Of a DNA stretch of 64,000 bases, positions 1 to 64,000 are shown in pieces. The stretch's first letter is position 1. Every line of letters starts with the position of its first letter. Location: positions 22,701 through 86,700 of IMG/VR virus record IMGVR_UViG_3300044630_003511; one strand, given 5' to 3'. The notes beneath the pieces were generated by a model. It saw only the letters and a program-made list of their open reading frames with translations, had not been told where the DNA came from and did not search any database. Source of the DNA: a virus. The translations under genes and the position numbers were made by a program.

Positions 1-358
1 GAAATTCGTCAAAGTATGGAAACCATGCTAATGTATCACCCAATGCTTTTGATGATAGTGCTAGATAAACTCTCTTATTAGTTGCGGTATAATCATGTTC
101 AAAAAATAAAGTATTACCTTCCCATATTTCAATTCTCCAATCTATAAAATACTCAATATTACATTTAGCCCAAGTATTGTTTGATAATTCGGTTGTGAAT
201 AAAACATTACCATTACGTTTGTTTATAAACTTAACATTGTATTTACCCGTTTGGTTTCCCAATACTTCAGCCCAAGGACCATTTACGAAATGATAATTTA
301 CTTTATTTCGTACTTCAACAATGTTATTTAAATTTTTAGTTAATTTATCGTAAATCAT
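1..358 (-). CDS. TibC/Aah-like heptosyltransferase, N-terminal part (cut by window edge)
   Basis: The ATG at 358-356 overlaps the stop of the upstream gene by one base (TAATG), so the two are probably translationally coupled. About 119 residues are visible. They match the start of the autotransporter O-heptosyltransferase family (TibC, Aah, BAHT): NGPWAEVLG, then a YNVKFINKRNGNVLF strand-loop-strand, then YFIDWRIEIWE, then LSSKALGDTLAWFPYFDEF, whose GDTLAWxPYxxEF is the family hallmark before the GT9-like catalytic domain. That domain lies outside the window. Family members transfer heptose to Ser residues of surface adhesins. Here a virion protein such as the neighbouring tail fibre is a plausible acceptor, but this is inference. 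Confidence 0.72.
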   Translation of the reverse strand, partial: MIYDKLTKNLNNIVEVRNKVNYHFVNGPWAEVLGNQTGKYNVKFINKRNGNVLFTTELSNNTWAKCNIEYFIDWRIEIWEGNTLFFEHDYTATNKRVYLALSSKALGDTLAWFPYFDEF

Positions 359-2520
359 TAATTCCATTTTTTTACTTCTCTATCAATAAGAGAAAATCCA
401 TCTGCTTGTTTAACATACATTTTATTTGTAGTATATCGTAATTTAGATTCTTTATTAAACACATCAGTTAACCATAAATCATATCCCTCCCATAGGGTAT
501 CATTAAATCTATCAATCCACCAACTCTTTGTTCTATTTGGTATTAGATACGCATGTGCTAAATCTTGGTTTGATGCAGTTTTACTGAATAAATCATCAAT
601 GTATTCTTTACTTCTGGAATTATTGTTTGATAATCCAATAAAGTAAACATCATCTCTTTCAGAAATAAAACATGCTTTATGAACTGCTTCAACAAATTCT
701 TTTAATCCAGTGAATATAAACGCATCAGCTTCAAATACTAATGTATAATCAAATTCATCATCCATAGCTTCTAATGCTCCCCTATGTGCGTTAAAGCACC
801 CATAATGCCTACCCGTTAATGGACCTAATCCATTCCCAAAGTTTCCCGGCTTATCCGATATCTGATTTGGTCTTTTACAAAAATCAGATGGTGGTGTTCC
901 ATCAAATGGAGTATTTACAATTGGTTGATACACCATTCCATAACTTTCCAATTGTTTTAGTGATTCTGAACTAATTTGTTCTCTCAAATCATTTGGCTTA
1001 GTCATCAAATGTTTAATTTGAATCTTTGGTTTTTTTCTAACAAATGAACGATATACGTGCTTTGCTTGATTATAAAAAAATTCATCAGCTGCTCTAGTAA
1101 CCCCCGGAAAGAAACTTCCACCATAATCATCTCCACTAATAACACCACCCGGTTTTACTTTATGATACCAAAAGTTTAAATCGGATTTTAAAGAATCATA
1201 AGTATGACCCGCATCCAACATAATAAAATCAATTGAGTTATGTTGAAATTGATTTGATGCGTTTTCAGATGTATCCTTTATTACGTTAAATAATTTTGAG
1301 TTATTACTTAACATAGTATTTTCCATAAATTCTGAAAATATATCCCCACCAAATCCACCAACTATTGTATCATGTATTTCTTCACCATCGGTACCTTTCC
1401 AAGTATCAACAGTTGTAAATTTAATATCTTTATTAGAATCTTTAATTAAGGTAGCCATATGATTGGTTGATTTACCCAACCATGCACCCAACTCAACAAA
1501 TACATCACCATCGGTTCCATTTTCAACCATTTCATTATACAAATGTTCATATGAAAACCAACCAGGAATTTCATTAAATTCAGGTTGTAGTTTTTCTAAT
1601 ATAATTTGTTTGGTTTGATTTAGGTTATCATCGATATAAGTAACCAATTCATTATTATCATATGAATCCAAATATGTGTGTAGTTTTCTGAATATAGATG
1701 GTAATCCATATCCCAATGCCTCTTTAATAGATAATGGATTTAATTCCAATTTAGAACTAAAGTAAAACATATCCGATGCTTTGTAGAATTTATCTACATC
1801 ACTACGTTCACCCCATACAATACAATTATCAGGTTTGTGTTTCATTATTGGTCCCCAATATGATTCAAAGTTCATAGCTTGGTTTCCGATAAAATGAAAT
1901 TTAATTTTATATTTTTCTAATAATCTAGCTACGTTGAATATTTCACCCTGATTCTTACCTTCAGTAAATAATCCAACCATAAGAACATGCTTCCAATCAG
2001 ATTCAAATCCCAATTCGTTTTTGAATTCGTTTTTATCATACTCAATAGTTTCTATTGGATAATCCCATACACGTGTATCTACTCCCACCAATTCAAATCT
2101 TCGTCTACTCCATTCAGATACTAAAACATATCTATCTGGATGATATTTGATTTCATTTGGATTTGTATGAGAACCATGTGTAGATGCTACAATATAGTAA
2201 TTTCTACTATTGTCAAAAATAGTATCTAATATATTGTGAGCTAAAAAATGTTCGGGGATTTCCGTAAAATGAATTATGTTTGGTTGAGTTGATTTAATAA
2301 TATCCACAAGTTCGGATTTATTATCACCCAATGTGTACAACTTACATAAATCAGCTATTTGATTCTTTTGTACTACAAAGGCATCACCAGAGTGATTGTT
2401 TACCTCAACTACCTCAATATCAAATTTATCTTTAAAGATTTGAATTTGCTTTAAAAGGTATTGTGGCATCCCACCAGTTGAGAGATGGGATGCTATATAT
2501 AACAATTTTTGTTTTGACAT
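358..2520 (-). CDS. Three-domain fusion: GT4-like glycosyltransferase, class I methyltransferase, GT25-like glycosyltransferase
   Basis: 720 residues in three recognisable parts. Residues 1 to about 325 resemble a GT-B, GT4-type glycosyltransferase (N-terminal STGGMPQYLLKQI, later SIKEALGYGLPSIFRKL). Residues about 330-500 resemble a Methyltransf_24 SAM-dependent methyltransferase (VELGAWLGKST binding loop, FIMLDAGHTY, SGDDYGG). Residues about 530-710 resemble a GT25/LPS-type glycosyltransferase (GCFNAHRGALEAM, then VFEADAFIF with its acidic metal-binding motif). A host-type promoter lies 26 bp upstream, and the TibC-like gene follows. The combination suggests building and methylating a glycan. 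The acceptor is unknown. The domain assignments are firmer than the pathway. Confidence 0.75.
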   Translation of the reverse strand: MSKQKLLYIASHLSTGGMPQYLLKQIQIFKDKFDIEVVEVNNHSGDAFVVQKNQIADLCKLYTLGDNKSELVDIIKSTQPNIIHFTEIPEHFLAHNILDTIFDNSRNYYIVASTHGSHTNPNEIKYHPDRYVLVSEWSRRRFELVGVDTRVWDYPIETIEYDKNEFKNELGFESDWKHVLMVGLFTEGKNQGEIFNVARLLEKYKIKFHFIGNQAMNFESYWGPIMKHKPDNCIVWGERSDVDKFYKASDMFYFSSKLELNPLSIKEALGYGLPSIFRKLHTYLDSYDNNELVTYIDDNLNQTKQIILEKLQPEFNEIPGWFSYEHLYNEMVENGTDGDVFVELGAWLGKSTNHMATLIKDSNKDIKFTTVDTWKGTDGEEIHDTIVGGFGGDIFSEFMENTMLSNNSKLFNVIKDTSENASNQFQHNSIDFIMLDAGHTYDSLKSDLNFWYHKVKPGGVISGDDYGGSFFPGVTRAADEFFYNQAKHVYRSFVRKKPKIQIKHLMTKPNDLREQISSESLKQLESYGMVYQPIVNTPFDGTPPSDFCKRPNQISDKPGNFGNGLGPLTGRHYGCFNAHRGALEAMDDEFDYTLVFEADAFIFTGLKEFVEAVHKACFISERDDVYFIGLSNNNSRSKEYIDDLFSKTASNQDLAHAYLIPNRTKSWWIDRFNDTLWEGYDLWLTDVFNKESKLRYTTNKMYVKQADGFSLIDREVKKWN

Positions 2521-2545
2521 AACTTATTTATATGTTCATATCTTA

Positions 2546-2577
2546 CAAAGATACAAAATTAATTTGGTATTTCCAAA
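2546..2577 (-). promoter_or_regulatory. Bacteroidota-type promoter for the glycosyltransferase fusion
   Basis: Read on the minus strand: TTTG (-33), 20-bp spacer, TATCTTTG (-7). It ends 25 nt before the ATG at 2520, and the two sugar-transfer genes follow as one unit. Confidence 0.7.
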
Positions 2578-2584
2578 TTATTTA

Positions 2585-2857
2585 TTAATAAACTACCGTC
2601 CCAGCTTCTAAATCAATTTGTCCATTTGGATATTTAATATCCAATTCAGCAAGTTCGGTATTCATATCAGCAATAGATTTATCGATTCTATTACCAAATT
2701 CTTTTTCTTGAGATTCAATATCTGCAATTTGAGATTGTAATTGTCTTTTACGAACAGCCGATTGTCCCAATGCAATAATCATATTGTTTTGTTCTTCTTG
2801 AATTGATTTTAATTTATCAATTACCGATTGTTCTAATTGTTCAGTTTTTTGTTCCAT
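2585..2857 (-). CDS. Small coiled-coil protein
   Basis: 90 residues, rich in E, Q, K and I, with heptad-like spacing from about residue 5 to 75 (LEQSVIDKLKSIQEEQ, RQLQSQIADIESQEKEF). This predicts a long helix or coiled coil. No catalytic motif is seen. It sits between the tail-fibre chaperone and the glycosyltransferase fusion behind its own late-type element, so a virion or tail-assembly role is possible but unproven. Confidence 0.65.
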   Translation of the reverse strand: MEQKTEQLEQSVIDKLKSIQEEQNNMIIALGQSAVRKRQLQSQIADIESQEKEFGNRIDKSIADMNTELAELDIKYPNGQIDLEAGTVVY

Positions 2858-2881
2858 AATTATTGTGTTTGTATATTCATA

Positions 2882-2890
2882 TATAAGTAT
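2882..2890 (-). promoter_or_regulatory. Late-type element ATACTTATA
   Basis: Lies 24 nt upstream of the ATG at 2857. C variant of the ATAYTTATA family. Confidence 0.4.
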
Positions 2891-2912
2891 ATACTTTTTT
2901 ATTTAAACGAAA

Positions 2913-3299
2913 TTATTCAGGTTGTATTGGGTAAATATATGGAGTTGTATTTGTAATATCTCGTAATGCTTGTCTATAAGTTGCCCACTCCAATTTCTTT
3001 TCAGCTGATAGTGGTGAATCATTAAATTGAGTCCAATCGGATTCAGATAATAGATTATTTCGTTTCAGTCTAACCGTAAATAAATCCCGTTCAGCTTGTT
3101 CATCATTAGTAAGTGGGTTTTTAGTATGTACACTATTTACATATTTACATCGAGTACTAATTGCCTCTTGCCACTCATCATAGGTGAGTTCAATTCGATT
3201 TTCCGTAGGAATATACTTAATATCCCAAACATCAGTTGGGTAAAATCCAGTGTAATTCCCATCAGAATCGTATGTTGCAAAAATTTGTCTTTCAGTCAT
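2913..3299 (-). CDS. Tail fibre assembly chaperone (Phage_tail_APC type)
   Basis: 128 residues. The C-terminal half (about 80-120) has the pattern of the phage tail assembly chaperone family: RNNLLSESDWTQFNDSPLS followed by WATYRQALRDI. The N-terminal half begins with FATYDSDGNYTGFYP, typical of proteins encoded next to tail fibres. It lies directly downstream of the giant fibre gene (26-bp gap) and probably helps that fibre fold or trimerise. Confidence 0.8.
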   Translation of the reverse strand: MTERQIFATYDSDGNYTGFYPTDVWDIKYIPTENRIELTYDEWQEAISTRCKYVNSVHTKNPLTNDEQAERDLFTVRLKRNNLLSESDWTQFNDSPLSAEKKLEWATYRQALRDITNTTPYIYPIQPE

Positions 3300-3325
3300 A
3301 ATTTAATTTTAATTAATATAATATA

Positions 3326-6300
3326 TTATCCCGTTGGAAGATTACCAATAGCTATCCAATACCCATCAACACTATCTAATACTAAACTAACACCAGATGT
3401 GGTAAGGTTATATATATGATTATATCCATTTGAACCATTTGAACTTCTATAAGATGCACAAGTTACAACCGGTGGTGAACCAAATGTTACAGGGAATGTT
3501 ACGTTAGCAGAACTATTTATTCTTCCCCATTGTATAATACTACCATCTGATAATTTTTGGTAATTATTTGTAGACATTGAACTAGCAACCGTATTTGTTT
3601 GGTGTTGGTTTCCTAATCCAATAAGGTTATCGGTATAAGTATATGCAAACCTATTTGATGAGTTACCAATATTGTACAATGAATCAGATTCAGGTATAAT
3701 ATCACCCTTTGAATTAATAGCTGTTGAGGTATCAACCCCAAGACCAACTGTTTTTTCAAAATATGATATACCACCGGCTGCTTTAAGTACTTCTTGATTA
3801 GCTGAACCTGCTGGTTTTCTTGGTATTCTAACATAGGTATCAGGTGTTGATACTACTTGAATACCACCGGCTTTAATCTCAACGAAATTGGATGGAACAG
3901 ATACATTTAATATAGTATCGTATGTTGGTGTATTTGCTAAAGTTGGCCCAACAGTATGTGATTGGTATGTAAATGAATATGAATTAATACTGGAACCAAT
4001 ATTTGCTCTTTGACCCGAATACCCATAAAATCTAATTGAATATCTAAATCTAATATTACCAGTAGATGTTAGATTCATTGAGCGCGTTACACCAGTTTGG
4101 GCAGAAACATTATTTTGATAACCACTTATAGTGTTGGTTGAAATATATGTCCAAGTACCATCATTATGTGATATAATATCATCTGAAACATAGTTATGAA
4201 CTCCAGGTACAGAAAATGTATATACCCATTCATCGGTTTTAATAATTTCAACACTATCAACTAATACCAATTTAATACCATTACCATCTTTGATGTTAAT
4301 CATACTTTTACCAGCAACTAATTCAACAGTCTTTATTTGTTTATTATCGTTTAACCAAAATCCATGCGAATCAGATACTCTAATAGTTTTACCACCGGCT
4401 GATACTTTGTAAACTTTATCAACTTTTCTCTTTTTAATTTTAGCTATTTCAAATTCACTAAATTTGTTTACTTCAGTATTATCTAATTTATCATTCCAAC
4501 TCCATGCTATTATTTTTTCACCTTCAACAACATCTTTAGCAAGAATAGTTTCACCAGATGATAATATAATTTTAGTATCACCAGTTACGGATACAAAACT
4601 TTCAAGTTTTACGTTGTGGGTTAATATACCATTAACATAATAAGTATGCTTACCAGATACTCTAATGTTATAAACATCATCGGTTTTCTCATTTATAGTT
4701 ATTGATGTTATCTCAACTTCTTCATTTTCTGAATTTAGGAATATATCTCCAACATTTATTTTATCAGTTGTTTTAATACACCAAACACCATTTTGTTTAA
4801 TAATATGTTTGTGTGAGTGTGTACATTCAATTAATCCATTATTTATATTGTAAATTTCATTATCAGCATATGATTTGATATCCAACACCTCTTCAATTGT
4901 TTTTTCGGAATCGGATATATGGGTTGCAGTCCAATCATTTTCTTCGGAATATTTTGGTGTTAATGAATCAATATCTAATGATTTAATAAAATCACCAATT
5001 TGAATATCTTTAATTTGTTTGAATGAACCATCACCCATTTCAATTAGTGATGTTCCAACTAAACACGTTCCACCTCCCCCTTCTTCTATATATTCTCCGG
5101 TATAATAATTACCAGCATTATATGAACTAACAGCTGCGGCTGTTCCAAGTAAAGTTCTACCCACAACAACACCAGTAGAAATATTAACTGCTTCTAAATT
5201 TAATTCTGCGTATGCAACAGATGGTGATGAATACCCACCATGGAATTGCCCATTGAATGTAGGTAAATACGATGGGTATGATGTGGTATGACTAACTCCT
5301 GCTGGAATTGATACAGATACGGCTGGTATATTTAGTGCAACTTCAAGTGCTCCTGCTGCTGTAACATTATATGAACCCGTTGATGGTAATGATACCATAT
5401 AACTCGAATAAACAAAATTGGCATTAGATGTATTTGTTGTTACCGATTGTGGTGTTGGATATACAACCCCCGAACCCGTAAACTGAAAGTATTTAACATC
5501 ACCTGTGGTTGTTGTTAATTCATTTGAAGGTGATATAATTACCTTTTTTTCACTACCAGTATAAAATTGTAATTCAGGTAAAGATGGGTCAAATATTATT
5601 TCACTATTATCATCACGTAAATTACCACTATCAGCATCAATAATCCAATCTCCGATTCTACCATCAGTTGCGTTAATACTACCAGATAAACCTGCATTAT
5701 TAGCGTTTACATTTCCATTAGCATCAACAGTAAAATTATATCTAATTGGATTTGAACCAGAAATTATTCCTATGTTAATAGCTCCTCCATTTATTTCAGA
5801 ACCATTAATTGTTGAACCTTGAACGTTTCCTGAGAAATTAACACCATCACCCGTATAGTTCAAATATGCACCATCTTTACTTCGTAATGAGAATAACGGG
5901 TCATCTGACCCAGATGGAAATCCTAAAAATACACCAACCTCATCAAAACTTTGACTTAATTGCCCCATTGAAAGGTATGGTTTATCGGATTGATTTAATG
6001 TTGAACCTGATGTTGATAATCGCAATCCCTCACCAGAAATTATTCTAAATTCACGACTACCCGCTGATAATGAACCTTGTGTATATGTGTAATCACCATT
6101 GGTATTGGGATAATAATAAGAGGCACTTGCGGCGGAATTAAATTTAATTGTTTGACCATATGGATTTGATGCTGATAGAAATAATCGAGTTTCATCTTCA
6201 GAAATTCCATAAATTTTCATTGCAGGGAAATTCAAAACATTACCAATACCCAATACAGCTACATCAAATGCTTTTATAATATGAGATTTTAAATCACTTG

Positions 6301-9300
6301 GTACTTCTGGATATGCACTTTCAGGTTGGTCATAAAGTAATTCTTGTATAAAATCATAATATGATAATGGAAAATCACCAGTTTGCCTTACTTCTAAATA
6401 ATTTGCACCAGATGGCCATGCAATATATGAGTCTAAAGAAGAAGATACGACTTGCAGTGATGATGTTGTGTGGAATGCAATTTGATAAGATGAACTATCT
6501 GCATATAATCCATTTGATAAAAATAATTTTGAATTACCAATTTCACTATTACTTGCACTATTACTTGCGCTTAATATTCTATGATTCGTAGTAAGTGTAC
6601 CAAATACCGTTAAAAGTGCAGAACCACTACCATCAAATGGATTAGGTCCTTTAAGTGCTCTATTTGCTCCAAAACCTACTAGATTATTCAACCCAGCATA
6701 TACATCATTATGTAGAGATGCTGTTACTTCCGTATTATATTGATATCCAACGGGGAATGTAGTTGGGAAGTAGATACCAGATGGGTCAATTATCCATCCA
6801 CCAAATTTACCAGCAGATGCTGATACAATACCAGATACATTTAATTCATTTCCATCCCAACGTAAGTGTCTTGTACCATCACCATTTTCAATTGATAATA
6901 ATCCAGTTGTTCCAGCAGTTCCAGTAGGTCCACCATCTTCAGTTACACCAATATAAACTCCCTTTTGTCCATAACCTTGAATTGATTGTCCGATTGATAT
7001 ATATGGTTCACTATCTCCACCATAAATTGTAATTTGTGGATTAACATCATATGAAGTTGCTGGTGAACCTACATTAATTGTATTTTTAATAAATGATTCT
7101 TCGAAGATACCAATCTTAGCTGCTACAAAGAAATCTTCTTCTCCTAACTCTTCCCAATAATCAGTTTGAGTATTAGGTTGTTTGGCGCCAATTAAAGTAT
7201 ATCCAGAGGGTACAGTATCAATTGATTGAGTATATAATCCAGAAACAGTATTTGATAAATAAGTATGAGGACCCGATGGTAATTTAGTTGCGTAATACAT
7301 CTCAGGTGTACCATCTCCATTCTTATCAAATAAAACTGCATCTCTCCTTTTCTGATTTAAATCAAAAAGATAATTAGTTGAACCACTCCACTCTCCTCTA
7401 AATACAACACCAGGACCAGTTGCTCCTTCAAATACTGTTGTTAATGATTGTGATAAGAAATAAGTTGCTCTACCATTTTCTATATCAACTTTATAAACAA
7501 TTGTAGCTGCTTTATTATCTTGTGGATTTGCCCAAGTTTGAATTGGTGCCACCGTAGCAGGACTTCCTGTTGGTCGATTTGTTTGAGTTATAAATCCGGG
7601 TTTACTATATAATGATGCTGAGAATTCTCCCAATGTACCAATAACATTACCAATTAAATCTAATGTTTCCTCAGAGTAAGTACTAACATGCGTTAATTCA
7701 GTAGTTCCTTTAAATGCTCTAATTTGTGTACCAGTACCAGTTAACGTTGTACTTCCATCAGTTTCAACTAATACAGCAGTTGCTGGATTTGTTAATGAAA
7801 CTTGATAGTTATCAGCTCCCGCTTTTATACCAGTAATAGTTACTTCAGATGTAGCAATTACCCCAGAGGTAGTATTACCATCTCTAATTTGAACTTGCCA
7901 TGTTGCATTTTCGCCAGGAGATGTAGCATCACCGGAACCAATTTCAAATACATTATCAGTACTAATTGTACTATAAGCAAATCCATCTTTAAAATATTGG
8001 TAATAAGTTTGAGATGCGGTAACATTAAATGCAGTTGCCGTTAAAAATATTGAATCTAAGGGAGAAGTTACTACACCATCTCCATCAAAATTAACTACTA
8101 ATGATGATGCAGCCAAACTAACCGAACGAGCATTTACTCCTTCTTTTTGTTTTGTAAAAGATTGTGTACGAGTTACATATTGTGAACCAGTTACAATACC
8201 ATTTGTAATTGAAAATGGTCTTATTAAAATTGAATAATCAATACTAGCTGAATCATCCGTCATATTACTCATTGATACAAATAACATTGTATCATTTAAC
8301 CCATTATCAGTTGTTTCCGTTTTTGATGCAGTTAATAAACCAACAGTAATATTATTTACCGAAATAGATGCGGTAAATGTTCCTGGTAATTCTTGTGAAT
8401 TAAACTCTAAATATTCATCACCTTGCTTAACTTTTAAAGTTGTGTTTGTTGTTGTGTAATCATATACACCACCATTTTCATCAGCAGATAACGCGAGTAT
8501 TGTTGGGGCTAATTCAATATTGATTGCAGCTGCCCCATCAACACTTTTTTGGAATTGTTGAAAGAAACTTTGTGTATAATAAGATGCGGTATAGAATGGA
8601 TGAATTTCTAATTTATATTCAACACTAGCGGTTAAATCAGTCATATTGCTAAATCCACTTATACTCATAGATGCATCTCCCATTATTTCATCAAAGGTAG
8701 AATATTGAATTCCTTTTGTAATAATAGATGCAGTTGTAAATGTACCCGGTTTTTTACTACTTGTAAATATAAGTGGTAAGAATCCCTGCGTTATAGTAAT
8801 ATCCGTAGCTGCTGTTTCATAACTAAATACTCTACCTCTTTGGTCAGCATTTAAAGTTATTGGATTTGGATTAATTTTTACTACAATTGCATCATCACCC
8901 GGGTCTCCATCGGGTACAGATACGAATGTTTTATCAATACTAATAGATGCTGATGTATAATCTTCTAAATAAGTAAATTTAGTACTTAATTGTTTTGTTT
9001 GAACTGCTTCATAAAATGGAATACCATTTTGACCGGGAATACCACTATTAATTATATTATTATCAAAATCCGTTACCTCAACACTAATTCTTCTATCAAA
9101 TGTACCGGTAACATAAAACATATAGTAATATGGTTCAATTGTTTCCGGGTCAACAGACATCGATGGGAATATATTCAATGTACCACTTATAGGTGCTTCG
9201 TTTGTTCCTCTCAAATAGAATGAACCAGTTACTCTACCAATATTTGGAGTAAACTCTCTTTCGGTTCTTGATTTAATACCAAATTGTTCGGTATCGATTG

Positions 9301-11695
9301 GTATAAATCCAGATGCTAAACCATCTTGTAAATCGGTTAGGATAATTGAAGTTAAAATATCATTTTGAGTTGGACCATCCATAAGGAAAACCGTCAACTC
9401 CCCATCAATAGAATCTCTATTAAATGTTGCGTTATAATTCAACTCACCACTACCAGTTGTACCAGCTTTTAATCCTCTAATAAATCCACTACTACTTGCT
9501 TCAGATAATAGATAATATGATGATGTTGGTTGTCCTAATGGTGTTAATGATGATGATAATACTCTTAACTTTGCATCGGAGAATCCAATTTGTGGTAATC
9601 CATTTTTTAATATAATTTCATTTGTACCATCAATACGAATAGCTTGTAGTTCTAAATCGTTATCAGAACTATTCTTTATAAATGTTCCTCTATAAGGTCT
9701 AATTTCAAAGTTTACACCACCCTTACCATCAGCAACTCTTGTAATTACAACTTCATCAGTTACTCCTTCTACTTCTCCAGTAAATCTGATATATTGTACA
9801 GTGATATCATTTCTAGAACCAGTAAAATTAGAAACGTTTAATGTTGGAGTAAGTGTGTTTATATTATTTAATAAACCCGGATATCTTCCACCAATATATT
9901 CAGATGGTAATATATAATCACCAAACTCATCATAGGCACCAGACGTATATGTGATTGAACCAGTTATTACACTTGTTTCAACATTAAATATAATTGTAGT
10001 TGGTGGTAATGGATTAGCAGGTGCAGATGCGGAATCAAACGCAAAATATAATTGATTTGGTGTAATTGTAAGACTCTTATTATAAAGATTCAAATTACCA
10101 CCATCAAATGTTTTTGTTTTTTCTACTGCTACTGGAATGTAATTATTGTTAATATCGTAGAATTCAAAACGATAATCAAATGTTTCTTTTTGTAATGTTT
10201 TTGGTACAGTTTGTACAAATGTTATTTCATCAGGTGAAAATGAAGTTTCTTGCGATGCTTTAAAACTAATATCACTTATATACCAATCACTTCCCTTAAC
10301 TTCAAAATATAATCTAGCATTATCAAAATCATTAGCTATAATATTTTCACTTAAGTTTACTTTTTGTAATACTGAAGTTGATGAATCAATTGTAGTAATT
10401 GTTTGAGATGTAGGTGTTCCATTTAATGAACCACTTAAAAATACTTTAATAAAATCACCAGTTGTATTTTGTGATTTTCTTGCATTTAAATTTAATGTAT
10501 ATTCAACACCTTGTTGGATACTTAAACTTTGAGTTGTATAAAAATACGTTCCCGCATTTGAATTTATTTTGGCCGAATTAAATAAGAAATCTCTATTAAA
10601 TTCAACCGAAACTGCATTTGATGAGGTTAACCAATAATTATCTAACCTAATATCAGTTAAATTACCATAGTATTCTTCAGTAGCAGTTACAGTTTCAATA
10701 TCTCTTAATAATTCATTAGATTCTAATTGTAAATCTTGAACAAATTCATAATCAGTAAGATTTGATTGAGAACGTCTAAATACTTTAACTCTTGCCGCAT
10801 CACCAACGAATGTTTTCATATCGGTGATATTGATTTTTGCAAATGAACCAGTAAGTGCAGTTGCTAAATCAGAAACCCCCTCCAAATAATTGAATGTTAC
10901 TGAGTAGTTTTGATTTGTAAATGATTTTACAATACCATTTTGAGAATATGGTGTAGTTACTATAATTTCAGTATCGCTTACAATATCATCAATTATACTA
11001 CTATAATTTAAGCTATCTACCGTAATAGTTTGACCAACAACAGACCCTGTCCAATTATCACCACTAGCTACATTTAATCTGTATGATGTTGGTAATGTGA
11101 ATCCCGTTAATTTTGCGTTTTCATTTGGTACTAAAGGAACACCATTAACAGTACCTGTCTTAGTTATTGCTAATGAATTATTATTAAAAATTGGTTTATT
11201 TATTTCAGTAATCTCAACTTGAGGTCTACGATAAAATCTAACTCTATCTTCATTGGCAAGGTTTTTATTAACTTGAAAAGTTCTTTCCCATTTAACATTA
11301 TATGCACCCTTCCATTCAGCAGGAATATCTCTTGTTACACCATTGTCAACATATTGATTAAGTTCACCTAATACAGTAACTTTACCTAATCCAATTGGAG
11401 TATCTTCATAAATGTAAACTGCTATTAGTTTGGAAATTCCTTCATAATATTCAGGTATACCATTTCCAGGTTCGTAATAGATAGGGTCACCATTAACATC
11501 TAATATTTCAATTTTGATTTCAGTAGATGGTTGCAAGTATTGCGAACCTTCAATTAGGAATCCATTTTTACCACCTGTAAACGTATCATTAAATTCAGTA
11601 ATTCTGAAATAATCCGAATTTGGGTTATTATCTATTACAAATGTACCAAATGATGATAAATTTTGTTCTGGTGAATATTTTTTAATTCTAGCCAT
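3326..11695 (-). CDS. Giant tail fibre / receptor-binding protein with two tandem Hint domains
   Basis: 2,789 residues. Residues about 1-900 are beta-rich Ig-like stretches. About 930-1300 hold repeated modules of roughly 120-140 residues that share NMTD and short beta motifs. About 1630 and 2020 carry the fibre motifs FGGWIIDPSG and IGDWIIDADSG. Residues 2211-2361 and 2369-2511 are two Hint domains (listed separately). The C-terminus (about 2700-2789, SDGSIIQWGRINSS, FGSPPVVTCASYRSS) resembles the gp53-like or H-lectin-like tip that binds receptors. A late-type element lies upstream and the chaperone gene downstream. As a surface fibre it should set host range. The Hint domains interrupt a beta region after a GGGG stretch and could cleave or splice the chain. 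Confidence 0.85.
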   Translation of the reverse strand: MARIKKYSPEQNLSSFGTFVIDNNPNSDYFRITEFNDTFTGGKNGFLIEGSQYLQPSTEIKIEILDVNGDPIYYEPGNGIPEYYEGISKLIAVYIYEDTPIGLGKVTVLGELNQYVDNGVTRDIPAEWKGAYNVKWERTFQVNKNLANEDRVRFYRRPQVEITEINKPIFNNNSLAITKTGTVNGVPLVPNENAKLTGFTLPTSYRLNVASGDNWTGSVVGQTITVDSLNYSSIIDDIVSDTEIIVTTPYSQNGIVKSFTNQNYSVTFNYLEGVSDLATALTGSFAKINITDMKTFVGDAARVKVFRRSQSNLTDYEFVQDLQLESNELLRDIETVTATEEYYGNLTDIRLDNYWLTSSNAVSVEFNRDFLFNSAKINSNAGTYFYTTQSLSIQQGVEYTLNLNARKSQNTTGDFIKVFLSGSLNGTPTSQTITTIDSSTSVLQKVNLSENIIANDFDNARLYFEVKGSDWYISDISFKASQETSFSPDEITFVQTVPKTLQKETFDYRFEFYDINNNYIPVAVEKTKTFDGGNLNLYNKSLTITPNQLYFAFDSASAPANPLPPTTIIFNVETSVITGSITYTSGAYDEFGDYILPSEYIGGRYPGLLNNINTLTPTLNVSNFTGSRNDITVQYIRFTGEVEGVTDEVVITRVADGKGGVNFEIRPYRGTFIKNSSDNDLELQAIRIDGTNEIILKNGLPQIGFSDAKLRVLSSSLTPLGQPTSSYYLLSEASSSGFIRGLKAGTTGSGELNYNATFNRDSIDGELTVFLMDGPTQNDILTSIILTDLQDGLASGFIPIDTEQFGIKSRTEREFTPNIGRVTGSFYLRGTNEAPISGTLNIFPSMSVDPETIEPYYYMFYVTGTFDRRISVEVTDFDNNIINSGIPGQNGIPFYEAVQTKQLSTKFTYLEDYTSASISIDKTFVSVPDGDPGDDAIVVKINPNPITLNADQRGRVFSYETAATDITITQGFLPLIFTSSKKPGTFTTASIITKGIQYSTFDEIMGDASMSISGFSNMTDLTASVEYKLEIHPFYTASYYTQSFFQQFQKSVDGAAAINIELAPTILALSADENGGVYDYTTTNTTLKVKQGDEYLEFNSQELPGTFTASISVNNITVGLLTASKTETTDNGLNDTMLFVSMSNMTDDSASIDYSILIRPFSITNGIVTGSQYVTRTQSFTKQKEGVNARSVSLAASSLVVNFDGDGVVTSPLDSIFLTATAFNVTASQTYYQYFKDGFAYSTISTDNVFEIGSGDATSPGENATWQVQIRDGNTTSGVIATSEVTITGIKAGADNYQVSLTNPATAVLVETDGSTTLTGTGTQIRAFKGTTELTHVSTYSEETLDLIGNVIGTLGEFSASLYSKPGFITQTNRPTGSPATVAPIQTWANPQDNKAATIVYKVDIENGRATYFLSQSLTTVFEGATGPGVVFRGEWSGSTNYLFDLNQKRRDAVLFDKNGDGTPEMYYATKLPSGPHTYLSNTVSGLYTQSIDTVPSGYTLIGAKQPNTQTDYWEELGEEDFFVAAKIGIFEESFIKNTINVGSPATSYDVNPQITIYGGDSEPYISIGQSIQGYGQKGVYIGVTEDGGPTGTAGTTGLLSIENGDGTRHLRWDGNELNVSGIVSASAGKFGGWIIDPSGIYFPTTFPVGYQYNTEVTASLHNDVYAGLNNLVGFGANRALKGPNPFDGSGSALLTVFGTLTTNHRILSASNSASNSEIGNSKLFLSNGLYADSSSYQIAFHTTSSLQVVSSSLDSYIAWPSGANYLEVRQTGDFPLSYYDFIQELLYDQPESAYPEVPSDLKSHIIKAFDVAVLGIGNVLNFPAMKIYGISEDETRLFLSASNPYGQTIKFNSAASASYYYPNTNGDYTYTQGSLSAGSREFRIISGEGLRLSTSGSTLNQSDKPYLSMGQLSQSFDEVGVFLGFPSGSDDPLFSLRSKDGAYLNYTGDGVNFSGNVQGSTINGSEINGGAINIGIISGSNPIRYNFTVDANGNVNANNAGLSGSINATDGRIGDWIIDADSGNLRDDNSEIIFDPSLPELQFYTGSEKKVIISPSNELTTTTGDVKYFQFTGSGVVYPTPQSVTTNTSNANFVYSSYMVSLPSTGSYNVTAAGALEVALNIPAVSVSIPAGVSHTTSYPSYLPTFNGQFHGGYSSPSVAYAELNLEAVNISTGVVVGRTLLGTAAAVSSYNAGNYYTGEYIEEGGGGTCLVGTSLIEMGDGSFKQIKDIQIGDFIKSLDIDSLTPKYSEENDWTATHISDSEKTIEEVLDIKSYADNEIYNINNGLIECTHSHKHIIKQNGVWCIKTTDKINVGDIFLNSENEEVEITSITINEKTDDVYNIRVSGKHTYYVNGILTHNVKLESFVSVTGDTKIILSSGETILAKDVVEGEKIIAWSWNDKLDNTEVNKFSEFEIAKIKKRKVDKVYKVSAGGKTIRVSDSHGFWLNDNKQIKTVELVAGKSMINIKDGNGIKLVLVDSVEIIKTDEWVYTFSVPGVHNYVSDDIISHNDGTWTYISTNTISGYQNNVSAQTGVTRSMNLTSTGNIRFRYSIRFYGYSGQRANIGSSINSYSFTYQSHTVGPTLANTPTYDTILNVSVPSNFVEIKAGGIQVVSTPDTYVRIPRKPAGSANQEVLKAAGGISYFEKTVGLGVDTSTAINSKGDIIPESDSLYNIGNSSNRFAYTYTDNLIGLGNQHQTNTVASSMSTNNYQKLSDGSIIQWGRINSSANVTFPVTFGSPPVVTCASYRSSNGSNGYNHIYNLTTSGVSLVLDSVDGYWIAIGNLPTG
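4163..4591 (-). other. Hint domain 2 (Ser1 ... His-Asn), residues 2369-2511 of the tail fibre
   Basis: 143 residues. It starts SVTGDTKIILSSGETILAKD (block A, Ser in the nucleophile position), has VSDSHGFWL (block B with its histidine), and ends VYTFSVPGVHNYVSDDIISH plus Asn (blocks F and G). The next residue is Asp, not Cys, Ser or Thr. No homing-endonuclease insertion is present. The size and +1 residue fit a bacterial-intein-like (BIL) domain better than a classical intein. Confidence 0.8.
4613..5065 (-). other. Hint domain 1 (Cys1 ... His-Asn), residues 2211-2361 of the tail fibre
   Basis: 151 residues, preceded by GGGGT. Block A is CLVGTSLIEMGDGSFKQIKD, block B is ECTHSHKHII, and blocks F and G are VYNIRVSGKHTYYVNGILTH plus Asn2361. 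The +1 residue is Val2362. Only seven residues (VKLESFV) separate it from Hint domain 2. Cys1 and the C-terminal His-Asn are intact, so N-terminal thioester formation and Asn cyclisation look possible. Ordinary splicing onto Val is not expected. Confidence 0.82.
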
Positions 11696-11724
11696 TTAAC
11701 TAAGATTTCTTTGTTGTTTCTCTT

Positions 11725-11733
11725 TATAAGTAT
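11725..11733 (-). promoter_or_regulatory. Late-type element ATACTTATA before the tail fibre gene
   Basis: Lies 29 nt upstream of the fibre ATG at 11695, in the divergent gap shared with the plus-strand ribbon-helix-helix gene. Confidence 0.4.
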
Positions 11734-11759
11734 TTGTATTTTTTAAATATACATACTTA

Positions 11760-11789
11760 TTCTAAAGAAAACTAAAGAGTTCTAAAGAA
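11760..11789. promoter_or_regulatory. Putative operator: three in-phase 10-bp repeats
   Basis: TTCTAAAGAA, AACTAAAGAG and TTCTAAAGAA follow each other without gaps. The outer two are identical and exactly 20 bp apart, so they sit on the same face of the helix. Ribbon-helix-helix repressors (MetJ, Arc) bind tandem half-sites like this. The array lies 24 bp upstream of such a gene and between two divergent genes, which suggests autoregulation and perhaps control of the fibre gene. Confidence 0.5.
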
Positions 11790-11812
11790 TGGTTAGTTTA
11801 ATACGATAAATT

Positions 11813-11986
11813 ATGAATAAGAAATATGCTATGTTACAAATTGATGCTGAGGTTCATCAATTGTTAAAAGATTTTTGTAAAGATAAGGGTTATAAAATGA
11901 ATGGGTTGGTTGAGAGTCTAATTAAAGATAAAGTATCCCCATTTAAAACTCAACAACCAACCAATATTTTAAGAACTAGAACTTAA
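11813..11986 (+). CDS. Small ribbon-helix-helix-like DNA-binding protein
   Basis: 57 residues on the strand opposite to its neighbours. YAMLQIDAEVHQLLKDFC then KDKGYKMNGLVESLIKDKV fits the strand-helix-helix plan of Arc/MetJ/CopG repressors: a beta strand with alternating residues, then two helices. The ATG at 11813 is the only sensible start. The 3' end overlaps the convergent nuclease gene by 11 bp. The array of three 10-bp repeats just upstream is a likely binding site. The basic, Thr-rich tail (about 44-57) looks disordered. Confidence 0.65.
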   Translation: MNKKYAMLQIDAEVHQLLKDFCKDKGYKMNGLVESLIKDKVSPFKTQQPTNILRTRT

Positions 11987-14900
11987 CGCTAGAGAACCCA
12001 TTCACTTTTTTAATTTCCATTAAGGAATCTACTACATCTCGCATTGAATCAATATGTGATATAATCATCACAAAGTCAAATTGAGTTTTAAGATAAGCGA
12101 ACAACATATACAATGATGTTAAGTTCTCATTATCTAATGTTCCAAATCCTTCATCCACTACTAAGAAGTTTGGACGAGGCAGGTTACATACGTTGATTAG
12201 AGCGATTCTAATTGCCAATCCTGATATAAACTTCTCCATACCACTACACATCTCTAAACTCCATTTCTGGTCATCATAGACAATATTAGCGTTGATGTTT
12301 TTACCATCCATATCCAATTGAACTCCGAACTCTACAATTTGACCTAAGATATTATTAACCTCACCTTCAATCATAGGAAGTGCCTTTGATATCAATTCAT
12401 ATGATATACCATCCTTACTTAATGCATTTAAATAGTATTCATATAATCCAAATTGTTCTTCTAACTCCTCAACCTCTTTTATTCTCGCCTCAATAGTTTC
12501 CTTTTGATTTGTAAGGGATGATACATCACCATTTAAGTTAAGAAGTAATTTATTCTTTTGCTCTACTAATGTTTTAGAAGATGCTAAATCAGTTCTTACA
12601 ATTTGAATTTCAGTTCTGATTTCTTTGTTCTTTTGGATTTGTTTTTCATTCTCCAAATAATCAGCTATAAGTTGTGTAACTTCCTTAACTTCATTCTCTA
12701 GCTTAACTTCTTGAGTTTCAATTGTTGATAACTTGTTAATAAGTGTTGATAACTCTCGTTCTACCTTAGTTTCATCTGATTTGGTATCACTTAACAACTT
12801 CCAACTTACTTCATAATTCAATAATGAATTTACAGATGATTCTAATTCTAACTTAGTTTCATTATACTGAGATTGCCTTTCCTTAAATTCTTTAATAGAT
12901 TCAACGGCTTCCTTTTTAGCTTCTAAAATAGTTGCTGAGTTTTCCATACAAACATTACAATCTTCATTGTACTTATGGGAATCTAAATGTTCCTTTTTAT
13001 CATATAAAGATTCTAACTTAATATCAATCTTTTCAATTTCGTTTGTAAGGGTTTGTAATTGCTCCCTTTGAGTTTTTAATCTACCAATACCACTTTCTAT
13101 ATCTGCTTCATCAAATCCCTCCAATGCCCCTAATAACCTATCTCTATCGGATTGTAATATAACGATATCAGCTTTAGTTTTAGATTGTTGTTTCAACAAG
13201 TCGATTAAATTATTTCCTAATGTCGATTTTTTATTTTCTAATTCAGTTAATGAATATGTATCCGATTTTAAAGGAACTATTTTTTCGTTGAGAGAAATTA
13301 ATTTTTGATTGTAGGTATCCACACTTCCAGTTGCTTCATTAAGTTGAGCTTCTATCAAACTATACTCTTTGTTCTTACTAATAAGGTTAGTTTCTATATC
13401 AGCTAATCGTTGAGTGAAATCATCCTGCTTAAACTTTCTGATTAGAGAAGCGTTATCCCTATTTTCATCCGATGCTATGGTGTATAACTTATCAAATACA
13501 TCAACTCCCATAAACTGAGCAAGAATCTCTTTACGTTCGGTTTGTGATTTATCAATAAATAGTGCGTTATTACCCTGAAGTGATAATGTAGTTAATACAA
13601 AATCCTCATAACTTCCCATATATTGTTGGATGATGGAATTGGTTTCCCTCCTTTGCTCTCCATTCAAAGAGGTAACCAACCCATCTTCAACTTTCCAAAA
13701 GTCAACATCAACTTTGATGTTTTTTCCTTTATTAATTATTTTTGCTTTCCTTTCAATAAAGTAATTAATCCCATCGATTTGGAAATTAAGTTTACAGTCA
13801 AATTCCGTTTTTCTATTATTAAGAATGTTCTTTGCTAAATACGTTCTACTTGTCTTGTCAAAAATACAAAATGAAATAGCATCAAATAGAGATGATTTAC
13901 CACTAGCATTTGGTGCAAATACACCAACCATTCCCTTAGCGTTATCAAAACGAATTAAGTTGTTTGGTCCATATGAAAACATATTTGAAAACTCAAATGT
14001 CTTTGGTATCCATTGTATATTAGGAATACTTTCCTCATCAACTAATCGAGTATTTAATTCTCTATTAATTTGTTGAATCTTATCAATCGTATCAGCATCA
14101 GCGAAGTATTGTCTTTTTAGATAATCTCTAATCAATTCATTTTGGAATTCAACATCCCTAACATTACCAATAGAAAGTTTATCATCATAATTACCAGTCT
14201 TTTGTTTGGATAATGTATCCATTCTAGTTACTGTAAATTCTTCAACTTTGTATTTCTTTTTGATATCAGTTAATACTCTTTTAATTTTAGATGGGTCAGT
14301 ATTGGAAATACGAACTCTCAAACGAGGTTTTGCCGGCATATCCGTAACCGCTGGTACAACCCCATTAATTACATCTAATGTATAAAACCCATAATCATTT
14401 TCAATATCAAATTCCTCAAATGTTCTTGATTCAACATCCCATAAAAGGTAACCATGCTTATCCAATGATTCTCCGTGGTTTTGTTGGATAAGTGAACCAG
14501 CATATGCAATGGTAGGAATACCCAACGTTTGTCTTTTATGGATATCACCTAACATAACCATATCAAATCCTTCAAACATATCAGTTGTAAATGAATTTGA
14601 TGATACAGTATAACCAATATCAGTTTCTGCATTATTTACAGGCCCGTGAAATAAACAAATTTTATTCTCACCTTCTACCACTTCAGCCTTTGGCCAATTC
14701 TCTTTTTTGTCAAGTATCGAATACACAACAAAAGTAATATTGTTAAAGGGATAGATGCCAGTATCTCTAAGATAGTGAATTCTTTCATTATTTAAGTTTT
14801 CTACGATTGGTGTAAGTACATCCAATCTATAATTATTATTTAAGTTACAGTCGTGATTTCCGGTAATTAAAAATGTTTCTTTTAAATTAGCACATTCGGT

Positions 14901-15107
14901 TAGAAACCAACTAATCTCTCTAACCAATTCCGGACTCATTTCAGTTTTAGCATGGGCAATATCACCAGCCAAATAGATAATAGAATTTTCAATATTATCT
15001 TTTCTAACATTTTCTAAAAACTTATTGAATACATCTCTGTACTCATTATGTCTTTTTAAGTTACGGATATGTAAATCCGCTAAGTGATAGATTTTTTCTA
15101 CTTTCAT
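11976..15107 (-). CDS. Single-chain SbcD-SbcC (Mre11-Rad50-like) nuclease/ATPase fusion
   Basis: 1,043 residues. The N-terminal part (about 1-330) is an Mre11/SbcD/gp47-type phosphoesterase: ADLHIRN, AGDIAH, TGNHDC, CLFHGP, LGDIHKRQ. From about 360 it continues as a Rad50/SbcC/gp46-type ATPase: Walker A FAPNASGKSS (about 396), two long coiled coils, a zinc hook CNVC (about 716), a signature-like SGMEKFISG, and Walker B FLVVDEGFG (about 978). T4 and most bacteria encode these as two proteins. Here they are one chain. It should trim DNA ends for recombination and repair, and may degrade host DNA. Its ATG overlaps the primase stop by 4 bp (ATGA). Confidence 0.88.
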   Translation of the reverse strand: MKVEKIYHLADLHIRNLKRHNEYRDVFNKFLENVRKDNIENSIIYLAGDIAHAKTEMSPELVREISWFLTECANLKETFLITGNHDCNLNNNYRLDVLTPIVENLNNERIHYLRDTGIYPFNNITFVVYSILDKKENWPKAEVVEGENKICLFHGPVNNAETDIGYTVSSNSFTTDMFEGFDMVMLGDIHKRQTLGIPTIAYAGSLIQQNHGESLDKHGYLLWDVESRTFEEFDIENDYGFYTLDVINGVVPAVTDMPAKPRLRVRISNTDPSKIKRVLTDIKKKYKVEEFTVTRMDTLSKQKTGNYDDKLSIGNVRDVEFQNELIRDYLKRQYFADADTIDKIQQINRELNTRLVDEESIPNIQWIPKTFEFSNMFSYGPNNLIRFDNAKGMVGVFAPNASGKSSLFDAISFCIFDKTSRTYLAKNILNNRKTEFDCKLNFQIDGINYFIERKAKIINKGKNIKVDVDFWKVEDGLVTSLNGEQRRETNSIIQQYMGSYEDFVLTTLSLQGNNALFIDKSQTERKEILAQFMGVDVFDKLYTIASDENRDNASLIRKFKQDDFTQRLADIETNLISKNKEYSLIEAQLNEATGSVDTYNQKLISLNEKIVPLKSDTYSLTELENKKSTLGNNLIDLLKQQSKTKADIVILQSDRDRLLGALEGFDEADIESGIGRLKTQREQLQTLTNEIEKIDIKLESLYDKKEHLDSHKYNEDCNVCMENSATILEAKKEAVESIKEFKERQSQYNETKLELESSVNSLLNYEVSWKLLSDTKSDETKVERELSTLINKLSTIETQEVKLENEVKEVTQLIADYLENEKQIQKNKEIRTEIQIVRTDLASSKTLVEQKNKLLLNLNGDVSSLTNQKETIEARIKEVEELEEQFGLYEYYLNALSKDGISYELISKALPMIEGEVNNILGQIVEFGVQLDMDGKNINANIVYDDQKWSLEMCSGMEKFISGLAIRIALINVCNLPRPNFLVVDEGFGTLDNENLTSLYMLFAYLKTQFDFVMIISHIDSMRDVVDSLMEIKKVNGFSSVKF

Positions 15108-16042
15108 AAATTATTAAGTTTGGATAGGATTAAGGAATCCCATTCCGTTATATTTGCGTTTTTAACTAAATCATTAACCTCATCAAATCCCATATCACCA
15201 GCATCTTTACCAATTGGAATAATGTTTTTAACACTTATCCCATTTTTAGTAAAGTATTCAGAATGTTTAACTGAATCACTAACAGCATCCGAATCTAATA
15301 TGATTGTGATTTCCTTAACGCCTCTTTCAAATATTTTCTTCTTTAATGTTTTTGGTAAAAACTTACCTAAGATTGGAATTACATTTCTCTTAACTGAGAA
15401 TGAATCAAATACACCTTCCACCAATGTAATAGGTTCGTTCCAATTGATTTGATTATCAAATACAATTACATCTCTACTAACAGGTGGATTTTTATATTTC
15501 ATTGTAGCATCTTCATAAAACGAACGAGCTACAAAATAATTTAATTCATCATTCTCATTATAAGATGGTACAATTACTCTACCACCATATAATCCATCTT
15601 CACAATACCCCATACCATATTTAAGAATCTCATCTTTAGAAATTCCTCTACGATGTAGATATCCCAACGCTTGGTTGTATGCGATGTTGATTGATTTTGG
15701 TTTGATGTGTAATGGTTTGAATTCTTTTGGAAGTTGTAGTTTAATTACTTCCTCATTCTCATCCGAACTAGTTGGTGTGTAATCACCATAAATGGATATT
15801 ATTTTACCCAACTCATTTCTATCCACATTTAATTTGCGGAGTAATGATTGGATACTACGTCCTTTTGAATCACAAACCCAACAATGCCAATATTGGGTAT
15901 CCAAATTGACTTGTAGTTTCTTTTTGTGGTGATGACAAAATGGACAATGATGGGTTTGTTCGTTGCCCTTCAAAGAAGTACCAACGCCTAAAACACCATC
16001 TAATACATTTATAACAATTAATTTATTTCTAGCGGAGAGCAT
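15104..16042 (-). CDS. DnaG-type DNA primase
   Basis: 312 residues. The N-terminal zinc-binding domain has CPFC at about 33-36 and HCWVC about 20 residues later. The TOPRIM core shows TLVEGVFDSFSV (catalytic Glu, about 205) and ITIILDSDAVSD (metal-binding acidic pair, about 250). No helicase domain is attached, so it is a stand-alone primase like T4 gp61, which makes RNA primers for lagging-strand synthesis. It is co-transcribed with the recombination nuclease that follows and has a host-type promoter 21 bp upstream, consistent with early expression. Confidence 0.85.
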   Translation of the reverse strand: MLSARNKLIVINVLDGVLGVGTSLKGNEQTHHCPFCHHHKKKLQVNLDTQYWHCWVCDSKGRSIQSLLRKLNVDRNELGKIISIYGDYTPTSSDENEEVIKLQLPKEFKPLHIKPKSINIAYNQALGYLHRRGISKDEILKYGMGYCEDGLYGGRVIVPSYNENDELNYFVARSFYEDATMKYKNPPVSRDVIVFDNQINWNEPITLVEGVFDSFSVKRNVIPILGKFLPKTLKKKIFERGVKEITIILDSDAVSDSVKHSEYFTKNGISVKNIIPIGKDAGDMGFDEVNDLVKNANITEWDSLILSKLNNL

Positions 16043-16063
16043 ATATTTAAATTATGGTTTATA

Positions 16064-16095
16064 CAAATATACGAATAATATTTGATATATCCAAA
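16064..16095 (-). promoter_or_regulatory. Bacteroidota-type promoter for the primase-nuclease unit
   Basis: Minus strand: TTTG, 20 bp, TATATTTG. Ends 21 nt before the primase ATG at 16042. Confidence 0.75.
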
Positions 16096-16296
16096 TTAAA
16101 TACCAGAATTCTTTACTTCTCTTAAAAATTCAGCTAATAGTTCTAATTGCTTGATTACATTTGTATCACCATTACGTGCTTGCATTCCCCTAACAATATC
16201 TTGGATTGAAGTTGCTGCTACAATTAGAGCATCATCCTTTGAATTTAAGAATGCTTCCGAAATATTGAATTTTTGTGCTACTTGTGTTAAGTTCAT
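16096..16296 (-). CDS. Small helical protein, unknown function
   Basis: 66 residues, mostly predicted helix (QVAQKFNISEAFLNSKDD, then IQDIVRGMQARNG). No family is recognised. It is preceded by two tandem host-type promoters and followed directly by the primase promoter, so it forms a short unit of its own. Confidence 0.6.
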   Translation of the reverse strand: MNLTQVAQKFNISEAFLNSKDDALIVAATSIQDIVRGMQARNGDTNVIKQLELLAEFLREVKNSGI

Positions 16297-16327
16297 AATA
16301 TGTTCTATTTAATTTATAGTTTATACT

Positions 16328-16359
16328 CAAATATACGAAAAATTTCCCAGTATACCAAA
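16328..16359 (-). promoter_or_regulatory. Bacteroidota-type promoter, proximal copy
   Basis: Minus strand: TTTG, 20 bp, TATATTTG. Lies 31 nt before the ATG at 16296. First of two tandem promoters. Confidence 0.7.
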
Positions 16360-16399
16360 TATTTTTGATAAAATTTTCCACTATAAATTGATTTAAGTA

Positions 16400-16431
16400 C
16401 AAATATAGTGAAAATTTTCCATTATACCAAG
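16400..16431 (-). promoter_or_regulatory. Bacteroidota-type promoter, distal copy
   Basis: Minus strand: CTTG, 20 bp, TATATTTG. It is 72 bp upstream of the proximal copy and shares the flanking GGAAAATTTT stretch, as if duplicated. Its -33 box overlaps the 3' end of the GIY-YIG gene. Confidence 0.65.
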
Positions 16432-16883
16432 TCTTTTCGGTAAAATTTTCCACTAATATTGCCATTTAGGCAATTGTCATCTGAAAGGACATCGTATTTG
16501 AACATCCAATATACCTCATAATAAGATAGTGATTTTTTAGAATTGCAGAATTGGATGATTTCTCGTTTGAACTCATCTTGCTTTCCTTCTTTAACTTGTT
16601 CGTTTATCCACTCATTAGATGAGTAGTATTTTTCCCAATCGGATGTTTTACGAACCTTCTTTTTAAGAGGAGCTCTACCACCCATTCCGGCTGCCTTACG
16701 CTCCCCCTTAATTTTTGCAAGTTCTCTTACTCCGATTTTTACATTACGAACACTTTCAAGTGATTTCTTTCCAATGTAGTATTTGCCGCTTGGGGTGTGT
16801 GTTATCATATAGATAAACCCAACAGCTTCTTCAGAGATTACATCTTCGGTAATCTCTTTATTTTCACATAACCAATTTGACAT
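16422..16883 (-). CDS. GIY-YIG-like putative nuclease
   Basis: 153 residues. GFIYMITHTPSGKYYIGKKS (about 22-41) matches the GIY-YIG core, followed by a basic stretch (LKKKVRKTSDWEKYYSSNEW) and YYEVYWMFKYDVL with a candidate catalytic Glu. This layout recurs in small GIY-YIG proteins of T4-like phages. It could be a stand-alone repair or homing-type endonuclease. No target is visible. Confidence 0.7.
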   Translation of the reverse strand: MSNWLCENKEITEDVISEEAVGFIYMITHTPSGKYYIGKKSLESVRNVKIGVRELAKIKGERKAAGMGGRAPLKKKVRKTSDWEKYYSSNEWINEQVKEGKQDEFKREIIQFCNSKKSLSYYEVYWMFKYDVLSDDNCLNGNISGKFYRKDLV

Positions 16884-16886
16884 AAA

Positions 16887-17099
16887 CTATTTTTTAAATT
16901 TATCAGAATAAGGTTTACCTGGAGCAAATCCAGAGGCACCTTGTCCTAATTTTCTTCCGCCAGCAGCTTCAATTGCTTTTTCATCTTTTGATAAATCTCT
17001 TCCGCCATCAGCTTCAAGTGGAGTTTTGTCACCACCTTTAATATTTGCTTTAGATGCAGCGGGTGGAGTTTTTGCTAATAATTCTTCTAATGTTGCCAT
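16887..17099 (-). CDS. Small Lys/Gly-rich protein, probably virion-associated
   Basis: 70 residues, low complexity. An imperfect internal repeat is seen: EADGGRDLSKDEKAIEAAGG, with GGRDL and GGRKL. A late-type element lies 13 nt upstream, and it sits at the downstream end of the structural block. No known family recognised. Confidence 0.6.
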   Translation of the reverse strand: MATLEELLAKTPPAASKANIKGGDKTPLEADGGRDLSKDEKAIEAAGGRKLGQGASGFAPGKPYSDKFKK

Positions 17100-17112
17100 A
17101 ATTTTTGTTTAT

Positions 17113-17121
17113 TATAAATAT
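17113..17121 (-). promoter_or_regulatory. Late-type element ATATTTATA
   Basis: Lies 13 nt upstream of the ATG at 17099. Confidence 0.4.
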
Positions 17122-17124
17122 TAT

Positions 17125-18063
17125 TTAAGTATCGAAACGTACAATAAAATTAATAGGATAATCCGGTAATGATTTTATTGGTTTTGGTAATTTAGCTACT
17201 GCTACCATATTAAGTCCATCATCATATAATCCAATTGTTGTAATATATGGTGCTAAGTATGAACCAGTAGGGTCAACTGAACCACTATTGATATAATCAT
17301 CAAAACTTCCAATAGATACCCCATCTAATTGAGAAACGTATGGATGTTGTGAATCACGAATTAATTTAAACCCAGGTTTATAATATGATGCAGTGGTAAA
17401 CTGATTTGATGATAGTTTTTTATCTCTTCTATTTGTTACAATATCAATTTTTTCTGCACCTTGCTCATAAACAGCAGTTGGGTTTTGTGATACGTTAAAT
17501 TCATTCTCATTAACTGATAGGAATATTTCATTCTCATAAATTGTCATTGTAGAACGATATGATATTTCAAAATTACTAAGAGTTGTTTCATCAACAACAT
17601 CTTTAGTAACTACAACTAATCCCCTATCGTAAAATACATTTCCTTTTATATTACCAGAATTATCTACCAAATTAGAATTACCATCATCAGTTACACTAAC
17701 CGCTCCATATTGTAATTCCATTGTTCCTATTTTTATACCCTCACCATAATACTCCTGTGGTATTGATATTACACCAATAGCATTACCCATAATTCTTTCA
17801 TTAGTGGATGCATATGATTCACGATTACCAACTTCAGTTAATACCGATGCGGTTGCTGGATTTAAATAGAATTGTGCATATATTGAATCATACAAAGTTC
17901 GTTTGGATATACCATTGGAATTTGTATCGTCTGTTTCAGAATCATACAAATCACTTTGTAGTGTTCCATACAATGGGGTAATATCAGTCTCATCCAAAGT
18001 CCACTCTTTGTAAACTTTGAAAGGTCTAACGATTACATCCGATTTTGGAATTTCTTTTATCAT
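17125..18063 (-). CDS. Virion structural protein, paralogue of the next gene
   Basis: 312 residues from the ATG at 18063. A longer frame to 18099 would need a TTG start and would run through the late-type element, so 18063 is preferred. The C-terminus (TTIGLYDDGLNMVAVAKLP then KPIKS) closely follows that of the 401-residue neighbour (TTVGLLNDSNELIAVAKTS then QPINK). The two probably arose by duplication. Beta-rich, with no catalytic motif. Position suggests a tail or baseplate component. Confidence 0.7.
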   Translation of the reverse strand: MIKEIPKSDVIVRPFKVYKEWTLDETDITPLYGTLQSDLYDSETDDTNSNGISKRTLYDSIYAQFYLNPATASVLTEVGNRESYASTNERIMGNAIGVISIPQEYYGEGIKIGTMELQYGAVSVTDDGNSNLVDNSGNIKGNVFYDRGLVVVTKDVVDETTLSNFEISYRSTMTIYENEIFLSVNENEFNVSQNPTAVYEQGAEKIDIVTNRRDKKLSSNQFTTASYYKPGFKLIRDSQHPYVSQLDGVSIGSFDDYINSGSVDPTGSYLAPYITTIGLYDDGLNMVAVAKLPKPIKSLPDYPINFIVRFDT

Positions 18064-18079
18064 TCGAAATATACTTTCA

Positions 18080-18088
18080 TATAAATAT
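18080..18088 (-). promoter_or_regulatory. Late-type element ATATTTATA
   Basis: Lies 16 nt upstream of the ATG at 18063 and just after the terminator of the preceding gene. Confidence 0.45.
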
Positions 18089-18094
18089 CTAATA

Positions 18095-18123
18095 AACAAA
18101 AAACCCCCTTATTCAGGGGGTTT
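18095..18123 (-). terminator. Rho-independent terminator
   Basis: AAACCCCC (18101-18108) pairs with GGGGGTTT (18116-18123) around a 7-nt loop. On the minus strand a T-rich tail follows. It ends the unit containing the 401-residue structural gene. Confidence 0.85.
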
Positions 18124-18153
18124 CTATAATTTAGGGTTTATTAATTTCTAATT

Positions 18154-19359
18154 TTAGAATGATAATTTAACTTTTATAAGTACCTCTTTATCAAATGATT
18201 TGTTTATAGGTTGAGATGTTTTAGCTACTGCGATTAATTCGTTTGAATCGTTTAATAATCCTACTGTTGTTATGAATGTTTGTGGGTCAGTTTCGAAAGT
18301 TGTTTCTACAAATGTTCCATCAGTATTTGTGTACGTTGGGTTATTTGAATAGTTGAACTCTCTATTTGTTGCTCTAACAAAGAAATGTTGTGTAGAAACG
18401 TTTTCAGTTCTACGAGCTTCAAAATCTGCACCATTAGCAATTGCTTGTACTAATCTTTTGTGATTTTGTTGTTCTGCTGCTACTGATATAGAACCACTAA
18501 CATTAACAGACGTTGTTCCCCAAGGTTTAACAGTACCAATTGTTGTACCAATTGCGGTTGGGTTTAATATAATAATACCTCTATCAGGATAGAACAATCC
18601 AAATCCTTCGTTTGTAGAAGATGTTGTTGTATTGATTGTAGCTTCGTTTTCAGTACCTAAGTTAAGTGAACCACTTACTACTTTAAATACTCTACCAGCT
18701 TTACCTAATGTATCACCAAATTTCTTACCACTATCATCAATGAAAGTGAAAACTCCATTTGAACCAGAAACGGTCATTGACCAGTTTCCTGCATCCATCT
18801 TTTCTCTATATCTTGCTCTATTTAATGTGATAGCGTAGATTGAATTTGAATCATTAGCTATACCACTTCCATTTTCAAATGAGAATTGTGTATCAGTTGG
18901 GTCTAATAGAATAGAACGATATTGTGCGTAAGTTGCTTTAGAAGCAAGTAATGCATTATCATCATTCTGAAGTGATACTGAACCACTACCATTCACATGT
19001 CCATAAGCTACACCGAATTGAACTTCAGCAGCAGTATCCGTTCTTGGGTCAGTACTATACACATCATAATAGTAATTACCACTTTGGGCTACTTGCGTTG
19101 ATGAAGTATAAGCTGCGGTTAGGGAACCAGCATCTCCACTCCATATTCCAGTTGTTACGATTTCTACTTTTGCATTTACTTTATCGAATTCACCGAATCT
19201 TTTGTAAACTCCAGTAGATACTCCAGCACCTGCTTGTAGTTGTTGTCCAGCCGGTAGGGCTGAATTTAAAAGAGCTACGATATCATTACTATCGATTTGC
19301 CCTCCAGCTGCTAGTGCTGCGATTTGGGATGCGATTTGTGGGTTGTTTATAATTGCCAT
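18154..19359 (-). CDS. Virion structural protein
   Basis: 401 residues. N-terminal MAIINNPQIASQIAALAAGG is Ala-rich and helical. The rest is beta-rich with many Thr, Ser, Asn and Gly. It contains YPDRGIIILNPTAIG, matched by YDRGLVVVTKDVVDE in the smaller paralogue downstream, as well as the shared C-terminal motif. No enzyme motif is seen. It is followed by a strong terminator. Probably a high-copy tail or decoration-type protein, but the exact role is unknown. Confidence 0.7.
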   Translation of the reverse strand: MAIINNPQIASQIAALAAGGQIDSNDIVALLNSALPAGQQLQAGAGVSTGVYKRFGEFDKVNAKVEIVTTGIWSGDAGSLTAAYTSSTQVAQSGNYYYDVYSTDPRTDTAAEVQFGVAYGHVNGSGSVSLQNDDNALLASKATYAQYRSILLDPTDTQFSFENGSGIANDSNSIYAITLNRARYREKMDAGNWSMTVSGSNGVFTFIDDSGKKFGDTLGKAGRVFKVVSGSLNLGTENEATINTTTSSTNEGFGLFYPDRGIIILNPTAIGTTIGTVKPWGTTSVNVSGSISVAAEQQNHKRLVQAIANGADFEARRTENVSTQHFFVRATNREFNYSNNPTYTNTDGTFVETTFETDPQTFITTVGLLNDSNELIAVAKTSQPINKSFDKEVLIKVKLSF

Positions 19360-19373
19360 ATCTTATTTTCCTT

Positions 19374-19997
19374 TTATGCTCTATATGTTACAGTTACAGG
19401 AATAGTTTGTGAACCTCCAGTTTCGTTACCATAAACAGTTATTGTTGTTGAAATATTTGTAGTTAACGATGGATTTGGTGTAAATGCAAATGATAAACCA
19501 TTTACTACTTGTGCAGTAGTTGTGATTTCCTCACCTAAAAATACCGGTACAGTTCCTGCCCCAGCTGCCCCTTGCGATACTGATAATGTTCCAGCTCTTT
19601 GGTCAGCTAATACAACAGTGTATCCAGCGTTTGTATTTCCAGCAGGAGAAGTTGTTGGAGAAAGAGAAACGATTCCCTCATTCTGAAAAACTCCTATTGA
19701 TGGAATACCCAATGATACAATTGGAATTTGTGTTGTACCCTTTGGTAGTGTAACTAATTTATAACGTAATACCTGCGTTTCATCAGGCGATGCTTCCAAA
19801 ATTGGAATTGCTTTTATTGCCGAATCATAATATGCACTTCCTTTTGGATGAGCTGGTTCGTACAATGTATAATCAATCTCATCATCACCTAATGCAAATT
19901 TGGTTATGTTAAGAGATTGACCCGATGCCAATTTTTGTCTACCTTTTTTGGTAAGAATAGCATCTACTGTAATTGATGTGTTATTTAAATATCCCAT
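19374..19997 (-). CDS. Virion structural protein
   Basis: 207 residues. The N-terminus (NNTSITVDAILTKKGRQKLA, then LNITKFALGDDEIDYTLYEP) is a pattern I associate with a family of structural proteins in large myoviruses, next to tail-end genes. The C-terminal half is a beta-sandwich-like stretch. A late-type element lies 27 nt upstream, and the 401-residue structural gene follows after 14 bp. Confidence 0.7.
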   Translation of the reverse strand: MGYLNNTSITVDAILTKKGRQKLASGQSLNITKFALGDDEIDYTLYEPAHPKGSAYYDSAIKAIPILEASPDETQVLRYKLVTLPKGTTQIPIVSLGIPSIGVFQNEGIVSLSPTTSPAGNTNAGYTVVLADQRAGTLSVSQGAAGAGTVPVFLGEEITTTAQVVNGLSFAFTPNPSLTTNISTTITVYGNETGGSQTIPVTVTYRA

Positions 19998-20024
19998 AAT
20001 TTTTTATTATCCCTTTTGATATAC

Positions 20025-20033
20025 TATAAATAT
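20025..20033 (-). promoter_or_regulatory. Late-type element ATATTTATA
   Basis: Lies 27 nt upstream of the ATG at 19997. Confidence 0.45.
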
Positions 20034-20061
20034 AACTTTTTTTAAATTTAATTAATTTTGA

Positions 20062-23000
20062 TTAGTCAACCTCCAATATTGGTTCACCTGAACCTCTACC
20101 AGTATTAGCCACTCTAAGAATGTTAGGATTAGTAGTAAATATTTCAACCGGGTCTAATCCATCAGGCGTTGTAGTTGATGTTTGTTGTGAACCTTCGAAA
20201 AATGAATATTTTAATCCTTGTGTTAAATTATTTTTATAACGATAATGTGATGGGAAGTAACCATTTAATGGAGTTACCTCTATTACATTATTACCAATCG
20301 ATGGTGGAGTTGCCCCAACCGGTACAATTGATACATTATACCTATAATTAGTTACTTCTTGAATTTCGTACTTAATTTGTTCATTATTTGTTGTTGCCGG
20401 CCAACCTTCAGTTTGAACACTTACTTTTTCTATATAAGATTCCTTAACTTTATATATTTGCTTTCTTGATGAAGTCATATTACCAAATATATCTAATGTT
20501 GTCAACGAACCAGTTCCATTTAATGCATATAATCCAAATCCTGCCAAATCCAATGATTTATCATCCATTCCAATTTGTGTAGATGAGAATGAATCAACAG
20601 TAGATTCTAATTTGGAACCATTTGGAATTTCAATTTCTACTTCATAAGTTGGATATGAACCTTCTAATACCGTAACATCTTCTAATTCAATTAATGAATC
20701 ATATGTAGGATAATCAACTAATAATCTTGTAATTTCATCTGAATTAATGGTTGCTTCATAGTTATCCATTTGAAATGAAAACTCAACATTATCAGTTGTA
20801 TTAATAGATGTATCATGTACATTATAAGTAGATTCAACTTCTATATTATCACGTGTATCAATTGATGATTCATAATCACCCCTTTCAGCTGCTGGTTGTT
20901 TCCATTTAGTTTTACTTCTTTCTAAATAATGTGGTTCAATTAATAAACCTTTAGAAACACTAGCTCTAGCCGGAACTAAATCTTGTAATACATCAAATAA
21001 TGATTTGTCGATTTGTCTAACTAACTGAATGTATTCATAAATATCTCTATCTAATCTTTCAAAATAGTATTCTCTTAAAATTCTAAGTTCGTTGTAATCA
21101 TCCTTATATTCATCAGCAGGTGCACCAATATAATTGTCAATGTTGAATGAACCAAATGATTTTAAGATATCCATATTCAATTCCTTAACAGGCGAAAAGA
21201 ATAATCCTAATCTATTTGAATCAACTGGTGCTCTATCAAATGCTTTTTTGGTTGCTCTAACTTTGTGAGATAAATCACCAACTAAAGTTTGTTGTTCAAA
21301 TCTAATTTTATCAGATTGATTAAATCCTAATGACGGTACGTTTGCCGTTACAGTCCTATCATATGGAGTATATTGGTATGGATAAATGCTTGATGATGGG
21401 AATGATACAGTTGTACCATATGTTACACCATAAGCTTGAGAAACCGCAACATTCAATAAGTTGTTATCGGCTGTTCTATCTTTTGGGTATTCAAAATCAA
21501 ATCTAACCCATAAATCTTCAGTAGATGCTGTATATGAATTTCCATTGGTTGCATCAGGTAGAAGTGTATGTGTTTCAATTACACCATCTTCCAATGGTTG
21601 TTTCCATAAACGGAACTCATCCATTGAACCACTTAATGCATATCCAATTTTAATCAAACTACCAGTATTCCAAGAAGTATTACCAGTTAATACTAATGGT
21701 GCCGATGTTACTTGCGTTCTAATTCTATCACCCAATGCATCCTTTGCAATAATTTGAAAAGATGAATTAGCTCCAACTAATGTTCTATTAATTACAATCT
21801 CAGTATATTCATCATTGAATATATTAAATTCAGATGTGGATGCGGATGCTACTAATCCAGTCGATGCTGATACATAAAAATCTAATGTACCAAATGTACC
21901 CTTTGTATTAGTAACTCCCAGTTTCCAATTTTGAATAGAACCACTTTCAGCTTTTACAATACCATAATTACCCGGCTGAGTTAGATTAACTCTTAACTCA
22001 ACTGAATTTGGATATGTACCACTTACTTCTTTCCAATCCGTTTGAACATATTCATTTGTATTGGTAAAGTTAATAGCTGCCGTTCTATCATCAAATGTAA
22101 ATTTGGTGCTACCACCCAATGTTGGGTCTTGTGGTCCACCAAACTCCATAATAGTTAATAGAGATTGTGGTACTCCATAACAAGCCATTACAGCTTTTAA
22201 AGAACGAGCCGTACCTTTATGTTTTAATAAATAAGGTAAGTTGTTTAATATTCTTCTCCAAACTTCTTCGTTTGCAGATTTTAAACTTGTACCATATTTT
22301 TCAGTTCCATCTTTGTTTTGTCCAAATGCATACTCCCATAGGAATTGAGAATCGTATGCACGTTTCCCCTCCCATCCCATTGATTCCAACATTTGGAATA
22401 CCAATTCATCTGAGAATCCATTTGAAGTGGCTTGGTTAAGATTTTTTAATTGTTTTAATGAATTTATGTATGCCCAAATGATATCAAAGTGCTGTCCAAT
22501 CATATCTAAGAATAACATATATTCTTCATTGTCATAATCCTCTTTGATAAATCTAGGAAGATTATTATTTAGATAGTTTGGATTATACTTATCATAATCA
22601 TCAGCCACACTTATAATAGTATCATACCAATCAATTGCCGTATTACTTGTAGTTGCTACAATTGTATTAGAAACTTTTGGATATGCTAAAGAATTTGTTG
22701 ATGTATATAAGAATGTTTCAAATCCATCAAATGAACCAATTAAATTATTAATATTATCTAATTGTTTATTTGCTTCAATTTGAGATAGAATATTGTAAGA
22801 AGGAGTTTCGTACTCTAAAAATAAATCATTTTCGGTTAATAAATAATAATCATTCTCCGTTGTTAAATAAGTTAATACAACATTTTGAGAAGAAACTGAG
22901 TTATAGGTTGTTTGGTATGTTTCTAATAATTGAATCTTATACCAAAAGTTTTTAACTCTTTCAGCAGATGAACCAAAATGTACATAGTTATCAAAGGTAT

Positions 23001-24318
23001 ATGTTGAACCAGATACATATTCAATATTTAATTGAGATGTATCAATATCATTATTTGTTATATACTTTTGTATTAATGATGTTGATGTAGTTGAACCACT
23101 TGCAATCAAATCAGCAAAGATTTGCATTCCAGTTCCATTATCAGTTTCTAATGTAAAATTAGGTCCTTTTAATGGTTGACATAAACTATCTAATTTACCA
23201 ACCAATGTAACCATTTCAATCATTGGTTCCGTTTGTGCCTTTGTTATCCAAACTTTTTGGTTTGGTTGCACAGACGTTGGTAATGGTTCGTATAATTTAA
23301 GGATTAATGAATCCTCAGTTGGAGATAATACTGCTTTATCAATATTACTCTCATCTAATCCAGTCCAAGTTGTAATTACTTTGTTATCACCATTACCTAA
23401 ATGTAATAAGTGAGTTAAGAATTTAGATTCATCAAATATTTTTCTATCGAACTGAGCAACAAATCCTTCAACAATTCTATTGATTGCTAAATCTCTTGGT
23501 ATCTCTAAGTCACCCTTATCAAATAGGATAGGAATAAATTCAATAGGCCCCGTTACAACTTCTTTACCTGCAGTATTATATGGTATTAATTTAAGAGGAA
23601 TTGTTACTTTATCAGTAGTAGATTGGTTTATATTAACCATATCTCCATTTCTTCTAAAATCAGATTGAGCTATGCCATCTTCCAAATTAACTGAAATTTC
23701 TTTTTTAGTTAATTTAGTACTAATTGGAGTAGCCGTTTCAAAAACACTAGCTGGGTATTTCTCAACTAATTGTTTTACATTAAATGTTTGCGTACCCTTT
23801 GGTGAAACTTGAATATAATCAGTTGAATTACCAACATATATTCTAACATATGTAGTATCAACAGAATTCCAACTAATATCAAAGTTTACATCATACCCAA
23901 TAAAATCAGCACCTCTAACTACTTTAGGATAACTAATTTCTCTAATATCAGGCACATTTACAAATACATCATCAACTACATTAATGAAAATATCTAAACC
24001 AAATTCAGATACATTTATTGATTCTTGAGTAGGTTGATTTGTAACAATACTTTGAGCTACAGTTATTGGAGCTGGTTTGATTTGTTCCCTTATAGGATTA
24101 TTTGTAAGTAATCCAATTTCATTTTTAGGTGTTGTTGGAAATGTAATTGGTGTTATTGGAATTGTTATAGGTGGTTGTGATACAATTGTCGCACCTCCAC
24201 CGCCGCCTCCTCCTCCATAATTTGGAAAATTAAAGCCACCGCCTCCACCACCATCATTGATGAATGAAAATCCACCCTCTGTGTTGGAACCTAAATCCGT
24301 TTGTAGTGCTCTTATCAT
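20062..24318 (-). CDS. Large baseplate/tail protein with P2-gpI-like core and LamG-like domain
   Basis: 1,418 residues. Residues about 10-45 are Gly-rich (runs of GGGG). At about 640-720, FLDMIGQHFDIIWAYINSLK and YLLKHKGTARSLKAVMACYG resemble the tail protein I-type core of contractile tails. At about 750-920 a LamG/concanavalin-like domain is suggested by ALSGSMDEFRLWKQPL. Further on lies a helical stretch (YNELRILREYYFERLDRDIY) before a beta-rich C-terminus. It probably joins the baseplate periphery to fibres. The first residues (MIRALQTD) match those of the next gene upstream (MIQALQYD), and both start right behind a late-type element. Confidence 0.75.
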   Translation of the reverse strand: MIRALQTDLGSNTEGGFSFINDGGGGGGFNFPNYGGGGGGGGATIVSQPPITIPITPITFPTTPKNEIGLLTNNPIREQIKPAPITVAQSIVTNQPTQESINVSEFGLDIFINVVDDVFVNVPDIREISYPKVVRGADFIGYDVNFDISWNSVDTTYVRIYVGNSTDYIQVSPKGTQTFNVKQLVEKYPASVFETATPISTKLTKKEISVNLEDGIAQSDFRRNGDMVNINQSTTDKVTIPLKLIPYNTAGKEVVTGPIEFIPILFDKGDLEIPRDLAINRIVEGFVAQFDRKIFDESKFLTHLLHLGNGDNKVITTWTGLDESNIDKAVLSPTEDSLILKLYEPLPTSVQPNQKVWITKAQTEPMIEMVTLVGKLDSLCQPLKGPNFTLETDNGTGMQIFADLIASGSTTSTSLIQKYITNNDIDTSQLNIEYVSGSTYTFDNYVHFGSSAERVKNFWYKIQLLETYQTTYNSVSSQNVVLTYLTTENDYYLLTENDLFLEYETPSYNILSQIEANKQLDNINNLIGSFDGFETFLYTSTNSLAYPKVSNTIVATTSNTAIDWYDTIISVADDYDKYNPNYLNNNLPRFIKEDYDNEEYMLFLDMIGQHFDIIWAYINSLKQLKNLNQATSNGFSDELVFQMLESMGWEGKRAYDSQFLWEYAFGQNKDGTEKYGTSLKSANEEVWRRILNNLPYLLKHKGTARSLKAVMACYGVPQSLLTIMEFGGPQDPTLGGSTKFTFDDRTAAINFTNTNEYVQTDWKEVSGTYPNSVELRVNLTQPGNYGIVKAESGSIQNWKLGVTNTKGTFGTLDFYVSASTGLVASASTSEFNIFNDEYTEIVINRTLVGANSSFQIIAKDALGDRIRTQVTSAPLVLTGNTSWNTGSLIKIGYALSGSMDEFRLWKQPLEDGVIETHTLLPDATNGNSYTASTEDLWVRFDFEYPKDRTADNNLLNVAVSQAYGVTYGTTVSFPSSSIYPYQYTPYDRTVTANVPSLGFNQSDKIRFEQQTLVGDLSHKVRATKKAFDRAPVDSNRLGLFFSPVKELNMDILKSFGSFNIDNYIGAPADEYKDDYNELRILREYYFERLDRDIYEYIQLVRQIDKSLFDVLQDLVPARASVSKGLLIEPHYLERSKTKWKQPAAERGDYESSIDTRDNIEVESTYNVHDTSINTTDNVEFSFQMDNYEATINSDEITRLLVDYPTYDSLIELEDVTVLEGSYPTYEVEIEIPNGSKLESTVDSFSSTQIGMDDKSLDLAGFGLYALNGTGSLTTLDIFGNMTSSRKQIYKVKESYIEKVSVQTEGWPATTNNEQIKYEIQEVTNYRYNVSIVPVGATPPSIGNNVIEVTPLNGYFPSHYRYKNNLTQGLKYSFFEGSQQTSTTTPDGLDPVEIFTTNPNILRVANTGRGSGEPILEVD

Positions 24319-24322
24319 ATCT

Positions 24323-24331
24323 TATAAATAT
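24323..24331 (-). promoter_or_regulatory. Late-type element ATATTTATA, 4 nt from the start codon
   Basis: The arrangement is ATATTTATA, AGAT, ATG. If this is a promoter the transcript would be leaderless or would start inside the gene. Confidence 0.4.
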
Positions 24332-24365
24332 CCAATTTATAATTCTTATTTGTCTTATTTACCAC

Positions 24366-25778
24366 TTATCTAAAGTTTTGTTCCCTATTTCTACTAGGTC
24401 CTCCACCTCCACCATAAGGTGAACCACCTCCACCTGATGATGGTTTTGGTGTTACTGTAACTGGTTTTGGTGTTCCTATTGATGGAGTTCCTCCACCAGC
24501 ATAAGGATTAGATACTACCTTTGGTGGTGTTGATACTACTACCTCAGTAAGAACTTCACGAGATGGTCCTCCACCTCCACTATATGGATTTGTTGTTATT
24601 TTTATAGGTGCTTCAACCGGTCTTACTTCATTTTCATAATCACTTAATGAAAATGGAAAAATCTTAGCACCATATTTACCAATATTTTTAAATACAGAAT
24701 GTGGTATTGTTATTCCAGCTACATCACCATCCTGTAAATCATCAAACTCCAATATATCTTGTCCAATAATAACAGTAACAGCTTTAACATCTGCGTTTTT
24801 TAAAAATCCAATAGGTACACCTAACTTAGAATTTATGTTATATATTATTGATTGCTTTTTTAATAATGTTATTTGTGGGTTTAATGCAGGTCTAGGTGCT
24901 TTAACCAACTCAGTTGTAATTGTTATTGATGCGTTATTATTTAATGTTATATTATAACTTAAACTTTCATTTGGCGCTGCTGATATTGGTGGTCTTGTAT
25001 TTGATTGTATTTGTGTTATTCTGTATAGTGAAGTATTTGCGGATTCTACTTTAAATGTAGTTCCACTAATATCAGAATATGGAGTTGAACCATTATCAGG
25101 AAAAAACTCAACACTTCCATTTTTTACAACCCTAACCGAATTACCAGCACCACTTACGTTTACAGTAAAATTATATAAAGCGGTATCATTTTCAACTGAT
25201 TGTTGGGTTAAATTAAAATTTAAATTTGAAACAACAGATGAAACAGCGGCTGTTGTATTTGTTGATTGTTCCACATCATTTATATAATGCTTTACTTTCA
25301 TTTGAGTTGATGTAATTCCCAATGTACCCAATGATGATAAATCAGGTAAATTAAATATATTAAGGAATGGTCTATTAATAATAGTTGCACCATTTGGATT
25401 TTCTAATGAAATTACATATTTATCACTACTGGTGTATCCTTGTTTTTCTATTGTTATTACCTTATCACCATTTTTTAATTCTTCTTTACTAAAAGTTAAA
25501 TTTTCTGATGTTGTTTTTGATGAATTTATACCATTAATATAAATACTTGCACCAGCTATGTTTGATGTTATTTGAAATGTTCTATTAGATGGTGTTGCTA
25601 TAATTGTTGGCGTAGGTACAGCTATTGGTGTTGGTGTAATAAAAGTACTACCACCACCGCCGCCACCGCCGCCACCACCAAAAGATAAGTTTGAACCGAA
25701 ATTACCAAATTGGTTTTCGCCAAACCCATTACCAAAGGAGTTTAAATTAAAATCATCATATTGTAATGCTTGTATCAT
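24366..25778 (-). CDS. Structural protein with PEGA domain and poly-Gly segments
   Basis: 470 residues. Gly-rich runs lie near residues 34-45 (ten or so Gly) and again at the C-terminus (SGGGGSPYGGGGGPSRN). Residues about 64-125 resemble a PEGA carbohydrate-surface domain (QITSNIAGASIYINGINSSK, then VITIEKQGYTSS). Pro/Thr-rich linkers (TPTPIAVPTPTI) connect the parts. Such features fit an extended, flexible virion appendage. The preceding and following genes share the Gly/Pro-rich style. Function unknown. Confidence 0.65.
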   Translation of the reverse strand: MIQALQYDDFNLNSFGNGFGENQFGNFGSNLSFGGGGGGGGGGSTFITPTPIAVPTPTIIATPSNRTFQITSNIAGASIYINGINSSKTTSENLTFSKEELKNGDKVITIEKQGYTSSDKYVISLENPNGATIINRPFLNIFNLPDLSSLGTLGITSTQMKVKHYINDVEQSTNTTAAVSSVVSNLNFNLTQQSVENDTALYNFTVNVSGAGNSVRVVKNGSVEFFPDNGSTPYSDISGTTFKVESANTSLYRITQIQSNTRPPISAAPNESLSYNITLNNNASITITTELVKAPRPALNPQITLLKKQSIIYNINSKLGVPIGFLKNADVKAVTVIIGQDILEFDDLQDGDVAGITIPHSVFKNIGKYGAKIFPFSLSDYENEVRPVEAPIKITTNPYSGGGGPSREVLTEVVVSTPPKVVSNPYAGGGTPSIGTPKPVTVTPKPSSGGGGSPYGGGGGPSRNREQNFR

Positions 25779-25782
25779 ATCT

Positions 25783-25791
25783 TATAAATAT
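25783..25791 (-). promoter_or_regulatory. Late-type element ATATTTATA, 4 nt from the start codon
   Basis: Same ATATTTATA-AGAT-ATG arrangement as at 24323, in front of the PEGA-domain gene. Confidence 0.4.
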
Positions 25792-25796
25792 CAAAT

Positions 25797-26999
25797 TTAA
25801 GAATCTCTACTAATTCCACCACCACCTCCATATCCACCACCGCTAGTTTCGGTTGGTGTTGGTGTTATTTGGCTTGGGGTTGGTATTGTTACTGGGTCAG
25901 GAGACACTACCGTTGATTTAACTGGGTTAGGTGTTGAAAATACAGGTATAGGAATTCCAACAGGTATAGCATCTTGAATACTAACATCTCGTGTTGGATT
26001 ACTAACTTCAGTTTTTTGTTTGGTTACCATTACCACAGCAGGTTTAGCTCCAATCATAACATCCGATTCTCTTCTTTGTAATACAACACCAACATCATCT
26101 TTACTTTCATCAAAGCCAGCATCGATTTCAGTTTTTGTTTGTATCGTTCTCATTGGTAAATAAACTTGTACAATTTCTATTAAGATTATTTGTGCTATTT
26201 TAAACACATCTTCTCTGGATAATTGTAGTGGTAAACTTATCGATTTTTTATTTCCATAATTTGCCGATTTAATTGATGACTCTCTACCAGCAAATTCATA
26301 TTTAACTGCTTCAACAAATTTAGTATGTATTTTAGTAGCTAATGTATCCAATCCAGCTATACCAAATTCAGCAACTAATTTATTATACCATTGTTGACTA
26401 TAAGTTCTTTTAATAAAATCATCAACTATTGATGGATTTATTGATTCCAAAAAAGTTGGAACATATGGAATAACATCATCTTTAAAATCTCCACCATTAA
26501 TTAATATATTAAATCTCTGAAGTAAATCAGTTTTTTTAGATACATCATTTATTAATGGTAATAGTTTAACTTCAGTTCTGGATGGTGATATTTGCTTAAT
26601 CCACATTTTTTCATTTGGTGATTCAAACCCAACTCGTTTATTTAATAAAGTTATTTGAGTTTTAAATATACCATTATCATAACCACTTTCTTTTAACAAT
26701 CTTTCTATATCAATAAAGTATTCTTTTGGGAATTGCAATGCTTGAAATAATGTGTTATCTGCAATTAAAAAGTAATCACTAATATTTTGTGAGTTTAATG
26801 GGACATACCTAACTAATTCACCAAATTCACCCTGTGGTAATTGTGTATCGTTAACATCATAGATGATAAATTCAATCATATCCGAATCAGAAAAACCAAA
26901 GAATGATTGAAGAGTTCCCTGTTCAAAAATTGCTCGGTCTTTAGCACTAATTCTAAATGCTTGATTATCAATTATTTGTTTAAATGTTTGTATTGCCAT
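25797..26999 (-). CDS. Structural protein with Pro/Gly-rich tail
   Basis: 400 residues. Residues 1 to about 300 are a mixed globular region without a recognised motif. From about 340 a Pro/Thr/Val-rich linker ends in GGGYGGGGGISRDS, like the C-terminus of the next gene (YGGGGGPSRN). The similar tails suggest these proteins assemble together or with the same partner. It belongs to the tail-end gene run. Confidence 0.6.
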   Translation of the reverse strand: MAIQTFKQIIDNQAFRISAKDRAIFEQGTLQSFFGFSDSDMIEFIIYDVNDTQLPQGEFGELVRYVPLNSQNISDYFLIADNTLFQALQFPKEYFIDIERLLKESGYDNGIFKTQITLLNKRVGFESPNEKMWIKQISPSRTEVKLLPLINDVSKKTDLLQRFNILINGGDFKDDVIPYVPTFLESINPSIVDDFIKRTYSQQWYNKLVAEFGIAGLDTLATKIHTKFVEAVKYEFAGRESSIKSANYGNKKSISLPLQLSREDVFKIAQIILIEIVQVYLPMRTIQTKTEIDAGFDESKDDVGVVLQRRESDVMIGAKPAVVMVTKQKTEVSNPTRDVSIQDAIPVGIPIPVFSTPNPVKSTVVSPDPVTIPTPSQITPTPTETSGGGYGGGGGISRDS

Positions 27000-27013
27000 T
27001 TTTATATTTTATA

Positions 27014-28078
27014 TTATGTAGCCCTTCTACGTCTTGCTTGCCAATAATGTGTGTTTAATGTAAGTGTACCTTTTGAATTAGCATCTTTTAAAACTACTTT
27101 ACCATCAAATGTACCTTCATTATCATATTTACCACCTCTTCTAGAAACTACTATGGCTACTTTACCAGGTGTACTACCACCATCAGTTGATTTTGGTATT
27201 GTTATTTTACCACCAACAACATTACTAAAATCAAATGCATTATTTCCTTGTTCTGATACTGTTAATACCGCATCAATATCACCCACATTATACAAATCAA
27301 ATCCATTTCCAATAAGAAATCCCCTAGCATCTTTTTTTCTATCATCATACCAAATCTGGAAACCTTCATTAAACTTATCTGCAATTTGTACTTGTATAAC
27401 TTTATATCCGATTTTTTCCGATATTGCGTATTGGTTTGGTAATCCATTTATAAAATCTAATAAACTAGCTTTCTTAGCAGCATCAGTTGCTAACTCTTGT
27501 TGCTCTTTAAGTTTTCTTTCAAGTTTAAATGCTTCCTGCAATGCCTCAACCCTAGCTTCTAAGGATACCCTTTGTATTGCTTCATTTAATGAATTAACAA
27601 TTGCGTTTTGTAAATCAATTGTAGTTGTTGCTATTTGTGAGTTAGCAACTGTAGATTGATTTTCAGCAATACTAGCTTTAAGCTTTTCACCATCAACTTC
27701 AACTCTCAAACTTTGTGTTACAATTTCAAGACCACTAACCTTAGAACGTAAATCTGATACTGTCCTAGTTAAATCCTTTACCTGAAGTGTTAAATCAAAT
27801 ACACTTTGAGTTGCTTCATTATATATAGGTCTAGCTACACCATCAAATGGTTGAACACGTCTTTGTGGTATTAATTCAAATATAGTTGTATCAACTGCTT
27901 TAGTTAACTCATCTATATTATAGTTAGGTTTAACCAATTTACCAGAAATAATACCATCTGCCAAATCTGATTCTTGAAACAAACGGACACCAGCTGCGTT
28001 CTTCTCATTTAATGCTTGAGAACCACTAACTATTATTCTACCAACTTGTTGTTCGTTTTTTAAACCGGAATCTTTCAT
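27014..28078 (-). CDS. Structural protein with central coiled coil
   Basis: 354 residues. Residues about 95-200 form a clear coiled coil (SVFDLTLQVKDLTRTVSDLR, later ARVEALQEAFKLERKLKEQQ). The C-terminal 150 residues are beta-rich with a basic end (YWQARRRRAT). The plan, a trimeric-looking stalk plus beta head, fits a short fibre or whisker. Position between baseplate-wedge genes and Gly-rich tail genes supports a virion role. Confidence 0.65.
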   Translation of the reverse strand: MKDSGLKNEQQVGRIIVSGSQALNEKNAAGVRLFQESDLADGIISGKLVKPNYNIDELTKAVDTTIFELIPQRRVQPFDGVARPIYNEATQSVFDLTLQVKDLTRTVSDLRSKVSGLEIVTQSLRVEVDGEKLKASIAENQSTVANSQIATTTIDLQNAIVNSLNEAIQRVSLEARVEALQEAFKLERKLKEQQELATDAAKKASLLDFINGLPNQYAISEKIGYKVIQVQIADKFNEGFQIWYDDRKKDARGFLIGNGFDLYNVGDIDAVLTVSEQGNNAFDFSNVVGGKITIPKSTDGGSTPGKVAIVVSRRGGKYDNEGTFDGKVVLKDANSKGTLTLNTHYWQARRRRAT

Positions 28079-28080
28079 AA

Positions 28081-29145
28081 TTATGCTATAACACTAAATG
28101 TATAATCTTCATCAAAAAATTGAGGTGTTCCATCAACCACAACTTTAATTTCTATTTTATATACTCTGTCAACTTCCCAATTAGATAAATTTAATTTAAA
28201 GAAGTTTCCATCCGTATCACAACTTACTTTAGTAAATTCACCAAATGGTACAATTACATCACCACTGTGGTAATCTGATATTTGGTAATACGTTTGTTCA
28301 TTTAAGAACTTTGATGTTGAGTATTGAGCGGTTGAACTAAATGTTTTAATTGGATATAATTCTCTACCAACTACTCTTATTTTAGGAGTTGTATTTACTT
28401 TATATTCCTTTTTAAAATTTCTTAATCCAACTTTTATTTCTTCTGCTACCAATTCAGTCATTGAACCAGTTACAAAAGTTGTATCATCCCAACCAATTCT
28501 AATTTTTGGTTGATGTATTGTTTTTGTTTCTTTACTAAAGAATTTTAAAATACCATAATCAGATGTATTATATTCATTTGCAAATGGTAGTTTTAAAATA
28601 AGACCATCATTTGGAATTGAACCACTAATCCAATCTTGCATAATATCGTTGATATCCATATTGACATCAGTTGTACGATATTCAAAATCTTGCGTAGCAA
28701 ATACATTTGAATAAAATGTACCACCTAAACCAGCATAAGAACCAGTAGATACTTCAGAAAATTCTGCGGTTTGTAACCAACGTAATACTGAATCTCCCTC
28801 TCTATTGTTCCAAGTTACCCCAGCGGTTGTGATATCATCAAATCGAGTACCCTTGCCCATTTCCCAACTTTGTGAGATTGGATATGCCTCCAATGTAAAT
28901 TCCAATGGTAGTTCCTCAGAATCAGTTTCTCTCAAAACTAACTCAGCAGAACTCATTGTTACATCACCACTAGCTATACTAGCTGAGAGTGGCTCTATAT
29001 CGAATTTAAGGAGTGCTCTTGATATATCTTTTATGTTACCATAAAATACCTTACTCACTTCCAATACTTCATCTAAACCAGTGTTTTGGTCTGGTTGTTG
29101 TAAGTACACCGATGCATCTTTTGATGCTGTTAAAAAGTATATCAT
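28081..29145 (-). CDS. Structural protein with DNRLRE-like beta domain
   Basis: 354 residues. TASKDASVYLQQPDQNTGLD, then RALLKFDIEPLSASI and SSAELVLRETDSEE, resembles the DNRLRE fold (disaggregatase-related jelly roll) found in surface proteins and in some phage tail proteins. WEMGKGTRFDD and GVTWNNREG fit the same family. Its ATG overlaps the stop of the gp6-like gene by one base, so it is co-translated with the baseplate block. Confidence 0.65.
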   Translation of the reverse strand: MIYFLTASKDASVYLQQPDQNTGLDEVLEVSKVFYGNIKDISRALLKFDIEPLSASIASGDVTMSSAELVLRETDSEELPLEFTLEAYPISQSWEMGKGTRFDDITTAGVTWNNREGDSVLRWLQTAEFSEVSTGSYAGLGGTFYSNVFATQDFEYRTTDVNMDINDIMQDWISGSIPNDGLILKLPFANEYNTSDYGILKFFSKETKTIHQPKIRIGWDDTTFVTGSMTELVAEEIKVGLRNFKKEYKVNTTPKIRVVGRELYPIKTFSSTAQYSTSKFLNEQTYYQISDYHSGDVIVPFGEFTKVSCDTDGNFFKLNLSNWEVDRVYKIEIKVVVDGTPQFFDEDYTFSVIA

Positions 29146-31178
29146 TATTTAGCTCTTCCTTTTATATCCACGTCCGGAAACTTAACTTCAAAAACCGATG
29201 GGTCCAATGATGGATAAATTACTTTATCTTTAGTTGCCGCCATTATATTATATGAATTAGCAGAATATTGTCCACCACATTTATTTACAATTTCCATTTT
29301 TGGTACTGAACTTACCCCATCCACATTAGCTACTATTAATTCCAATTCACTTAAGTTGATAGTATTATTAAATGTCCAATTATCAATATTAAAATAATCT
29401 TTTAATTCTTGAATACAATTAGATAGTACTTCACTATTGTTGTAATTTCTAAGTGTAATAATTTCAAAATTAATTCCAATGTTTATAATATATCCATTTG
29501 ATATATTTACACCATCGGTAAGAATTTTATATTCTGTTAAATATGTTTTTAAGTTTTCCTTAACTGCTCTATTCAGTTCCGAAAGTTTACCATCTGCATC
29601 ATATCCTAATAAATAAAGATTGATTGCGAATGGGTTATTTTTTTCATTATCATTTGAAGTTTTACCAACTAAGAAATCTCTAATTTCAGTTTGTACACTT
29701 CTCCTATCAGGTTCTTCATTATCCGGCTTATTAACAAAACTCATTACCAAATCAGTAAACTCATTTAGAGCCGATGGTGATGATAATATTGCTGATGGGG
29801 AGTTGTTATCCAATGTACCATCTGCCGTAGCGTATGCCTTTGCAATACCCCCAAATTTGGATGGCATTGCCAATACTCTAATTTGATAATCTTTAGCAGT
29901 TACTGCTCTATTTTGTGAACCAAAGTTTGCTAATGCATTTTGTCTAATCTCTTCAATTGCTTCACCATCTCTACCACCAGTTGCAGGTACTTCATTATCA
30001 ACGGCAATTGATGCTTTTGTTGTATTATAAATTGCACGTTCCGTATCAGTAAATAATTGTGTATCTTCTTCAAATTGAATACCAGTAATTCTAGTAAGTG
30101 TACCTTTACCAACATTTGATGAAACACCACCACCAACTAAATACTTAAGAGTTATAGTTGTATTTGATGGTGAAGTACCATAAGTTTTAGTATGTAAGAA
30201 ATTGGTTGGGTCAAATGATGCTTCCAATCTATTGATTGAATTTGGTAAACCTAATCCAACATTTTTTAAATTTGGAATTAAAGTTTCATCATTTGCAGTT
30301 GGGTCACCAGCACCAAATTGAACAGTAGTTGTACTATCTGAATTTACTTTCTTTACAAAACGTTTTGGTGTTTTTATTGTTTTAAGAATGTAAGGTACTG
30401 TTGTTTTAAATTGATATAAGTCCGGGTCATTATTTTCAGTATTTGGGTAATCCACAAATACCATTTCTTGTCCTAAATATGGAACCTCATAATATTTGTT
30501 TCCGTTTAAATCTCTTACATCATAAATATCAATTACATTAGTATCAGCAATATCAATTTTTTGAAATGCTTCATATGAACCAAAATCAAAATCTTGCGTT
30601 TTTATTTCAGCTGAAATTGCGTTTACATATTTCTTAACTAAATAAAATGATGGTTCACCAGAAATGGCATCCCTTTCATATAAAGTTAGTTCTCTATCAG
30701 TTGAATCGGTAAAATCTATAACATTTTGAGTAATGAATTTAATACCACTTGCTGATTCAACCTGCATACCCTCTTTAATCCTAAGTAAAAACTTAGTATC
30801 AATTGTATTATTAACACCAGTACCAATAGCTGGTACTAATTGGTAAACCGATAATGTTGTAATTGCAGGTGATGTTACTTTTGGAGTGTATCCTAAATAT
30901 TGTGATAATGCAATAACATTTTCAATATCTTCCGCATGAACCATTAATGATTCCTTTAACGTATCATCAATGTAATATGAAAGTGAATCACCTATATACG
31001 ATGCCATTTCAATGAACATCATACCAGGAGATGATTCATTAAAATCAGAATATGTTTTAGGGAAATAAGTTTTACTAAACTCTATTAAATTATTTCTAAA
31101 GTCCGTAAAATCTTTATTAAGGTATTTTATATCCTTACCCTTATTCTTAAAATTCTTATTTGTTTTAGTTATTGCCAT
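29145..31178 (-). CDS. Baseplate wedge protein, gp6-like
   Basis: 677 residues. The N-terminus (DIKYLNKDFTDFRNNLIEF, then SPGMMFIEMASYIGDSLSYY) and the later TGGRDGEAIEEIRQNALANF with AVTAKDYQIRVLAMPS are typical of gp6/gpJ-type wedge proteins of contractile tails. T4 gp6 is of comparable size (660). These proteins form the inner baseplate ring that triggers sheath contraction. The gp25-like gene lies just upstream, the usual order. Confidence 0.88.
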   Translation of the reverse strand: MAITKTNKNFKNKGKDIKYLNKDFTDFRNNLIEFSKTYFPKTYSDFNESSPGMMFIEMASYIGDSLSYYIDDTLKESLMVHAEDIENVIALSQYLGYTPKVTSPAITTLSVYQLVPAIGTGVNNTIDTKFLLRIKEGMQVESASGIKFITQNVIDFTDSTDRELTLYERDAISGEPSFYLVKKYVNAISAEIKTQDFDFGSYEAFQKIDIADTNVIDIYDVRDLNGNKYYEVPYLGQEMVFVDYPNTENNDPDLYQFKTTVPYILKTIKTPKRFVKKVNSDSTTTVQFGAGDPTANDETLIPNLKNVGLGLPNSINRLEASFDPTNFLHTKTYGTSPSNTTITLKYLVGGGVSSNVGKGTLTRITGIQFEEDTQLFTDTERAIYNTTKASIAVDNEVPATGGRDGEAIEEIRQNALANFGSQNRAVTAKDYQIRVLAMPSKFGGIAKAYATADGTLDNNSPSAILSSPSALNEFTDLVMSFVNKPDNEEPDRRSVQTEIRDFLVGKTSNDNEKNNPFAINLYLLGYDADGKLSELNRAVKENLKTYLTEYKILTDGVNISNGYIINIGINFEIITLRNYNNSEVLSNCIQELKDYFNIDNWTFNNTINLSELELIVANVDGVSSVPKMEIVNKCGGQYSANSYNIMAATKDKVIYPSLDPSVFEVKFPDVDIKGRAK

Positions 31179-31184
31179 ATTATA

Positions 31185-31613
31185 TTATCCTTGTACATTA
31201 AATGTTACTTCATTTAAATCTACACTACCATTAACTTGAAACTTTAGTGAAATATTTATTTGATTCCTATCTTTTAATGCATCTGTTTGTTCAACTACTA
31301 TATCAGCTATTGTAACATAAGGTAGCCATTGTTCAAATGCCTCATTTATAGCATCCTCAATTTTGCCCTCAATATCATCATTATTAAAATCAAATAGTAT
31401 TTCATGTAATCCACTACCAAATTCAGGTTGTAAAATTCTTTCACCTCTTTGTGTTAATAATAAATTTTTTATGTTTGACTTTATTTGGTCGGTTGTATTA
31501 TATGTTTGAGTGAATCCATTTCCTCCAATTTGAAGAGGCAAAGATATACCTATCGCATAATCATTGTACGTTTGGGTATCTTTTACTATCTTTGAACCTA
31601 ATTCAATTGCCAT
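31185..31613 (-). CDS. Baseplate wedge protein, gp25-like
   Basis: 142 residues, the normal length for gp25/GpW-like proteins. IKSNIKNLLLTQRGERILQP, then FGSGLHEILFD, is the family signature (R-G-E-R followed by P-xFG-S/C-L). It bridges the sheath and the baseplate wedge. It sits upstream of the gp6-like gene with a 6-bp gap. Confidence 0.92.
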   Translation of the reverse strand: MAIELGSKIVKDTQTYNDYAIGISLPLQIGGNGFTQTYNTTDQIKSNIKNLLLTQRGERILQPEFGSGLHEILFDFNNDDIEGKIEDAINEAFEQWLPYVTIADIVVEQTDALKDRNQINISLKFQVNGSVDLNEVTFNVQG

Positions 31614-31622
31614 ATCTTATAA

Positions 31623-32171
31623 TTACATTCCAGGTCTCCAACCACCTTTTGATTTATCAAATGCTTTAACTAATGCTGAGTTATCTCTATTAAGAATTCT
31701 ATCCAATCCAGCTAATCCAGTTGTTATACCCAATCCAGCTTTAGATGGACCTGAGCTCATATCACCATATCCCATTTTTTCTGCTATATTTTGTGCACCC
31801 ATTGTATGAACATCTGATGTATTAAAATTTAATGTTTTATATTCATCTCCCATTGGAGCCCCAGCGTATGGTGATTCCGTATGTTGTGTTCCATTAAATG
31901 GCTGTGTTTGGTTTAACACTTCATTCAATAAAGGATTTTTACTTAACATTCTAGTTGGTTGTGGAGTATGTTGAATACCCTCACTAACCTCATTATCCAT
32001 AAATGTTGGTTGAGCAGGTTTTTTAGTTAGAGCTCCTCTTAATTGAGAATTCTCTCTTAATAACTTTTTCATTTCAGCCTTTACACCTTCTTTAACTAAG
32101 GTTGGTAATACGGCTTTTATTTCATCTTTAACAATAATTTGTATTGCTTTTACTAATTTATCAGTATCCAT
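31623..32171 (-). CDS. Probable baseplate-associated protein
   Basis: 182 residues. The N-terminal 50 are helical (AIQIIVKDEIKAVLPTLVKE). The middle is a Pro/Gln/Asn-rich, probably disordered segment. The C-terminus has KGGWRPGM. No family recognised. A late-type element lies 26 nt upstream, and the gp25-like gene follows after 9 bp. Confidence 0.6.
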   Translation of the reverse strand: MDTDKLVKAIQIIVKDEIKAVLPTLVKEGVKAEMKKLLRENSQLRGALTKKPAQPTFMDNEVSEGIQHTPQPTRMLSKNPLLNEVLNQTQPFNGTQHTESPYAGAPMGDEYKTLNFNTSDVHTMGAQNIAEKMGYGDMSSGPSKAGLGITTGLAGLDRILNRDNSALVKAFDKSKGGWRPGM

Positions 32172-32197
32172 ACTTGTTTAGTTTTTATTCCCTTCAC

Positions 32198-32206
32198 TAT
32201 AAATAT
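32198..32206 (-). promoter_or_regulatory. Late-type element ATATTTATA
   Basis: Lies 26 nt upstream of the ATG at 32171 and could drive the gp25/gp6 unit. Confidence 0.45.
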
Positions 32207-32251
32207 CTTATTATAATTTTTTGGTTATTGAAGTGATAGGTACGTTATGTT

Positions 32252-33643
32252 CTATTTTTTTACACAAGGAGGTGGTATAACAAACCCATCATATTTTTTT
32301 GGTGCTTTTGAAAATACACCACATCCATTTCTATTAAATCCACCACCACCAGTGTTTCCTTCTATTGTTGTTATTGAACCATTTGGTAAAACCGCTGATA
32401 CAATTCCAATATGATGTGCATGTCCTGTCTTATCTGAATATATTACAGCTGCTCCTAATACTGGTTTAGATGACCAATATCCTTTTGATTTTGCCCAAGA
32501 TTTCCAACTTGCACAAGCTGCTGCTCCGGGTGGAGTTGGTAAACCGGCTTCTTTCCACCAAGTAGTTACAGCACCCGCACACCAATAATAACCAGAACCA
32601 GATGATTTAACTTTCGCTTGATTATTTAATCCAGCAAATCCAATCATAGCATCAATTCTACCTGCTTTTGGTAATTGCCTACCTCCAGTAAAACCACCAT
32701 AGTTTTTACCAGGTGGAGTACCAGTTTCTAATATACCAATATCCTTTTTGGCCGCATTAACTACCTTAGCCCCAGCAGGACATTTAGCATCAGTTATTTC
32801 AGCCAATGCATCAACTTCCTCTTCAGTTAAATCAACATCAGCTGCGTTTTGTTCACCTGCTTCTAATTCTTCTTCTTTTAATGTAGCATATTCTGCAGCT
32901 GGTTCCCTTTCTTCTAATGAAAGTGTTTCATCATTAGCTTCTATTTCAGCTTCAGCTTTTTCAGCTTGAAATGATTCAATTTGCTCAGGTGATAATGTTG
33001 TATCAGCTGCATTTTCAACCTTTGCTAATGCTACGGCAGCTGCTGCAGCTATAGCGGGTACTGATACCGATGGTGAAGATGGTGGTACCATATATCCAGT
33101 CCAAGGTAAAATACCCGGAGCTGGTAATGGTGATGGTACGGCTGGGTATAATGATGTAGTTTGTACAACTCCAGATACCGTTGTTAAATGAATCGTTGCT
33201 GCCAAAATGAATTGGTCAACAATTAATCCAGTATTATCATTTGGTGGTATTGGTGGTTGTGGAGTCCAAACTCCAGGGTTTACAACCAAATTAGATATAA
33301 CCGCAACGTTTTGAACCGAACCGGGTGCAGGTATCATTGGTATTGGATAATTGTTCATAATCCCACCGGCCCAATAAGCTTGTACACCTTTTCCAAATTC
33401 ACTAACTAAACTAAAAGCAGGTGAGTTAGATGCTTGTCCTTGATATAATGAAATTTTAAATAAATTTTCCATTACAGATGTATTTCCATTTTGAAGAGAA
33501 ACCATATGAAGTAAATCCTTACCTGCTTTTATGGCTTTATCATACTCAGTTGCCCATAGGTTCGCTACAAAGTCAATATCCTCTATATTCTCAGGTGAAT
33601 TTGCTTTATTTAATATGTTTGATTTAAAAGTTGCCCAAGACAT
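32252..33643 (-). CDS. Virion-associated peptidoglycan hydrolase (CHAP/TIGR02594-like)
   Basis: 463 residues. The C-terminal domain (about 300-455) has the Cys/His amidase pattern: YWCAGAVTTWWKEAGLP (catalytic Cys), AACASWKSWAKSKG, and HAHHIGIVSA (catalytic His) followed by TIEGNTGGG. The centre (about 200-290) is an Ala/Glu-rich helical linker. The N-terminal 190 residues may anchor it to the baseplate. The spike-like gene abuts its start, so the enzyme probably opens the cell wall during DNA entry rather than at lysis. Confidence 0.78.
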   Translation of the reverse strand: MSWATFKSNILNKANSPENIEDIDFVANLWATEYDKAIKAGKDLLHMVSLQNGNTSVMENLFKISLYQGQASNSPAFSLVSEFGKGVQAYWAGGIMNNYPIPMIPAPGSVQNVAVISNLVVNPGVWTPQPPIPPNDNTGLIVDQFILAATIHLTTVSGVVQTTSLYPAVPSPLPAPGILPWTGYMVPPSSPSVSVPAIAAAAAVALAKVENAADTTLSPEQIESFQAEKAEAEIEANDETLSLEEREPAAEYATLKEEELEAGEQNAADVDLTEEEVDALAEITDAKCPAGAKVVNAAKKDIGILETGTPPGKNYGGFTGGRQLPKAGRIDAMIGFAGLNNQAKVKSSGSGYYWCAGAVTTWWKEAGLPTPPGAAACASWKSWAKSKGYWSSKPVLGAAVIYSDKTGHAHHIGIVSAVLPNGSITTIEGNTGGGGFNRNGCGVFSKAPKKYDGFVIPPPCVKK

Positions 33644-34876
33644 TTATGATGTTTTATTTAGAGTACTTAAAAATTCTTTAAGTCTTGATTTAATAGAGTT
33701 AAAATCTGCAATATTTGTTGGGCCTGTTGCTGATGGGCCTGATGGTGTTAAATATATTTGTGCTACAATAGCATCAATTAATTCTTCCATTAATCCCAAT
33801 AGAGTTTCTCCTCTAACTAATGATTCCAAATCAACATTACCAATATTAACTTTACCATTATTAGTATTTAAGTTTATATCCTTATCGTTTGTTAAAACGT
33901 TAATATTATCACCAACACTTACTTCAATCCCAAGCTTATTATCAATTGATAATGTACCATCTGAAATAAAACCATAATTTTTCTTAGAATAGAAAATCAT
34001 TTCAGATGTCTTTGCTGAAAATATTAATCTATCAGAATTTATTAGGATTTGATTTCCTTTTAAATCAGATGGGTAACTTTTAAATGCCGATGGTTTGGTT
34101 TCAAAATCAGATGTACCAGAATCAGAAACAGTACCAGGTTGAAATGGTAATTGATATTCGTTACTACCAAATACAATTACACTACCATCTCTATTTACAT
34201 CCTCTTCAGTTGATTTAGTATTATCCTCTTTTAAACTTATTGAGTTTTCAATATTTCTAATAGTAATTGTTGGTGAGAATGAATTATCAGGATTGTTATA
34301 TCCAGAAAATCTAATTGATTGTCCGAAACGGCTTTCAATTGTAGTATCACCCTCATATAACTTTAATTTATGCAAATTACCATTTGCTTTAAAGTATTTA
34401 CCATATCCATCTAATTCTTCAGATTCAGCATTACTTCTAACTATCCCAGTTGATTGAACTTTTCCATAACTAGCACTTTTATTTACAGAACTTTTATCAG
34501 TTGGTTTTGCTGATTTTATTGTAGTCTCTTCCGAATTTATATTTGGTGTAGCCGATTTACCAATACGTTCATAATACGTTGCACCACCAGCTCCACTTAC
34601 AATGTTTACAACTTCATTTATAGTTGGTAATGAATTATAATTTAGATTTTTTGGAAAAGCAACAGACTCAGCAGTTCCTTTATTACTACCACCTTGTGAT
34701 TTATATTGAATTGCGCCTATATAAATAGCTTTATCACCATTTGGAATTTCTAAATCAGTTAATACAGAATCATCTGAATTTAAAATTACATGATATACTA
34801 TACCCGTTGTAGATGTGGGTGCTCCACCCTTACCACCACTTTGATTTGCTCTAACTGATGAATTTCTATCAAACAT
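33644..34876 (-). CDS. Baseplate central-spike-like protein (gp5/gpV type)
   Basis: 410 residues. A Gly/Ser N-terminus is followed by an OB-like beta region. Around 165-215 lies HKLKLYEGDTTIESRFGQSI with RFSGYNNPD, typical of spike proteins. Around 285-365 a repetitive stretch (SDRLIFSAKTSEMIFYS, VSVGDNINVLTNDKDINLN) suits a beta-helical needle. It lies between the hydrolase and a coiled-coil gene of the baseplate block. Hub or spike is the best guess. The OB fold is inferred. Confidence 0.58.
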   Translation of the reverse strand: MFDRNSSVRANQSGGKGGAPTSTTGIVYHVILNSDDSVLTDLEIPNGDKAIYIGAIQYKSQGGSNKGTAESVAFPKNLNYNSLPTINEVVNIVSGAGGATYYERIGKSATPNINSEETTIKSAKPTDKSSVNKSASYGKVQSTGIVRSNAESEELDGYGKYFKANGNLHKLKLYEGDTTIESRFGQSIRFSGYNNPDNSFSPTITIRNIENSISLKEDNTKSTEEDVNRDGSVIVFGSNEYQLPFQPGTVSDSGTSDFETKPSAFKSYPSDLKGNQILINSDRLIFSAKTSEMIFYSKKNYGFISDGTLSIDNKLGIEVSVGDNINVLTNDKDINLNTNNGKVNIGNVDLESLVRGETLLGLMEELIDAIVAQIYLTPSGPSATGPTNIADFNSIKSRLKEFLSTLNKTS

Positions 34877-34877
34877 A

Positions 34878-35273
34878 CTACTTTTGTATTTTTTGTTTTA
34901 ACTCTTCTACATCATTCTGAATAGAATCAATACGTTCTACTTCCTCTTGCACTTCTTCAATCTCTGCTAACAATTGTTCTCTTTCGGCTGCTGATAAGAA
35001 TCCATCCTCACCATCATTCTTTTGATTTGCCAACATTATACGTTGTGCTATTGTTGCTAATTTAATTAATTGGTCATCATTTCTAACGGATGAATCAATT
35101 AAATCTTTTAAGATTGGACCAACTACCGCCATATCACCAGCGTGTCTAATCGTTTTCCTCATTTCAGCAATAAGTTCTGAAATATGTTTCTTTTTGGTGA
35201 TTTGGTTCGTGTAAATATCCTCAAATAACCCACTTAGGTTCTTTCCAGGAAATAATTCAAAATCTATTGACAT
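34878..35273 (-). CDS. Helical/coiled-coil baseplate-region protein
   Basis: 131 residues. The N-terminus starts FELFPGKNLSGLFEDIYTNQ. The C-terminal 45 residues are strongly coiled-coil (REQLLAEIEEVQEEVERIDS). A similar short protein often lies next to hub genes in large myoviruses. A function is not assigned. A late-type element lies 27 nt upstream. Confidence 0.6.
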   Translation of the reverse strand: MSIDFELFPGKNLSGLFEDIYTNQITKKKHISELIAEMRKTIRHAGDMAVVGPILKDLIDSSVRNDDQLIKLATIAQRIMLANQKNDGEDGFLSAAEREQLLAEIEEVQEEVERIDSIQNDVEELKQKIQK

Positions 35274-35300
35274 ACTTTATTGGTATATATTGTTTATATA

Positions 35301-35309
35301 TATAAATAT
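35301..35309 (-). promoter_or_regulatory. Late-type element ATATTTATA
   Basis: Lies 27 nt upstream of the ATG at 35273. May start the spike-hydrolase unit. Confidence 0.45.
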
Positions 35310-35329
35310 CAATAAAGTAAAAAGTGATT

Positions 35330-36124
35330 TTAATTTGAAAGTTTAGTAACTACAATTTTGATTTTAGGAGTATATCCGTTTGGTAGGTCTCTTTTAATTC
35401 CCTCAAACGATTCTATTTGATTTTCTCTAAAAGTTAGCTTTAAAACTTTGTTTGTTAAATCTAAAAGTAATTGTGATGATGTAACCATTTTATTGGTATC
35501 TCTCATCATATTTAGATTAGAAGAATGTTTGTATAATTTTTTTCTCATCAATGGTAAGATATCATCTACCTTTTCAGCACGAGTCATCATTTTTTCAGCT
35601 GACATTTTCCTTAATTTTGATGATAAGTAATCAGGCCCTTCTATATATCCAGCCCCATGATGTAAGTGTCCGTGATTTGTTCTAACTACATCTCCATCAG
35701 TATGCAATTCAAACTTAGGATTATGCTTTGATGTTGTTTCAATTGATATCATTTTATGTGGAGTAGATATAAAGGTATGTCCTTTAATTCCACCATCAAA
35801 TGTTATAGCTGAATTTACTACATCTTTAATGGTTTTCTTAGATAATGCGGTACGAATCTTATTACCATCTTTAGAAGGTTTACCACCTTTTTTAACGATT
35901 TTCTTTTCGTTCTCATCATACCCAACCATAAGTGCAGTATTAACTAAACCAATACCATACTCATTTAGGCCTTCAGACCAATCGGTAACAGTATCTCTTA
36001 GATATGCAACCTCAACACCATTGATAACAGTGTGAACTATCTCTAATGAGGGTTTATAAGCCCTATCTCTATTTTTGGCTAATATTTTAGAACCATCGAT
36101 AGACTTACTAACAATTATACACAT
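35330..36124 (-). CDS. Ntn hydrolase of the C45/linear-amide hydrolase type
   Basis: 264 residues. It begins MCIIVSKSIDGSKILAKNRD. After Met removal Cys2 would be the N-terminal nucleophile, and AKNRDR is the conserved Arg-containing motif of penicillin V acylase and C45 acyltransferases. LNEYGIGLVNTAL and VVRTNHGHL (Asn of the oxyanion site) follow in the expected order. Family members cleave or transfer acyl groups on amides, including peptidoglycan fragments, bile salts and acyl-homoserine lactones. The late-type element and the structural neighbours suggest late expression. The substrate is unknown. Confidence 0.7.
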   Translation of the reverse strand: MCIIVSKSIDGSKILAKNRDRAYKPSLEIVHTVINGVEVAYLRDTVTDWSEGLNEYGIGLVNTALMVGYDENEKKIVKKGGKPSKDGNKIRTALSKKTIKDVVNSAITFDGGIKGHTFISTPHKMISIETTSKHNPKFELHTDGDVVRTNHGHLHHGAGYIEGPDYLSSKLRKMSAEKMMTRAEKVDDILPLMRKKLYKHSSNLNMMRDTNKMVTSSQLLLDLTNKVLKLTFRENQIESFEGIKRDLPNGYTPKIKIVVTKLSN

Positions 36125-36165
36125 ATGAGTTTTCCCAATTGGATGGGAGCCGTTTTAATTACTGA

Positions 36166-36174
36166 TATAAATAT
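36166..36174 (-). promoter_or_regulatory. Late-type element ATATTTATA
   Basis: Lies 41 nt upstream of the Ntn hydrolase ATG, the longest spacing of the set. Confidence 0.35.
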
Positions 36175-36190
36175 CTAATTTAAAAATAAA

Positions 36191-36331
36191 TTATCTACCC
36201 TGTCCCCTATAAGATTTCTTATAATGCTTAGAGGTTTTTGAATTAGATGTTCTTGTTTTAGAATGAATACCCGGATTTGATACTTTTTTCTTTACTCTAA
36301 TTGTAGTGCTTGTTGAACTTGCTTTTGCCAT
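36191..36331 (-). CDS. Small basic phage protein
   Basis: 46 residues, ATG at 36331. Very basic and Ser-rich: RVKKKVSNPGIHSKTRTSNS, then HYKKSYRGQGR. Short proteins with the pattern PGxHxKTxTSxxKxSKxYKKxYxGQG recur in large phages. It may bind nucleic acid or be packaged in the head. A late-type element lies 21 nt upstream. Confidence 0.7.
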   Translation of the reverse strand: MAKASSTSTTIRVKKKVSNPGIHSKTRTSNSKTSKHYKKSYRGQGR

Positions 36332-36352
36332 AATATATTGAGGTTAATTTTT

Positions 36353-36361
36353 TATAAATAT
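36353..36361 (-). promoter_or_regulatory. Late-type element ATATTTATA
   Basis: Lies 21 nt upstream of the small basic gene (ATG at 36331). Confidence 0.45.
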
Positions 36362-36390
36362 ATGTATAAATTTGAAACATCAACTTGACA

Positions 36391-36419
36391 AAAAAAAAGT
36401 GATAATTTCTTATCACTTT
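36391..36419 (-). terminator. Rho-independent terminator after the sigma-like gene
   Basis: AAAGTGATAA (36396-36405) pairs with TTATCACTTT (36410-36419) around TTTC. On the minus strand a run of T follows. Confidence 0.85.
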
Positions 36420-36444
36420 ATAAATTTATTTGTAATGTAACATA

Positions 36445-37161
36445 TTAGTATGCGAAAAAGTCCATTTCATCTGCTTTTGAAACTGTACCATAATCCAAAT
36501 ATTCATTTAACATTCTTATTTGATGTTCCTTCATTACATTAACAACCTTTGTAATATAATGCGTTTTACAATCTGTCATTTCTCTTATTAAGAGATATAA
36601 ATGTTTTTTGTTAAAATTTTCAATATTTTGACTTCTACGGAACAATTCTAATATTGCATCTGCAATTTGAATATCTCTTTTCTTAGTGAATACATTAGTT
36701 AAATTAGTATCCCAATAATTAAGCATTAAATCTTTAAATTCATTATACTCATCACCTCTTTGAGTTTCGTAAAAATCATTTTCAGGATTCCAACTTTCAG
36801 GCATTTCTGATAATAATGATGTTTTCTTAAATCGTTTGTAATTTGAATTATTATTTAATATTAAATAATTTTTAGCAACAATAGAAAAATATGAGAATGC
36901 TTTTCCCCTACCTTCTTTAAACATATGAATTTTTTGAATTAGAATCGCAACAACTTCACATTGTACATCTTCTTTAGGTACATCAAAATATGTAAACTTA
37001 AATGTGTTTAAAATATTCTCTGCTAATTTTTCAAAGGGATATTGTATCCTATCTTTATATAATTGATTTTTTTCCCTATCGGAAATTGATTTATTATACG
37101 CAACGATAGCATCTTCGGTATCTTGCGTAAAATACATTTTATTTTTTCTTGGTCTTGGCAT
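36445..37161 (-). CDS. gp55-like late-transcription sigma factor
   Basis: 238 residues. The central part (AENILNTFKFTYF, then VQCEVVAILIQKIHMFKEGRGKAF, split here, and YFSIVAKNYLILNNNS) resembles sigma region 2 of T4 gp55 and its phage relatives. Gp55 replaces the host sigma factor to read late promoters in cooperation with the sliding clamp. The basic N-terminus (MPRPRKNKMYF) and helical C-terminus (ILELFRRSQNIENF) agree with DNA and polymerase contact. A strong terminator follows. The call rests on pattern resemblance only. Confidence 0.6.
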   Translation of the reverse strand: MPRPRKNKMYFTQDTEDAIVAYNKSISDREKNQLYKDRIQYPFEKLAENILNTFKFTYFDVPKEDVQCEVVAILIQKIHMFKEGRGKAFSYFSIVAKNYLILNNNSNYKRFKKTSLLSEMPESWNPENDFYETQRGDEYNEFKDLMLNYWDTNLTNVFTKKRDIQIADAILELFRRSQNIENFNKKHLYLLIREMTDCKTHYITKVVNVMKEHQIRMLNEYLDYGTVSKADEMDFFAY

Positions 37162-37163
37162 TT

Positions 37164-37430
37164 CTATAAAGTGTTTTTATATTTTTCAATAATATCCTTT
37201 AGCTCAGTAAATACCGTGCCAACTTCATCATCTGATTCAAATGAACCCCTTAAATCAATTGCTCTCATATCTTCCAACATGGTTTCAAATTTTTCTAATG
37301 TATATTCATTTAATTCATAATAATCCGTTTGCGCCTGTTCAATTTGACTTACTAATTCTATTCCCCTAAGAATCAGTACCACATTTACAACTAATGATAA
37401 TAACAGTAAAGTAAATAAGATTGCTTCCAT
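37164..37430 (-). CDS. Single-span membrane protein
   Basis: 88 residues. One N-terminal transmembrane helix (about 3-23, ILFTLLLLSLVVNVVLIL), then a helical cytoplasmic part (YYELNEYTLEKFETMLEDM). The stop is 2 bp before the sigma-like gene, so both share the promoter at 37447. Proteins of this shape precede gp55 homologues in other T4-like phages. Function unknown. Confidence 0.7.
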   Translation of the reverse strand: MEAILFTLLLLSLVVNVVLILRGIELVSQIEQAQTDYYELNEYTLEKFETMLEDMRAIDLRGSFESDDEVGTVFTELKDIIEKYKNTL

Positions 37431-37446
37431 ATATTTTATATTTTAG

Positions 37447-37478
37447 TAAAGATACAAAAAATAATTGATATATCCAAA
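37447..37478 (-). promoter_or_regulatory. Bacteroidota-type promoter for the membrane protein/sigma unit
   Basis: Minus strand: TTTG, 20 bp, TATCTTTA. Ends 17 nt before the ATG at 37430. A host-type promoter here fits the need to make the late sigma before late transcription. Confidence 0.65.
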
Positions 37479-37484
37479 TTTATT

Positions 37485-37697
37485 TTAAGCCTCTCCGATT
37501 GGGCCGTTGAATAAATTAGAATAATCTATATCATTTCTTTCTATTGTTTTTAATTGATTTTGTAATTTTTGTATTTTAGCCAAAACAACTTTATCAAATT
37601 TATCTTTATCAATTACATCATTTTCAAATAATTCTTCTAATAAAGTATCTAATATAACTTCTAATGTTATTACTTTACTTATCAATAATTCTTCCAT
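37485..37697 (-). CDS. Small helical protein, unknown
   Basis: 70 residues, acidic, predicted helical (TLEVILDTLLEELFENDVID, DKFDKVVLAKIQKLQNQLKT). One base separates it from the upstream gene, so it is part of the 37.5-40.0 kb unit. No family recognised. Confidence 0.6.
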   Translation of the reverse strand: MEELLISKVITLEVILDTLLEELFENDVIDKDKFDKVVLAKIQKLQNQLKTIERNDIDYSNLFNGPIGEA

Positions 37698-37698
37698 A

Positions 37699-37950
37699 TT
37701 AAAATGTTAATGAACCAGTTAATTGTCCAATTGATTTAATAAATTGCTTAAACTCTCTATCCGATTCAGATTCATAATCCGTATCTCCAAATGATTTTTT
37801 AATTGTATAATCGGTATATCCCATAGCTGATGCCATTCGTACACACATAATTTTAAATTCAAAAATATTCATATCATCGGGTACATCAAATGATATGTTC
37901 TTTGCTTCTCTATTTAAAGGTTCTTCGGATTTGTATGATAATATTGCCAT
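37699..37950 (-). CDS. Small protein, unknown
   Basis: 83 residues. Mixed composition with NISFDVPDDMNIFEFKIMCV and a helical C-terminus ending LTGSLTF. Two bp separate it from the upstream gene and one from the downstream gene. No family recognised. Confidence 0.6.
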   Translation of the reverse strand: MAILSYKSEEPLNREAKNISFDVPDDMNIFEFKIMCVRMASAMGYTDYTIKKSFGDTDYESESDREFKQFIKSIGQLTGSLTF

Positions 37951-37952
37951 AA

Positions 37953-38522
37953 CTATACTAATTGATAACCCTTAGATATTAAAGATTGTGCGTTTTTAAA
38001 TTTAATAAACGCCATATCACCATTCGGCCCCTGTAACATTACTTTATCATTTCTACCAGGTTGTTTGGTTGAAATTACTTGGGTTGTATATCTACGAAGT
38101 TCTGAATTAATATCAATTCCATCAATAGCATCAATTAATCGTTGAGCTAATATACATTCAAATAAACCCATATCTTCCATAAGGTCTTGTTCGGTTTTCC
38201 AAGTTTCCTTATCTGCTGAAAATTCAACTATACCCAAATTATCCGTATTAACTTTAAATGATGTATGTCTAATTGTTTTTCTTGTTTTTTCTTTGTTACT
38301 ATCTTTTTCAAAGTACAAAACTAATTTATCAGATTTTTCAGTAACTGTTGGATTTACCAATGTTAATGGTGCATCTTCAACTAACCTTAATGTAATAATT
38401 CTTTTGTCCATATCCACATCATGTGATGTAAATGAAATACCTTTTAATTTTGATATCTTATTATTATAATCACTTAGTTCATCATTTGTAACTGGTGATT
38501 GTTTAATCAATTTTACTTTCAT
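37953..38522 (-). CDS. Unknown protein
   Basis: 189 residues, mixed alpha/beta. QDLMEDMGLFECILAQRLID is a helix. The C-terminus QGPNGDMAFIKFKNAQSLIS looks like a small beta-alpha unit. The start overlaps the small upstream gene by 20 bp. No motif allows a function. Confidence 0.6.
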   Translation of the reverse strand: MKVKLIKQSPVTNDELSDYNNKISKLKGISFTSHDVDMDKRIITLRLVEDAPLTLVNPTVTEKSDKLVLYFEKDSNKEKTRKTIRHTSFKVNTDNLGIVEFSADKETWKTEQDLMEDMGLFECILAQRLIDAIDGIDINSELRRYTTQVISTKQPGRNDKVMLQGPNGDMAFIKFKNAQSLISKGYQLV

Positions 38523-38676
38523 AATATTCTTTAATTTTATTTTCTAAATACTCAATTGAATCAGAATTTCCTATAAATCCCATATACTTTATATAGTAAC
38601 GAATATTAGTTGGATTTGTTTCTAACTCTTTTTTTAATACATCTAACTCAGGTAAATATTTTGTTATATATGTCAT
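38503..38676 (-). CDS. 57-residue helical protein
   Basis: ATG at 38676 overlaps the cupin stop (ATGA), and the 3' end overlaps the next gene by 20 bp, which supports real translation. The sequence is YLPELDVLKKELETNPTNIR, then EYLENKIKEYYESK, mostly charged helix. Function unknown. Confidence 0.6.
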   Translation of the reverse strand: MTYITKYLPELDVLKKELETNPTNIRYYIKYMGFIGNSDSIEYLENKIKEYYESKID

Positions 38677-39059
38677 AGTAAATCCTCCGGACTTTGTCTA
38701 TAAATTCTATATGAATCTTCATCAAAATGTTCTGTTGATACTTCAAATATAATTGAGTTATCTTCTAATGCGATTAACTGATGAGGTAAACCCCGTTCAA
38801 TTAAAACTGATTGACCCCTCTCTAATGTAGTACCTTCTAATTTCCCATTTTCAACATCAATCCAATTAAATTGGAATCTTCCTTCTTGAACATACCAACT
38901 TTCTTTTTTAATCAAATGGTAATGCATAGAAAACCTATTTCTATCTTTTGTAAACACTAATAGTTTACCACAATATTCATTGTCATTATGAACCCATAGT
39001 TCATAACCCCATTTCTTTTCTACTCTTTTTGGAGTATTGATGTTTACTTTTATTTCCAT
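38673..39059 (-). CDS. Cupin (mannose-6-phosphate isomerase type II-like)
   Basis: 128 residues. EKKWGYELWVHNDNEYCGKL matches the start of type II phosphomannose isomerase-like cupins. HYHLIKKESWYVQEGRFQF is cupin motif 1 with its metal ligands (HxH, E), and GLPHQLIALEDN is motif 2. It may isomerise or bind a sugar phosphate, or act as a metal-binding sensor. Its start overlaps the UvdE stop by one base. Confidence 0.75.
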   Translation of the reverse strand: MEIKVNINTPKRVEKKWGYELWVHNDNEYCGKLLVFTKDRNRFSMHYHLIKKESWYVQEGRFQFNWIDVENGKLEGTTLERGQSVLIERGLPHQLIALEDNSIIFEVSTEHFDEDSYRIYRQSPEDLL

Positions 39060-40000
39060 TAACTATAACTGTCTACTTTTAATAATCCACTATACTCACA
39101 TATATGCTCTTTACCAATGAATGGTAGTATTGCTAATTCTTTTGCTTTTGCCTCAACCATAATGTCCACATCGTACCCATATGTGTTGGGGATTCTATTA
39201 ATGTAATCGGAATGGGCTTGGTCTTTGATTTTTGTGTTGTTTTCATGTAATGATTTTGATTCTGAATAATGTACAACCGGCGTAATTGATTTAGGCCAAG
39301 TTGATACGGCTAATTTTAATGCCATTTCCTCTGATAAATCACCAGTACAAAATTTGTGGTGGTGATAATCAAATACAATTGGAATACCAATTATATTATG
39401 TATGAACATTAAATCTTTAACTGAGTACATTGATGCTTTATCATCATTCTCAATTGTAAGTCTTTTTCTAACCGATGGTGATAATCGTTTGAAGTTTTCA
39501 CAAAATCGCATCATAGCAGAAATCTTATCACCATACACACCATTACAATGTATGTTAATTTTATTATATGGAGATTTTTCCAATCCCATCATATCAAATA
39601 CTTTACCATGTAGTTCTAAATCAGCAATTGTTTTAAGTACAACTGATTCATTAGGTGAAACTAATACGTTAAATGGACCAGGATGGGATGTAATACGAAT
39701 ACCCCAAAACTTAGCAAAATCACCTGCTTTTTTTAATTCACGCTTAATCTCTTTGTAATCTTTTAACTGAGTTAAATCTAGTTGGTCACCCCACGGAATA
39801 AGTGCTGATGATAATCGAAAGAAACTAATTCCATTCAATCGATTCCATTCTAAAATTCTAACAATATCTTTTGCATTGAGTAATGCAAGTTCTGACACAT
39901 AATCCATACCCCTTGCTTCAAAAGTACGTTTAACCATAGTACGATTTGTGGTAACCTGTTTACCCATTGACATATTAATACAAGCGTATCCTAATTTCAT
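39059..40000 (-). CDS. uvdE: UV damage endonuclease UvdE
   Basis: 313 residues, the usual length. KLGYACINMSM opens the TIM barrel; NGISFFRLSSALIPW, ITSHPGPFNVL, NIHCNGVYGDK, LTIENDD, IPIVFDYHHHKFC and HYSESK are the metal-binding and active-site blocks of the UvdE/UVDE family. The enzyme nicks DNA 5' of UV photoproducts and other lesions, starting alternative excision repair. The host-type promoter upstream suggests early expression, so it may protect phage DNA. Confidence 0.92.
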   Translation of the reverse strand: MKLGYACINMSMGKQVTTNRTMVKRTFEARGMDYVSELALLNAKDIVRILEWNRLNGISFFRLSSALIPWGDQLDLTQLKDYKEIKRELKKAGDFAKFWGIRITSHPGPFNVLVSPNESVVLKTIADLELHGKVFDMMGLEKSPYNKINIHCNGVYGDKISAMMRFCENFKRLSPSVRKRLTIENDDKASMYSVKDLMFIHNIIGIPIVFDYHHHKFCTGDLSEEMALKLAVSTWPKSITPVVHYSESKSLHENNTKIKDQAHSDYINRIPNTYGYDVDIMVEAKAKELAILPFIGKEHICEYSGLLKVDSYS

Positions 40001-40019
40001 AGTTTATTTGTTTTATACT

Positions 40020-40051
40020 CAAATATACGAAATTAATTTGGAATAAACAAA
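40020..40051 (-). promoter_or_regulatory. Bacteroidota-type promoter for uvdE unit
   Basis: Minus strand: TTTG, 20 bp, TATATTTG. Ends 20 nt before the ATG at 40000. The unit probably runs through the cupin to about 37.5 kb. Confidence 0.75.
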
Positions 40052-40055
40052 TATT

Positions 40056-41426
40056 TTAATAAGTTTTTGTATCGAAATCGGTTGGATATGAAGTATCCTT
40101 GTCGTTTTTAACATAAGTTAACCAATAGTTAACTGCATTTTGGTCATTTATCCATGCCTTTCTATCACCCCAATTGAAATTTGGTTTAGCGTAATAGGGT
40201 TTTTCATTTCTAGCGTATTGTGCTCTACGGGATGATTTTGGTGTAAATTCATCAATTAAACCATCACCAGTGTTATCATATCCATCAATGGTACCATCAC
40301 CATCGATATCAATACCACGTCTATTAACATCCTTTATTAAAAAAGATAATTCATCTTCTTCCACATTTGTTGTAGCGGTACTAGTTTCTTTTTTTTTTAC
40401 GTCCTCATTATATTGAGAGGCCGCTTTTAATAATTCTTCGTTTGGTTCTGAGGGATTTCCAATTTCATTAAAGAATACTTCTGCATCTTTTTCTGATAGA
40501 GTTATTGGTTCATCGTATAATCCCAACTCCTCATCGTTTTCCATCATTTCAACCAATGCTTCTTTTTGAGTTTCCTTTTCATCTGGCTCCTCACCATATA
40601 ATTCTCTTTTCTGAATTACTTTCTTTACATCATCCTCACCCTTATCAATTTTTAATGCGGTGTTGAATGCAATTACTAATGTTACAGCTAATGGGTCAAA
40701 TACAAATATAATAAGAAGTGCAAACCAGTTAACAATAGTTGACATCGGTTTACCTGTTATTTCAGCCATAAACTTTAAAGGTCCTACCTCACCAGCCACC
40801 TCTGAACTTTGTTGTACATCCAATGCTTTTAATTCTAACTTTGTAATTGAATCAGTCAATACTTCGATTTTTTCTTCAACTTTGATTCGTTGTTCTTTTG
40901 CTTCGTTTAATTGAGTAGTTAATACTCGTCTATTAGCAGATGATGATGATGATAAAATATTACCATTTCTATCCTTAGATGTTTGTACGTTATTAGACAA
41001 TCCACCTGATAACGAGCCAATAGTTTGAGTTAATTGAGTTTTCTCTTCATTATAAGATTTCAATTGTTCTTCAAATCTATTCTTTTTAAGATTTACAATT
41101 TCAGTTTGTTTATCAACAACCCCCAATTGGTCTGCGGTTGTTTGATATGCGGATGTTAGGAACCCATATATACCAGCTGATGTAATAACGATAAGTACAC
41201 ATACTCCAATCAATAGATAGGTTCTGAGTACTTTGTTTATTTTGTCCCAATAATTATAAAGGAATCCAGCTGATATTAATTTTCCAAATTCTAAAGAACT
41301 AGCCATTAGGATTACGGCAGTAGATGCCCCAGCGAATAGCTTGGATAATCCAGTTACCGAAAAGAAAGCCGCGGCTGATGCTATCAGTAATGCGGAAACT
41401 CCTAATAAAATAGTTCTAAATTTCAT
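40056..41426 (-). CDS. Polytopic membrane protein with coiled coil and Ca-binding-like loop
   Basis: 456 residues. Transmembrane helices are predicted at about 5-22, 30-55, 66-92 (LIGVCVLIVITSAGIYGFLT) and 236-258 (NWFALLIIFVFDPLAVTLVI). A coiled coil lies between (about 100-210). The soluble C-terminus contains GIDIDGDGTIDGYDNTGDG, a DxDxDG repeat of the EF-hand/dockerin or thrombospondin type. The role is unknown. It may sit in the host inner membrane. It abuts the small helical gene upstream. Confidence 0.65.
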   Translation of the reverse strand: MKFRTILLGVSALLIASAAAFFSVTGLSKLFAGASTAVILMASSLEFGKLISAGFLYNYWDKINKVLRTYLLIGVCVLIVITSAGIYGFLTSAYQTTADQLGVVDKQTEIVNLKKNRFEEQLKSYNEEKTQLTQTIGSLSGGLSNNVQTSKDRNGNILSSSSSANRRVLTTQLNEAKEQRIKVEEKIEVLTDSITKLELKALDVQQSSEVAGEVGPLKFMAEITGKPMSTIVNWFALLIIFVFDPLAVTLVIAFNTALKIDKGEDDVKKVIQKRELYGEEPDEKETQKEALVEMMENDEELGLYDEPITLSEKDAEVFFNEIGNPSEPNEELLKAASQYNEDVKKKETSTATTNVEEDELSFLIKDVNRRGIDIDGDGTIDGYDNTGDGLIDEFTPKSSRRAQYARNEKPYYAKPNFNWGDRKAWINDQNAVNYWLTYVKNDKDTSYPTDFDTKTY

Positions 41427-41606
41427 TTATGATAATTCAACGATGTTACGAGCTTGCTCTAACAATCTTTCAATTTCTTTAGTTAAACGAATTGCATCAG
41501 ATTGGTTTGATGGTCTTTTTCCTTCTAACATTTCTTGGATAGTTTTTGTTCTATTGTTAATTCCATCCATGTACGATAATGCCTTTTCTTTGTATTCAGG
41601 TTTCAT
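41427..41606 (-). CDS. Small helical protein
   Basis: 59 residues from the ATG at 41606. A longer frame from 41690 would run through the terminator and is rejected. Sequence: MKPEYKEKALSYMDGINNRT, then DAIRLTKEIERLLEQARNI, mostly helix. Stop and next start abut. A late-type element lies 23 nt upstream. Confidence 0.6.
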   Translation of the reverse strand: MKPEYKEKALSYMDGINNRTKTIQEMLEGKRPSNQSDAIRLTKEIERLLEQARNIVELS

Positions 41607-41629
41607 ATTGTTCTTTTTAATTGTATATA

Positions 41630-41638
41630 TATAAATAT
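41630..41638 (-). promoter_or_regulatory. Late-type element ATATTTATA
   Basis: Lies 23 nt upstream of the ATG at 41606 and directly after the Hsp20 terminator. Confidence 0.45.
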
Positions 41639-41644
41639 CTAAAA

Positions 41645-41675
41645 AATAAAAAAGGGAGATTATTAATTCTCCCTT
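41645..41675 (-). terminator. Rho-independent terminator after the Hsp20 gene
   Basis: AAGGGAGA (41652-41659) pairs with TCTCCCTT (41668-41675). On the minus strand TTTTTTATTTTTT follows. Confidence 0.88.
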
Positions 41676-41699
41676 CTTAAAACGTAACATATTAAACCA

Positions 41700-42092
41700 T
41701 TAAAGTTTAAGCTTAACTTTTTTGGTTTTTTCTTCTTTGGATTTACTTACAATCAATGTTAAGATTCCATCTTTAATAGATGCTTCAGTCAATTTACCAT
41801 CATATGGTGATGCAACTGAGAACTCTAAATTAATATCTCTAACAAATCCAGCAGCATCTTTTTTCTTAGATGCTTTGATTAAGATTTCATCGTTATCAAT
41901 TGTAATATCGATATCAGATGGGTTGTGTCCTACAACATTAACCGTTATTTTTTTACCACCATCTTCCATCTCATCAATATAATATTGTGAGAATATTGGT
42001 GAAAAAGATAAACTTGGAGTTGTATTCCACATTGGTTTTTGGTTTTTTGCTATGGATTCCAATAATCCATCAAGTGTGTTAAAAGTAAACAT
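41700..42092 (-). CDS. Small heat-shock protein, Hsp20/alpha-crystallin
   Basis: 130 residues. The alpha-crystallin domain covers about 42-130: ITVNVVGHNPSDIDITIDND, EILIKASKKK, LEFSVASPYDGKLTEASIKD and GILTLIVSK. The final GxLxLxVxK strand is diagnostic. Such chaperones are common in T4-like phages and probably keep virion proteins soluble. It has its own terminator. Two TGTCAGTT repeats lie upstream. Confidence 0.92.
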   Translation of the reverse strand: MFTFNTLDGLLESIAKNQKPMWNTTPSLSFSPIFSQYYIDEMEDGGKKITVNVVGHNPSDIDITIDNDEILIKASKKKDAAGFVRDINLEFSVASPYDGKLTEASIKDGILTLIVSKSKEEKTKKVKLKL

Positions 42093-42165
42093 AATTTTTT
42101 ATTTTTTTGGTTAATATTAATTAAGATATTACCAATATCGTACCAATTCTATTATTATGAAATTT

Positions 42166-42204
42166 TGTCAGTTTATTTTAATAAATTCGGAAATAGTGTC
42201 AGTT
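42166..42204. promoter_or_regulatory. Direct repeat upstream of Hsp20, possible control site
   Basis: TGTCAGTT occurs at 42166-42173 and 42197-42204, exactly 31 bp (three helical turns) apart, 74-112 nt upstream of the Hsp20 start. The second copy overlaps the 3' end of the HD gene. A regulatory role is inferred from spacing only. Confidence 0.3.
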
Positions 42205-42889
42205 AAAACATTGCTGATACATTATCCATCATACCAGTTGCGTTTCGGTATTCGGTATTTTCCAATCTACAACTCATATGGTCTGCCCAATGAATTAAAT
42301 ATGGTAACTCAGTTTTTAATTGGAAGTTTTCATCATATGACATGAAGTACTTTTTAGTTGCTTCATTGTATAATCCATCAGCCATCATAATACCTAATTG
42401 TTCTTTTTGAGTATATTTTATACCATATTGATTTAGTAACCAAAGTGCTCTATCAGTTACATCAAAGTATTGTAACTTTGGATTGATATGAAAATACTCT
42501 TTCTTATTCTTTTGATGCCACTCCGATGTTTGCGGTAGATAGTATGGTTCTGCTCCATCTCCCAATTTACCCAAATCATGGTGGAATGCTGCGAATAACA
42601 ATTCCTCATCAGTAAAGTTGATATAACCTCCACTTGTTTCAAACATCTTCTTTAATTTATAAGCGTTAGTTGCTACATTCATTACGTGGTCTATATAACC
42701 ACCAACATATGCTGAGTGGAAGTTTAGTTTAGCCGATGCGGGTGCAATTGTTAACTCTATACCTAATTCATTTTCAGAATACATATGTAGTAATTTTTCC
42801 AATCGTTCACCACTAAATACTTTTTTTAGTGCAGCAATAAATCTTTCGTAGTTTTGTTGAAGTTGTTCTTCTGTGTAGTTCCTAATCAT
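42203..42889 (-). CDS. HD-domain phosphohydrolase
   Basis: 228 residues. NFHSAYVGGYIDHVMNV provides the first His. FAAFHHDLGKLGDG is the HD motif, and LIHWADHMSC supplies the last Asp. The order H...HD...D fits HD-family phosphohydrolases such as YhaM-like exoribonucleases or nucleotide hydrolases. It may degrade nucleotides or RNA. The substrate cannot be told. It overlaps the upstream gene by 8 bp. Confidence 0.78.
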   Translation of the reverse strand: MIRNYTEEQLQQNYERFIAALKKVFSGERLEKLLHMYSENELGIELTIAPASAKLNFHSAYVGGYIDHVMNVATNAYKLKKMFETSGGYINFTDEELLFAAFHHDLGKLGDGAEPYYLPQTSEWHQKNKKEYFHINPKLQYFDVTDRALWLLNQYGIKYTQKEQLGIMMADGLYNEATKKYFMSYDENFQLKTELPYLIHWADHMSCRLENTEYRNATGMMDNVSAMF

Positions 42890-43259
42890 TTTCTATGTAT
42901 TTATGTGTTAGTGATTTATATAATATTTCTAATTCTTCTTCAGATGAACAAAATCCAAGTCCATCCATATCCAACATTTCTATGAAATATTGTCCGGGTT
43001 TTAGTCCCATATTTTTTAGTTCTTCCAAATCGCTTGATACGTTTGATACAAACATTGGTGCATATCTATCAATTCTATTTTTTGGAATTGGTAATGTAAA
43101 GAAGTATGGCTCATCTTCATCCTCTTCATCCTCATCATTATCTTTCTTATATTGAGGTTCATCAAACATTTCTACATCTTCAACACTATGCTTAACCCAA
43201 CCTTGTCTTTTAAAAGTTTCTTCGGTTATTGGTGTTAATTTTAATTTTGGCTTTCTCAT
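42882..43259 (-). CDS. Acidic protein, unknown
   Basis: 125 residues. A strongly acidic run (NDEDEEDEDEPYF, about 40-52) separates a basic N-terminus (MRKPKLKLTPI) from a mixed C-terminal part (GQYFIEMLDMDGLGFCSSEE). Its ATG overlaps the lipoprotein stop (ATGA), and its 3' end overlaps the HD gene. No family recognised. Confidence 0.6.
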   Translation of the reverse strand: MRKPKLKLTPITEETFKRQGWVKHSVEDVEMFDEPQYKKDNDEDEEDEDEPYFFTLPIPKNRIDRYAPMFVSNVSSDLEELKNMGLKPGQYFIEMLDMDGLGFCSSEEELEILYKSLTHKYIEND

Positions 43260-43768
43260 TGTAATATAATTCGGATTGTTTTTTCTAAATTTCTAAACTT
43301 ACATTTAACTATCATAGTATCTCCTATCATATTATCAATAGGTGCAATAACAGTATTAATCTCACCAGCGGTACCACTATAAGATGATGAATTTATTGTT
43401 GGTACAATTGCTCCAGCAAAACCAGTAACATATGTTGTATCAACATTTACCCATTGACCATTTGTATTTATAATTCTACGAATCATAACATATGCTGTAT
43501 CATTTAGAGTCCAACTATGTGATGATTCCCAATTAACTAATTCAGGCGGATATGGTTCTTTTCCATTTTTTAATAACTTGCCAGTCAATCGATGTATAGT
43601 CTGAATTGAATTGGCTGTTGAGTTTAATTGTAGTTTATATAAACCTTCATTTGTGGTATCTAATCTACCATCAACACTTAGTGTGTAATTATGAGGTACT
43701 TGAATTTCTTCTTTTTCACAAGAAATTAATCCAATTACGGATATTAAAATTAATAGGGTTTTTTTCAT
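43256..43768 (-). CDS. Secreted lipoprotein with Bacteroidota-type export signal
   Basis: 170 residues from the ATG at 43768. A longer frame to 43831 would put 21 residues before the signal and is rejected. MKKTLLILISVIGLISCEKE is a signal peptide ending in a lipobox, with Cys followed by Glu-Lys-Glu-Glu. Acidic residues after the Cys are the surface-export signal of Bacteroidota lipoproteins. The mature part is beta-rich (YTLSVDGRLDTTNEGLYKLQ). It could change the infected cell's surface, for example to exclude other phages. That is inference. Confidence 0.72.
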   Translation of the reverse strand: MKKTLLILISVIGLISCEKEEIQVPHNYTLSVDGRLDTTNEGLYKLQLNSTANSIQTIHRLTGKLLKNGKEPYPPELVNWESSHSWTLNDTAYVMIRRIINTNGQWVNVDTTYVTGFAGAIVPTINSSSYSGTAGEINTVIAPIDNMIGDTMIVKCKFRNLEKTIRIILQ

Positions 43769-43787
43769 TTTTAAGGTTTTAAAATTA

Positions 43788-44273
43788 TTATAACAATCGT
43801 TTAAGAATACTTTCCCAAGTTGGGTACTCATTATATTTTAACTCTTCATAAGACCAACCAAATCGTAACAACTCTCCACCAAACTCACCAGCACCATTCT
43901 TAATACGGTCATCAATAAGATAATCACCCATCAACAAGTCTTTTCGGTGTGTAACAAACATCTTTTTGTGGAATAGATTTCCGAAGTGTTTCTCTATCCA
44001 AAAACGTTTATCAGTTGCTGCGTCGGGGTTTCCCCAAGGAGCGGCGGTAGCGATAAACAATTCATATTTTCCACTTTCAGCCAATTTCTTTACTGCTTCA
44101 ATAGCTCCTTCCATTGGTGGTGGGGTTCTGAATATTCCTGCAATATGGTCAGGGTTATGTTTGTATCGTTCTTTTAAGTGTGGGTGGGCTTCGAACCAAT
44201 CGTTAAATTCTTTCTCTAAATCCACTAAAACTCCATCCATATCGATGTAAACTATTTTTCTTTTCTCACTCAT
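43788..44273 (-). CDS. 5'(3')-deoxyribonucleotidase-like HAD phosphatase
   Basis: 161 residues. IVYIDMDGVLVDLEKEF holds the DxDGV nucleophile motif. LFIATAAPWGNPDAATDKRF is motif 2 with the NT5C-like substrate loop. KKMFVTHRKDLLMGD supplies the Lys, and YLIDDR is the last acidic motif. NT5C-family enzymes remove phosphate from deoxynucleotides and so tune dNTP pools. A host-type promoter lies 19 nt upstream. Confidence 0.85.
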   Translation of the reverse strand: MSEKRKIVYIDMDGVLVDLEKEFNDWFEAHPHLKERYKHNPDHIAGIFRTPPPMEGAIEAVKKLAESGKYELFIATAAPWGNPDAATDKRFWIEKHFGNLFHKKMFVTHRKDLLMGDYLIDDRIKNGAGEFGGELLRFGWSYEELKYNEYPTWESILKRLL

Positions 44274-44292
44274 ATCTCTCAGTCTTATATAG

Positions 44293-44324
44293 TAAATGTA
44301 CGAATAATATTTGATATTTCCAAA
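44293..44324 (-). promoter_or_regulatory. Bacteroidota-type promoter for the nucleotidase unit
   Basis: Minus strand: TTTG, 20 bp, TACATTTA. Ends 19 nt before the ATG at 44273. Confidence 0.65.
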
Positions 44325-44335
44325 TATTTTGCCAA

Positions 44336-44566
44336 TTATTTTAGTCTATAATGAAATTTATACCCACAATCCTCATCATAATCATCATCCTCAACCACTT
44401 TAATCGATTGCCCGATGATTTCTTGGAGTGTTTGAACACTAACCCGGTTCCAATACCCAAATCTAAGGTAGACATCGTTACCGCCACCCATTACCTGGTT
44501 AATCTCAAATTCACCCAATTGGGTTTCAATCTCTTTTAGTTTAATAATACTCAATCCGTTCATCAT
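44336..44566 (-). CDS. Small protein, unknown
   Basis: 76 residues (start at 44566 or the adjacent second Met). IKLKEIETQLGEFEINQVMG then YLRFGYWNRVSVQTLQEIIG, mixed alpha/beta, ending in an acidic DDDYDEDCGYKFHYR stretch. Preceded by an extended host-type promoter. No family recognised. Confidence 0.6.
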   Translation of the reverse strand: MMNGLSIIKLKEIETQLGEFEINQVMGGGNDVYLRFGYWNRVSVQTLQEIIGQSIKVVEDDDYDEDCGYKFHYRLK

Positions 44567-44606
44567 ATTTTATCGTTTTAAAGGTTTATGTCTTAATCTT
44601 ACTATA

Positions 44607-44638
44607 CAAACATACGAATAATATTTGATATATACAAG
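44607..44638 (-). promoter_or_regulatory. Extended Bacteroidota-type promoter
   Basis: Minus strand: CTTG, 20 bp, TATGTTTG. A T-rich tract and the 16-bp motif at 44671 lie upstream, as at the promoters at 62003 and 62787. Confidence 0.65.
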
Positions 44639-44670
44639 CCTTTTTTCGTTTATTTTTCAACTTTTTCATA

Positions 44671-44686
44671 ACGTGTTGATAATCAA
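44671..44686. repeat. Promoter-upstream motif ACGTGTTGATAATCAA, copy 1
   Basis: Lies 33 bp upstream of the -33 box of the promoter at 44607. Related copies lie at 62067 and 62851, again 33 bp upstream of a -33 box. Confidence 0.5.
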
Positions 44687-44691
44687 TAGCA

Positions 44692-44733
44692 TAAAAAAAT
44701 CCCCACAATTGAACTTAATCAAAGGTAGGGATT
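44692..44733 (-). terminator. Rho-independent terminator after phoH
   Basis: AATCCCCAC (44698-44706) pairs with GTAGGGATT (44725-44733) with one wobble on the minus strand, followed by six or more T. Confidence 0.8.
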
Positions 44734-44766
44734 AAACCTCTAAGGTAGCGCCGTCAAGGAATACTT

Positions 44767-45492
44767 TTATTTTTTTGAACCAGTTGTTTCTGCAAATTCC
44801 ATATATGCATCTAATAAGGAATCAACTACTGGGTGTCTATGGTTTTGAAGTAGAGTTAATGAATCCATATCCTTAATCTTCTTTGCAGCTGATAATAGAA
44901 ACTTAAACCCACTCTCTCCTCTATATTTTAAATCTACTTGTTGTGAATCTCCACATACAACCATTTTACTTCTTAATCCCAAACGTGATGTAATCATCTC
45001 CATTTGGTCATTGGTACAATTCTGAGCCTCATCTACAATAATAAATGAATCTAAAAATGTTCTACCCCTCATAAATGCAAGTGGTACAATTTCAACTTGT
45101 CCACTTTCTATAATCTTATCTATTTTTTCTTTATTGTATAATTGATAAAAGTTTGCGTAAATTGGTTGCATCCAAGGTTCCATCTTTTGATGTAAATCAC
45201 CCGGTAAGAATCCAATTTCTTCTTTACTTACCGTTGGTCTGGTTATAACAATTTGTTTTACACTCTTTTTGAATAACATATCTAATGCCACTTGACATGC
45301 CAATAAGGTTTTACCACTTCCCGCCTTACCACTTAATATGGTAATAGCGTTATTTAAAATTACTTCCTTACCTACTTTTTGTTCTGCATTTAATTGGAGT
45401 TGAAATTTAATAGGGCCCTTCGGTCTTTCTATAATATTCTCTCTAATTTCCTCAGTTAATTTTCTGTGTTTTGCCGATTGATTCTCTGCCAT
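44767..45492 (-). CDS. phoH: PhoH-family ATPase
   Basis: 241 residues. Walker A is LSGKAGSGKTLLACQ (about 50), Walker B is FIIVDEAQNCT (about 152), and TRPTVSKEEIGFLPGD is a PhoH signature. PhoH proteins are widespread in marine and other phages. They are single-domain ATPases, possibly RNA helicase-like, with an uncertain role in infection. It is the last gene before a strong terminator. Confidence 0.93.
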   Translation of the reverse strand: MAENQSAKHRKLTEEIRENIIERPKGPIKFQLQLNAEQKVGKEVILNNAITILSGKAGSGKTLLACQVALDMLFKKSVKQIVITRPTVSKEEIGFLPGDLHQKMEPWMQPIYANFYQLYNKEKIDKIIESGQVEIVPLAFMRGRTFLDSFIIVDEAQNCTNDQMEMITSRLGLRSKMVVCGDSQQVDLKYRGESGFKFLLSAAKKIKDMDSLTLLQNHRHPVVDSLLDAYMEFAETTGSKK

Positions 45493-45501
45493 AAATAATT
45501 G

Positions 45502-45864
45502 TTAGGTTAAATTCATTTGCTTACGCTTCGGTTTGGCTGGTGTGATATTGGTTAAACGAATTCCTTTTTGAACGGAAACTATTTTAGCACAAATTTCATA
45601 CTTTTCCATTCTTTCGCATAATGCTAATAATTGTTGTAACGCTTTCACATAATCTTCCCTTTGAATTACGGATACGATTTCCGAATTCTGAAATTCAATT
45701 AGTACGATTGATTGTGATTTTGATGATAAGGCTAGTCGAAGATTTTCTAGCACATTTAATAATAGTTCATCACCATAATTGTATAAGTACTGGTTTAGTA
45801 CTTTGTTTTTTATGGATAGGTATTTTCTCCATTCTACACTTGGTAAAGCTTTTTGTTTTCTCAA
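45502..45864 (-). CDS. Unknown protein with probable TTG start
   Basis: 120 residues. No in-frame ATG exists upstream of the body, so the TTG at 45864 is taken as start, with lower certainty. SSKSQSIVLIEFQNSEIVSV is beta-like, the middle is helical, and the C-terminus is basic (TPAKPKRKQMNLT). It precedes phoH with a 9-bp gap. A late-type element lies 26 nt upstream. Confidence 0.5.
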   Translation of the reverse strand: MRKQKALPSVEWRKYLSIKNKVLNQYLYNYGDELLLNVLENLRLALSSKSQSIVLIEFQNSEIVSVIQREDYVKALQQLLALCERMEKYEICAKIVSVQKGIRLTNITPAKPKRKQMNLT

Positions 45865-45890
45865 AGTTCCAATATGTTAGTGTTACTTAT

Positions 45891-45899
45891 TATAAGTAT
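45891..45899 (-). promoter_or_regulatory. Late-type element ATACTTATA
   Basis: Lies 26 nt upstream of the probable TTG start at 45864. Confidence 0.35.
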
Positions 45900-45923
45900 T
45901 CTATAACATTTTATTTAATGTTA

Positions 45924-46901
45924 TTATGATGATATTGGTGAGTTATTATTTGATGTTTGCCCCGTACCCTCTGTAAGTACACTTTGGGGTTTATCCCATT
46001 GTTGTGTATTAATATTCCATTTCCAATCAATATTTTTATCATCGGTTGCGATTTCATTTTGAAAATCACCAGGTCTACCAAATGGTGGAAATGTAGTTGG
46101 GTTATTTAAATTGTTTGGTAATTCACCAGGCAATGGTACTGCACTGTCATATATTTCACCACCAGTATTATATTTCCATCTACCCAATTTCTTACCACGA
46201 ATTAATCTATCTTCATATTTTGCTTCAGGTTTTTGTACTACCCAATCAACATATCTAACAATATCATCAATATTATAAGTTGGATTCGAACGTGCTTTTC
46301 TATAATCACTAACGCTTGGGTCTATACCAAGATTAAAATTAGAGTTTGCAAATAAATTCTTTAATACAAGAACACCATTATCGGCAGTTTGATTTAGTTC
46401 ACTAAAGTGTAATGCCTCTACTTTTTTCTTTATACCATCTAATGTTACTACAACAATAGCAGGTACCTTTGCAGCGGCTGGAACATAGTATGGATTATTT
46501 TGTGAATATGTATAAACCAATTCATCATAAAATGGTTTAGATGTATATAATATTGGATTTGCATCATTTACAGTTTCCTTTATAGATAGGAAAAACTTAA
46601 AAGAAGTACCATCTACAATCTTTATGTTGCTAATATCTATTTTTGGAAAATCTACAAAGTTTTGTTTATATTCACCACTTATACGAATAAACCCACTATT
46701 GTTGAATTTAGATACAGTACTTTGTTTAGGTGTACCCTCCTCATCTTTAACAAGTCTTATACCAACAAGTTGTTCTTTACTAATATCATTAGATTCGATA
46801 GTAGCACCATCCAATGTAATACGGCTTACTTTCGTTACCTCATCGGTTGAAGTTGCCTTTATGGTTTTGTTTGGTAGCTGACTTAGTGATTCTATCTTCA
46901 T
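45924..46901 (-). CDS. Probable virion protein
   Basis: 325 residues, beta-rich, with RITLDGATIESNDI and FNNSGFIRISGEYKQNFVD. The C-terminal 60 residues are rich in Asn, Pro, Thr and Ser and probably disordered. No enzyme motif. The late-type element directly in front of the start and the composition suggest a structural role. It is isolated from the main structural block. Confidence 0.5.
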   Translation of the reverse strand: MKIESLSQLPNKTIKATSTDEVTKVSRITLDGATIESNDISKEQLVGIRLVKDEEGTPKQSTVSKFNNSGFIRISGEYKQNFVDFPKIDISNIKIVDGTSFKFFLSIKETVNDANPILYTSKPFYDELVYTYSQNNPYYVPAAAKVPAIVVVTLDGIKKKVEALHFSELNQTADNGVLVLKNLFANSNFNLGIDPSVSDYRKARSNPTYNIDDIVRYVDWVVQKPEAKYEDRLIRGKKLGRWKYNTGGEIYDSAVPLPGELPNNLNNPTTFPPFGRPGDFQNEIATDDKNIDWKWNINTQQWDKPQSVLTEGTGQTSNNNSPISS

Positions 46902-46904
46902 ACA

Positions 46905-46913
46905 TATAAATAT
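46905..46913 (-). promoter_or_regulatory. Late-type element ATATTTATA, 3 nt from the start codon
   Basis: Placed like the elements at 24323 and 25783, almost touching the ATG at 46901. Confidence 0.4.
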
Positions 46914-46915
46914 GA

Positions 46916-47356
46916 TTAATCATAATATTCTACAATAACACCAGCTTCTTTAAACATTTGAATTGAACGTTCCGCCGACTGCTTCCATATCTCAGGCCAA
47001 GGTTTTGTAGATGTTCTGAATACTACCTTTATTATTCCAGCTGAAATTATACCTCTAGCACAATCAGCACAACTAATATCACACGTCATATACATTGTTG
47101 TACCTAAAGTAGATACACCAATTCTAGCAGCATTATAAATAGCGTTTCTTTCCGCATGTTCGAACCAAAAGTATTTCTCAGGTCTTTCTTGCCTCTCATC
47201 AATATCATCGTTTATACCCCTTGGAAATGAGTTATAGCCGGTAGAAACAATTGAATTGTCTTTACCGACTAACACTACACCAATCTGAGTTTTGATATCT
47301 TTTGATTTAAGTTTTACTTGCTCCGCAATGTTTATGAAATACTCATCCCAATTCAT
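46916..47356 (-). CDS. dCMP deaminase-like protein
   Basis: 146 residues. HAERNAIYNAARIG carries the zinc His and catalytic Glu, and CDISCADCARGIISAGI the two zinc Cys. GIGVVLVGKDNSIVSTGYNS-like N-terminal strands (here VVLVGKDNSIVSTGYNSFPR) fit deoxycytidylate deaminase. It converts dCMP to dUMP, feeding dTTP synthesis. Its ATG overlaps the stop of the phosphoesterase gene by 4 bp. Confidence 0.85.
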   Translation of the reverse strand: MNWDEYFINIAEQVKLKSKDIKTQIGVVLVGKDNSIVSTGYNSFPRGINDDIDERQERPEKYFWFEHAERNAIYNAARIGVSTLGTTMYMTCDISCADCARGIISAGIIKVVFRTSTKPWPEIWKQSAERSIQMFKEAGVIVEYYD

Positions 47357-48048
47357 ATAAATTCAATTTCGTTAGTTTCTGAATTCCAATCAAATGTGAT
47401 TGGATTATTAACTTGCTCATATGCTTCATTTAAAACTGAAGCATTAAAGAAGTGAGTACCATTGTGAAATTTGTAACCATATCCACCATGTATATGTCCG
47501 AATACATGAATCTTTGGTGGTTGTTCATCTAACTTTTCTCTAAGTAAAGCACATCCTAAATGTGGTTGACTATATGGTGGTCCACTTACATCTAAGTGGT
47601 CTTGTGGAGGTCCGTGAGTAATAAGAATATCGGTATCTTTGGGGATTGCTTCCCATTTAGCTTCCAACTCACTACCACCTTTAGGTAAGTTAAATGCCCA
47701 ATCGTAAAATTCAGGTTGCCAAGGGCTACCATAGATTTTAACCATTTGTTCAATATCACTAACTTTAATCCAATCATCCTGTAAGTAATCAATCCATTTA
47801 TATGAATTAAGGATTTCCATTACCTTTTCTGGATGGTCTTCAAACATTCTATCGTGATTACCCGCAATGAATACCTTATGATGATAATTATCAATACCAT
47901 TAAACCATTCACAAAATGAATAGATATCATTTGCATGGTAACCACTATTCATTATATCACCTGCATGAATAAGTAAATCACCACCAGGTAATTGTTCTGT
48001 AAGTTTATAATGCTTTGTATGTGTATCTGATATTAATGTAATTTTCAT
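47353..48048 (-). CDS. Calcineurin-like metallophosphoesterase
   Basis: 231 residues. LISDTHTKH, LLIHAGDIMNSG, FIAGNHDRMF, ILITHGPPQDH and HVFGHIHGGYG are the five metal-binding blocks. The spacing resembles the MPPED/YfcE-like class of small phosphoesterases that cleave cyclic or nucleic-acid phosphodiesters. Coupled to the dCMP deaminase gene. Substrate unknown. Confidence 0.85.
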   Translation of the reverse strand: MKITLISDTHTKHYKLTEQLPGGDLLIHAGDIMNSGYHANDIYSFCEWFNGIDNYHHKVFIAGNHDRMFEDHPEKVMEILNSYKWIDYLQDDWIKVSDIEQMVKIYGSPWQPEFYDWAFNLPKGGSELEAKWEAIPKDTDILITHGPPQDHLDVSGPPYSQPHLGCALLREKLDEQPPKIHVFGHIHGGYGYKFHNGTHFFNASVLNEAYEQVNNPITFDWNSETNEIEFI

Positions 48049-48056
48049 AACTTATT

Positions 48057-48413
48057 TTATTTTGCCCATTTACCTCGTTGAACGATTTGAGCGATTATTC
48101 CATATACTGATAAATCTTCATAAGTGTCTTGAATTGATTCACCTACTTCATCAGGTTGACCTAATACAACTAATTGCTTTAAACGTTGTACCTTATCATT
48201 TATTCTGAACCATAATCCAGTTAATGATAGTTTAACATCATCTTTGGATTCTAATGGAGTTCCTACTGAAATATTACCCGGTCCATAATTCCTTTGTTTT
48301 TTACAAAAGGTAATATACATCTCATCTAATATTGTTTTAAACTCTTCACAAGTTTGAGGGTAAGTTCTTTCACAAAACTCAACTGCTGTTTCTATTTTTT
48401 GCTCGTTATTCAT
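48057..48413 (-). CDS. DUF1599-like nucleotide-modification-associated protein
   Basis: 118 residues from the ATG at 48413. The frame extends to a TTG at 48440, but that lies inside the promoter -7 box. EFKTILDEMYITFCKKQRNY with GPGNISVGTP, then LWFRINDKVQRLKQLVV and DTYEDLSVYGIIAQI, resembles the DUF1599 family. Its members are linked to nucleotide metabolism or DNA base modification in phages. It leads the unit with the phosphoesterase and deaminase. Confidence 0.7.
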   Translation of the reverse strand: MNNEQKIETAVEFCERTYPQTCEEFKTILDEMYITFCKKQRNYGPGNISVGTPLESKDDVKLSLTGLWFRINDKVQRLKQLVVLGQPDEVGESIQDTYEDLSVYGIIAQIVQRGKWAK

Positions 48414-48437
48414 ATAGTGTGTATTATTGTTTAAGAA

Positions 48438-48469
48438 CAAATATACGAATAAAAATCCACATTTCCAAA
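48438..48469 (-). promoter_or_regulatory. Bacteroidota-type promoter for the DUF1599/phosphoesterase/deaminase unit
   Basis: Minus strand: TTTG, 20 bp, TATATTTG. Ends 24 nt before the ATG at 48413. Confidence 0.75.
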
Positions 48470-48481
48470 CAAAATAAACTT

Positions 48482-48741
48482 TATTTTCTAAAATGAAAAA
48501 TAGTTGAAATTTTCTTTACGTTTTGTCAAAGTTGTATATATGTATATAAGAAATAACAATACTCTAAGGTGAAGCTAATGAGTCTAAACGCTTCGAAACT
48601 TCAGGTACCCACTCCTGTTGGATAAGATAAAATTTCCTTTCTACACTTTCAAAAACGCACAGAGACACGGTGACACTGTTACCTGAGTTATTATAATATA
48701 GTTTAAAAAGAATAAATTAAAAAAAGACAGAGACAGAGACT
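48482..48741 (+). other. Gene-free stretch with hairpins, possible plus-strand small RNA
   Basis: No open frame is convincing. Three short hairpins lie in series: GAAGC (48571) with GCTTC (48590), CAGG (48602) with CCTG (48614), and GGTGAC (48669) with GTTACC (48678). The last contains a G-T pair that is a wobble only on the plus strand. It ends in an AGACAGAGACAGAGAC repeat. A transcript is not proven. Confidence 0.3.
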
Positions 48742-48981
48742 TTAGACTACTTCGAAGTTAAATGAATCTATTTTTTTAACTACCCTATATACCCTAGCGG
48801 TTGGGTCATTATTATCCAATTCATCTCTTTTTGATTGAGCTTCTTCGATTGTATCAAACTCATCCAAAGTATCATCTGAATTTAATTTGTAAACCCAGAT
48901 TTGCCTCTTAGCCCAATTTGGGTCACCTGCGTTAACATCGGTTGGTATTAGTTGTTTTTGTACTGCGTATTTTACTTCCAT
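48742..48981 (-). CDS. Small protein, unknown
   Basis: 79 residues. KYAVQKQLIPTDVNAGDPNW, KRQIWVYKLNSDDTLDEFDT, then ARVYRVVKKIDSF, with a beta-beta-alpha-beta look. A late-type element lies 23 nt upstream. No family recognised. Confidence 0.6.
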   Translation of the reverse strand: MEVKYAVQKQLIPTDVNAGDPNWAKRQIWVYKLNSDDTLDEFDTIEEAQSKRDELDNNDPTARVYRVVKKIDSFNFEVV

Positions 48982-49004
48982 TATATTGATGAATTAATTT
49001 TGAA

Positions 49005-49013
49005 TATAAATAT
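49005..49013 (-). promoter_or_regulatory. Late-type element ATATTTATA
   Basis: Lies 23 nt upstream of the ATG at 48981. Confidence 0.45.
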
Positions 49014-49054
49014 CTTATATTATCATTTTTATATATTTCAGACAGGTTGACATA

Positions 49055-49083
49055 GAAAAATACCACTATAATTTATAATGGTA
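49055..49083 (-). terminator. Probable terminator after the helicase gene
   Basis: TACCA and TATAA (49061-49071) pair with TTATA and TGGTA (49073-49083) with one mismatch, followed on the minus strand by TTTTTC. Confidence 0.6.
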
Positions 49084-49118
49084 ATTGTGTCTAATAAGTT
49101 TTTATGAATTTACTTTAG

Positions 49119-50495
49119 TTAAATTCCAATCGATTTTAATCTTAAAATCTCATCTTTAACTTTTTGATTAAATGGTGTCCAGTTAAAATTAGTTAACATC
49201 CACTCTCTATATGATATAGGAATTTCTCTAACTTCCTTTCCAGCAAATTTACCAAATGGCATAAATACTTTGTCACCACCTGCCGCTTTCTCTTGTGGGG
49301 TAGCTTCACCCTCTATATGTAATCCGATTTCACTTAATGGAATGCCTGTTAGTTGTTTCTTACCTTCACCATACATAACCCAATTATTTTCCTCTTCTTT
49401 AAAGTAGATATCTTCAACCTTTCCAAATTTAGGAACTGCCCCAACAAAATCAACAACCAATCCTTCAGATTTATTTGGGTGAATACGAGTCACCCTACCA
49501 ACAAACTGATACCACCAACTTAATGATGCGGTAGGTCTGCCGGTTATAATACAATCTAACTCAGGGTAATCGAATCCTACTGAAAGAATGTTTACTTGAG
49601 TAATACATCGTAATCTACCTGCCTTAAAATCATTGATGATTTCATTTCTTTCAGCGCTTGGCATATCAGAATATACTGCCCTACAACTTGGTATACGGGT
49701 TGTTAATTCCTTTGCCTCATCTATTGATGGAACAGCTATAAGGATTGATTTACGTCCGTAAAGTTGTTCAACTTTTTTAACAATTTTATCACCAATATTT
49801 TGTGACTTGTATGCTCTTTTAATAGAAACATCCGAATATTCAGCACCAGTTGTATTATAAACTAAATCACCGGTATTAAAATCATATGATTGATATTCTA
49901 ATCTACTCCAAAATCCCAACTCAACCATTTCTTGAATTTGGGCAACATAGATAATCTTTTTAAAGAAGTTACCTTTCTTAGAACGATTAGTTAACATTAC
50001 CAATTTTGAAAATGGTTTAAAATCCTCACCTAAGTTTGTTTGAAGTTTAAGTGGTGTAGCAGTTAATCCTAATGTATGAACGATACCAGCACCATTTAGG
50101 AAGCGCCTAAGCATTCCATTTGGTTCTCTGGGGAATCTATCACACTCATCGATTATAACCTTTGTAATACCCATTTCTTTGAACTTACCAGCAACCTTTA
50201 CAATGGAACCAATAGTAGCATAGGTTACATTACCAATTTCCTTTTCACCCATAGCGGCTGAATAGATTGATGCTTCTCCTCCCAATGCAATAAACTTATT
50301 ATAGTTTTGCTCCAATAATTCTTTTGATGGTTGTATTACTAATAATCTCTCACCAACTTCCTTTGCGATAGATGCGATAACAATCGATTTACCAAATGCC
50401 GTTGGGGCAACGATAATCGAAGGTACGGGTTTCTTTTCAGAAAAGTATTCCACACCCCTTCTCACAGGTTCTATCTGATTCGGTCTTAACTGCAT
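49119..50495 (-). CDS. SF2 DNA helicase, UvsW-like, with DUF3820-like C-terminus
   Basis: 458 residues. SIIVAPTAFGKSIVIASIAK is motif I, KVIIDECDRF motif II, LGLTATPLKL motif III, VNILSVGFDYPELDCIITGR motif V and QFVGRVTRIHPNK motif VI. This is the plan of UvsW and related recombination helicases, which resolve branched DNA. The last 60 residues (FMPFGKFAGKEVREIP, then REWMLTNF) match the DUF3820-type pattern MPFGKxxGxxLxxxP seen in some exonuclease-associated proteins, an uncommon addition. A host-type promoter lies upstream. Confidence 0.85.
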   Translation of the reverse strand: MQLRPNQIEPVRRGVEYFSEKKPVPSIIVAPTAFGKSIVIASIAKEVGERLLVIQPSKELLEQNYNKFIALGGEASIYSAAMGEKEIGNVTYATIGSIVKVAGKFKEMGITKVIIDECDRFPREPNGMLRRFLNGAGIVHTLGLTATPLKLQTNLGEDFKPFSKLVMLTNRSKKGNFFKKIIYVAQIQEMVELGFWSRLEYQSYDFNTGDLVYNTTGAEYSDVSIKRAYKSQNIGDKIVKKVEQLYGRKSILIAVPSIDEAKELTTRIPSCRAVYSDMPSAERNEIINDFKAGRLRCITQVNILSVGFDYPELDCIITGRPTASLSWWYQFVGRVTRIHPNKSEGLVVDFVGAVPKFGKVEDIYFKEEENNWVMYGEGKKQLTGIPLSEIGLHIEGEATPQEKAAGGDKVFMPFGKFAGKEVREIPISYREWMLTNFNWTPFNQKVKDEILRLKSIGI

Positions 50496-50540
50496 TTAAA
50501 ATAAATAATATTAATTTTACACTATTACATAGTGTAAATA

Positions 50541-50572
50541 CAAATATACGAAAAAAAATCCACATTTCCAAA
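50541..50572 (-). promoter_or_regulatory. Bacteroidota-type promoter for the helicase
   Basis: Minus strand: TTTG, 20 bp, TATATTTG. Ends 45 nt before the ATG at 50495, back to back with the plus-strand promoter at 50606. Confidence 0.75.
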
Positions 50573-50605
50573 TTTTTAACAAAATTTATTTTTTTGTCAA
50601 AAACG

Positions 50606-50637
50606 TTTGGTTATATTAATAAATTGTTGTATCTTTG
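50606..50637 (+). promoter_or_regulatory. Plus-strand Bacteroidota-type promoter for the GT2/LpxH-like pair
   Basis: TTTG, 20 bp, TATCTTTG, then about 90 nt of leader before the ATG at 50728. Confidence 0.75.
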
Positions 50638-50727
50638 TATATTAAATTAATCACTCTATTAAAATAAGTTAATTATTAAATACGATTATATTTAAAGGGA
50701 ACGGGTCTTACCCTATTAATTTTTATT

Positions 50728-51435
50728 ATGAATAAATTATTAACAATCATAATTCCTTGTAAAAATGAGGAATTATATATAGGAAGGACTCTTCGTTCAA
50801 TATCTAAACAAATTGGTATTGGGAATATCAAAATTATAATAGCAGATGCTAATTCAACTGATAATACAATATCAGTAATAGAAGCATCTAAAATATTATA
50901 TGGATTAAATATAAAAATTATTGAAGGTGGTTCGGTTTCGGTTGCTAGAAATAAAGGAGCTAGACAAGCAGAAACTCCTTTTATTTTATTCTTAGATGCT
51001 GATACTGAATTATTAAGTAATGATATTATATATAAAGCTTTAACATCCATTAAAGATGATGGATATTATTTAGCTACTGGAAAAGTAAAAAGTACATCCT
51101 CAACCTTACTATCAAAATTAGCATTTAAATTATTTGTATTTGTTCAAAAGTATTTATTATTCGAAACATTTTGTACGGGTCAATTCTTTATGATTAGTAG
51201 AGTTAGATTTCTAGCTATGAGAGGATTCGATGAGGAGGTAACCCACTCAGAGGACTATCTATTGAGCAAGAGGATAGCCAGGAATCGATTTAAAATTGTA
51301 AATGGATATATCGGTCAGGATGATAGAAGATTTAAAAAAATGGGTTATTTTGTATTCTTTTGGTTTTTGGTTAAGAACTACATCAACAAAAACAATAGGG
51401 AGTGGTTTATTAATGATGTAGGTTATTGGAAATAA
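50728..51435 (+). CDS. Family 2 glycosyltransferase
   Basis: 235 residues. LTIIIPCKNEELYIGRTLRS is the GT2 opening, IIADANSTDNT the nucleotide-binding Asp, GGSVSVARNKGARQAETPFI and LFLDADTE the DxD metal site, and FDEEVTHSEDYLLSKRI the ED acceptor region. It transfers a sugar from a nucleotide donor, most likely to a lipid- or LPS-linked acceptor. It is one of few plus-strand genes, with its own promoter, and its stop overlaps the start of the LpxH-like gene. Confidence 0.88.
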   Translation: MNKLLTIIIPCKNEELYIGRTLRSISKQIGIGNIKIIIADANSTDNTISVIEASKILYGLNIKIIEGGSVSVARNKGARQAETPFILFLDADTELLSNDIIYKALTSIKDDGYYLATGKVKSTSSTLLSKLAFKLFVFVQKYLLFETFCTGQFFMISRVRFLAMRGFDEEVTHSEDYLLSKRIARNRFKIVNGYIGQDDRRFKKMGYFVFFWFLVKNYINKNNREWFINDVGYWK

Positions 51436-52139
51436 TGAAAGTAGAAGCAATGTTTATATCAGATGTCCACTTAGGTTCTAAGGGATGTAACGCTGATAAA
51501 TTATTAGAAGTTCTTAAAAAATATAAACCAGCTAAATTATTTTTAGTTGGTGATATCATTGATGGTTGGTTATTAAAAAAACGAAACTATTGGACTCAAG
51601 ACTTTACAAATATAATAAGAAAAATTCTTTCTTATTCTAAGAATGGAACTGAAGTAATTTATATTACGGGTAATCACGATGAATTCCTACGTTCATATTC
51701 ATCAACTGAATTGGGTAATATAAAAATTATAGATGAGGTTGAGTGGAACGGATATCTAATAACACATGGTGATTTATATGATGGGGTTGTACAACTTAAA
51801 TGGTTGGGTATATTAGGTAGTTGGGGATATGAAGTTGCAATTACCATAGATAGATTCTTAAAGAAACGATTGGGTTATAAGAAATCATTTTCCAAAATGT
51901 TAAAGGATGGTGTTAAACAGGCAGTTAAATTTATTACCGATTTTGAAAATCAACTTGCATATCAATCACATCATAGAAATTTAAAAGGAGTTATTTGCGG
52001 GCATATTCATAAACCAGATGACAAAAAAATATCCATCAAAGGGATGGATATTCATTATTTAAATTGTGGTGATTGGATTGAAAATAATTCCTATATCATA
52101 TATGATAAAGGTGAGTTTGTGTTATGTAAATCTCTTTAA
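51435..52139 (+). CDS. LpxH-like UDP-2,3-diacylglucosamine diphosphatase family protein
   Basis: 234 residues from the ATG at 51435 (TAATG overlap with the GT2 stop). FISDVHLGSKGCN, LVGDIIDGWLLKKR, YITGNHDEFLR, YLITHGDLYDG and GVICGHIHKPD are the metallophosphoesterase blocks. WNG near LITHGD and the HRNLKG stretch recall the LpxH/YbbF-like branch that acts on UDP-diacylglucosamine in lipid A synthesis. Paired with a GT2 gene it may alter host lipid A or a related glycolipid. The substrate is inferred. Confidence 0.75.
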   Translation: MKVEAMFISDVHLGSKGCNADKLLEVLKKYKPAKLFLVGDIIDGWLLKKRNYWTQDFTNIIRKILSYSKNGTEVIYITGNHDEFLRSYSSTELGNIKIIDEVEWNGYLITHGDLYDGVVQLKWLGILGSWGYEVAITIDRFLKKRLGYKKSFSKMLKDGVKQAVKFITDFENQLAYQSHHRNLKGVICGHIHKPDDKKISIKGMDIHYLNCGDWIENNSYIIYDKGEFVLCKSL

Positions 52140-52672
52140 ATATTATCAATTATATAATCCAATGTAGCATCTTTACCTTTTAAATCCTTCCAATATTTGG
52201 AATTAATAAAGGTAGAATATAGGTTTTTCATATTAGTATCCGCTTCCATTTCCCAAGGTAATTTAACATATGATGCAATATCAGATTTCATTAACTTACC
52301 ATAATCCTTTACATTGATATACTCCTTACCCTTCCATAGGATAGCACTATATTCTTTATTTGGTAAGAGTTCTTTTTTAACAACCTGCTTAACATGCGTT
52401 AGTTCATGTATCATTGATTGTATAACTCTCTTATATGATTGATTTGGATTAAAATGTAAATAAAATTTACCACTATTTACTGAGTTTGAATTTAATGATA
52501 TATCACCAATCATTCCCGCCTTCTCCTTTTTCTTTACTATAATCTTAGCATTAAATCCATACTTATCCATCATAAATGAAACTACCGATTTTACCAGCAG
52601 CGCTTCATGTGGTTTCATCTTCAAAGATGAACCAAATAAATCTTCATTCATTATAGATTTTAATCGTATCAT
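52136..52672 (-). CDS. Zincin-type metalloprotease-like protein
   Basis: 178 residues from the ATG at 52672 (alternative ATG two codons upstream). MIHELTHVKQ contains the HExxH zinc site (about 88-97), and PWEMEADTN provides a possible third ligand (Glu, about 140). The N-terminus MIRLKSIMNEDLFG recalls a leader common in phage-encoded virion-processing proteins. It could process virion or host proteins. It converges on and overlaps the LpxH-like gene by 4 bp. Confidence 0.65.
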   Translation of the reverse strand: MIRLKSIMNEDLFGSSLKMKPHEALLVKSVVSFMMDKYGFNAKIIVKKKEKAGMIGDISLNSNSVNSGKFYLHFNPNQSYKRVIQSMIHELTHVKQVVKKELLPNKEYSAILWKGKEYINVKDYGKLMKSDIASYVKLPWEMEADTNMKNLYSTFINSKYWKDLKGKDATLDYIIDNI

Positions 52673-52675
52673 ATA

Positions 52676-52684
52676 CATAAATAT
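52676..52684 (-). promoter_or_regulatory. Late-type element ATATTTATG
   Basis: One mismatch to the family. Lies 3 nt upstream of the ATG at 52672. Confidence 0.3.
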
Positions 52685-52814
52685 TTGCTTTTTTTAAAAT
52701 CAGTATATATATTATAGAAACCTTGTGGTTAAACCTTCAGTGTCCTTTGAGGCATTTGAGTTGGAGAAATACCAACGATTGAAGTTTTAAATACAAATAA
52801 AAAAATAAGGAAAT

Positions 52815-53642
52815 ATGAAACAATCAGTATGGACGAACAAGTCCAACCCTCAAGCGTTTGTTACGAAAGACAAACAAAGATTAAAACAATTCGAAGGTGA
52901 AGTATATCTCAAAGATGGAGATGAATACCAAATCGAATTATTCAACCCAACCCAAAATCACATTCTTGCAAAAATCAAAATCGATTCCGATTATATATCG
53001 GGTGGAGGTATTGTATTAAGACCCGGTGAGAGAACGTTTTTACAACGCTTCTTGGATACGAATAATAAATTTGTATTCAGAACATACGAAGTTGATAAAG
53101 AAGCAATTGAAGTTGGTGCTACGGCTAATAATGGATATGTAGAAGTAGAGTTCTATAATGAAATTAAAACGCAACCATTCAATAATGGAATATTATATGG
53201 TAATGGTACCACATATACATTCAATTCAACCGGAACTCCATTAGGAATGTGGAATGGAACAACTACAACCGGTGGAACATTAACCACAACCACATCAACT
53301 AATACGGCAACTTACTCAAATATTAACGCAAGTTATACATCAGGTGTTAGTTCTAGGAGATTAACCGATGGATTCCTATCGCACGTTAGTGGTATTGTAG
53401 AAGATAAATCACTTTCAGAAACAGGAATTACGGAAAAGGGTGGAAAATCATCACAAGAGTTTGAAACATCTGATAGAAATTTTCTATCTGTATCATTTCA
53501 TAACGTAGCATGGAGATTATTACCATTCTCAACGAAACATCTTAGTACAAATGAATTAAATATATTGTATTGCGGTGGGTGTGGAGCTAAACGAAAGAAA
53601 GATTCTCACAAATTTTGTCCACATTGTGGAACACAATATTAA
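52815..53642 (+). CDS. Phage protein with C-terminal zinc ribbon
   Basis: 275 residues. N-terminal NPQAFVTKDKQRLKQFEGEV and YLKDGDEYQIELFNPTQNHI form a beta-rich domain found in several phage virion proteins. A Thr/Gly/Asn-rich linker (about 125-180) follows. The end, CGGCGAKRKKDSHKFCPHCG, is a four-Cys zinc ribbon. Plus strand, with about 130 bp of leader holding small inverted repeats (TTGG/CCAA). A role is not assigned; structural or DNA-binding are both possible. Confidence 0.65.
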   Translation: MKQSVWTNKSNPQAFVTKDKQRLKQFEGEVYLKDGDEYQIELFNPTQNHILAKIKIDSDYISGGGIVLRPGERTFLQRFLDTNNKFVFRTYEVDKEAIEVGATANNGYVEVEFYNEIKTQPFNNGILYGNGTTYTFNSTGTPLGMWNGTTTTGGTLTTTTSTNTATYSNINASYTSGVSSRRLTDGFLSHVSGIVEDKSLSETGITEKGGKSSQEFETSDRNFLSVSFHNVAWRLLPFSTKHLSTNELNILYCGGCGAKRKKDSHKFCPHCGTQY

Positions 53643-53669
53643 TTAGTTATAACTAATCACAAGGTATTC

Positions 53670-53705
53670 AAAAAAAATCCACTCTATTAAGGGTGGATTT
53701 TTCTT
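53670..53705. terminator. Bidirectional terminator between convergent genes
   Basis: AAATCCACTC (53675-53684) pairs with GGGTGGATTT (53691-53700). T runs follow on both strands. Confidence 0.88.
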
Positions 53706-53711
53706 TTAATG

Positions 53712-54353
53712 TTAATTATTATCGTTTAACTCTTCTAATTCTTCCAATTGTTTCTGCAATCGGCTAACACTACCCCATACAATTGAAGCATTCGGGTCTA
53801 ATTTCTTTATCTCTTCCACCAACTCATTACATTTGCCGGTTTTGAAGAATCGTTCTTCGATACCACGTGACAATTCATTTAAATGAGATGGAGCAGATAT
53901 ACTGATTCGTAAATCATAATCACACCATTTGGTTTTATAATCCCATATTAACAATCCTTTAGTTAATTTCCTACTCAAATCATGTAAAAATCTATTACGA
54001 ACTCTCACAATTGAATTATCGGAACCAAATAAGTGTAAGAATCGTAGAAACCATCTAGGACACCATTTAGGTTTAGCCTCATAATCCATAGCAAGAACCA
54101 ATGGATATATGGCTTTAAACAAATAACCAGTTCCCTCATATGGAACCGAACCTAAGTAGTGGTACTTCTCATAGAAATCCTTTGGAAAGAATATAGCACG
54201 GATATCATCCCATTTTAAATCTCTAGTATGAATCATTCCTTTCTTTCTACCTTTCCAAAATAGTATGGTATATTTTAAATTCCGCAACATCTCTTTGAAT
54301 GTTGGCTTTGTCGGTTCAATATAGAATTTACTATTTTTATTTACCTTACTCAT
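53712..54353 (-). CDS. Unknown protein
   Basis: 213 residues, rich in aromatic and basic residues (FLRFLHLFGSDNSIVRVRNR, LTKGLLIWDYKTKWCDYDLR), with a Glu-rich coiled-coil end (LQKQLEELEELND). No transmembrane span is clear. No family recognised. Last gene of the 53.7-55.3 kb unit. Confidence 0.6.
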   Translation of the reverse strand: MSKVNKNSKFYIEPTKPTFKEMLRNLKYTILFWKGRKKGMIHTRDLKWDDIRAIFFPKDFYEKYHYLGSVPYEGTGYLFKAIYPLVLAMDYEAKPKWCPRWFLRFLHLFGSDNSIVRVRNRFLHDLSRKLTKGLLIWDYKTKWCDYDLRISISAPSHLNELSRGIEERFFKTGKCNELVEEIKKLDPNASIVWGSVSRLQKQLEELEELNDNN

Positions 54354-54357
54354 AACT

Positions 54358-54630
54358 TTACTTTAATTGATTATATCTTTTATTATTTTTTTTACGTTCC
54401 CATTCCATTTCAACATCTACCCATTTTCCCAAAGGACAGGCATCCATCTCCGGTGAATAAACTTTTGCGGTTAGAAAACATCCACATTCTACACAATGTA
54501 TATATGGTTGGGTTAATTTAGAATCACAACTATCACATATCTCTATTCGTTTAGCAGCTAATTCAGATTGGATATCATTAGGATTAAACATTATACCCCA
54601 AGCTTTGAATATCTCCACTATCTTATTCAT
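54358..54630 (-). CDS. Small zinc-binding protein
   Basis: 90 residues. Four Cys in CDSCDSKLTQPYIHCVECGC, then ACPLGKW, give the C-x2-C...C-x2-C pattern of a short phage zinc-finger family. It probably binds nucleic acid or mediates protein contact. Confidence 0.7.
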   Translation of the reverse strand: MNKIVEIFKAWGIMFNPNDIQSELAAKRIEICDSCDSKLTQPYIHCVECGCFLTAKVYSPEMDACPLGKWVDVEMEWERKKNNKRYNQLK

Positions 54631-54633
54631 AAC

Positions 54634-54867
54634 TTAATTCATTATTTGTTTACAATCAAACGTTATTTTTTCATTTAATTTAGGTAATGTCTTACCTATA
54701 AATCGTACTTTCTTCTCCTCACCTGTTTTATCTAACTTAACATATAGATAAGCAGTATCAGTCCAAGAATAAGAAAGAGTAACAGTTACAACACCAGAAC
54801 ACTTTTCGGCAGCAGGTGTAAATCCATATATAGAGATTAGTATTAATATAACTAATAATTTTTTCAT
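54634..54867 (-). CDS. Small secreted protein
   Basis: 77 residues. MKKLLVILILISIYGFTPAA is a signal peptide with likely cleavage after AA. The mature part has two Cys that could form a disulphide (CSGVV and DCKQ) and a beta-rich body (VTVTLSYSWTDTAYLYVKLD). It may act in the periplasm or at the surface. Function unknown. Confidence 0.62.
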   Translation of the reverse strand: MKKLLVILILISIYGFTPAAEKCSGVVTVTLSYSWTDTAYLYVKLDKTGEEKKVRFIGKTLPKLNEKITFDCKQIMN

Positions 54868-54868
54868 A

Positions 54869-55252
54869 TTATTTCTTTTCTACAATTTCTATTCGGATAC
54901 TACCACCCTCATTTAACCATGCGTTTACCTTATATGGGTTTGAATCTACATTTGATGCAGATTGGATATAACCGGAGAAGTGAGGTTTATCACCATTCTC
55001 TATTCCAATTTCATATTGGAGGTCATACGTCTTAGAAGGTTTACCATTCCAATTATCCAAACCCAACGTAACATTCATTTTATTAGTTCCATTGATTCGG
55101 AGGTGACCGGCTCCTTTGAGTTCTCCTAAAAAGGATTGGTATTCAGCATCAGTAGTAAATGATGGAGATGAACCATTTGTTTTTAATAACTTTCGATTTG
55201 CACGTAATTCTCTTACTTTGACAATAGAGTACTTTTTAACAGGTTTATTCAT
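54869..55252 (-). CDS. Unknown protein
   Basis: 127 residues. Basic N-terminus (KYSIVKVRELRANRKLLKTN), then a beta-rich part (LRINGTNKMNVTLGLDNWNG). Leads the unit and has both the host-type promoter and the AAACCCTTA leader, as early genes further right do. Confidence 0.6.
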   Translation of the reverse strand: MNKPVKKYSIVKVRELRANRKLLKTNGSSPSFTTDAEYQSFLGELKGAGHLRINGTNKMNVTLGLDNWNGKPSKTYDLQYEIGIENGDKPHFSGYIQSASNVDSNPYKVNAWLNEGGSIRIEIVEKK

Positions 55253-55257
55253 ATCTT

Positions 55258-55268
55258 AAGGGTTTAAA
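55258..55268 (-). repeat. Leader motif TTTAAACCCTT, copy 1
   Basis: Lies 5 nt upstream of the ATG at 55252, between promoter and gene. Confidence 0.5.
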
Positions 55269-55279
55269 TTTTATATACT

Positions 55280-55311
55280 CAAATATACGAAATTTAATCC
55301 ATATAAACAAG
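55280..55311 (-). promoter_or_regulatory. Bacteroidota-type promoter
   Basis: Minus strand: CTTG, 20 bp, TATATTTG. Ends 28 nt before the ATG at 55252. Confidence 0.7.
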
Positions 55312-55477
55312 CTATTAGTGAATTATTTTTAATCCCCTATTCCCCTTAGAACCCCACCGAATCCCCGTCTATTTAAAAATTTTTATAAGGTGTCGTAAAA
55401 AGAGTTTGTTTGATTTCTATTGATAGTTAGCCACTTGGGTGTCTACCGAGCTATTGGGTTGTCATCTAGCCGCTCTA

Positions 55478-55732
55478 TTATCGAACCCGTCTATTGGGTT
55501 GGGTTTCGATTGTTTTGGCAACCTTTACTCCCTTAGTAGGTTGAGGTTCCTCCGCTCCGGTTTTGTAATCACTCCACTTTAACCCAAAGAATAGGTTAGC
55601 CATTGTTCTACGGAACCAATTGGGCTTAGTAGTGAGAGCAAAAGAGATAAAGTAATCCTTATCCCCAATCTTCCATTCCCCTATCGGTTTGGGTGAAGGG
55701 GCTATACTCATTGTGTTCATTTCGTTTTTCAT
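55478..55732 (-). CDS. Small protein, unknown
   Basis: 84 residues (start 55732, or an in-frame Met four or seven codons later). APSPKPIGEWKIGDKDYFIS, then RTMANLFFGLKWSDYKTGAE. It overlaps the upstream gene by 74 bp, which is long, so one of the two starts may be wrong. The 225 bp downstream of its stop hold no convincing gene. Confidence 0.5.
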   Translation of the reverse strand: MKNEMNTMSIAPSPKPIGEWKIGDKDYFISFALTTKPNWFRRTMANLFFGLKWSDYKTGAEEPQPTKGVKVAKTIETQPNRRVR

Positions 55733-55970
55733 TTTCTTTATATATTTCGTTCATTATATTAAATACAACCTGGCAATCTTCATACTCCTCATCCTGAGTT
55801 AATTCAGAGAGTAGAGATTCCAAAGATGAATAAGGTATAAGTTCTACAATGGTTGATGGTTTGATAGTTCCCTTACGAAACGATTCTAACACCCATCCCA
55901 ACGATTGTACCCGTATCCACCTTAGCTGTTTAATATCCAGCTCATCCATAGGGTAGAATTTATATATCAT
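55659..55970 (-). CDS. Unknown protein
   Basis: 103 residues. DELDIKQLRWIRVQSLGWVL, then a helical, acidic centre (LESLLSELTQDEEYEDCQVV). No family recognised. Its 3' end overlaps the next gene. Confidence 0.5.
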   Translation of the reverse strand: MIYKFYPMDELDIKQLRWIRVQSLGWVLESFRKGTIKPSTIVELIPYSSLESLLSELTQDEEYEDCQVVFNIMNEIYKENEKRNEHNEYSPFTQTDRGMEDWG

Positions 55971-56009
55971 ATAGATAAGTATTCCCTATACTGAGAAATG
56001 GAGTAACTA

Positions 56010-56234
56010 TCAAACCACCTCCTTATATACCCTACTCAAATCGTTCAATCTGCTTCTATCCTCAGAGGTATAAAACAAATCACCCAATACCCTATTGATA
56101 AACTCCATCTCTAATTTATATCCAATAGCAGTGAAATCATTTACCTTATGTATAGGATGGGTTACTTCAATATGGAGTATCCTATATACCTTACGGAGGT
56201 ATTCCTTCTGCTTATCGTTTATTGAGTACTTCAT
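56010..56234 (-). CDS. Small protein, unknown
   Basis: 74 residues from the ATG at 56234 (an upstream in-frame TTG is not used). MKYSINDKQKEYLRKVYRIL then GYKLEMEFINRVLGDLFYTS, helical and basic. The upstream gene ends at 56236. Confidence 0.55.
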   Translation of the reverse strand: MKYSINDKQKEYLRKVYRILHIEVTHPIHKVNDFTAIGYKLEMEFINRVLGDLFYTSEDRSRLNDLSRVYKEVV

Positions 56235-56235
56235 C

Positions 56236-56595
56236 TTAATCCTCAAATTCCGGAACTCCGGCCGCTTCTAACAATTCAACATCATTTGGTTCAATCCATT
56301 GAGCTAACGATTGTAGTTCTACCAACTCACCCAAACTTATACGTTCCTTACGAATCTCTCCCCTTAGATACTCTAATCTCTCCGTTGGGTTCGAACTATA
56401 TAGTTTCCAACTTAGGGATTCATCCGTACTCAAATCACAAGCAATCTCTATGTTGTTTAGATTAGTCCATACCTCATCCGATGTACTACTCGGTTCCCTA
56501 AACACATCCGCTAATCCCTTACTCCATATAAATTCCCTTATCACTCTAAGGTCATCCGATATCATCTCTAATCTATGCTTCAATTCGTTTTCCAT
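56236..56595 (-). CDS. Unknown protein
   Basis: 119 residues, acidic, helical, Leu- and Glu-rich (EYLRGEIRKERISLGELVEL, then WIEPNDVELLEAAG). It overlaps the upstream gene by 23 bp. No family recognised. Confidence 0.55.
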   Translation of the reverse strand: MENELKHRLEMISDDLRVIREFIWSKGLADVFREPSSTSDEVWTNLNNIEIACDLSTDESLSWKLYSSNPTERLEYLRGEIRKERISLGELVELQSLAQWIEPNDVELLEAAGVPEFED

Positions 56596-57031
56596 ATAAT
56601 ACTCTTAAATGATTTAATAATTCTTTATCTACCTTATCGTATCCCTCTATTAGAAGTACTTTCTTTAATTGGTCTATAATAACATCACCACCAATCTCTC
56701 TACTTCCTATACGATAATCCCTTAGTGGTTCTATCCAAGCTAATAGGGTTTCGATTCCCTTTCGTTTATCTTCGGTTAATTTCATAATACTGTTTTCATT
56801 TGGGGTCATTGATTCAATCTCATTGGCAATCGCCAACTTCTCAATCTCATCCAATAGGGATTTATATGTAGCCGACCCACTAGCGGCTAGGTACTTACCC
56901 CAATCTCTATCTATTGATAGGAGCATTTCATCCAATTCATCCTTTGTTTCCATTTCTTTTATTCGTTTGGCTTGGTCTAACGCTAATTTAGCATTATCAA
57001 TACTCATCTGCCTTAATTCATCTGAATCCAT
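56573..57031 (-). CDS. Unknown helical protein
   Basis: 152 residues from the ATG at 57031, which directly follows the stop of the methyltransferase gene (57033). A GTG 14 codons earlier lies inside that gene and is not used. Highly helical (MSIDNAKLALDQAKRIKEME). No family recognised. Confidence 0.55.
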   Translation of the reverse strand: MDSDELRQMSIDNAKLALDQAKRIKEMETKDELDEMLLSIDRDWGKYLAASGSATYKSLLDEIEKLAIANEIESMTPNENSIMKLTEDKRKGIETLLAWIEPLRDYRIGSREIGGDVIIDQLKKVLLIEGYDKVDKELLNHLRVLYGKRIEA

Positions 57032-57032
57032 A

Positions 57033-57575
57033 CTATACTCCTTTAATCCAGCTATGGTCTTTAAATACACCATCTACCTTATCATCAAATATGATTCCAA
57101 TAGAGTGTCTTACATTACCCCACCCATAATCATGTCCAGATACGAATCCTCCTTTAGAGATTATAGTACGATAGTTATCAATATCAAACATCACACCCTG
57201 CACTGTATGTAATCCATCTATATACACTAAATCCCATTCCCGTTCCTTTAGTATAGAAAAAGAACGTTCTGATGTATCTCTAATAGATTTAATATTAGGT
57301 ATGTCCAACGTATTCCTTAAGAACTCTGAATAGACATCATCAAAAGGTGCGAATGAACAAGCCATATCCGTAACATCATAGTTATCCATATAAGGGTCAA
57401 CCGAAACAACTTCCTTAAAGTGTTTAGCGAATATCATTGTACTCTCCCCTATATACGAACCAATCTCAATCATCCTCATTTCCGATGTAGGTCTAATCTC
57501 ATTAATCCAACGTATCATATCTTCGAGCCCTTCCACCTCATCGGGTGTTCTCATTGTATAGAATTTGTTACTCAT
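57033..57575 (-). CDS. SAM-dependent methyltransferase (Methyltransf_24 type)
   Basis: 180 residues. MIEIGSYIGESTMIFAKHF is the SAM-binding loop, VVSVDPYMD motif 2, LVYIDGLHTVQGVMFDIDNY the acidic motif, and SGHDYGWGNVRHS the end of the fold. The blocks match the middle domain of the fusion at 358-2520 (VELGAWLGKST, LDAGHTY, SGDDYGG), so the two are relatives. This class methylates sugars or small molecules. Confidence 0.8.
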   Translation of the reverse strand: MSNKFYTMRTPDEVEGLEDMIRWINEIRPTSEMRMIEIGSYIGESTMIFAKHFKEVVSVDPYMDNYDVTDMACSFAPFDDVYSEFLRNTLDIPNIKSIRDTSERSFSILKEREWDLVYIDGLHTVQGVMFDIDNYRTIISKGGFVSGHDYGWGNVRHSIGIIFDDKVDGVFKDHSWIKGV

Positions 57576-57588
57576 CCTTACCTTCGTT

Positions 57589-57669
57589 TTTATAATGTTG
57601 GTATGTGAACCAAACGTTAGTCATTCCCCAAACCACCATTAGTGGTAGTACTACCCAATCACCTATCAT
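57589..57669 (-). CDS. Possible 26-residue membrane microprotein
   Basis: ATG at 57669 overlaps the upstream stop (TAATG). IGDWVVLPLMVVWGMTNVWF is one hydrophobic span. Short and uncertain. Confidence 0.35.
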
Positions 57670-57884
57670 TAGACATCCAATTTACCATTAGGATGAATCA
57701 CAATATATGTGTATCCATGTACTGAATTAGTTTGAAACAAATCAGCGATATACTTTGCCTCTTCGTAGGTATCCCATTCTACTGCAATACCCTCTGAATC
57801 ATTAACCAAATGATATTTCTTAATATTATCGGGTTTATCTAATGTCTTTAGTACTTTGTACTTTATTACCATTTCGTTTGTCAT
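57669..57884 (-). CDS. Small protein, unknown
   Basis: 71 residues. IKYKVLKTLDKPDNIKKYHL, AVEWDTYEEAKYIADLFQTN and YTYIVIHPNGKLDV give a beta-beta-alpha-beta look. Overlaps a small upstream membrane gene by 50 bp. Confidence 0.6.
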   Translation of the reverse strand: MTNEMVIKYKVLKTLDKPDNIKKYHLVNDSEGIAVEWDTYEEAKYIADLFQTNSVHGYTYIVIHPNGKLDV

Positions 57885-57993
57885 TTTTATTCTCCTTACG
57901 TTTTTTATCTCTTTTCATTGCCAATAGGAACCATACGGTTAAACCTGCTGCACAAACACCAGCGATATCATTCACTATATCTGATATATCCAT
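57835..57993 (-). CDS. 52-residue single-span membrane protein
   Basis: ATG at 57993 overlaps the upstream stop (TAATG). DIAGVCAAGLTVWFLLAMKR forms a transmembrane helix followed by a Lys/Asn/Arg-rich cytoplasmic tail (positive-inside). The 3' part overlaps the next gene in another frame. Confidence 0.5.
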   Translation of the reverse strand: MDISDIVNDIAGVCAAGLTVWFLLAMKRDKKRKENKNDKRNGNKVQSTKDIR

Positions 57994-58178
57994 TACTTAT
58001 GTCTTTTTTCGTATTTAATCTTATTCAATTCAATATCGTTAAGAATCATATCCCTCTTTTTAGTTAGTTGATTAATCCTTACACTCCTTCCCCATTTACC
58101 AAGCCAATTAACAGGTACCATAGATTCCCACTTTTGTAATTCTTTGTTTACTTCTCTAAGTTCCTTTTTAAGTGCCAT
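57993..58178 (-). CDS. Small basic helical protein
   Basis: 61 residues. KKELREVNKELQKWESMVPV then SVRINQLTKKRDMILNDIEL, charged and helical. First gene behind the promoter at 58202. No family recognised. Confidence 0.6.
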   Translation of the reverse strand: MALKKELREVNKELQKWESMVPVNWLGKWGRSVRINQLTKKRDMILNDIELNKIKYEKRHK

Positions 58179-58201
58179 TGTTGATTGGATTTTATATTAT
58201 A

Positions 58202-58233
58202 CAAATATACGAAATAAATCCGACATATCCAAA
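58202..58233 (-). promoter_or_regulatory. Bacteroidota-type promoter
   Basis: Minus strand: TTTG, 20 bp, TATATTTG. Ends 23 nt before the ATG at 58178. It likely drives the run of small genes down to about 55.5 kb. Confidence 0.75.
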
Positions 58234-58239
58234 TATTAG

Positions 58240-58553
58240 ACGTATTTATTTTATCTCATTTCAGATAACCATTTAGATGGTACCCCCCAAGGGGGTATCT
58301 AAGGGTGTCAATCTCCCTACCGGAAAAAAACCAGGCTCGATACGAGAACAGGTAAGAGCCCCTCGTAACACGTTGACAATCACCTAATTACAAGAAACCT
58401 CAGTCCCCCCGTCCTCATTCACAAGCCCTTACCCACGCCCACCTCAAGCGCAGCTTTAACTCCGCCGGTTAAAGCCCCCACACTCAGGCACTTATCCTCC
58501 CTCACCTCCAGCATCTCTTTAGCAGGGGTTTCGGTTAGCCTACCTCACTTAAA
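58240..58553. other. GC-rich gene-free stretch with perfect hairpins
   Basis: Clearly more GC-rich than the surrounding genome and without a convincing gene. TACCCCC (58281) pairs with GGGGGTA (58291). GCTTTAAC (58453-58460) pairs with GTTAAAGC (58468-58475) around TCCGCCG. A variant of the promoter-upstream motif (ACACGTTGACAATCA) lies at 58368. High GC plus hairpins in an AT-rich genome suggests structured RNA or a replication site. Confidence 0.45.
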
Positions 58554-58628
58554 CCTTTACTTTAGGGTAAAGTAAAGTTATAGCTTTACTTTTATGTATT
58601 AATAGTCAAGTTAAAGCTTTACTTTAGG
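58554..58628. repeat. Iterated CTTTACTTT repeats forming inverted repeats
   Basis: CTTTACTTTA-GGG-TAAAGTAAAG (58555-58577) is a perfect 10-bp inverted repeat. AGTAAAG (58571) and CTTTACT (58584) form a second. CTTTACTTTAGG recurs at 58617-58628, identical to 58555-58566. Three direct and one inverted copy in 75 bp resemble an iteron array or multi-site operator. Confidence 0.55.
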
Positions 58629-58836
58629 TACTGCGCTCACTGCGTTCGCTTGAGCTGTATAGCTTGTATCTCTCTCCCCTATATACTATATGTTGTTATA
58701 CTCCTATACTCCTATGTATTCTTTTTCTTCTCTATACTACTATACACTATATACCCCTTTATACTATCCGGTATATTACCATTAGGTATATTCTTAGCTA
58801 TATTATTTTTATCAGATGTGTCCGGCTTCGAGTTCT
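58629..58836. other. Low-complexity pyrimidine-rich stretch
   Basis: Rich in CTATAC and CCTATA repeats. Open plus-strand frames here read as low-complexity Ile/Tyr/Leu peptides and are not taken as genes. GCGCTCACTGCGTTCGCTTGAGC near 58636 contains a weak hairpin. Confidence 0.4.
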
Positions 58837-58918
58837 CCAGGTAAGAATTTCAAACCCATAGGAATATTCCACCTGCCCCCTACGTTTTATATACGGAGGG
58901 ATGGAATTTGTTACCCGG
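58837..58918 (-). ncRNA. Tandem structured element, copy 1
   Basis: Outer stem: GGTAA (58840) with TTACC (58911), extended by AATTTC with GGAATT. Inner stem: TTCCACC (58867) with GGATGGAA (58899). One inner pair is C-A on the plus strand but G-U on the minus strand, which favours a minus-strand RNA. Copy 2 shares the layout with different bases. Confidence 0.5.
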
Positions 58919-58995
58919 TAAGAAAAATGAACTGAACGGATTATTCCACCCTACCCTATTGCATACAAGCGCTTGGATGGATTTTCTTACCCTGG
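58915..58995 (-). ncRNA. Tandem structured element, copy 2
   Basis: Outer stem: GGTAAGAAAA (58917) with TTTTCTTACC (58982). Inner stem: TCCACCC (58945) with GGATGGA (58975), again a wobble only on the minus strand. CCCTATTGC (58954-58962) is also perfectly complementary to GCAATAGGG (58995-59003), which would make a pseudoknot with the outer stem. Confidence 0.5.
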
Positions 58996-59006
58996 CAATA
59001 GGGCAT

Positions 59007-59034
59007 AAGAAAAGGGGTATATCTCTATACCCCT
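59007..59034 (-). terminator. Rho-independent terminator
   Basis: AGGGGTATA (59013-59021) pairs with TATACCCCT (59026-59034) around TCTC. The minus-strand tail is TTTTCTT. It follows the gene at 59081-59293. Confidence 0.8.
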
Positions 59035-59080
59035 ATTTCTCCCTTAAATTAATTAACCCCTTAATTAATAATATATTTCT

Positions 59081-59293
59081 TTAATATAGCTTTGGGACCA
59101 CTAGCTCCACATAGGCCATTTCGTATGCATCTATATATGGTGTAGAATCTTCTCCAAATCTTCTTTGAAGCTCTTTAGCCAATCTATCTACCTCATCACC
59201 CATTCCTATGGATTCGGATTTAATCCTATACTCATCTACTCTTTCGTATATGCTCTCCAAGTCCCAGCTGTTCAGCGATTCGTATCCACTCAT
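59081..59293 (-). CDS. Small protein, unknown
   Basis: 70 residues. ESLNSWDLESIYERVDEYRI then DEVDRLAKELQRRFGEDSTP, acidic and helical. Overlaps the upstream gene by 62 bp. A terminator follows. Confidence 0.55.
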   Translation of the reverse strand: MSGYESLNSWDLESIYERVDEYRIKSESIGMGDEVDRLAKELQRRFGEDSTPYIDAYEMAYVELVVPKLY

Positions 59294-59525
59294 TTGCGTT
59301 CTTTATTATTTTATGTTGTTGTTCTATCATGTGATTGAGGAATACCTCAACCGCTTGTTCTCTACTCCACTTCTTAGGATATACCAACCTATTACCCATT
59401 GGTATATACTCTTTTTTAATAAGCCCACTTCCTTTCGGTTCTTCCAATAGAAACCACTCACCATCTACCTCTTTGAGATAGAGTAGGTTTTGTTGTTCTC
59501 TATTATTAGCTACCTGCTCTCCCAT
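59232..59525 (-). CDS. Unknown protein downstream of the tRNA-like RNAs
   Basis: 97 residues from the ATG at 59525. The frame extends further up into the RNA at 59542 and that part is not taken as coding. LLYLKEVDGEWFLLEEPKGS then EQAVEVFLNHMIEQQHKIIK. The whole leader from the promoter at 59830 is filled by the two 71-nt RNAs, so they could control this gene. Confidence 0.55.
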   Translation of the reverse strand: MGEQVANNREQQNLLYLKEVDGEWFLLEEPKGSGLIKKEYIPMGNRLVYPKKWSREQAVEVFLNHMIEQQHKIIKNANEWIRIAEQLGLGEHIRKSR

Positions 59526-59541
59526 ATTCACTTTTATTCGA

Positions 59542-59612
59542 GCGGAGAGTTGGAGCCGCCCCAACACCTTCTACCTGGTAGGTAGATGTCTTACTCTCAA
59601 GACCTCCTCCGC
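59542..59612 (-). ncRNA. tRNA-like cloverleaf RNA A
   Basis: 71 nt. On the minus strand: 7-bp acceptor-like stem (GCGGAGG with TCTCCGC), 2 nt, 4-bp D-like arm (GTCT/AGAC, loop TGAGAGTA), 1 nt, 5-bp anticodon-like arm (TCTAC/GTAGA, loop CTACCAG), 4 nt, 5-bp T-like arm (GTTGG/CCAAC, loop GGCGGCT). Lengths and linkers match a tRNA exactly. The G18G19 and TTCRA loop bases are missing. The wobble in the acceptor stem fits only the minus strand. Confidence 0.55.
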
Positions 59613-59712
59613 AATTAATAGAACGATATCCGGCTTTAGTATCCCACTGCCTTATTGCAGTAGTATTCACACATTCGGTTTTATTAGATGTTGGCTTCAA
59701 CCATTCTTTTGA

Positions 59713-59783
59713 GCGGAGAGATGAAACCGCCTCACCTCCTCCATATTGGTAATATGGCGACTTTCTCTTAAGTCTTTCTCCGC
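59713..59783 (-). ncRNA. tRNA-like cloverleaf RNA B
   Basis: 71 nt, same layout as RNA A: acceptor GCGGAGA/TCTCCGC, D-like arm GACT/AGTC with loop TAAGAGAA, anticodon-like arm CCATA/TATGG with loop TTACCAA, T-like arm GGTGA/TCATC with loop GGCGGTT. Stems differ from RNA A but stay paired, and the loops keep AGAG, TACCA and GGCGGYT. First element behind the promoter at 59830. Confidence 0.55.
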
Positions 59784-59829
59784 AAATATCTTAGTAACGT
59801 TAGAGTTCTGTCTCAATCACATCACTATG

Positions 59830-59861
59830 TAAAGATACGAAATTTAATCGATATATCCTAA
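59830..59861 (-). promoter_or_regulatory. Bacteroidota-type promoter driving the tRNA-like RNAs
   Basis: Minus strand: TTAG, 20 bp, TATCTTTA. RNA B starts 46 nt downstream of the -7 box. No gene starts before 59525. Confidence 0.6.
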
Positions 59862-59872
59862 TTAAATCTCTT

Positions 59873-60103
59873 TTATTTTATAGAGAGGCCAGCCAATTGG
59901 CTCAAACTCTCTGAAAAATCTACACCGGCAATAACATTGCTTTCCTTTGGAACCCCATTAGTTTCCCACTCCCTATTAATGAAGTAATCTAACTTACGAT
60001 GAGCTGAATCAACTCCTCTTAGGTCACCACTAGCTACAGCCTCATTTAGCTGTGCAGTCCAATATTTGATTTTAGGCCAATAGCCACTTTCATACTTACT
60101 CAT
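59873..60103 (-). CDS. Small protein, unknown
   Basis: 76 residues. KYESGYWPKIKYWTAQLNEA, then DSAHRKLDYFINREWETNGV, helical. The AAACCCTTA leader motif lies upstream. Confidence 0.6.
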   Translation of the reverse strand: MSKYESGYWPKIKYWTAQLNEAVASGDLRGVDSAHRKLDYFINREWETNGVPKESNVIAGVDFSESLSQLAGLSIK

Positions 60104-60117
60104 ATCTTTTATCTTTT

Positions 60118-60128
60118 AAGGGTTTAAA
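60118..60128 (-). repeat. Leader motif TTTAAACCCTT, copy 2
   Basis: Lies 14 nt upstream of the ATG at 60103. Confidence 0.5.
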
Positions 60129-60404
60129 TTAAGAACACATAGCGTTCCATACTAACCACGATGGAGTTCTCTTCACTCCGGCCGCTGGTTTAACATTGTT
60201 ATACTCTGAGGGAACCTCAGCCGTAACAGCTACGTTACCACAATCACTTATCGATAACAACACACTATTGAGGGTAGAGGAATGGTTATCTGAGAATCTC
60301 TTCCCAATCATAGACCTCAACTCATCAATCTTACTACCAACCTGAGTAGTTGTAATACTATTCAACTGCTCATTCATTCTGTCAATCACACTTAAATTTA
60401 TCAT
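60129..60404 (-). CDS. Unknown protein
   Basis: 91 residues from the ATG at 60404. A longer frame from 60464 would overlap the upstream gene and include the leader motif. INLSVIDRMNEQLNSITTTQ, then SVLLSISDCGNVAVTAEVPS. No family recognised. Confidence 0.58.
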   Translation of the reverse strand: MINLSVIDRMNEQLNSITTTQVGSKIDELRSMIGKRFSDNHSSTLNSVLLSISDCGNVAVTAEVPSEYNNVKPAAGVKRTPSWLVWNAMCS

Positions 60405-60410
60405 ATCTCT

Positions 60411-60421
60411 TAGGGGTTTAA
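60411..60421 (-). repeat. Leader motif TAAACCCCTA, copy 3
   Basis: Lies 6 nt upstream of the ATG at 60404. Overlaps the stop of the preceding gene. Confidence 0.45.
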
Positions 60422-60633
60422 TTAAGTTCAATTTCAACTTCCGAACCATCACTAGCGAATACACTCCTATCGTTGTAATCAGGTAGGGTTACGTTATAGA
60501 AACCTTCGTTGAAATCCGTAAGGGTTACATCCAACCATTCGGTTTCGATTTTATTAGTTTCACAATATACTTCAAACTGTACCGGGTTCATACCAGCGGT
60601 TTCTTTGATTAGTTGTTGTAATGTAATTTTCAT
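60418..60633 (-). CDS. Small protein, unknown
   Basis: 71 residues from the ATG at 60633. The upstream GTG-started extension would read through the leader motif. KITLQQLIKETAGMNPVQFE, then TEWLDVTLTDFNEGFYNVTL. Acidic C-terminus. No family recognised. Confidence 0.6.
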   Translation of the reverse strand: MKITLQQLIKETAGMNPVQFEVYCETNKIETEWLDVTLTDFNEGFYNVTLPDYNDRSVFASDGSEVEIELN

Positions 60634-60636
60634 TTT

Positions 60637-60649
60637 TAAGGGGTTTAAA
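60637..60649 (-). repeat. Leader motif TTTAAACCCCTTA, copy 4
   Basis: Lies 3 nt upstream of the ATG at 60633. Confidence 0.5.
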
Positions 60650-60677
60650 GGTTTAATCACTCTCTCAATCTTATACT

Positions 60678-60709
60678 CTAATATACGAATAATAATTGAG
60701 ACCTACAAG
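60678..60709 (-). promoter_or_regulatory. Bacteroidota-type promoter
   Basis: Minus strand: CTTG, 20 bp, TATATTAG. Ends 44 nt before the ATG at 60633. It probably drives three small genes down to 59873. Confidence 0.65.
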
Positions 60710-60728
60710 CCTTTTTTCAACTATTTTA

Positions 60729-60768
60729 ATAAAAAAGGGATAGGACCGGCCTACTGCTGGTCCTATCA
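60729..60768 (-). terminator. Strong Rho-independent terminator
   Basis: GATAGGACCGG (60739-60749) pairs with CTGGTCCTATC (60757-60767), an 11-bp stem with one wobble. Six T follow on the minus strand. It ends the gene at 60779. Confidence 0.9.
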
Positions 60769-60778
60769 CCTAATGTTA

Positions 60779-61063
60779 TTAAGCGAACATTTCTTTCTTA
60801 ATCTCACGAGCCTTCTTTAAAGAAGTAGTGAATTGAGATTGACCTGCTACTCTAACTCTATAAGCTACACGGCCTGTGGCGTATGTAATCTTTTGAACGT
60901 TAGATACTGGTGTTTCATACAAATTCTTAGCTACTGCTTTACGATTAGTAACCTTAGTTGATTTTGCTGATTTTGTTGATTTTGCCGGTGTGAACTTTAC
61001 ATCACTACCTAGGTTCTTGCTACCTTTGAAGGTAACGTTTGTAACTTTTGACTTATTAGCCAT
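60779..61063 (-). CDS. Basic, probably DNA-binding protein
   Basis: 94 residues, very Lys/Ser/Thr-rich in the first half (PAKSTKSAKSTKVTNRKAVA). The second half, KITYATGRVAYRVRVAGQSQ with SLKKAREIKKEMF, looks like a three-strand-plus-helix AP2/integrase-arm-type DNA-binding fold. Its own promoter and strong terminator suggest high early expression. It may coat or bend DNA. Confidence 0.55.
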   Translation of the reverse strand: MANKSKVTNVTFKGSKNLGSDVKFTPAKSTKSAKSTKVTNRKAVAKNLYETPVSNVQKITYATGRVAYRVRVAGQSQFTTSLKKAREIKKEMFA

Positions 61064-61119
61064 AATTGTTGTTTGGTTGACCTGTACGCCATAAGGTTTT
61101 TTGTTTTAATAATGTACCA

Positions 61120-61151
61120 CTAAGATACTAAAAATTTTCCAATCTACCAAA
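61120..61151 (-). promoter_or_regulatory. Bacteroidota-type promoter
   Basis: Minus strand: TTTG, 20 bp, TATCTTAG. Ends 56 nt before the ATG at 61063. Confidence 0.65.
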
Positions 61152-61157
61152 TTTATT

Positions 61158-61358
61158 TTAATAGAATAGGGATAGGGCCGCTCTCATCCCTTCCGTTGTC
61201 GATTTGTGAACCGATGATGGGATAGGGTTTAGGGTAGGTGAATCCTTATATTCCTTAAGGGCCGCTTTGATAGCTCCCTTACGGGTCTTAGCCCATACGG
61301 TATTCCAACCTCCACCTTCGAACGTAAACATATACTCTTTTAATTGTATAGTACTCAT
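61158..61358 (-). CDS. Small protein, unknown
   Basis: 66 residues from the ATG at 61358. STIQLKEYMFTFEGGGWNTV, then WAKTRKGAIKAALKEYKDSP, resembling a small beta-beta-alpha unit common in phage early proteins. Follows the LPD29-like gene by 6 bp. Confidence 0.6.
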   Translation of the reverse strand: MSTIQLKEYMFTFEGGGWNTVWAKTRKGAIKAALKEYKDSPTLNPIPSSVHKSTTEGMRAALSLFY

Positions 61359-61364
61359 ATTCAA

Positions 61365-61937
61365 TTATTTAACGTAAATTAATGCTTTATCAATATTGGT
61401 TTGAGGAACTTTGTAACTCAATACCTTTTCAATGGCTTTCTCCAATGTAAGTACTCCCCACACATATTCACCAGCCATCATACTTTTCAACATACGAACA
61501 CAATCACCTACTGAACCAAACATTGGTTTGTTGTTAGTATGAACATACTTAACACCAGCTTCGATATCCATTCCCTTCTCAGTCTTAACACCGGAGTTCT
61601 CATAGTAATCGTAAGTCTCATCCCATCCGTTATATTTTCCATATTCGAATTGGTTAGCGAAACGATTGATATCGTTGTAGGTTTCAACCTCAACCTCTGA
61701 ACCATTTGGGTTCGATACATAAACATCTAAGGAGTTACCACCAGCGAATGATGATGATTTAACTGAACATACCACATTTGGGTATTTTGCTTTAACAAAT
61801 TGTTTCACCATTGAGGAGGCGATTGGACCACGTCCGTAAACATAAGGGGTAACACCATCATTACGGAACCTAACAGAATCAGATGGTAAACTCATTTTGA
61901 TTCCTTCTACTACTACGTTGATTTTCTTACTTTTCAT
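61365..61937 (-). CDS. LPD29-like domain protein
   Basis: 190 residues. FVKAKYPNVVCSVKSSSFAG then GNSLDVYVSNPNGSEVEVET matches the LPD29 pattern (large polyvalent protein-associated domain): a helix, then FSVRSxSFxGGxSxxV. FANQFEYGKYNGWDETYDYY continues it. LPD domains occur in phage and plasmid proteins injected or expressed early against host defences. The role here is inferred. Confidence 0.6.
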   Translation of the reverse strand: MKSKKINVVVEGIKMSLPSDSVRFRNDGVTPYVYGRGPIASSMVKQFVKAKYPNVVCSVKSSSFAGGNSLDVYVSNPNGSEVEVETYNDINRFANQFEYGKYNGWDETYDYYENSGVKTEKGMDIEAGVKYVHTNNKPMFGSVGDCVRMLKSMMAGEYVWGVLTLEKAIEKVLSYKVPQTNIDKALIYVK

Positions 61938-61958
61938 CTTTTATTAATTTTAGGGTTT

Positions 61959-61970
61959 TAAGGGTTTAAA
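61959..61970 (-). repeat. Leader motif TTTAAACCCTTA, copy 5
   Basis: Lies 21 nt upstream of the ATG at 61937. A partial second copy (AAAACCCTA) sits between. Confidence 0.5.
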
Positions 61971-62002
61971 TCGGTGGGAACATCTCTCCCACTCTTACTA
62001 TA

Positions 62003-62034
62003 CTAAAGTACGACATTTATTTGACATACACAAG
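62003..62034 (-). promoter_or_regulatory. Extended Bacteroidota-type promoter
   Basis: Minus strand: CTTG, 20 bp, TACTTTAG. The T-rich tract and the motif at 62067 lie upstream. Drives the LPD29-like gene. Confidence 0.65.
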
Positions 62035-62066
62035 CCTTTTGCCATTTATTTTCAAAAAAAGTCGTA

Positions 62067-62082
62067 ACGTGTTGATTACCAA
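62067..62082. repeat. Promoter-upstream motif ACGTGTTGATTACCAA, copy 2
   Basis: Same position relative to the promoter at 62003 as copy 1 to the promoter at 44607. Confidence 0.5.
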
Positions 62083-62091
62083 TGAGATTAA

Positions 62092-62184
62092 TTAGGTAAC
62101 CAATTCGGCTATAATATACATAAGGCAAAACCATATCACTACGGCTATGATATACATATACTTGTTTAAAAATCGTTTTATCAT
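62092..62184 (-). CDS. 30-residue membrane microprotein
   Basis: ATG at 62184, 10 nt after the upstream stop. FLNKYMYIIAVVIWFCLMYI is one transmembrane helix with a positive N-terminus (MIKR). Too short for family assignment. Confidence 0.5.
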   Translation of the reverse strand: MIKRFLNKYMYIIAVVIWFCLMYIIAELVT

Positions 62185-62193
62185 ACGTTTCTA

Positions 62194-62646
62194 TTAAGCG
62201 GCTTGTAACTCATTCATTACGAATGATTTACATGAGTGCCATTTGGTATTCATCGATTTCCATATATTCCAGTCAACCATCTTAGGGAATGCTCCATGCA
62301 TATCACCAACAGTCAAACTCTCCAATAGATTCTTATCGATACTATTCCATTTACCACCTTTGATGGTTAGGATATTAAACCAATAAGATTTTCCATCAAT
62401 TACTCGTTCCATCTGAACCACAGTGGTGTTCTTACTTAGGTAGTAAGGTAGGTTCTCTATCTTACACTCAACATCACCAATGACTGGGAATCCAGCTCTA
62501 GCTTTGGCTGTGTAACGGAATCGTTGTTCTTTTCCTAACTCAGTTAAATTACTTACTCCAACGGTGTTTCCGTTGATTCTCATTGTACCATAGAATACAT
62601 CACCACTCATAGTGCCTGTATTGATTGTGATTAAGGGGTTGTTCAT
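62194..62646 (-). CDS. Unknown protein
   Basis: 150 residues, beta-rich N-terminus (GTMSGDVFYGTMRINGNTVG), then a mixed part (FPKMVDWNIWKSMNTKWHSC). No family recognised. It follows a short secreted-type gene in the same unit. Confidence 0.6.
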   Translation of the reverse strand: MNNPLITINTGTMSGDVFYGTMRINGNTVGVSNLTELGKEQRFRYTAKARAGFPVIGDVECKIENLPYYLSKNTTVVQMERVIDGKSYWFNILTIKGGKWNSIDKNLLESLTVGDMHGAFPKMVDWNIWKSMNTKWHSCKSFVMNELQAA

Positions 62647-62647
62647 A

Positions 62648-62779
62648 TTATTTATTTAAGGGTTTAAAAATCATTTCAACTTTAGGGGTAGATTCCAACT
62701 CAATTGGGTTGGCTCTCATCCTACACTCATTACCAGTAGCCATCAGAACCATTATCAATATTATCTTTATCTCTCTCAT
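62648..62779 (-). CDS. 43-residue protein with signal-like N-terminus
   Basis: ATG at 62779, only 7 nt downstream of the promoter -7 box, so the message may be almost leaderless. REIKIILIMVLMATGNECRM is hydrophobic like a signal or anchor. The last residues, FKPLNK, are encoded by the AAACCCTTA leader motif of the next gene. Stop and next start abut. Confidence 0.45.
   Translation of the reverse strand: MREIKIILIMVLMATGNECRMRANPIELESTPKVEMIFKPLNK
62658..62668 (-). repeat. Leader motif TTTAAACCCTT, copy 6
   Basis: Lies 11 nt upstream of the ATG at 62646, inside the end of the 43-residue frame. Confidence 0.45.
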
Positions 62780-62786
62780 TACTATA

Positions 62787-62818
62787 CTAAAGTACAATAA
62801 ATTTTTGACATATACAAG
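62787..62818 (-). promoter_or_regulatory. Extended Bacteroidota-type promoter
   Basis: Minus strand: CTTG, 20 bp, TACTTTAG. T-rich tract and the motif at 62851 lie upstream. Confidence 0.65.
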
Positions 62819-62850
62819 CCTTTCACCATTTATTTTTCAAAAAAGTTCCA

Positions 62851-62866
62851 ACGGGTTGATAATCAA
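62851..62866. repeat. Promoter-upstream motif ACGGGTTGATAATCAA, copy 3
   Basis: One base different from the copy at 44671, at the same distance from its promoter. Confidence 0.5.
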
Positions 62867-62881
62867 CCGAATAGGTTTTGG

Positions 62882-63061
62882 TTAGGTATATACCAATTCC
62901 TCTATATCAGATACCGCTAATCCCACCTCATGCGATTCGGAACCTCCACCCTCTACCTCATCACAGGCCAGCTGATAGAATTCCAATATCTCATCCTTAT
63001 AAATCGGATGTAACCTAATCAGTTTAGTAACGTACTCTCTTAACTCCATTAGTGTGTTCAT
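62882..63061 (-). CDS. Small acidic protein of a phage-type family
   Basis: 59 residues. ATG at 63061 overlaps the upstream stop (ATGA). DEILEFYQLACDEVEGGGSE with SHEVGLAVSDIEELV looks like a compact two-helix protein with a conserved GGSExHE stretch. Function unknown. Confidence 0.65.
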   Translation of the reverse strand: MNTLMELREYVTKLIRLHPIYKDEILEFYQLACDEVEGGGSESHEVGLAVSDIEELVYT

Positions 63062-63267
63062 AGTACTGGATATCCTTTAACAATGTTAACAATCGCTTGA
63101 ATCTTTGGTGATGTGGCTCCTTCCAATTCCTTATATAGGTACCCATCAAAAAGTCCGTAGAGTTGGTTCATCAAATGAAATCCCTCCACCTCACCAATTA
63201 AATTTAAAACGGCTTCCCTAACCTCTCCGGTCATATGGGCGTGTCTGTCGAATCGTGTGTAACTCAT
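63058..63267 (-). CDS. Small protein, unknown
   Basis: 69 residues. RFDRHAHMTGEVREAVLNLI then FHLMNQLYGLFDGYLYKELE, helical. Coupled to the acidic gene that follows. Confidence 0.6.
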   Translation of the reverse strand: MSYTRFDRHAHMTGEVREAVLNLIGEVEGFHLMNQLYGLFDGYLYKELEGATSPKIQAIVNIVKGYPVL

Positions 63268-63274
63268 ATCTTAA

Positions 63275-63349
63275 TTATTTTCGTTTTCGAAGTTCGGTGT
63301 TGATTGAAGCAAGGTACATTACCGTTACTATTAATAGGAATATTATCAT
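63275..63349 (-). CDS. Possible 24-residue membrane microprotein
   Basis: ATG at 63349. IIFLLIVTVMYLASINTELR with a basic end (KRK). One transmembrane span, fitted tightly between two genes. Low certainty because of size. Confidence 0.4.
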   Translation of the reverse strand: MIIFLLIVTVMYLASINTELRKRK

Positions 63350-63359
63350 CTCTTTTCGT

Positions 63360-63602
63360 TTATTTTTTCAACCATAGGTTATATACATAATCATAAGAAG
63401 TTTCCAGCTCATCAGCAAGACCATCGAACAATCTCTCTCTCACCAAACTATCCCAAACACCAATGTATTCGTACACATCACCACCAACAATCAGCTGGTT
63501 CAATAACCCAGCAAAGGTTGCTGTTTCACTAAGTTCCATTCCTAATCCATCTGAATTACAATCTGATGGGAAATTCTCTAAATAAAATTCTTTAATCTTC
63601 AT
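63360..63602 (-). CDS. Small acidic protein, unknown
   Basis: 80 residues. KIKEFYLENFPSDCNSDGLG, then VGGDVYEYIGVWDSLVRERL and a helical end. Resembles small phage proteins built of three helices. No function assigned. Confidence 0.6.
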   Translation of the reverse strand: MKIKEFYLENFPSDCNSDGLGMELSETATFAGLLNQLIVGGDVYEYIGVWDSLVRERLFDGLADELETSYDYVYNLWLKK

Positions 63603-63605
63603 ATC

Positions 63606-63616
63606 TAAGGGGTTTA
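63606..63616 (-). repeat. Leader motif AAACCCCTTA, copy 7
   Basis: Lies 3 nt upstream of the ATG at 63602. A weaker copy (AATCCCCTTA) precedes the next gene at 63881. Confidence 0.5.
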
Positions 63617-63877
63617 GTTTTTACGTTGTCCTAATTTTCGTGTACCATATTCAATGGTTACCTGAGTATATGCTACTTCGTTCTCAAACATATACTTGTC
63701 CATTGAAACACTACCTTCTCTGGTCCATCTTTCAATGGTTTCATTGTTTTGTAGTTTTAGAAAAACATCTTCAGCTACTGTAATAGATTCTCCTTTTTTA
63801 AGGTACGTTGTTTCGATATTGTGAGTGTACTCTTTAATATCCTGCTTTGCTACTAAAATAAATTCTCTATGTATCAT
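63614..63877 (-). CDS. Small protein, unknown
   Basis: 87 residues. EFILVAKQDIKEYTHNIETT, then KKGESITVAEDVFLKLQNNE, with beta strands and a short helix, and a basic end (RKLGQRKN). No family recognised. Confidence 0.6.
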   Translation of the reverse strand: MIHREFILVAKQDIKEYTHNIETTYLKKGESITVAEDVFLKLQNNETIERWTREGSVSMDKYMFENEVAYTQVTIEYGTRKLGQRKN

Positions 63878-63888
63878 ATCTAAGGGGA

Positions 63889-64000
63889 TTAATATTGAAT
63901 CATTGAAACCGGTACGTTGTAAGAAGCATATCCACCAACCACTCTTAGGTTAGCTTTGGTTCGGTTAATCTTAACAACCTCCAACTCCCTACCCTGCAAC
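63889..64000 (-). CDS. C-terminal part of a small phage protein (cut by window edge)
   Basis: The last 37 residues are visible: QGRELEVVKINRTKANLRVV, then GYASYNVPVSMIQY. The pattern KINRTKAxxRV...YNVPxSMI recurs in a family of small phage proteins and suggests an SH3-like beta barrel. The start lies beyond 64000. Confidence 0.6.
   Translation of the reverse strand, partial: LQGRELEVVKINRTKANLRVVGGYASYNVPVSMIQY

Follow-up and report, generated by a model that had tools for sequence, protein, structure and literature searches.

Introduction

How does a phage use a tail fibre that carries two intein-like (Hint) domains in tandem, neither of which is followed by the residue that ordinary splicing would need? 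The question was raised by an earlier note on a 64,000-base stretch of viral DNA (positions 22,701 to 86,700 of the 86.7-kb IMG/VR record IMGVR_UViG_3300044630_003511), referred to here as the window. That note recognized the two domains in a giant fibre protein, likened them to bacterial-intein-like (BIL) domains, called the double, mixed Cys/Ser pair unusual and proposed a Hint/BIL profile search as a check. If such domains cut, each fibre would be supplied in two pieces, and views of how it assembles or is triggered would need revision; if they ligate, phages would own an enzyme-free way of joining virion proteins. An invariant catalytic set, combined with a free +1 position and recurring at one site across many related fibres, also offers a direct and cheap test of intein-like autoprocessing in fibres, be it cutting, splicing or cross-linking.

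Phage inteins and Hint insertions have been reported, in articles available to us in part, in terminase (PMC3556154, PMC5259590, PMC3322345), ribonucleotide reductase (PMC3556154, PMC3322345), PhoH (PMC3322345), DNA polymerase B (PMC6892783) and dCTP deaminase (PMC6293099), as well as within an insertion resembling the ribonucleotide reductase of other phages (PMC5526547). A table in the accessible portion of PMC7468147 lists 36 tail fibre, collar or protein island hits, none of them with an intein, and in the part of the open-licence literature covered by our search we found no description of Hint domains inside phage tail fibres. In this work we analyze the identity, relatives and insertion site of the two domains and weigh the outcomes that their chemistry would allow.

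Materials and methods

Related fibres were gathered by scans with the flanks of the Hint region and with an alignment of the second domain (Hint2), from which 22 of 45 and 49 of 62 loci, respectively, were extracted (designated by L numbers); the window's own virus, loci with match values equal to those of loci already taken, L108 and L113 were left out. With the partial row L091 dropped beforehand, 39 distinct rows remained, and removal of six Cys-type fibres and of L216, which has a cut N-terminus, yielded 32 full Ser-type domains, Hint2 included. The Hint2 scan pattern demands Asn-Tyr and nearby residues near the C-terminal end, so that Asn2501-Tyr2502 is partly selected for, and domain starts were recognized by SV or by Cys followed by a hydrophobic residue, so that Ser1 and its neighbour are partly selected for as well. 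The definition of BIL type A follows the text of PMC4031507 as far as it was available.

Results

The fibre and its virus

Assignment of the 2789-aa protein as a tail fibre (Table 1) rests on its C-terminal Gp53-like_C domain, on the adjoining gene of the Phage_tail_APC family and on matches of the relative L039 to tail-fibre PHROGs; a PHROG search with the window's own fibre protein gave no match at E 0.01. Eight further viral contigs, one of them of 270,865 bases, carry an identical fibre with 0 nucleotide mismatches over the stretches covered, which are partial in L003 and L007; because the samples behind these contigs may be related, the eight do not count as entirely independent. Given this agreement in each of the eight, an assembly fault or chimera was thought unlikely. 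The helicase of the window's virus finds its best matches, of 2156 matched phage records, among crAss-like, Bacteroides and Cellulophaga phages at about 38% identity, from which a Bacteroidota host is a guess only.

Two other genes of the window merit mention. A 1043-aa frame (11976-15107, minus strand) combines a Metallophos domain with AAA_23/SMC_N and looks like a fused SbcD/SbcC (Mre11/Rad50), and a 720-aa frame (358-2520, minus strand) joins a group 1 glycosyltransferase to a Methyltransf_24 domain; a 727-aa gene near the fibre of L019 has a similar look to the latter.

Table 1. Features of the fibre locus (positions in the window; residues of the fibre protein)
Feature	Positions	Strand	Basis
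Giant fibre ORF, 2789 aa	3326..11695	-	Translation; Gp53-like_C above Pfam cut-off; identical in 8 other contigs over shared parts
N-terminal half of interrupted beta domain, about aa 2120-2205	5081..5338	-	Alignment to relatives and Hint-less L239; AF2 strands; approximate bounds
Gly linker GGGGT, aa 2206-2210	5066..5080	-	Similar stretch ahead of Hint2 in single-Hint relative L019
Hint1, Cys type, aa 2211-2361, 151 aa	4613..5065	-	Profiles, AF2 model, structural matches, tree
Cys2211, predicted N-terminal nucleophile of Hint1	5063..5065	-	Cys in 28/28 rows of Cys-family alignment
Hint1 block B, Thr2292-x-x-His2295	4811..4822	-	Alignment
His2360-Asn2361, C-terminal end of Hint1 (Asn2361, 4613-4615); +1 is Val2362	4613..4618	-	Residue check
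Linker VKLESFV, aa 2362-2368	4592..4612	-	Position equals pre-Hint linker of L019
Hint2, Ser type, aa 2369-2511, 143 aa	4163..4591	-	Conserved among fibre relatives; profile, model
Ser2369, predicted N-terminal nucleophile of Hint2	4589..4591	-	Ser in 32/32 distinct full-length Ser-type domains
Hint2 block B, Ser2441-x-x-His2444	4364..4375	-	His invariant, 32/32
His2510-Asn2511, C-terminal end of Hint2 (Asn2511, 4163-4165); +1 is Asp2512	4163..4168	-	Residue check, alignment
C-terminal half of interrupted beta domain, about aa 2512-2630, conserved NFVEIKAGGIQVVS motif	3806..4162	-	Alignments; approximate bounds
Gp53-like_C domain, fibre C-terminus, aa 2714-2785	3341..3556	-	Pfam 29.3 bits vs cut-off 24.9
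Phage_tail_APC (tail assembly chaperone) family gene, next after fibre	2913..3299	-	Pfam E 5.9e-16

Identity of the two Hint domains

A residue check of the translation places the two domains exactly where the earlier note had put them, from Cys2211 to Asn2361 and from Ser2369 to Asn2511, and confirms the +1 residues and the linker that it had named; both domains are also, as it had held, devoid of an endonuclease, being too short to contain one. Each carries the class 1 intein marks of Cys or Ser at position 1, a block-B (Thr/Ser)-x-x-His and a His-Asn end, whereas the Cys, Ser or Thr that class 1 inteins have at +1 is absent. With core catalytic residues present and a His-Asn end that no nucleophile follows, the two are BIL-like, specifically of type A, as proposed. 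Class 3 inteins were set aside in view of the Cys or Ser at the N-terminus of each domain. Asp is common in block F of inteins; in alignments read by eye it is missing from Hint1 and Hint2.

The proposed profile search returned matches with Intein_splicing, PT-HINT, Hint, intein_Cterm and intein_Nterm, mostly near or under their cut-offs. Over the whole fibre protein, Pfam Intein_splicing reaches E 8.5e-8 (32.6 bits, below the curated cut-off of 35.8), PT-HINT E 1.2e-4 (residues 2225-2359) and Hint E 5.6e-4 (residues 2209-2333), the last two also below their cut-offs; among NCBIfam models, intein_Cterm is over its cut-off (18.3 vs 15.6 bits) and intein_Nterm under it (19.6 vs 24.5 bits). A six-frame search with Intein_splicing gives 47.4 bits for the fibre frame, above the Pfam cut-off, and a profile built from the relatives gives 183 bits for Hint2, which is among its rows, and 33 bits (domain E 5e-9) for Hint1, which is outside them. 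The Hint identity of both domains is well beyond chance.

Predicted folds agree with the profiles on the blocks A, B, F and G and the Hint fold of the Hedgehog/intein superfamily that the earlier note had assigned. AlphaFold2 with family alignments models Hint1 alone with a mean pLDDT of 93.6. A model of the fibre region, computed without Hint1-family rows of its own, is modest as a whole (mean pLDDT 64.9, pTM 0.43), with 73-96 per ten-residue block in Hint2 and less than 50 in most of Hint1. Foldseek returned BIL2 of BUBL1 as the best match of both models, and for Hint1 the same structure was the best among the VIA matches listed (Z 19.8, rmsd 1.5 over 131 residues); further top structural matches include 2lwy (a Clostridium thermocellum BIL) and mini-inteins. 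A search of viral folds with the fibre model retrieved terminases, helicases and phage or giant-virus proteins named Hint, with no close fibre match.

Two families

Hint2 is a conserved part of the fibre family as judged by alignment, sitting singly at the equivalent place in relatives: apart from L239, and from L030 and L235, which begin beyond the site, every fibre covering the site has one Ser-type Hint. The 32 distinct Ser-type domains have a mean pairwise identity of 0.43 and a highest of 0.99, some differing by few residues, and Ser1 and the His-Asn end are present in all 32. Only 10 of the 143 positions of Hint2 are invariant among them, and these include Ser2369, His2444, His2510 and Asn2511; under a simple hypergeometric model, which ignores structure and the partial selection for Ser1, all four would fall within the invariant set with P 1.3e-5. 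This concentration of Ser1, block-B His, penultimate His and Asn among the invariant positions argues for selection acting on the chemistry of the Hint2 family. The +1 residue, in contrast, is a mixture of Pro (14), Val (6), Thr (4), Ala (3), Ser (3), Asp (1) and Phe (1), so that a splicing nucleophile has not been kept: Ser or Thr is found in 7 of the 32 domains and is missing from the other 25, the window's included. That related fibres retain one Hint with its catalytic residues intact suggests that they may be processed after synthesis. One genome scan for cellular relatives of Hint2 returned 34 loci, archaeal by their titles except for one Mollicutes and one Cyanobacteria MAG.

Hint1 belongs, by alignment and phylogeny, to a separate, Cys-type family, and the pair is therefore not one of like domains. 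Among the fibre loci compared, a Hint at the place of Hint1 occurs in the window's virus only. A 60-row tree groups Hint1 with Cys-type Hints (support 100/98), next to those of L123, L124 and L126-L129 (94/95), and Hint2 with the Ser-type fibres (97/91), the tree program warning of long branches meeting, that to the Cys-type fibres included. The Hints of L123, L124 and L126-L129 lie near the C-terminus of proteins of 736-831 residues. In BLAST against a small database, Hint1 matches Hint2 with E 0.001 and Cys-type Hints encoded by small genes with E 1e-13 to 1e-18; together with the placement in different groups of the tree, this rules out a local tandem duplication of one Hint. Cys1 is present in all 28 rows of the Cys-family alignment and the His-Asn end in 25, counts that are not unbiased, since the rows were chosen from 78 loci (the window's included) with late-starting and end-lacking loci among those omitted.

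A source of Hint1 elsewhere in the same genome was also considered and rejected, there being no Cys-family matches beyond these two in the 270,865-base record or in a 168,635-base record. The 252,603-base record of a relative has one match to the Cys-family model, and all Intein_splicing matches in this record and in the 270,865-base record lie within the fibre frame. The G+C content is low in both Hint1 (0.274) and Hint2 (0.280), neither outside the range of 453-base stretches of the fibre upstream of Hint1 (mean 0.323, sd 0.026, range 0.252-0.389), so that composition gives no argument for or against a foreign origin of Hint1.

The insertion site

The nearest comparison for the site is L019, a full-length orthologue that carries Hint2 alone and is 58% identical over the first 1629 residues and 37% over residues 1551-2198. 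Where L019 reads GGGGGT-SFPGIS-Hint2, the window reads GGGGT-Hint1-VKLESFV-Hint2, indicating that Hint1 was gained in, or lost from, the linker ahead of Hint2. Among relatives, the stretch ahead of Hint2 ranges from no Gly linker (L066) to long and Gly-rich.

The fibre domain of L239 is uninterrupted, and neither Hint profile matches in its 6.3-kb locus at E 10; similarity of its C-terminal flank to that of the window is modest (35% identity, E 3e-8). L239 may thus present an empty site, possibly one left by the loss of a Hint, and from its continuous domain the two flanks in the window appear to be halves of one beta domain, a reading on which model and alignments agree without amounting to proof. 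As a separate observation, L075-L080 and L088 have flanks that by eye are little like those of the window, yet carry this Ser-type Hint too, as though it marked a joint between fibre modules.

Hint domains in neighbouring genes and other phages

Outside the window's virus, a small gene directly adjoining the fibre gene encodes a C-terminal Cys-type Hint, mostly after a Gly-rich stretch, in 10 of the 33 rows with a complete fibre end, or 9 of 31 if L156 and L091 are omitted, which by their tails look like truncated copies. This two-gene unit of a Ser-Hint fibre and a small protein starting with MAL or MAI occurs in L029, L040, L043, L026, L023, L140, L148, L155 and L232 and their copies. The Cys and the His-Asn end are found in each of the nine small proteins; block-B His is present in five and replaced by Gln in four, so that part of the Cys family may be decaying. 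The small-gene Hints of L143, L147, L158 and L159 have Gln for block-B His and retain Cys1 and His-Asn.

The view that the window's pair is unusual stands as regards its two types and their pairing, and falls as regards tandem Hints as such: at least two in one frame occur at 7 of 70 loci of the Cys-family scan outside the window's virus, a count that omits L191, where two partial matches, separated by 228 residues, may represent a single domain with an interruption. A 914-aa frame (L160:3159-5900) has four Hints by a profile built here, the first weak at 30 bits, or three by Pfam, with two-residue linkers between the later ones; L161, L169, L182, L184, L189 and L190 have two each, the second often partial.

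A small-gene Hint protein finds matches in 63 records of cultured phages, of which 48 are Erwinia phages. The window's Hint region has two matches in phage records, both weak, and that of L124 has five; tblastn with the Cys-type fibre L105 and with the Hints of L161 found nothing in cultured phages at E 1e-4. Proteins of Erwinia phage Alexandra, Yersinia phage fHe-Yen9-02 and phage NCTB resemble the window in having a Cys-type Hint encoded among tail genes; unlike the window's pair, the Hint in the three proteins read is single and C-terminal, behind a collagen-like or other N-terminal part. Their genes are variously annotated as virion structural protein, tail fiber, hypothetical or large intein domain protein. 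In L194:3017-4459 and L195:3014-4456 (fHe-Yen9-02 and Alexandra), collagen-like proteins annotated as virion structural end in a Cys-type Hint followed by about 10 residues.

Discussion

On balance we favour an account in which two catalytically equipped BIL-type Hints of separate origin mainly cut the fibre, giving shaft and tip chains, some of which may be religated. From the domains, their residues, families and conservation, and from the empty site of one relative, we infer an order of acquisition, a chemistry and its products. Hint2 would be an old insertion, placed in a loop of a single beta domain close to the tip of the fibre, and Hint1 a later addition to the Gly-rich linker directly ahead of it. 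Once translated, each Hint would fold and act on its two ends. At the C-terminal end, cyclization of the Asn2361 or Asn2511 side chain would break the polypeptide immediately after that residue; at the N-terminal end, the preceding bond would be converted by Cys2211 or Ser2369 to a (thio)ester open to hydrolysis or to attack by a free amine. With Val and Asp at +1, ordinary intein splicing would be unavailable. The commonest outcome would be cutting, at the Asn ends first, and the mature fibre would consist of two chains, shaft and tip, associated non-covalently within the same beta domain, with a fraction perhaps religated. BIL type A behaviour, as described in the accessible text of PMC4031507, fits the invariant N-terminal nucleophile, block-B His, His-Asn end and free +1; that the two chains would stay together is suggested by analogy with EscU-type proteins, whose pieces remain associated after a cut at Asn-Pro (PMC3189125, seen in part). 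Three points speak against cutting: the invariant residues are equally compatible with silent, complete splicing, the Asp of block F and, in four of nine small-gene relatives, block-B His are missing, and a single relative, L239, provides the putative empty site.

Complete excision is the strongest competitor, though we regard it as rather unlikely. Both Hints would leave and their flanks would be joined, as happens when type A BILs splice via the amine that Asn cyclization releases, so that the fibre would be continuous and the Hints silent passengers like mini-inteins. The available text of PMC4031507 cuts both ways, in that type A BILs are able to splice without a +1 nucleophile and yield mostly cleavage products. 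In favour of excision, the insertion sits in a loop and the domain concerned is unbroken in L239, and Ser or Thr does stand at +1 in a minority of Ser-type domains; yet both +1 and -1 residues are variable, the stretch ahead of Hint2 differs widely among relatives, and the domains are too short for the endonuclease that would account for their spread.

We give distinctly less credence to the idea that the Hints are now non-catalytic ornaments of the folded fibre, for instance a spacer or a binding module. A Hint fold has its two ends near each other and so fits a loop without being removed, and the loss of block-B His in four of nine small-gene Cys-type relatives would agree with such a role; the retention of all four catalytic residues in each of the 32 Ser-type fibre Hints, when so few positions are invariant, speaks against it.

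It is very improbable that the two Hints cooperate, the Thr2210-Cys2211 thioester of Hint1 being attacked by the Asp2512 amine freed by Hint2 so that 2211-2511 is removed in one step, or the activated end being passed to another subunit. Nine distinct relatives do combine a Ser-type fibre Hint with a Cys-type Hint in an adjoining small gene, which makes the window look like both types merged into one chain, and BIL2, the nearest solved structure, links a ubiquitin-like domain to proteins by an isopeptide bond (PMC8616854, seen in part). Against this, the nearest relatives of Hint1 are the L123-L129 group and not the small-gene Hints, and four of nine of the latter lack block-B His. The slimmest chance of all goes to the extension that the same BIL2 bonds (PMC8616854, in part) suggest by analogy, a two-Hint ligation on fibres of uncultured phages in which the Cys type would activate the end of one virion polypeptide and the Ser type would free the accepting amine, in trans through the small gene and in cis in the window's virus, allowing covalent fibre assembly without ATP or helper enzymes.

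Comparison with known systems

With BIL type A the window's domains share the Hint fold, Cys or Ser at position 1, (Ser/Thr)-x-x-His, His-Asn and the lack of a +1 nucleophile and of an endonuclease; they differ in lying inside a giant phage fibre as two types in tandem. BILs without a +1 nucleophile mostly cleave and can splice via the freed amine, according to the portion of PMC4031507 available. The closest structure to both models, BIL2, belongs to the ciliate polyubiquitin-like locus BUBL1, whose Hints adjoin ubiquitin-like domains and conjugate them, BIL2 forming an isopeptide bond to other proteins (PMC8616854, in part). A Pfam search of the fibre at E up to 1 found no ubiquitin-like family, and the flanks align to fibre sequence of relatives, so that a BUBL-type locus was rejected.

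Class 1 mini-inteins (Ssp/Npu DnaB, gp41-1) have in common with the window the fold, blocks A, B, F and G and insertion into a domain that a relative has in one piece, and differ from it in that here the +1 residues are Val and Asp, the host is a structural fibre and the residues flanking the insertion are not conserved. In Hedgehog proteins the Hint lies in the C-terminal part and is followed by a sterol-recognition region; Hint2 is followed by 278 residues in which Gp53-like_C is the only family matched in Pfam. Peptidase S74 fibre chaperones are unrelated to the Hints in fold and chemistry; some relatives' fibres have S74-like ends, as read by eye, whereas the window's ends in Gp53-like_C. 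S74 is a known instance of autoproteolysis in fibres, mentioned in the accessible part of an overview of jumbo phages (PMC7824862), which names inteins once, as selfish elements. EscU/FlhB proteins undergo an "intein-like" cut at Asn-Pro, after which the pieces stay associated (PMC3189125, in part), and Asn-Pro, the commonest junction in the Ser-type fibre Hints, is a bond of the same kind.
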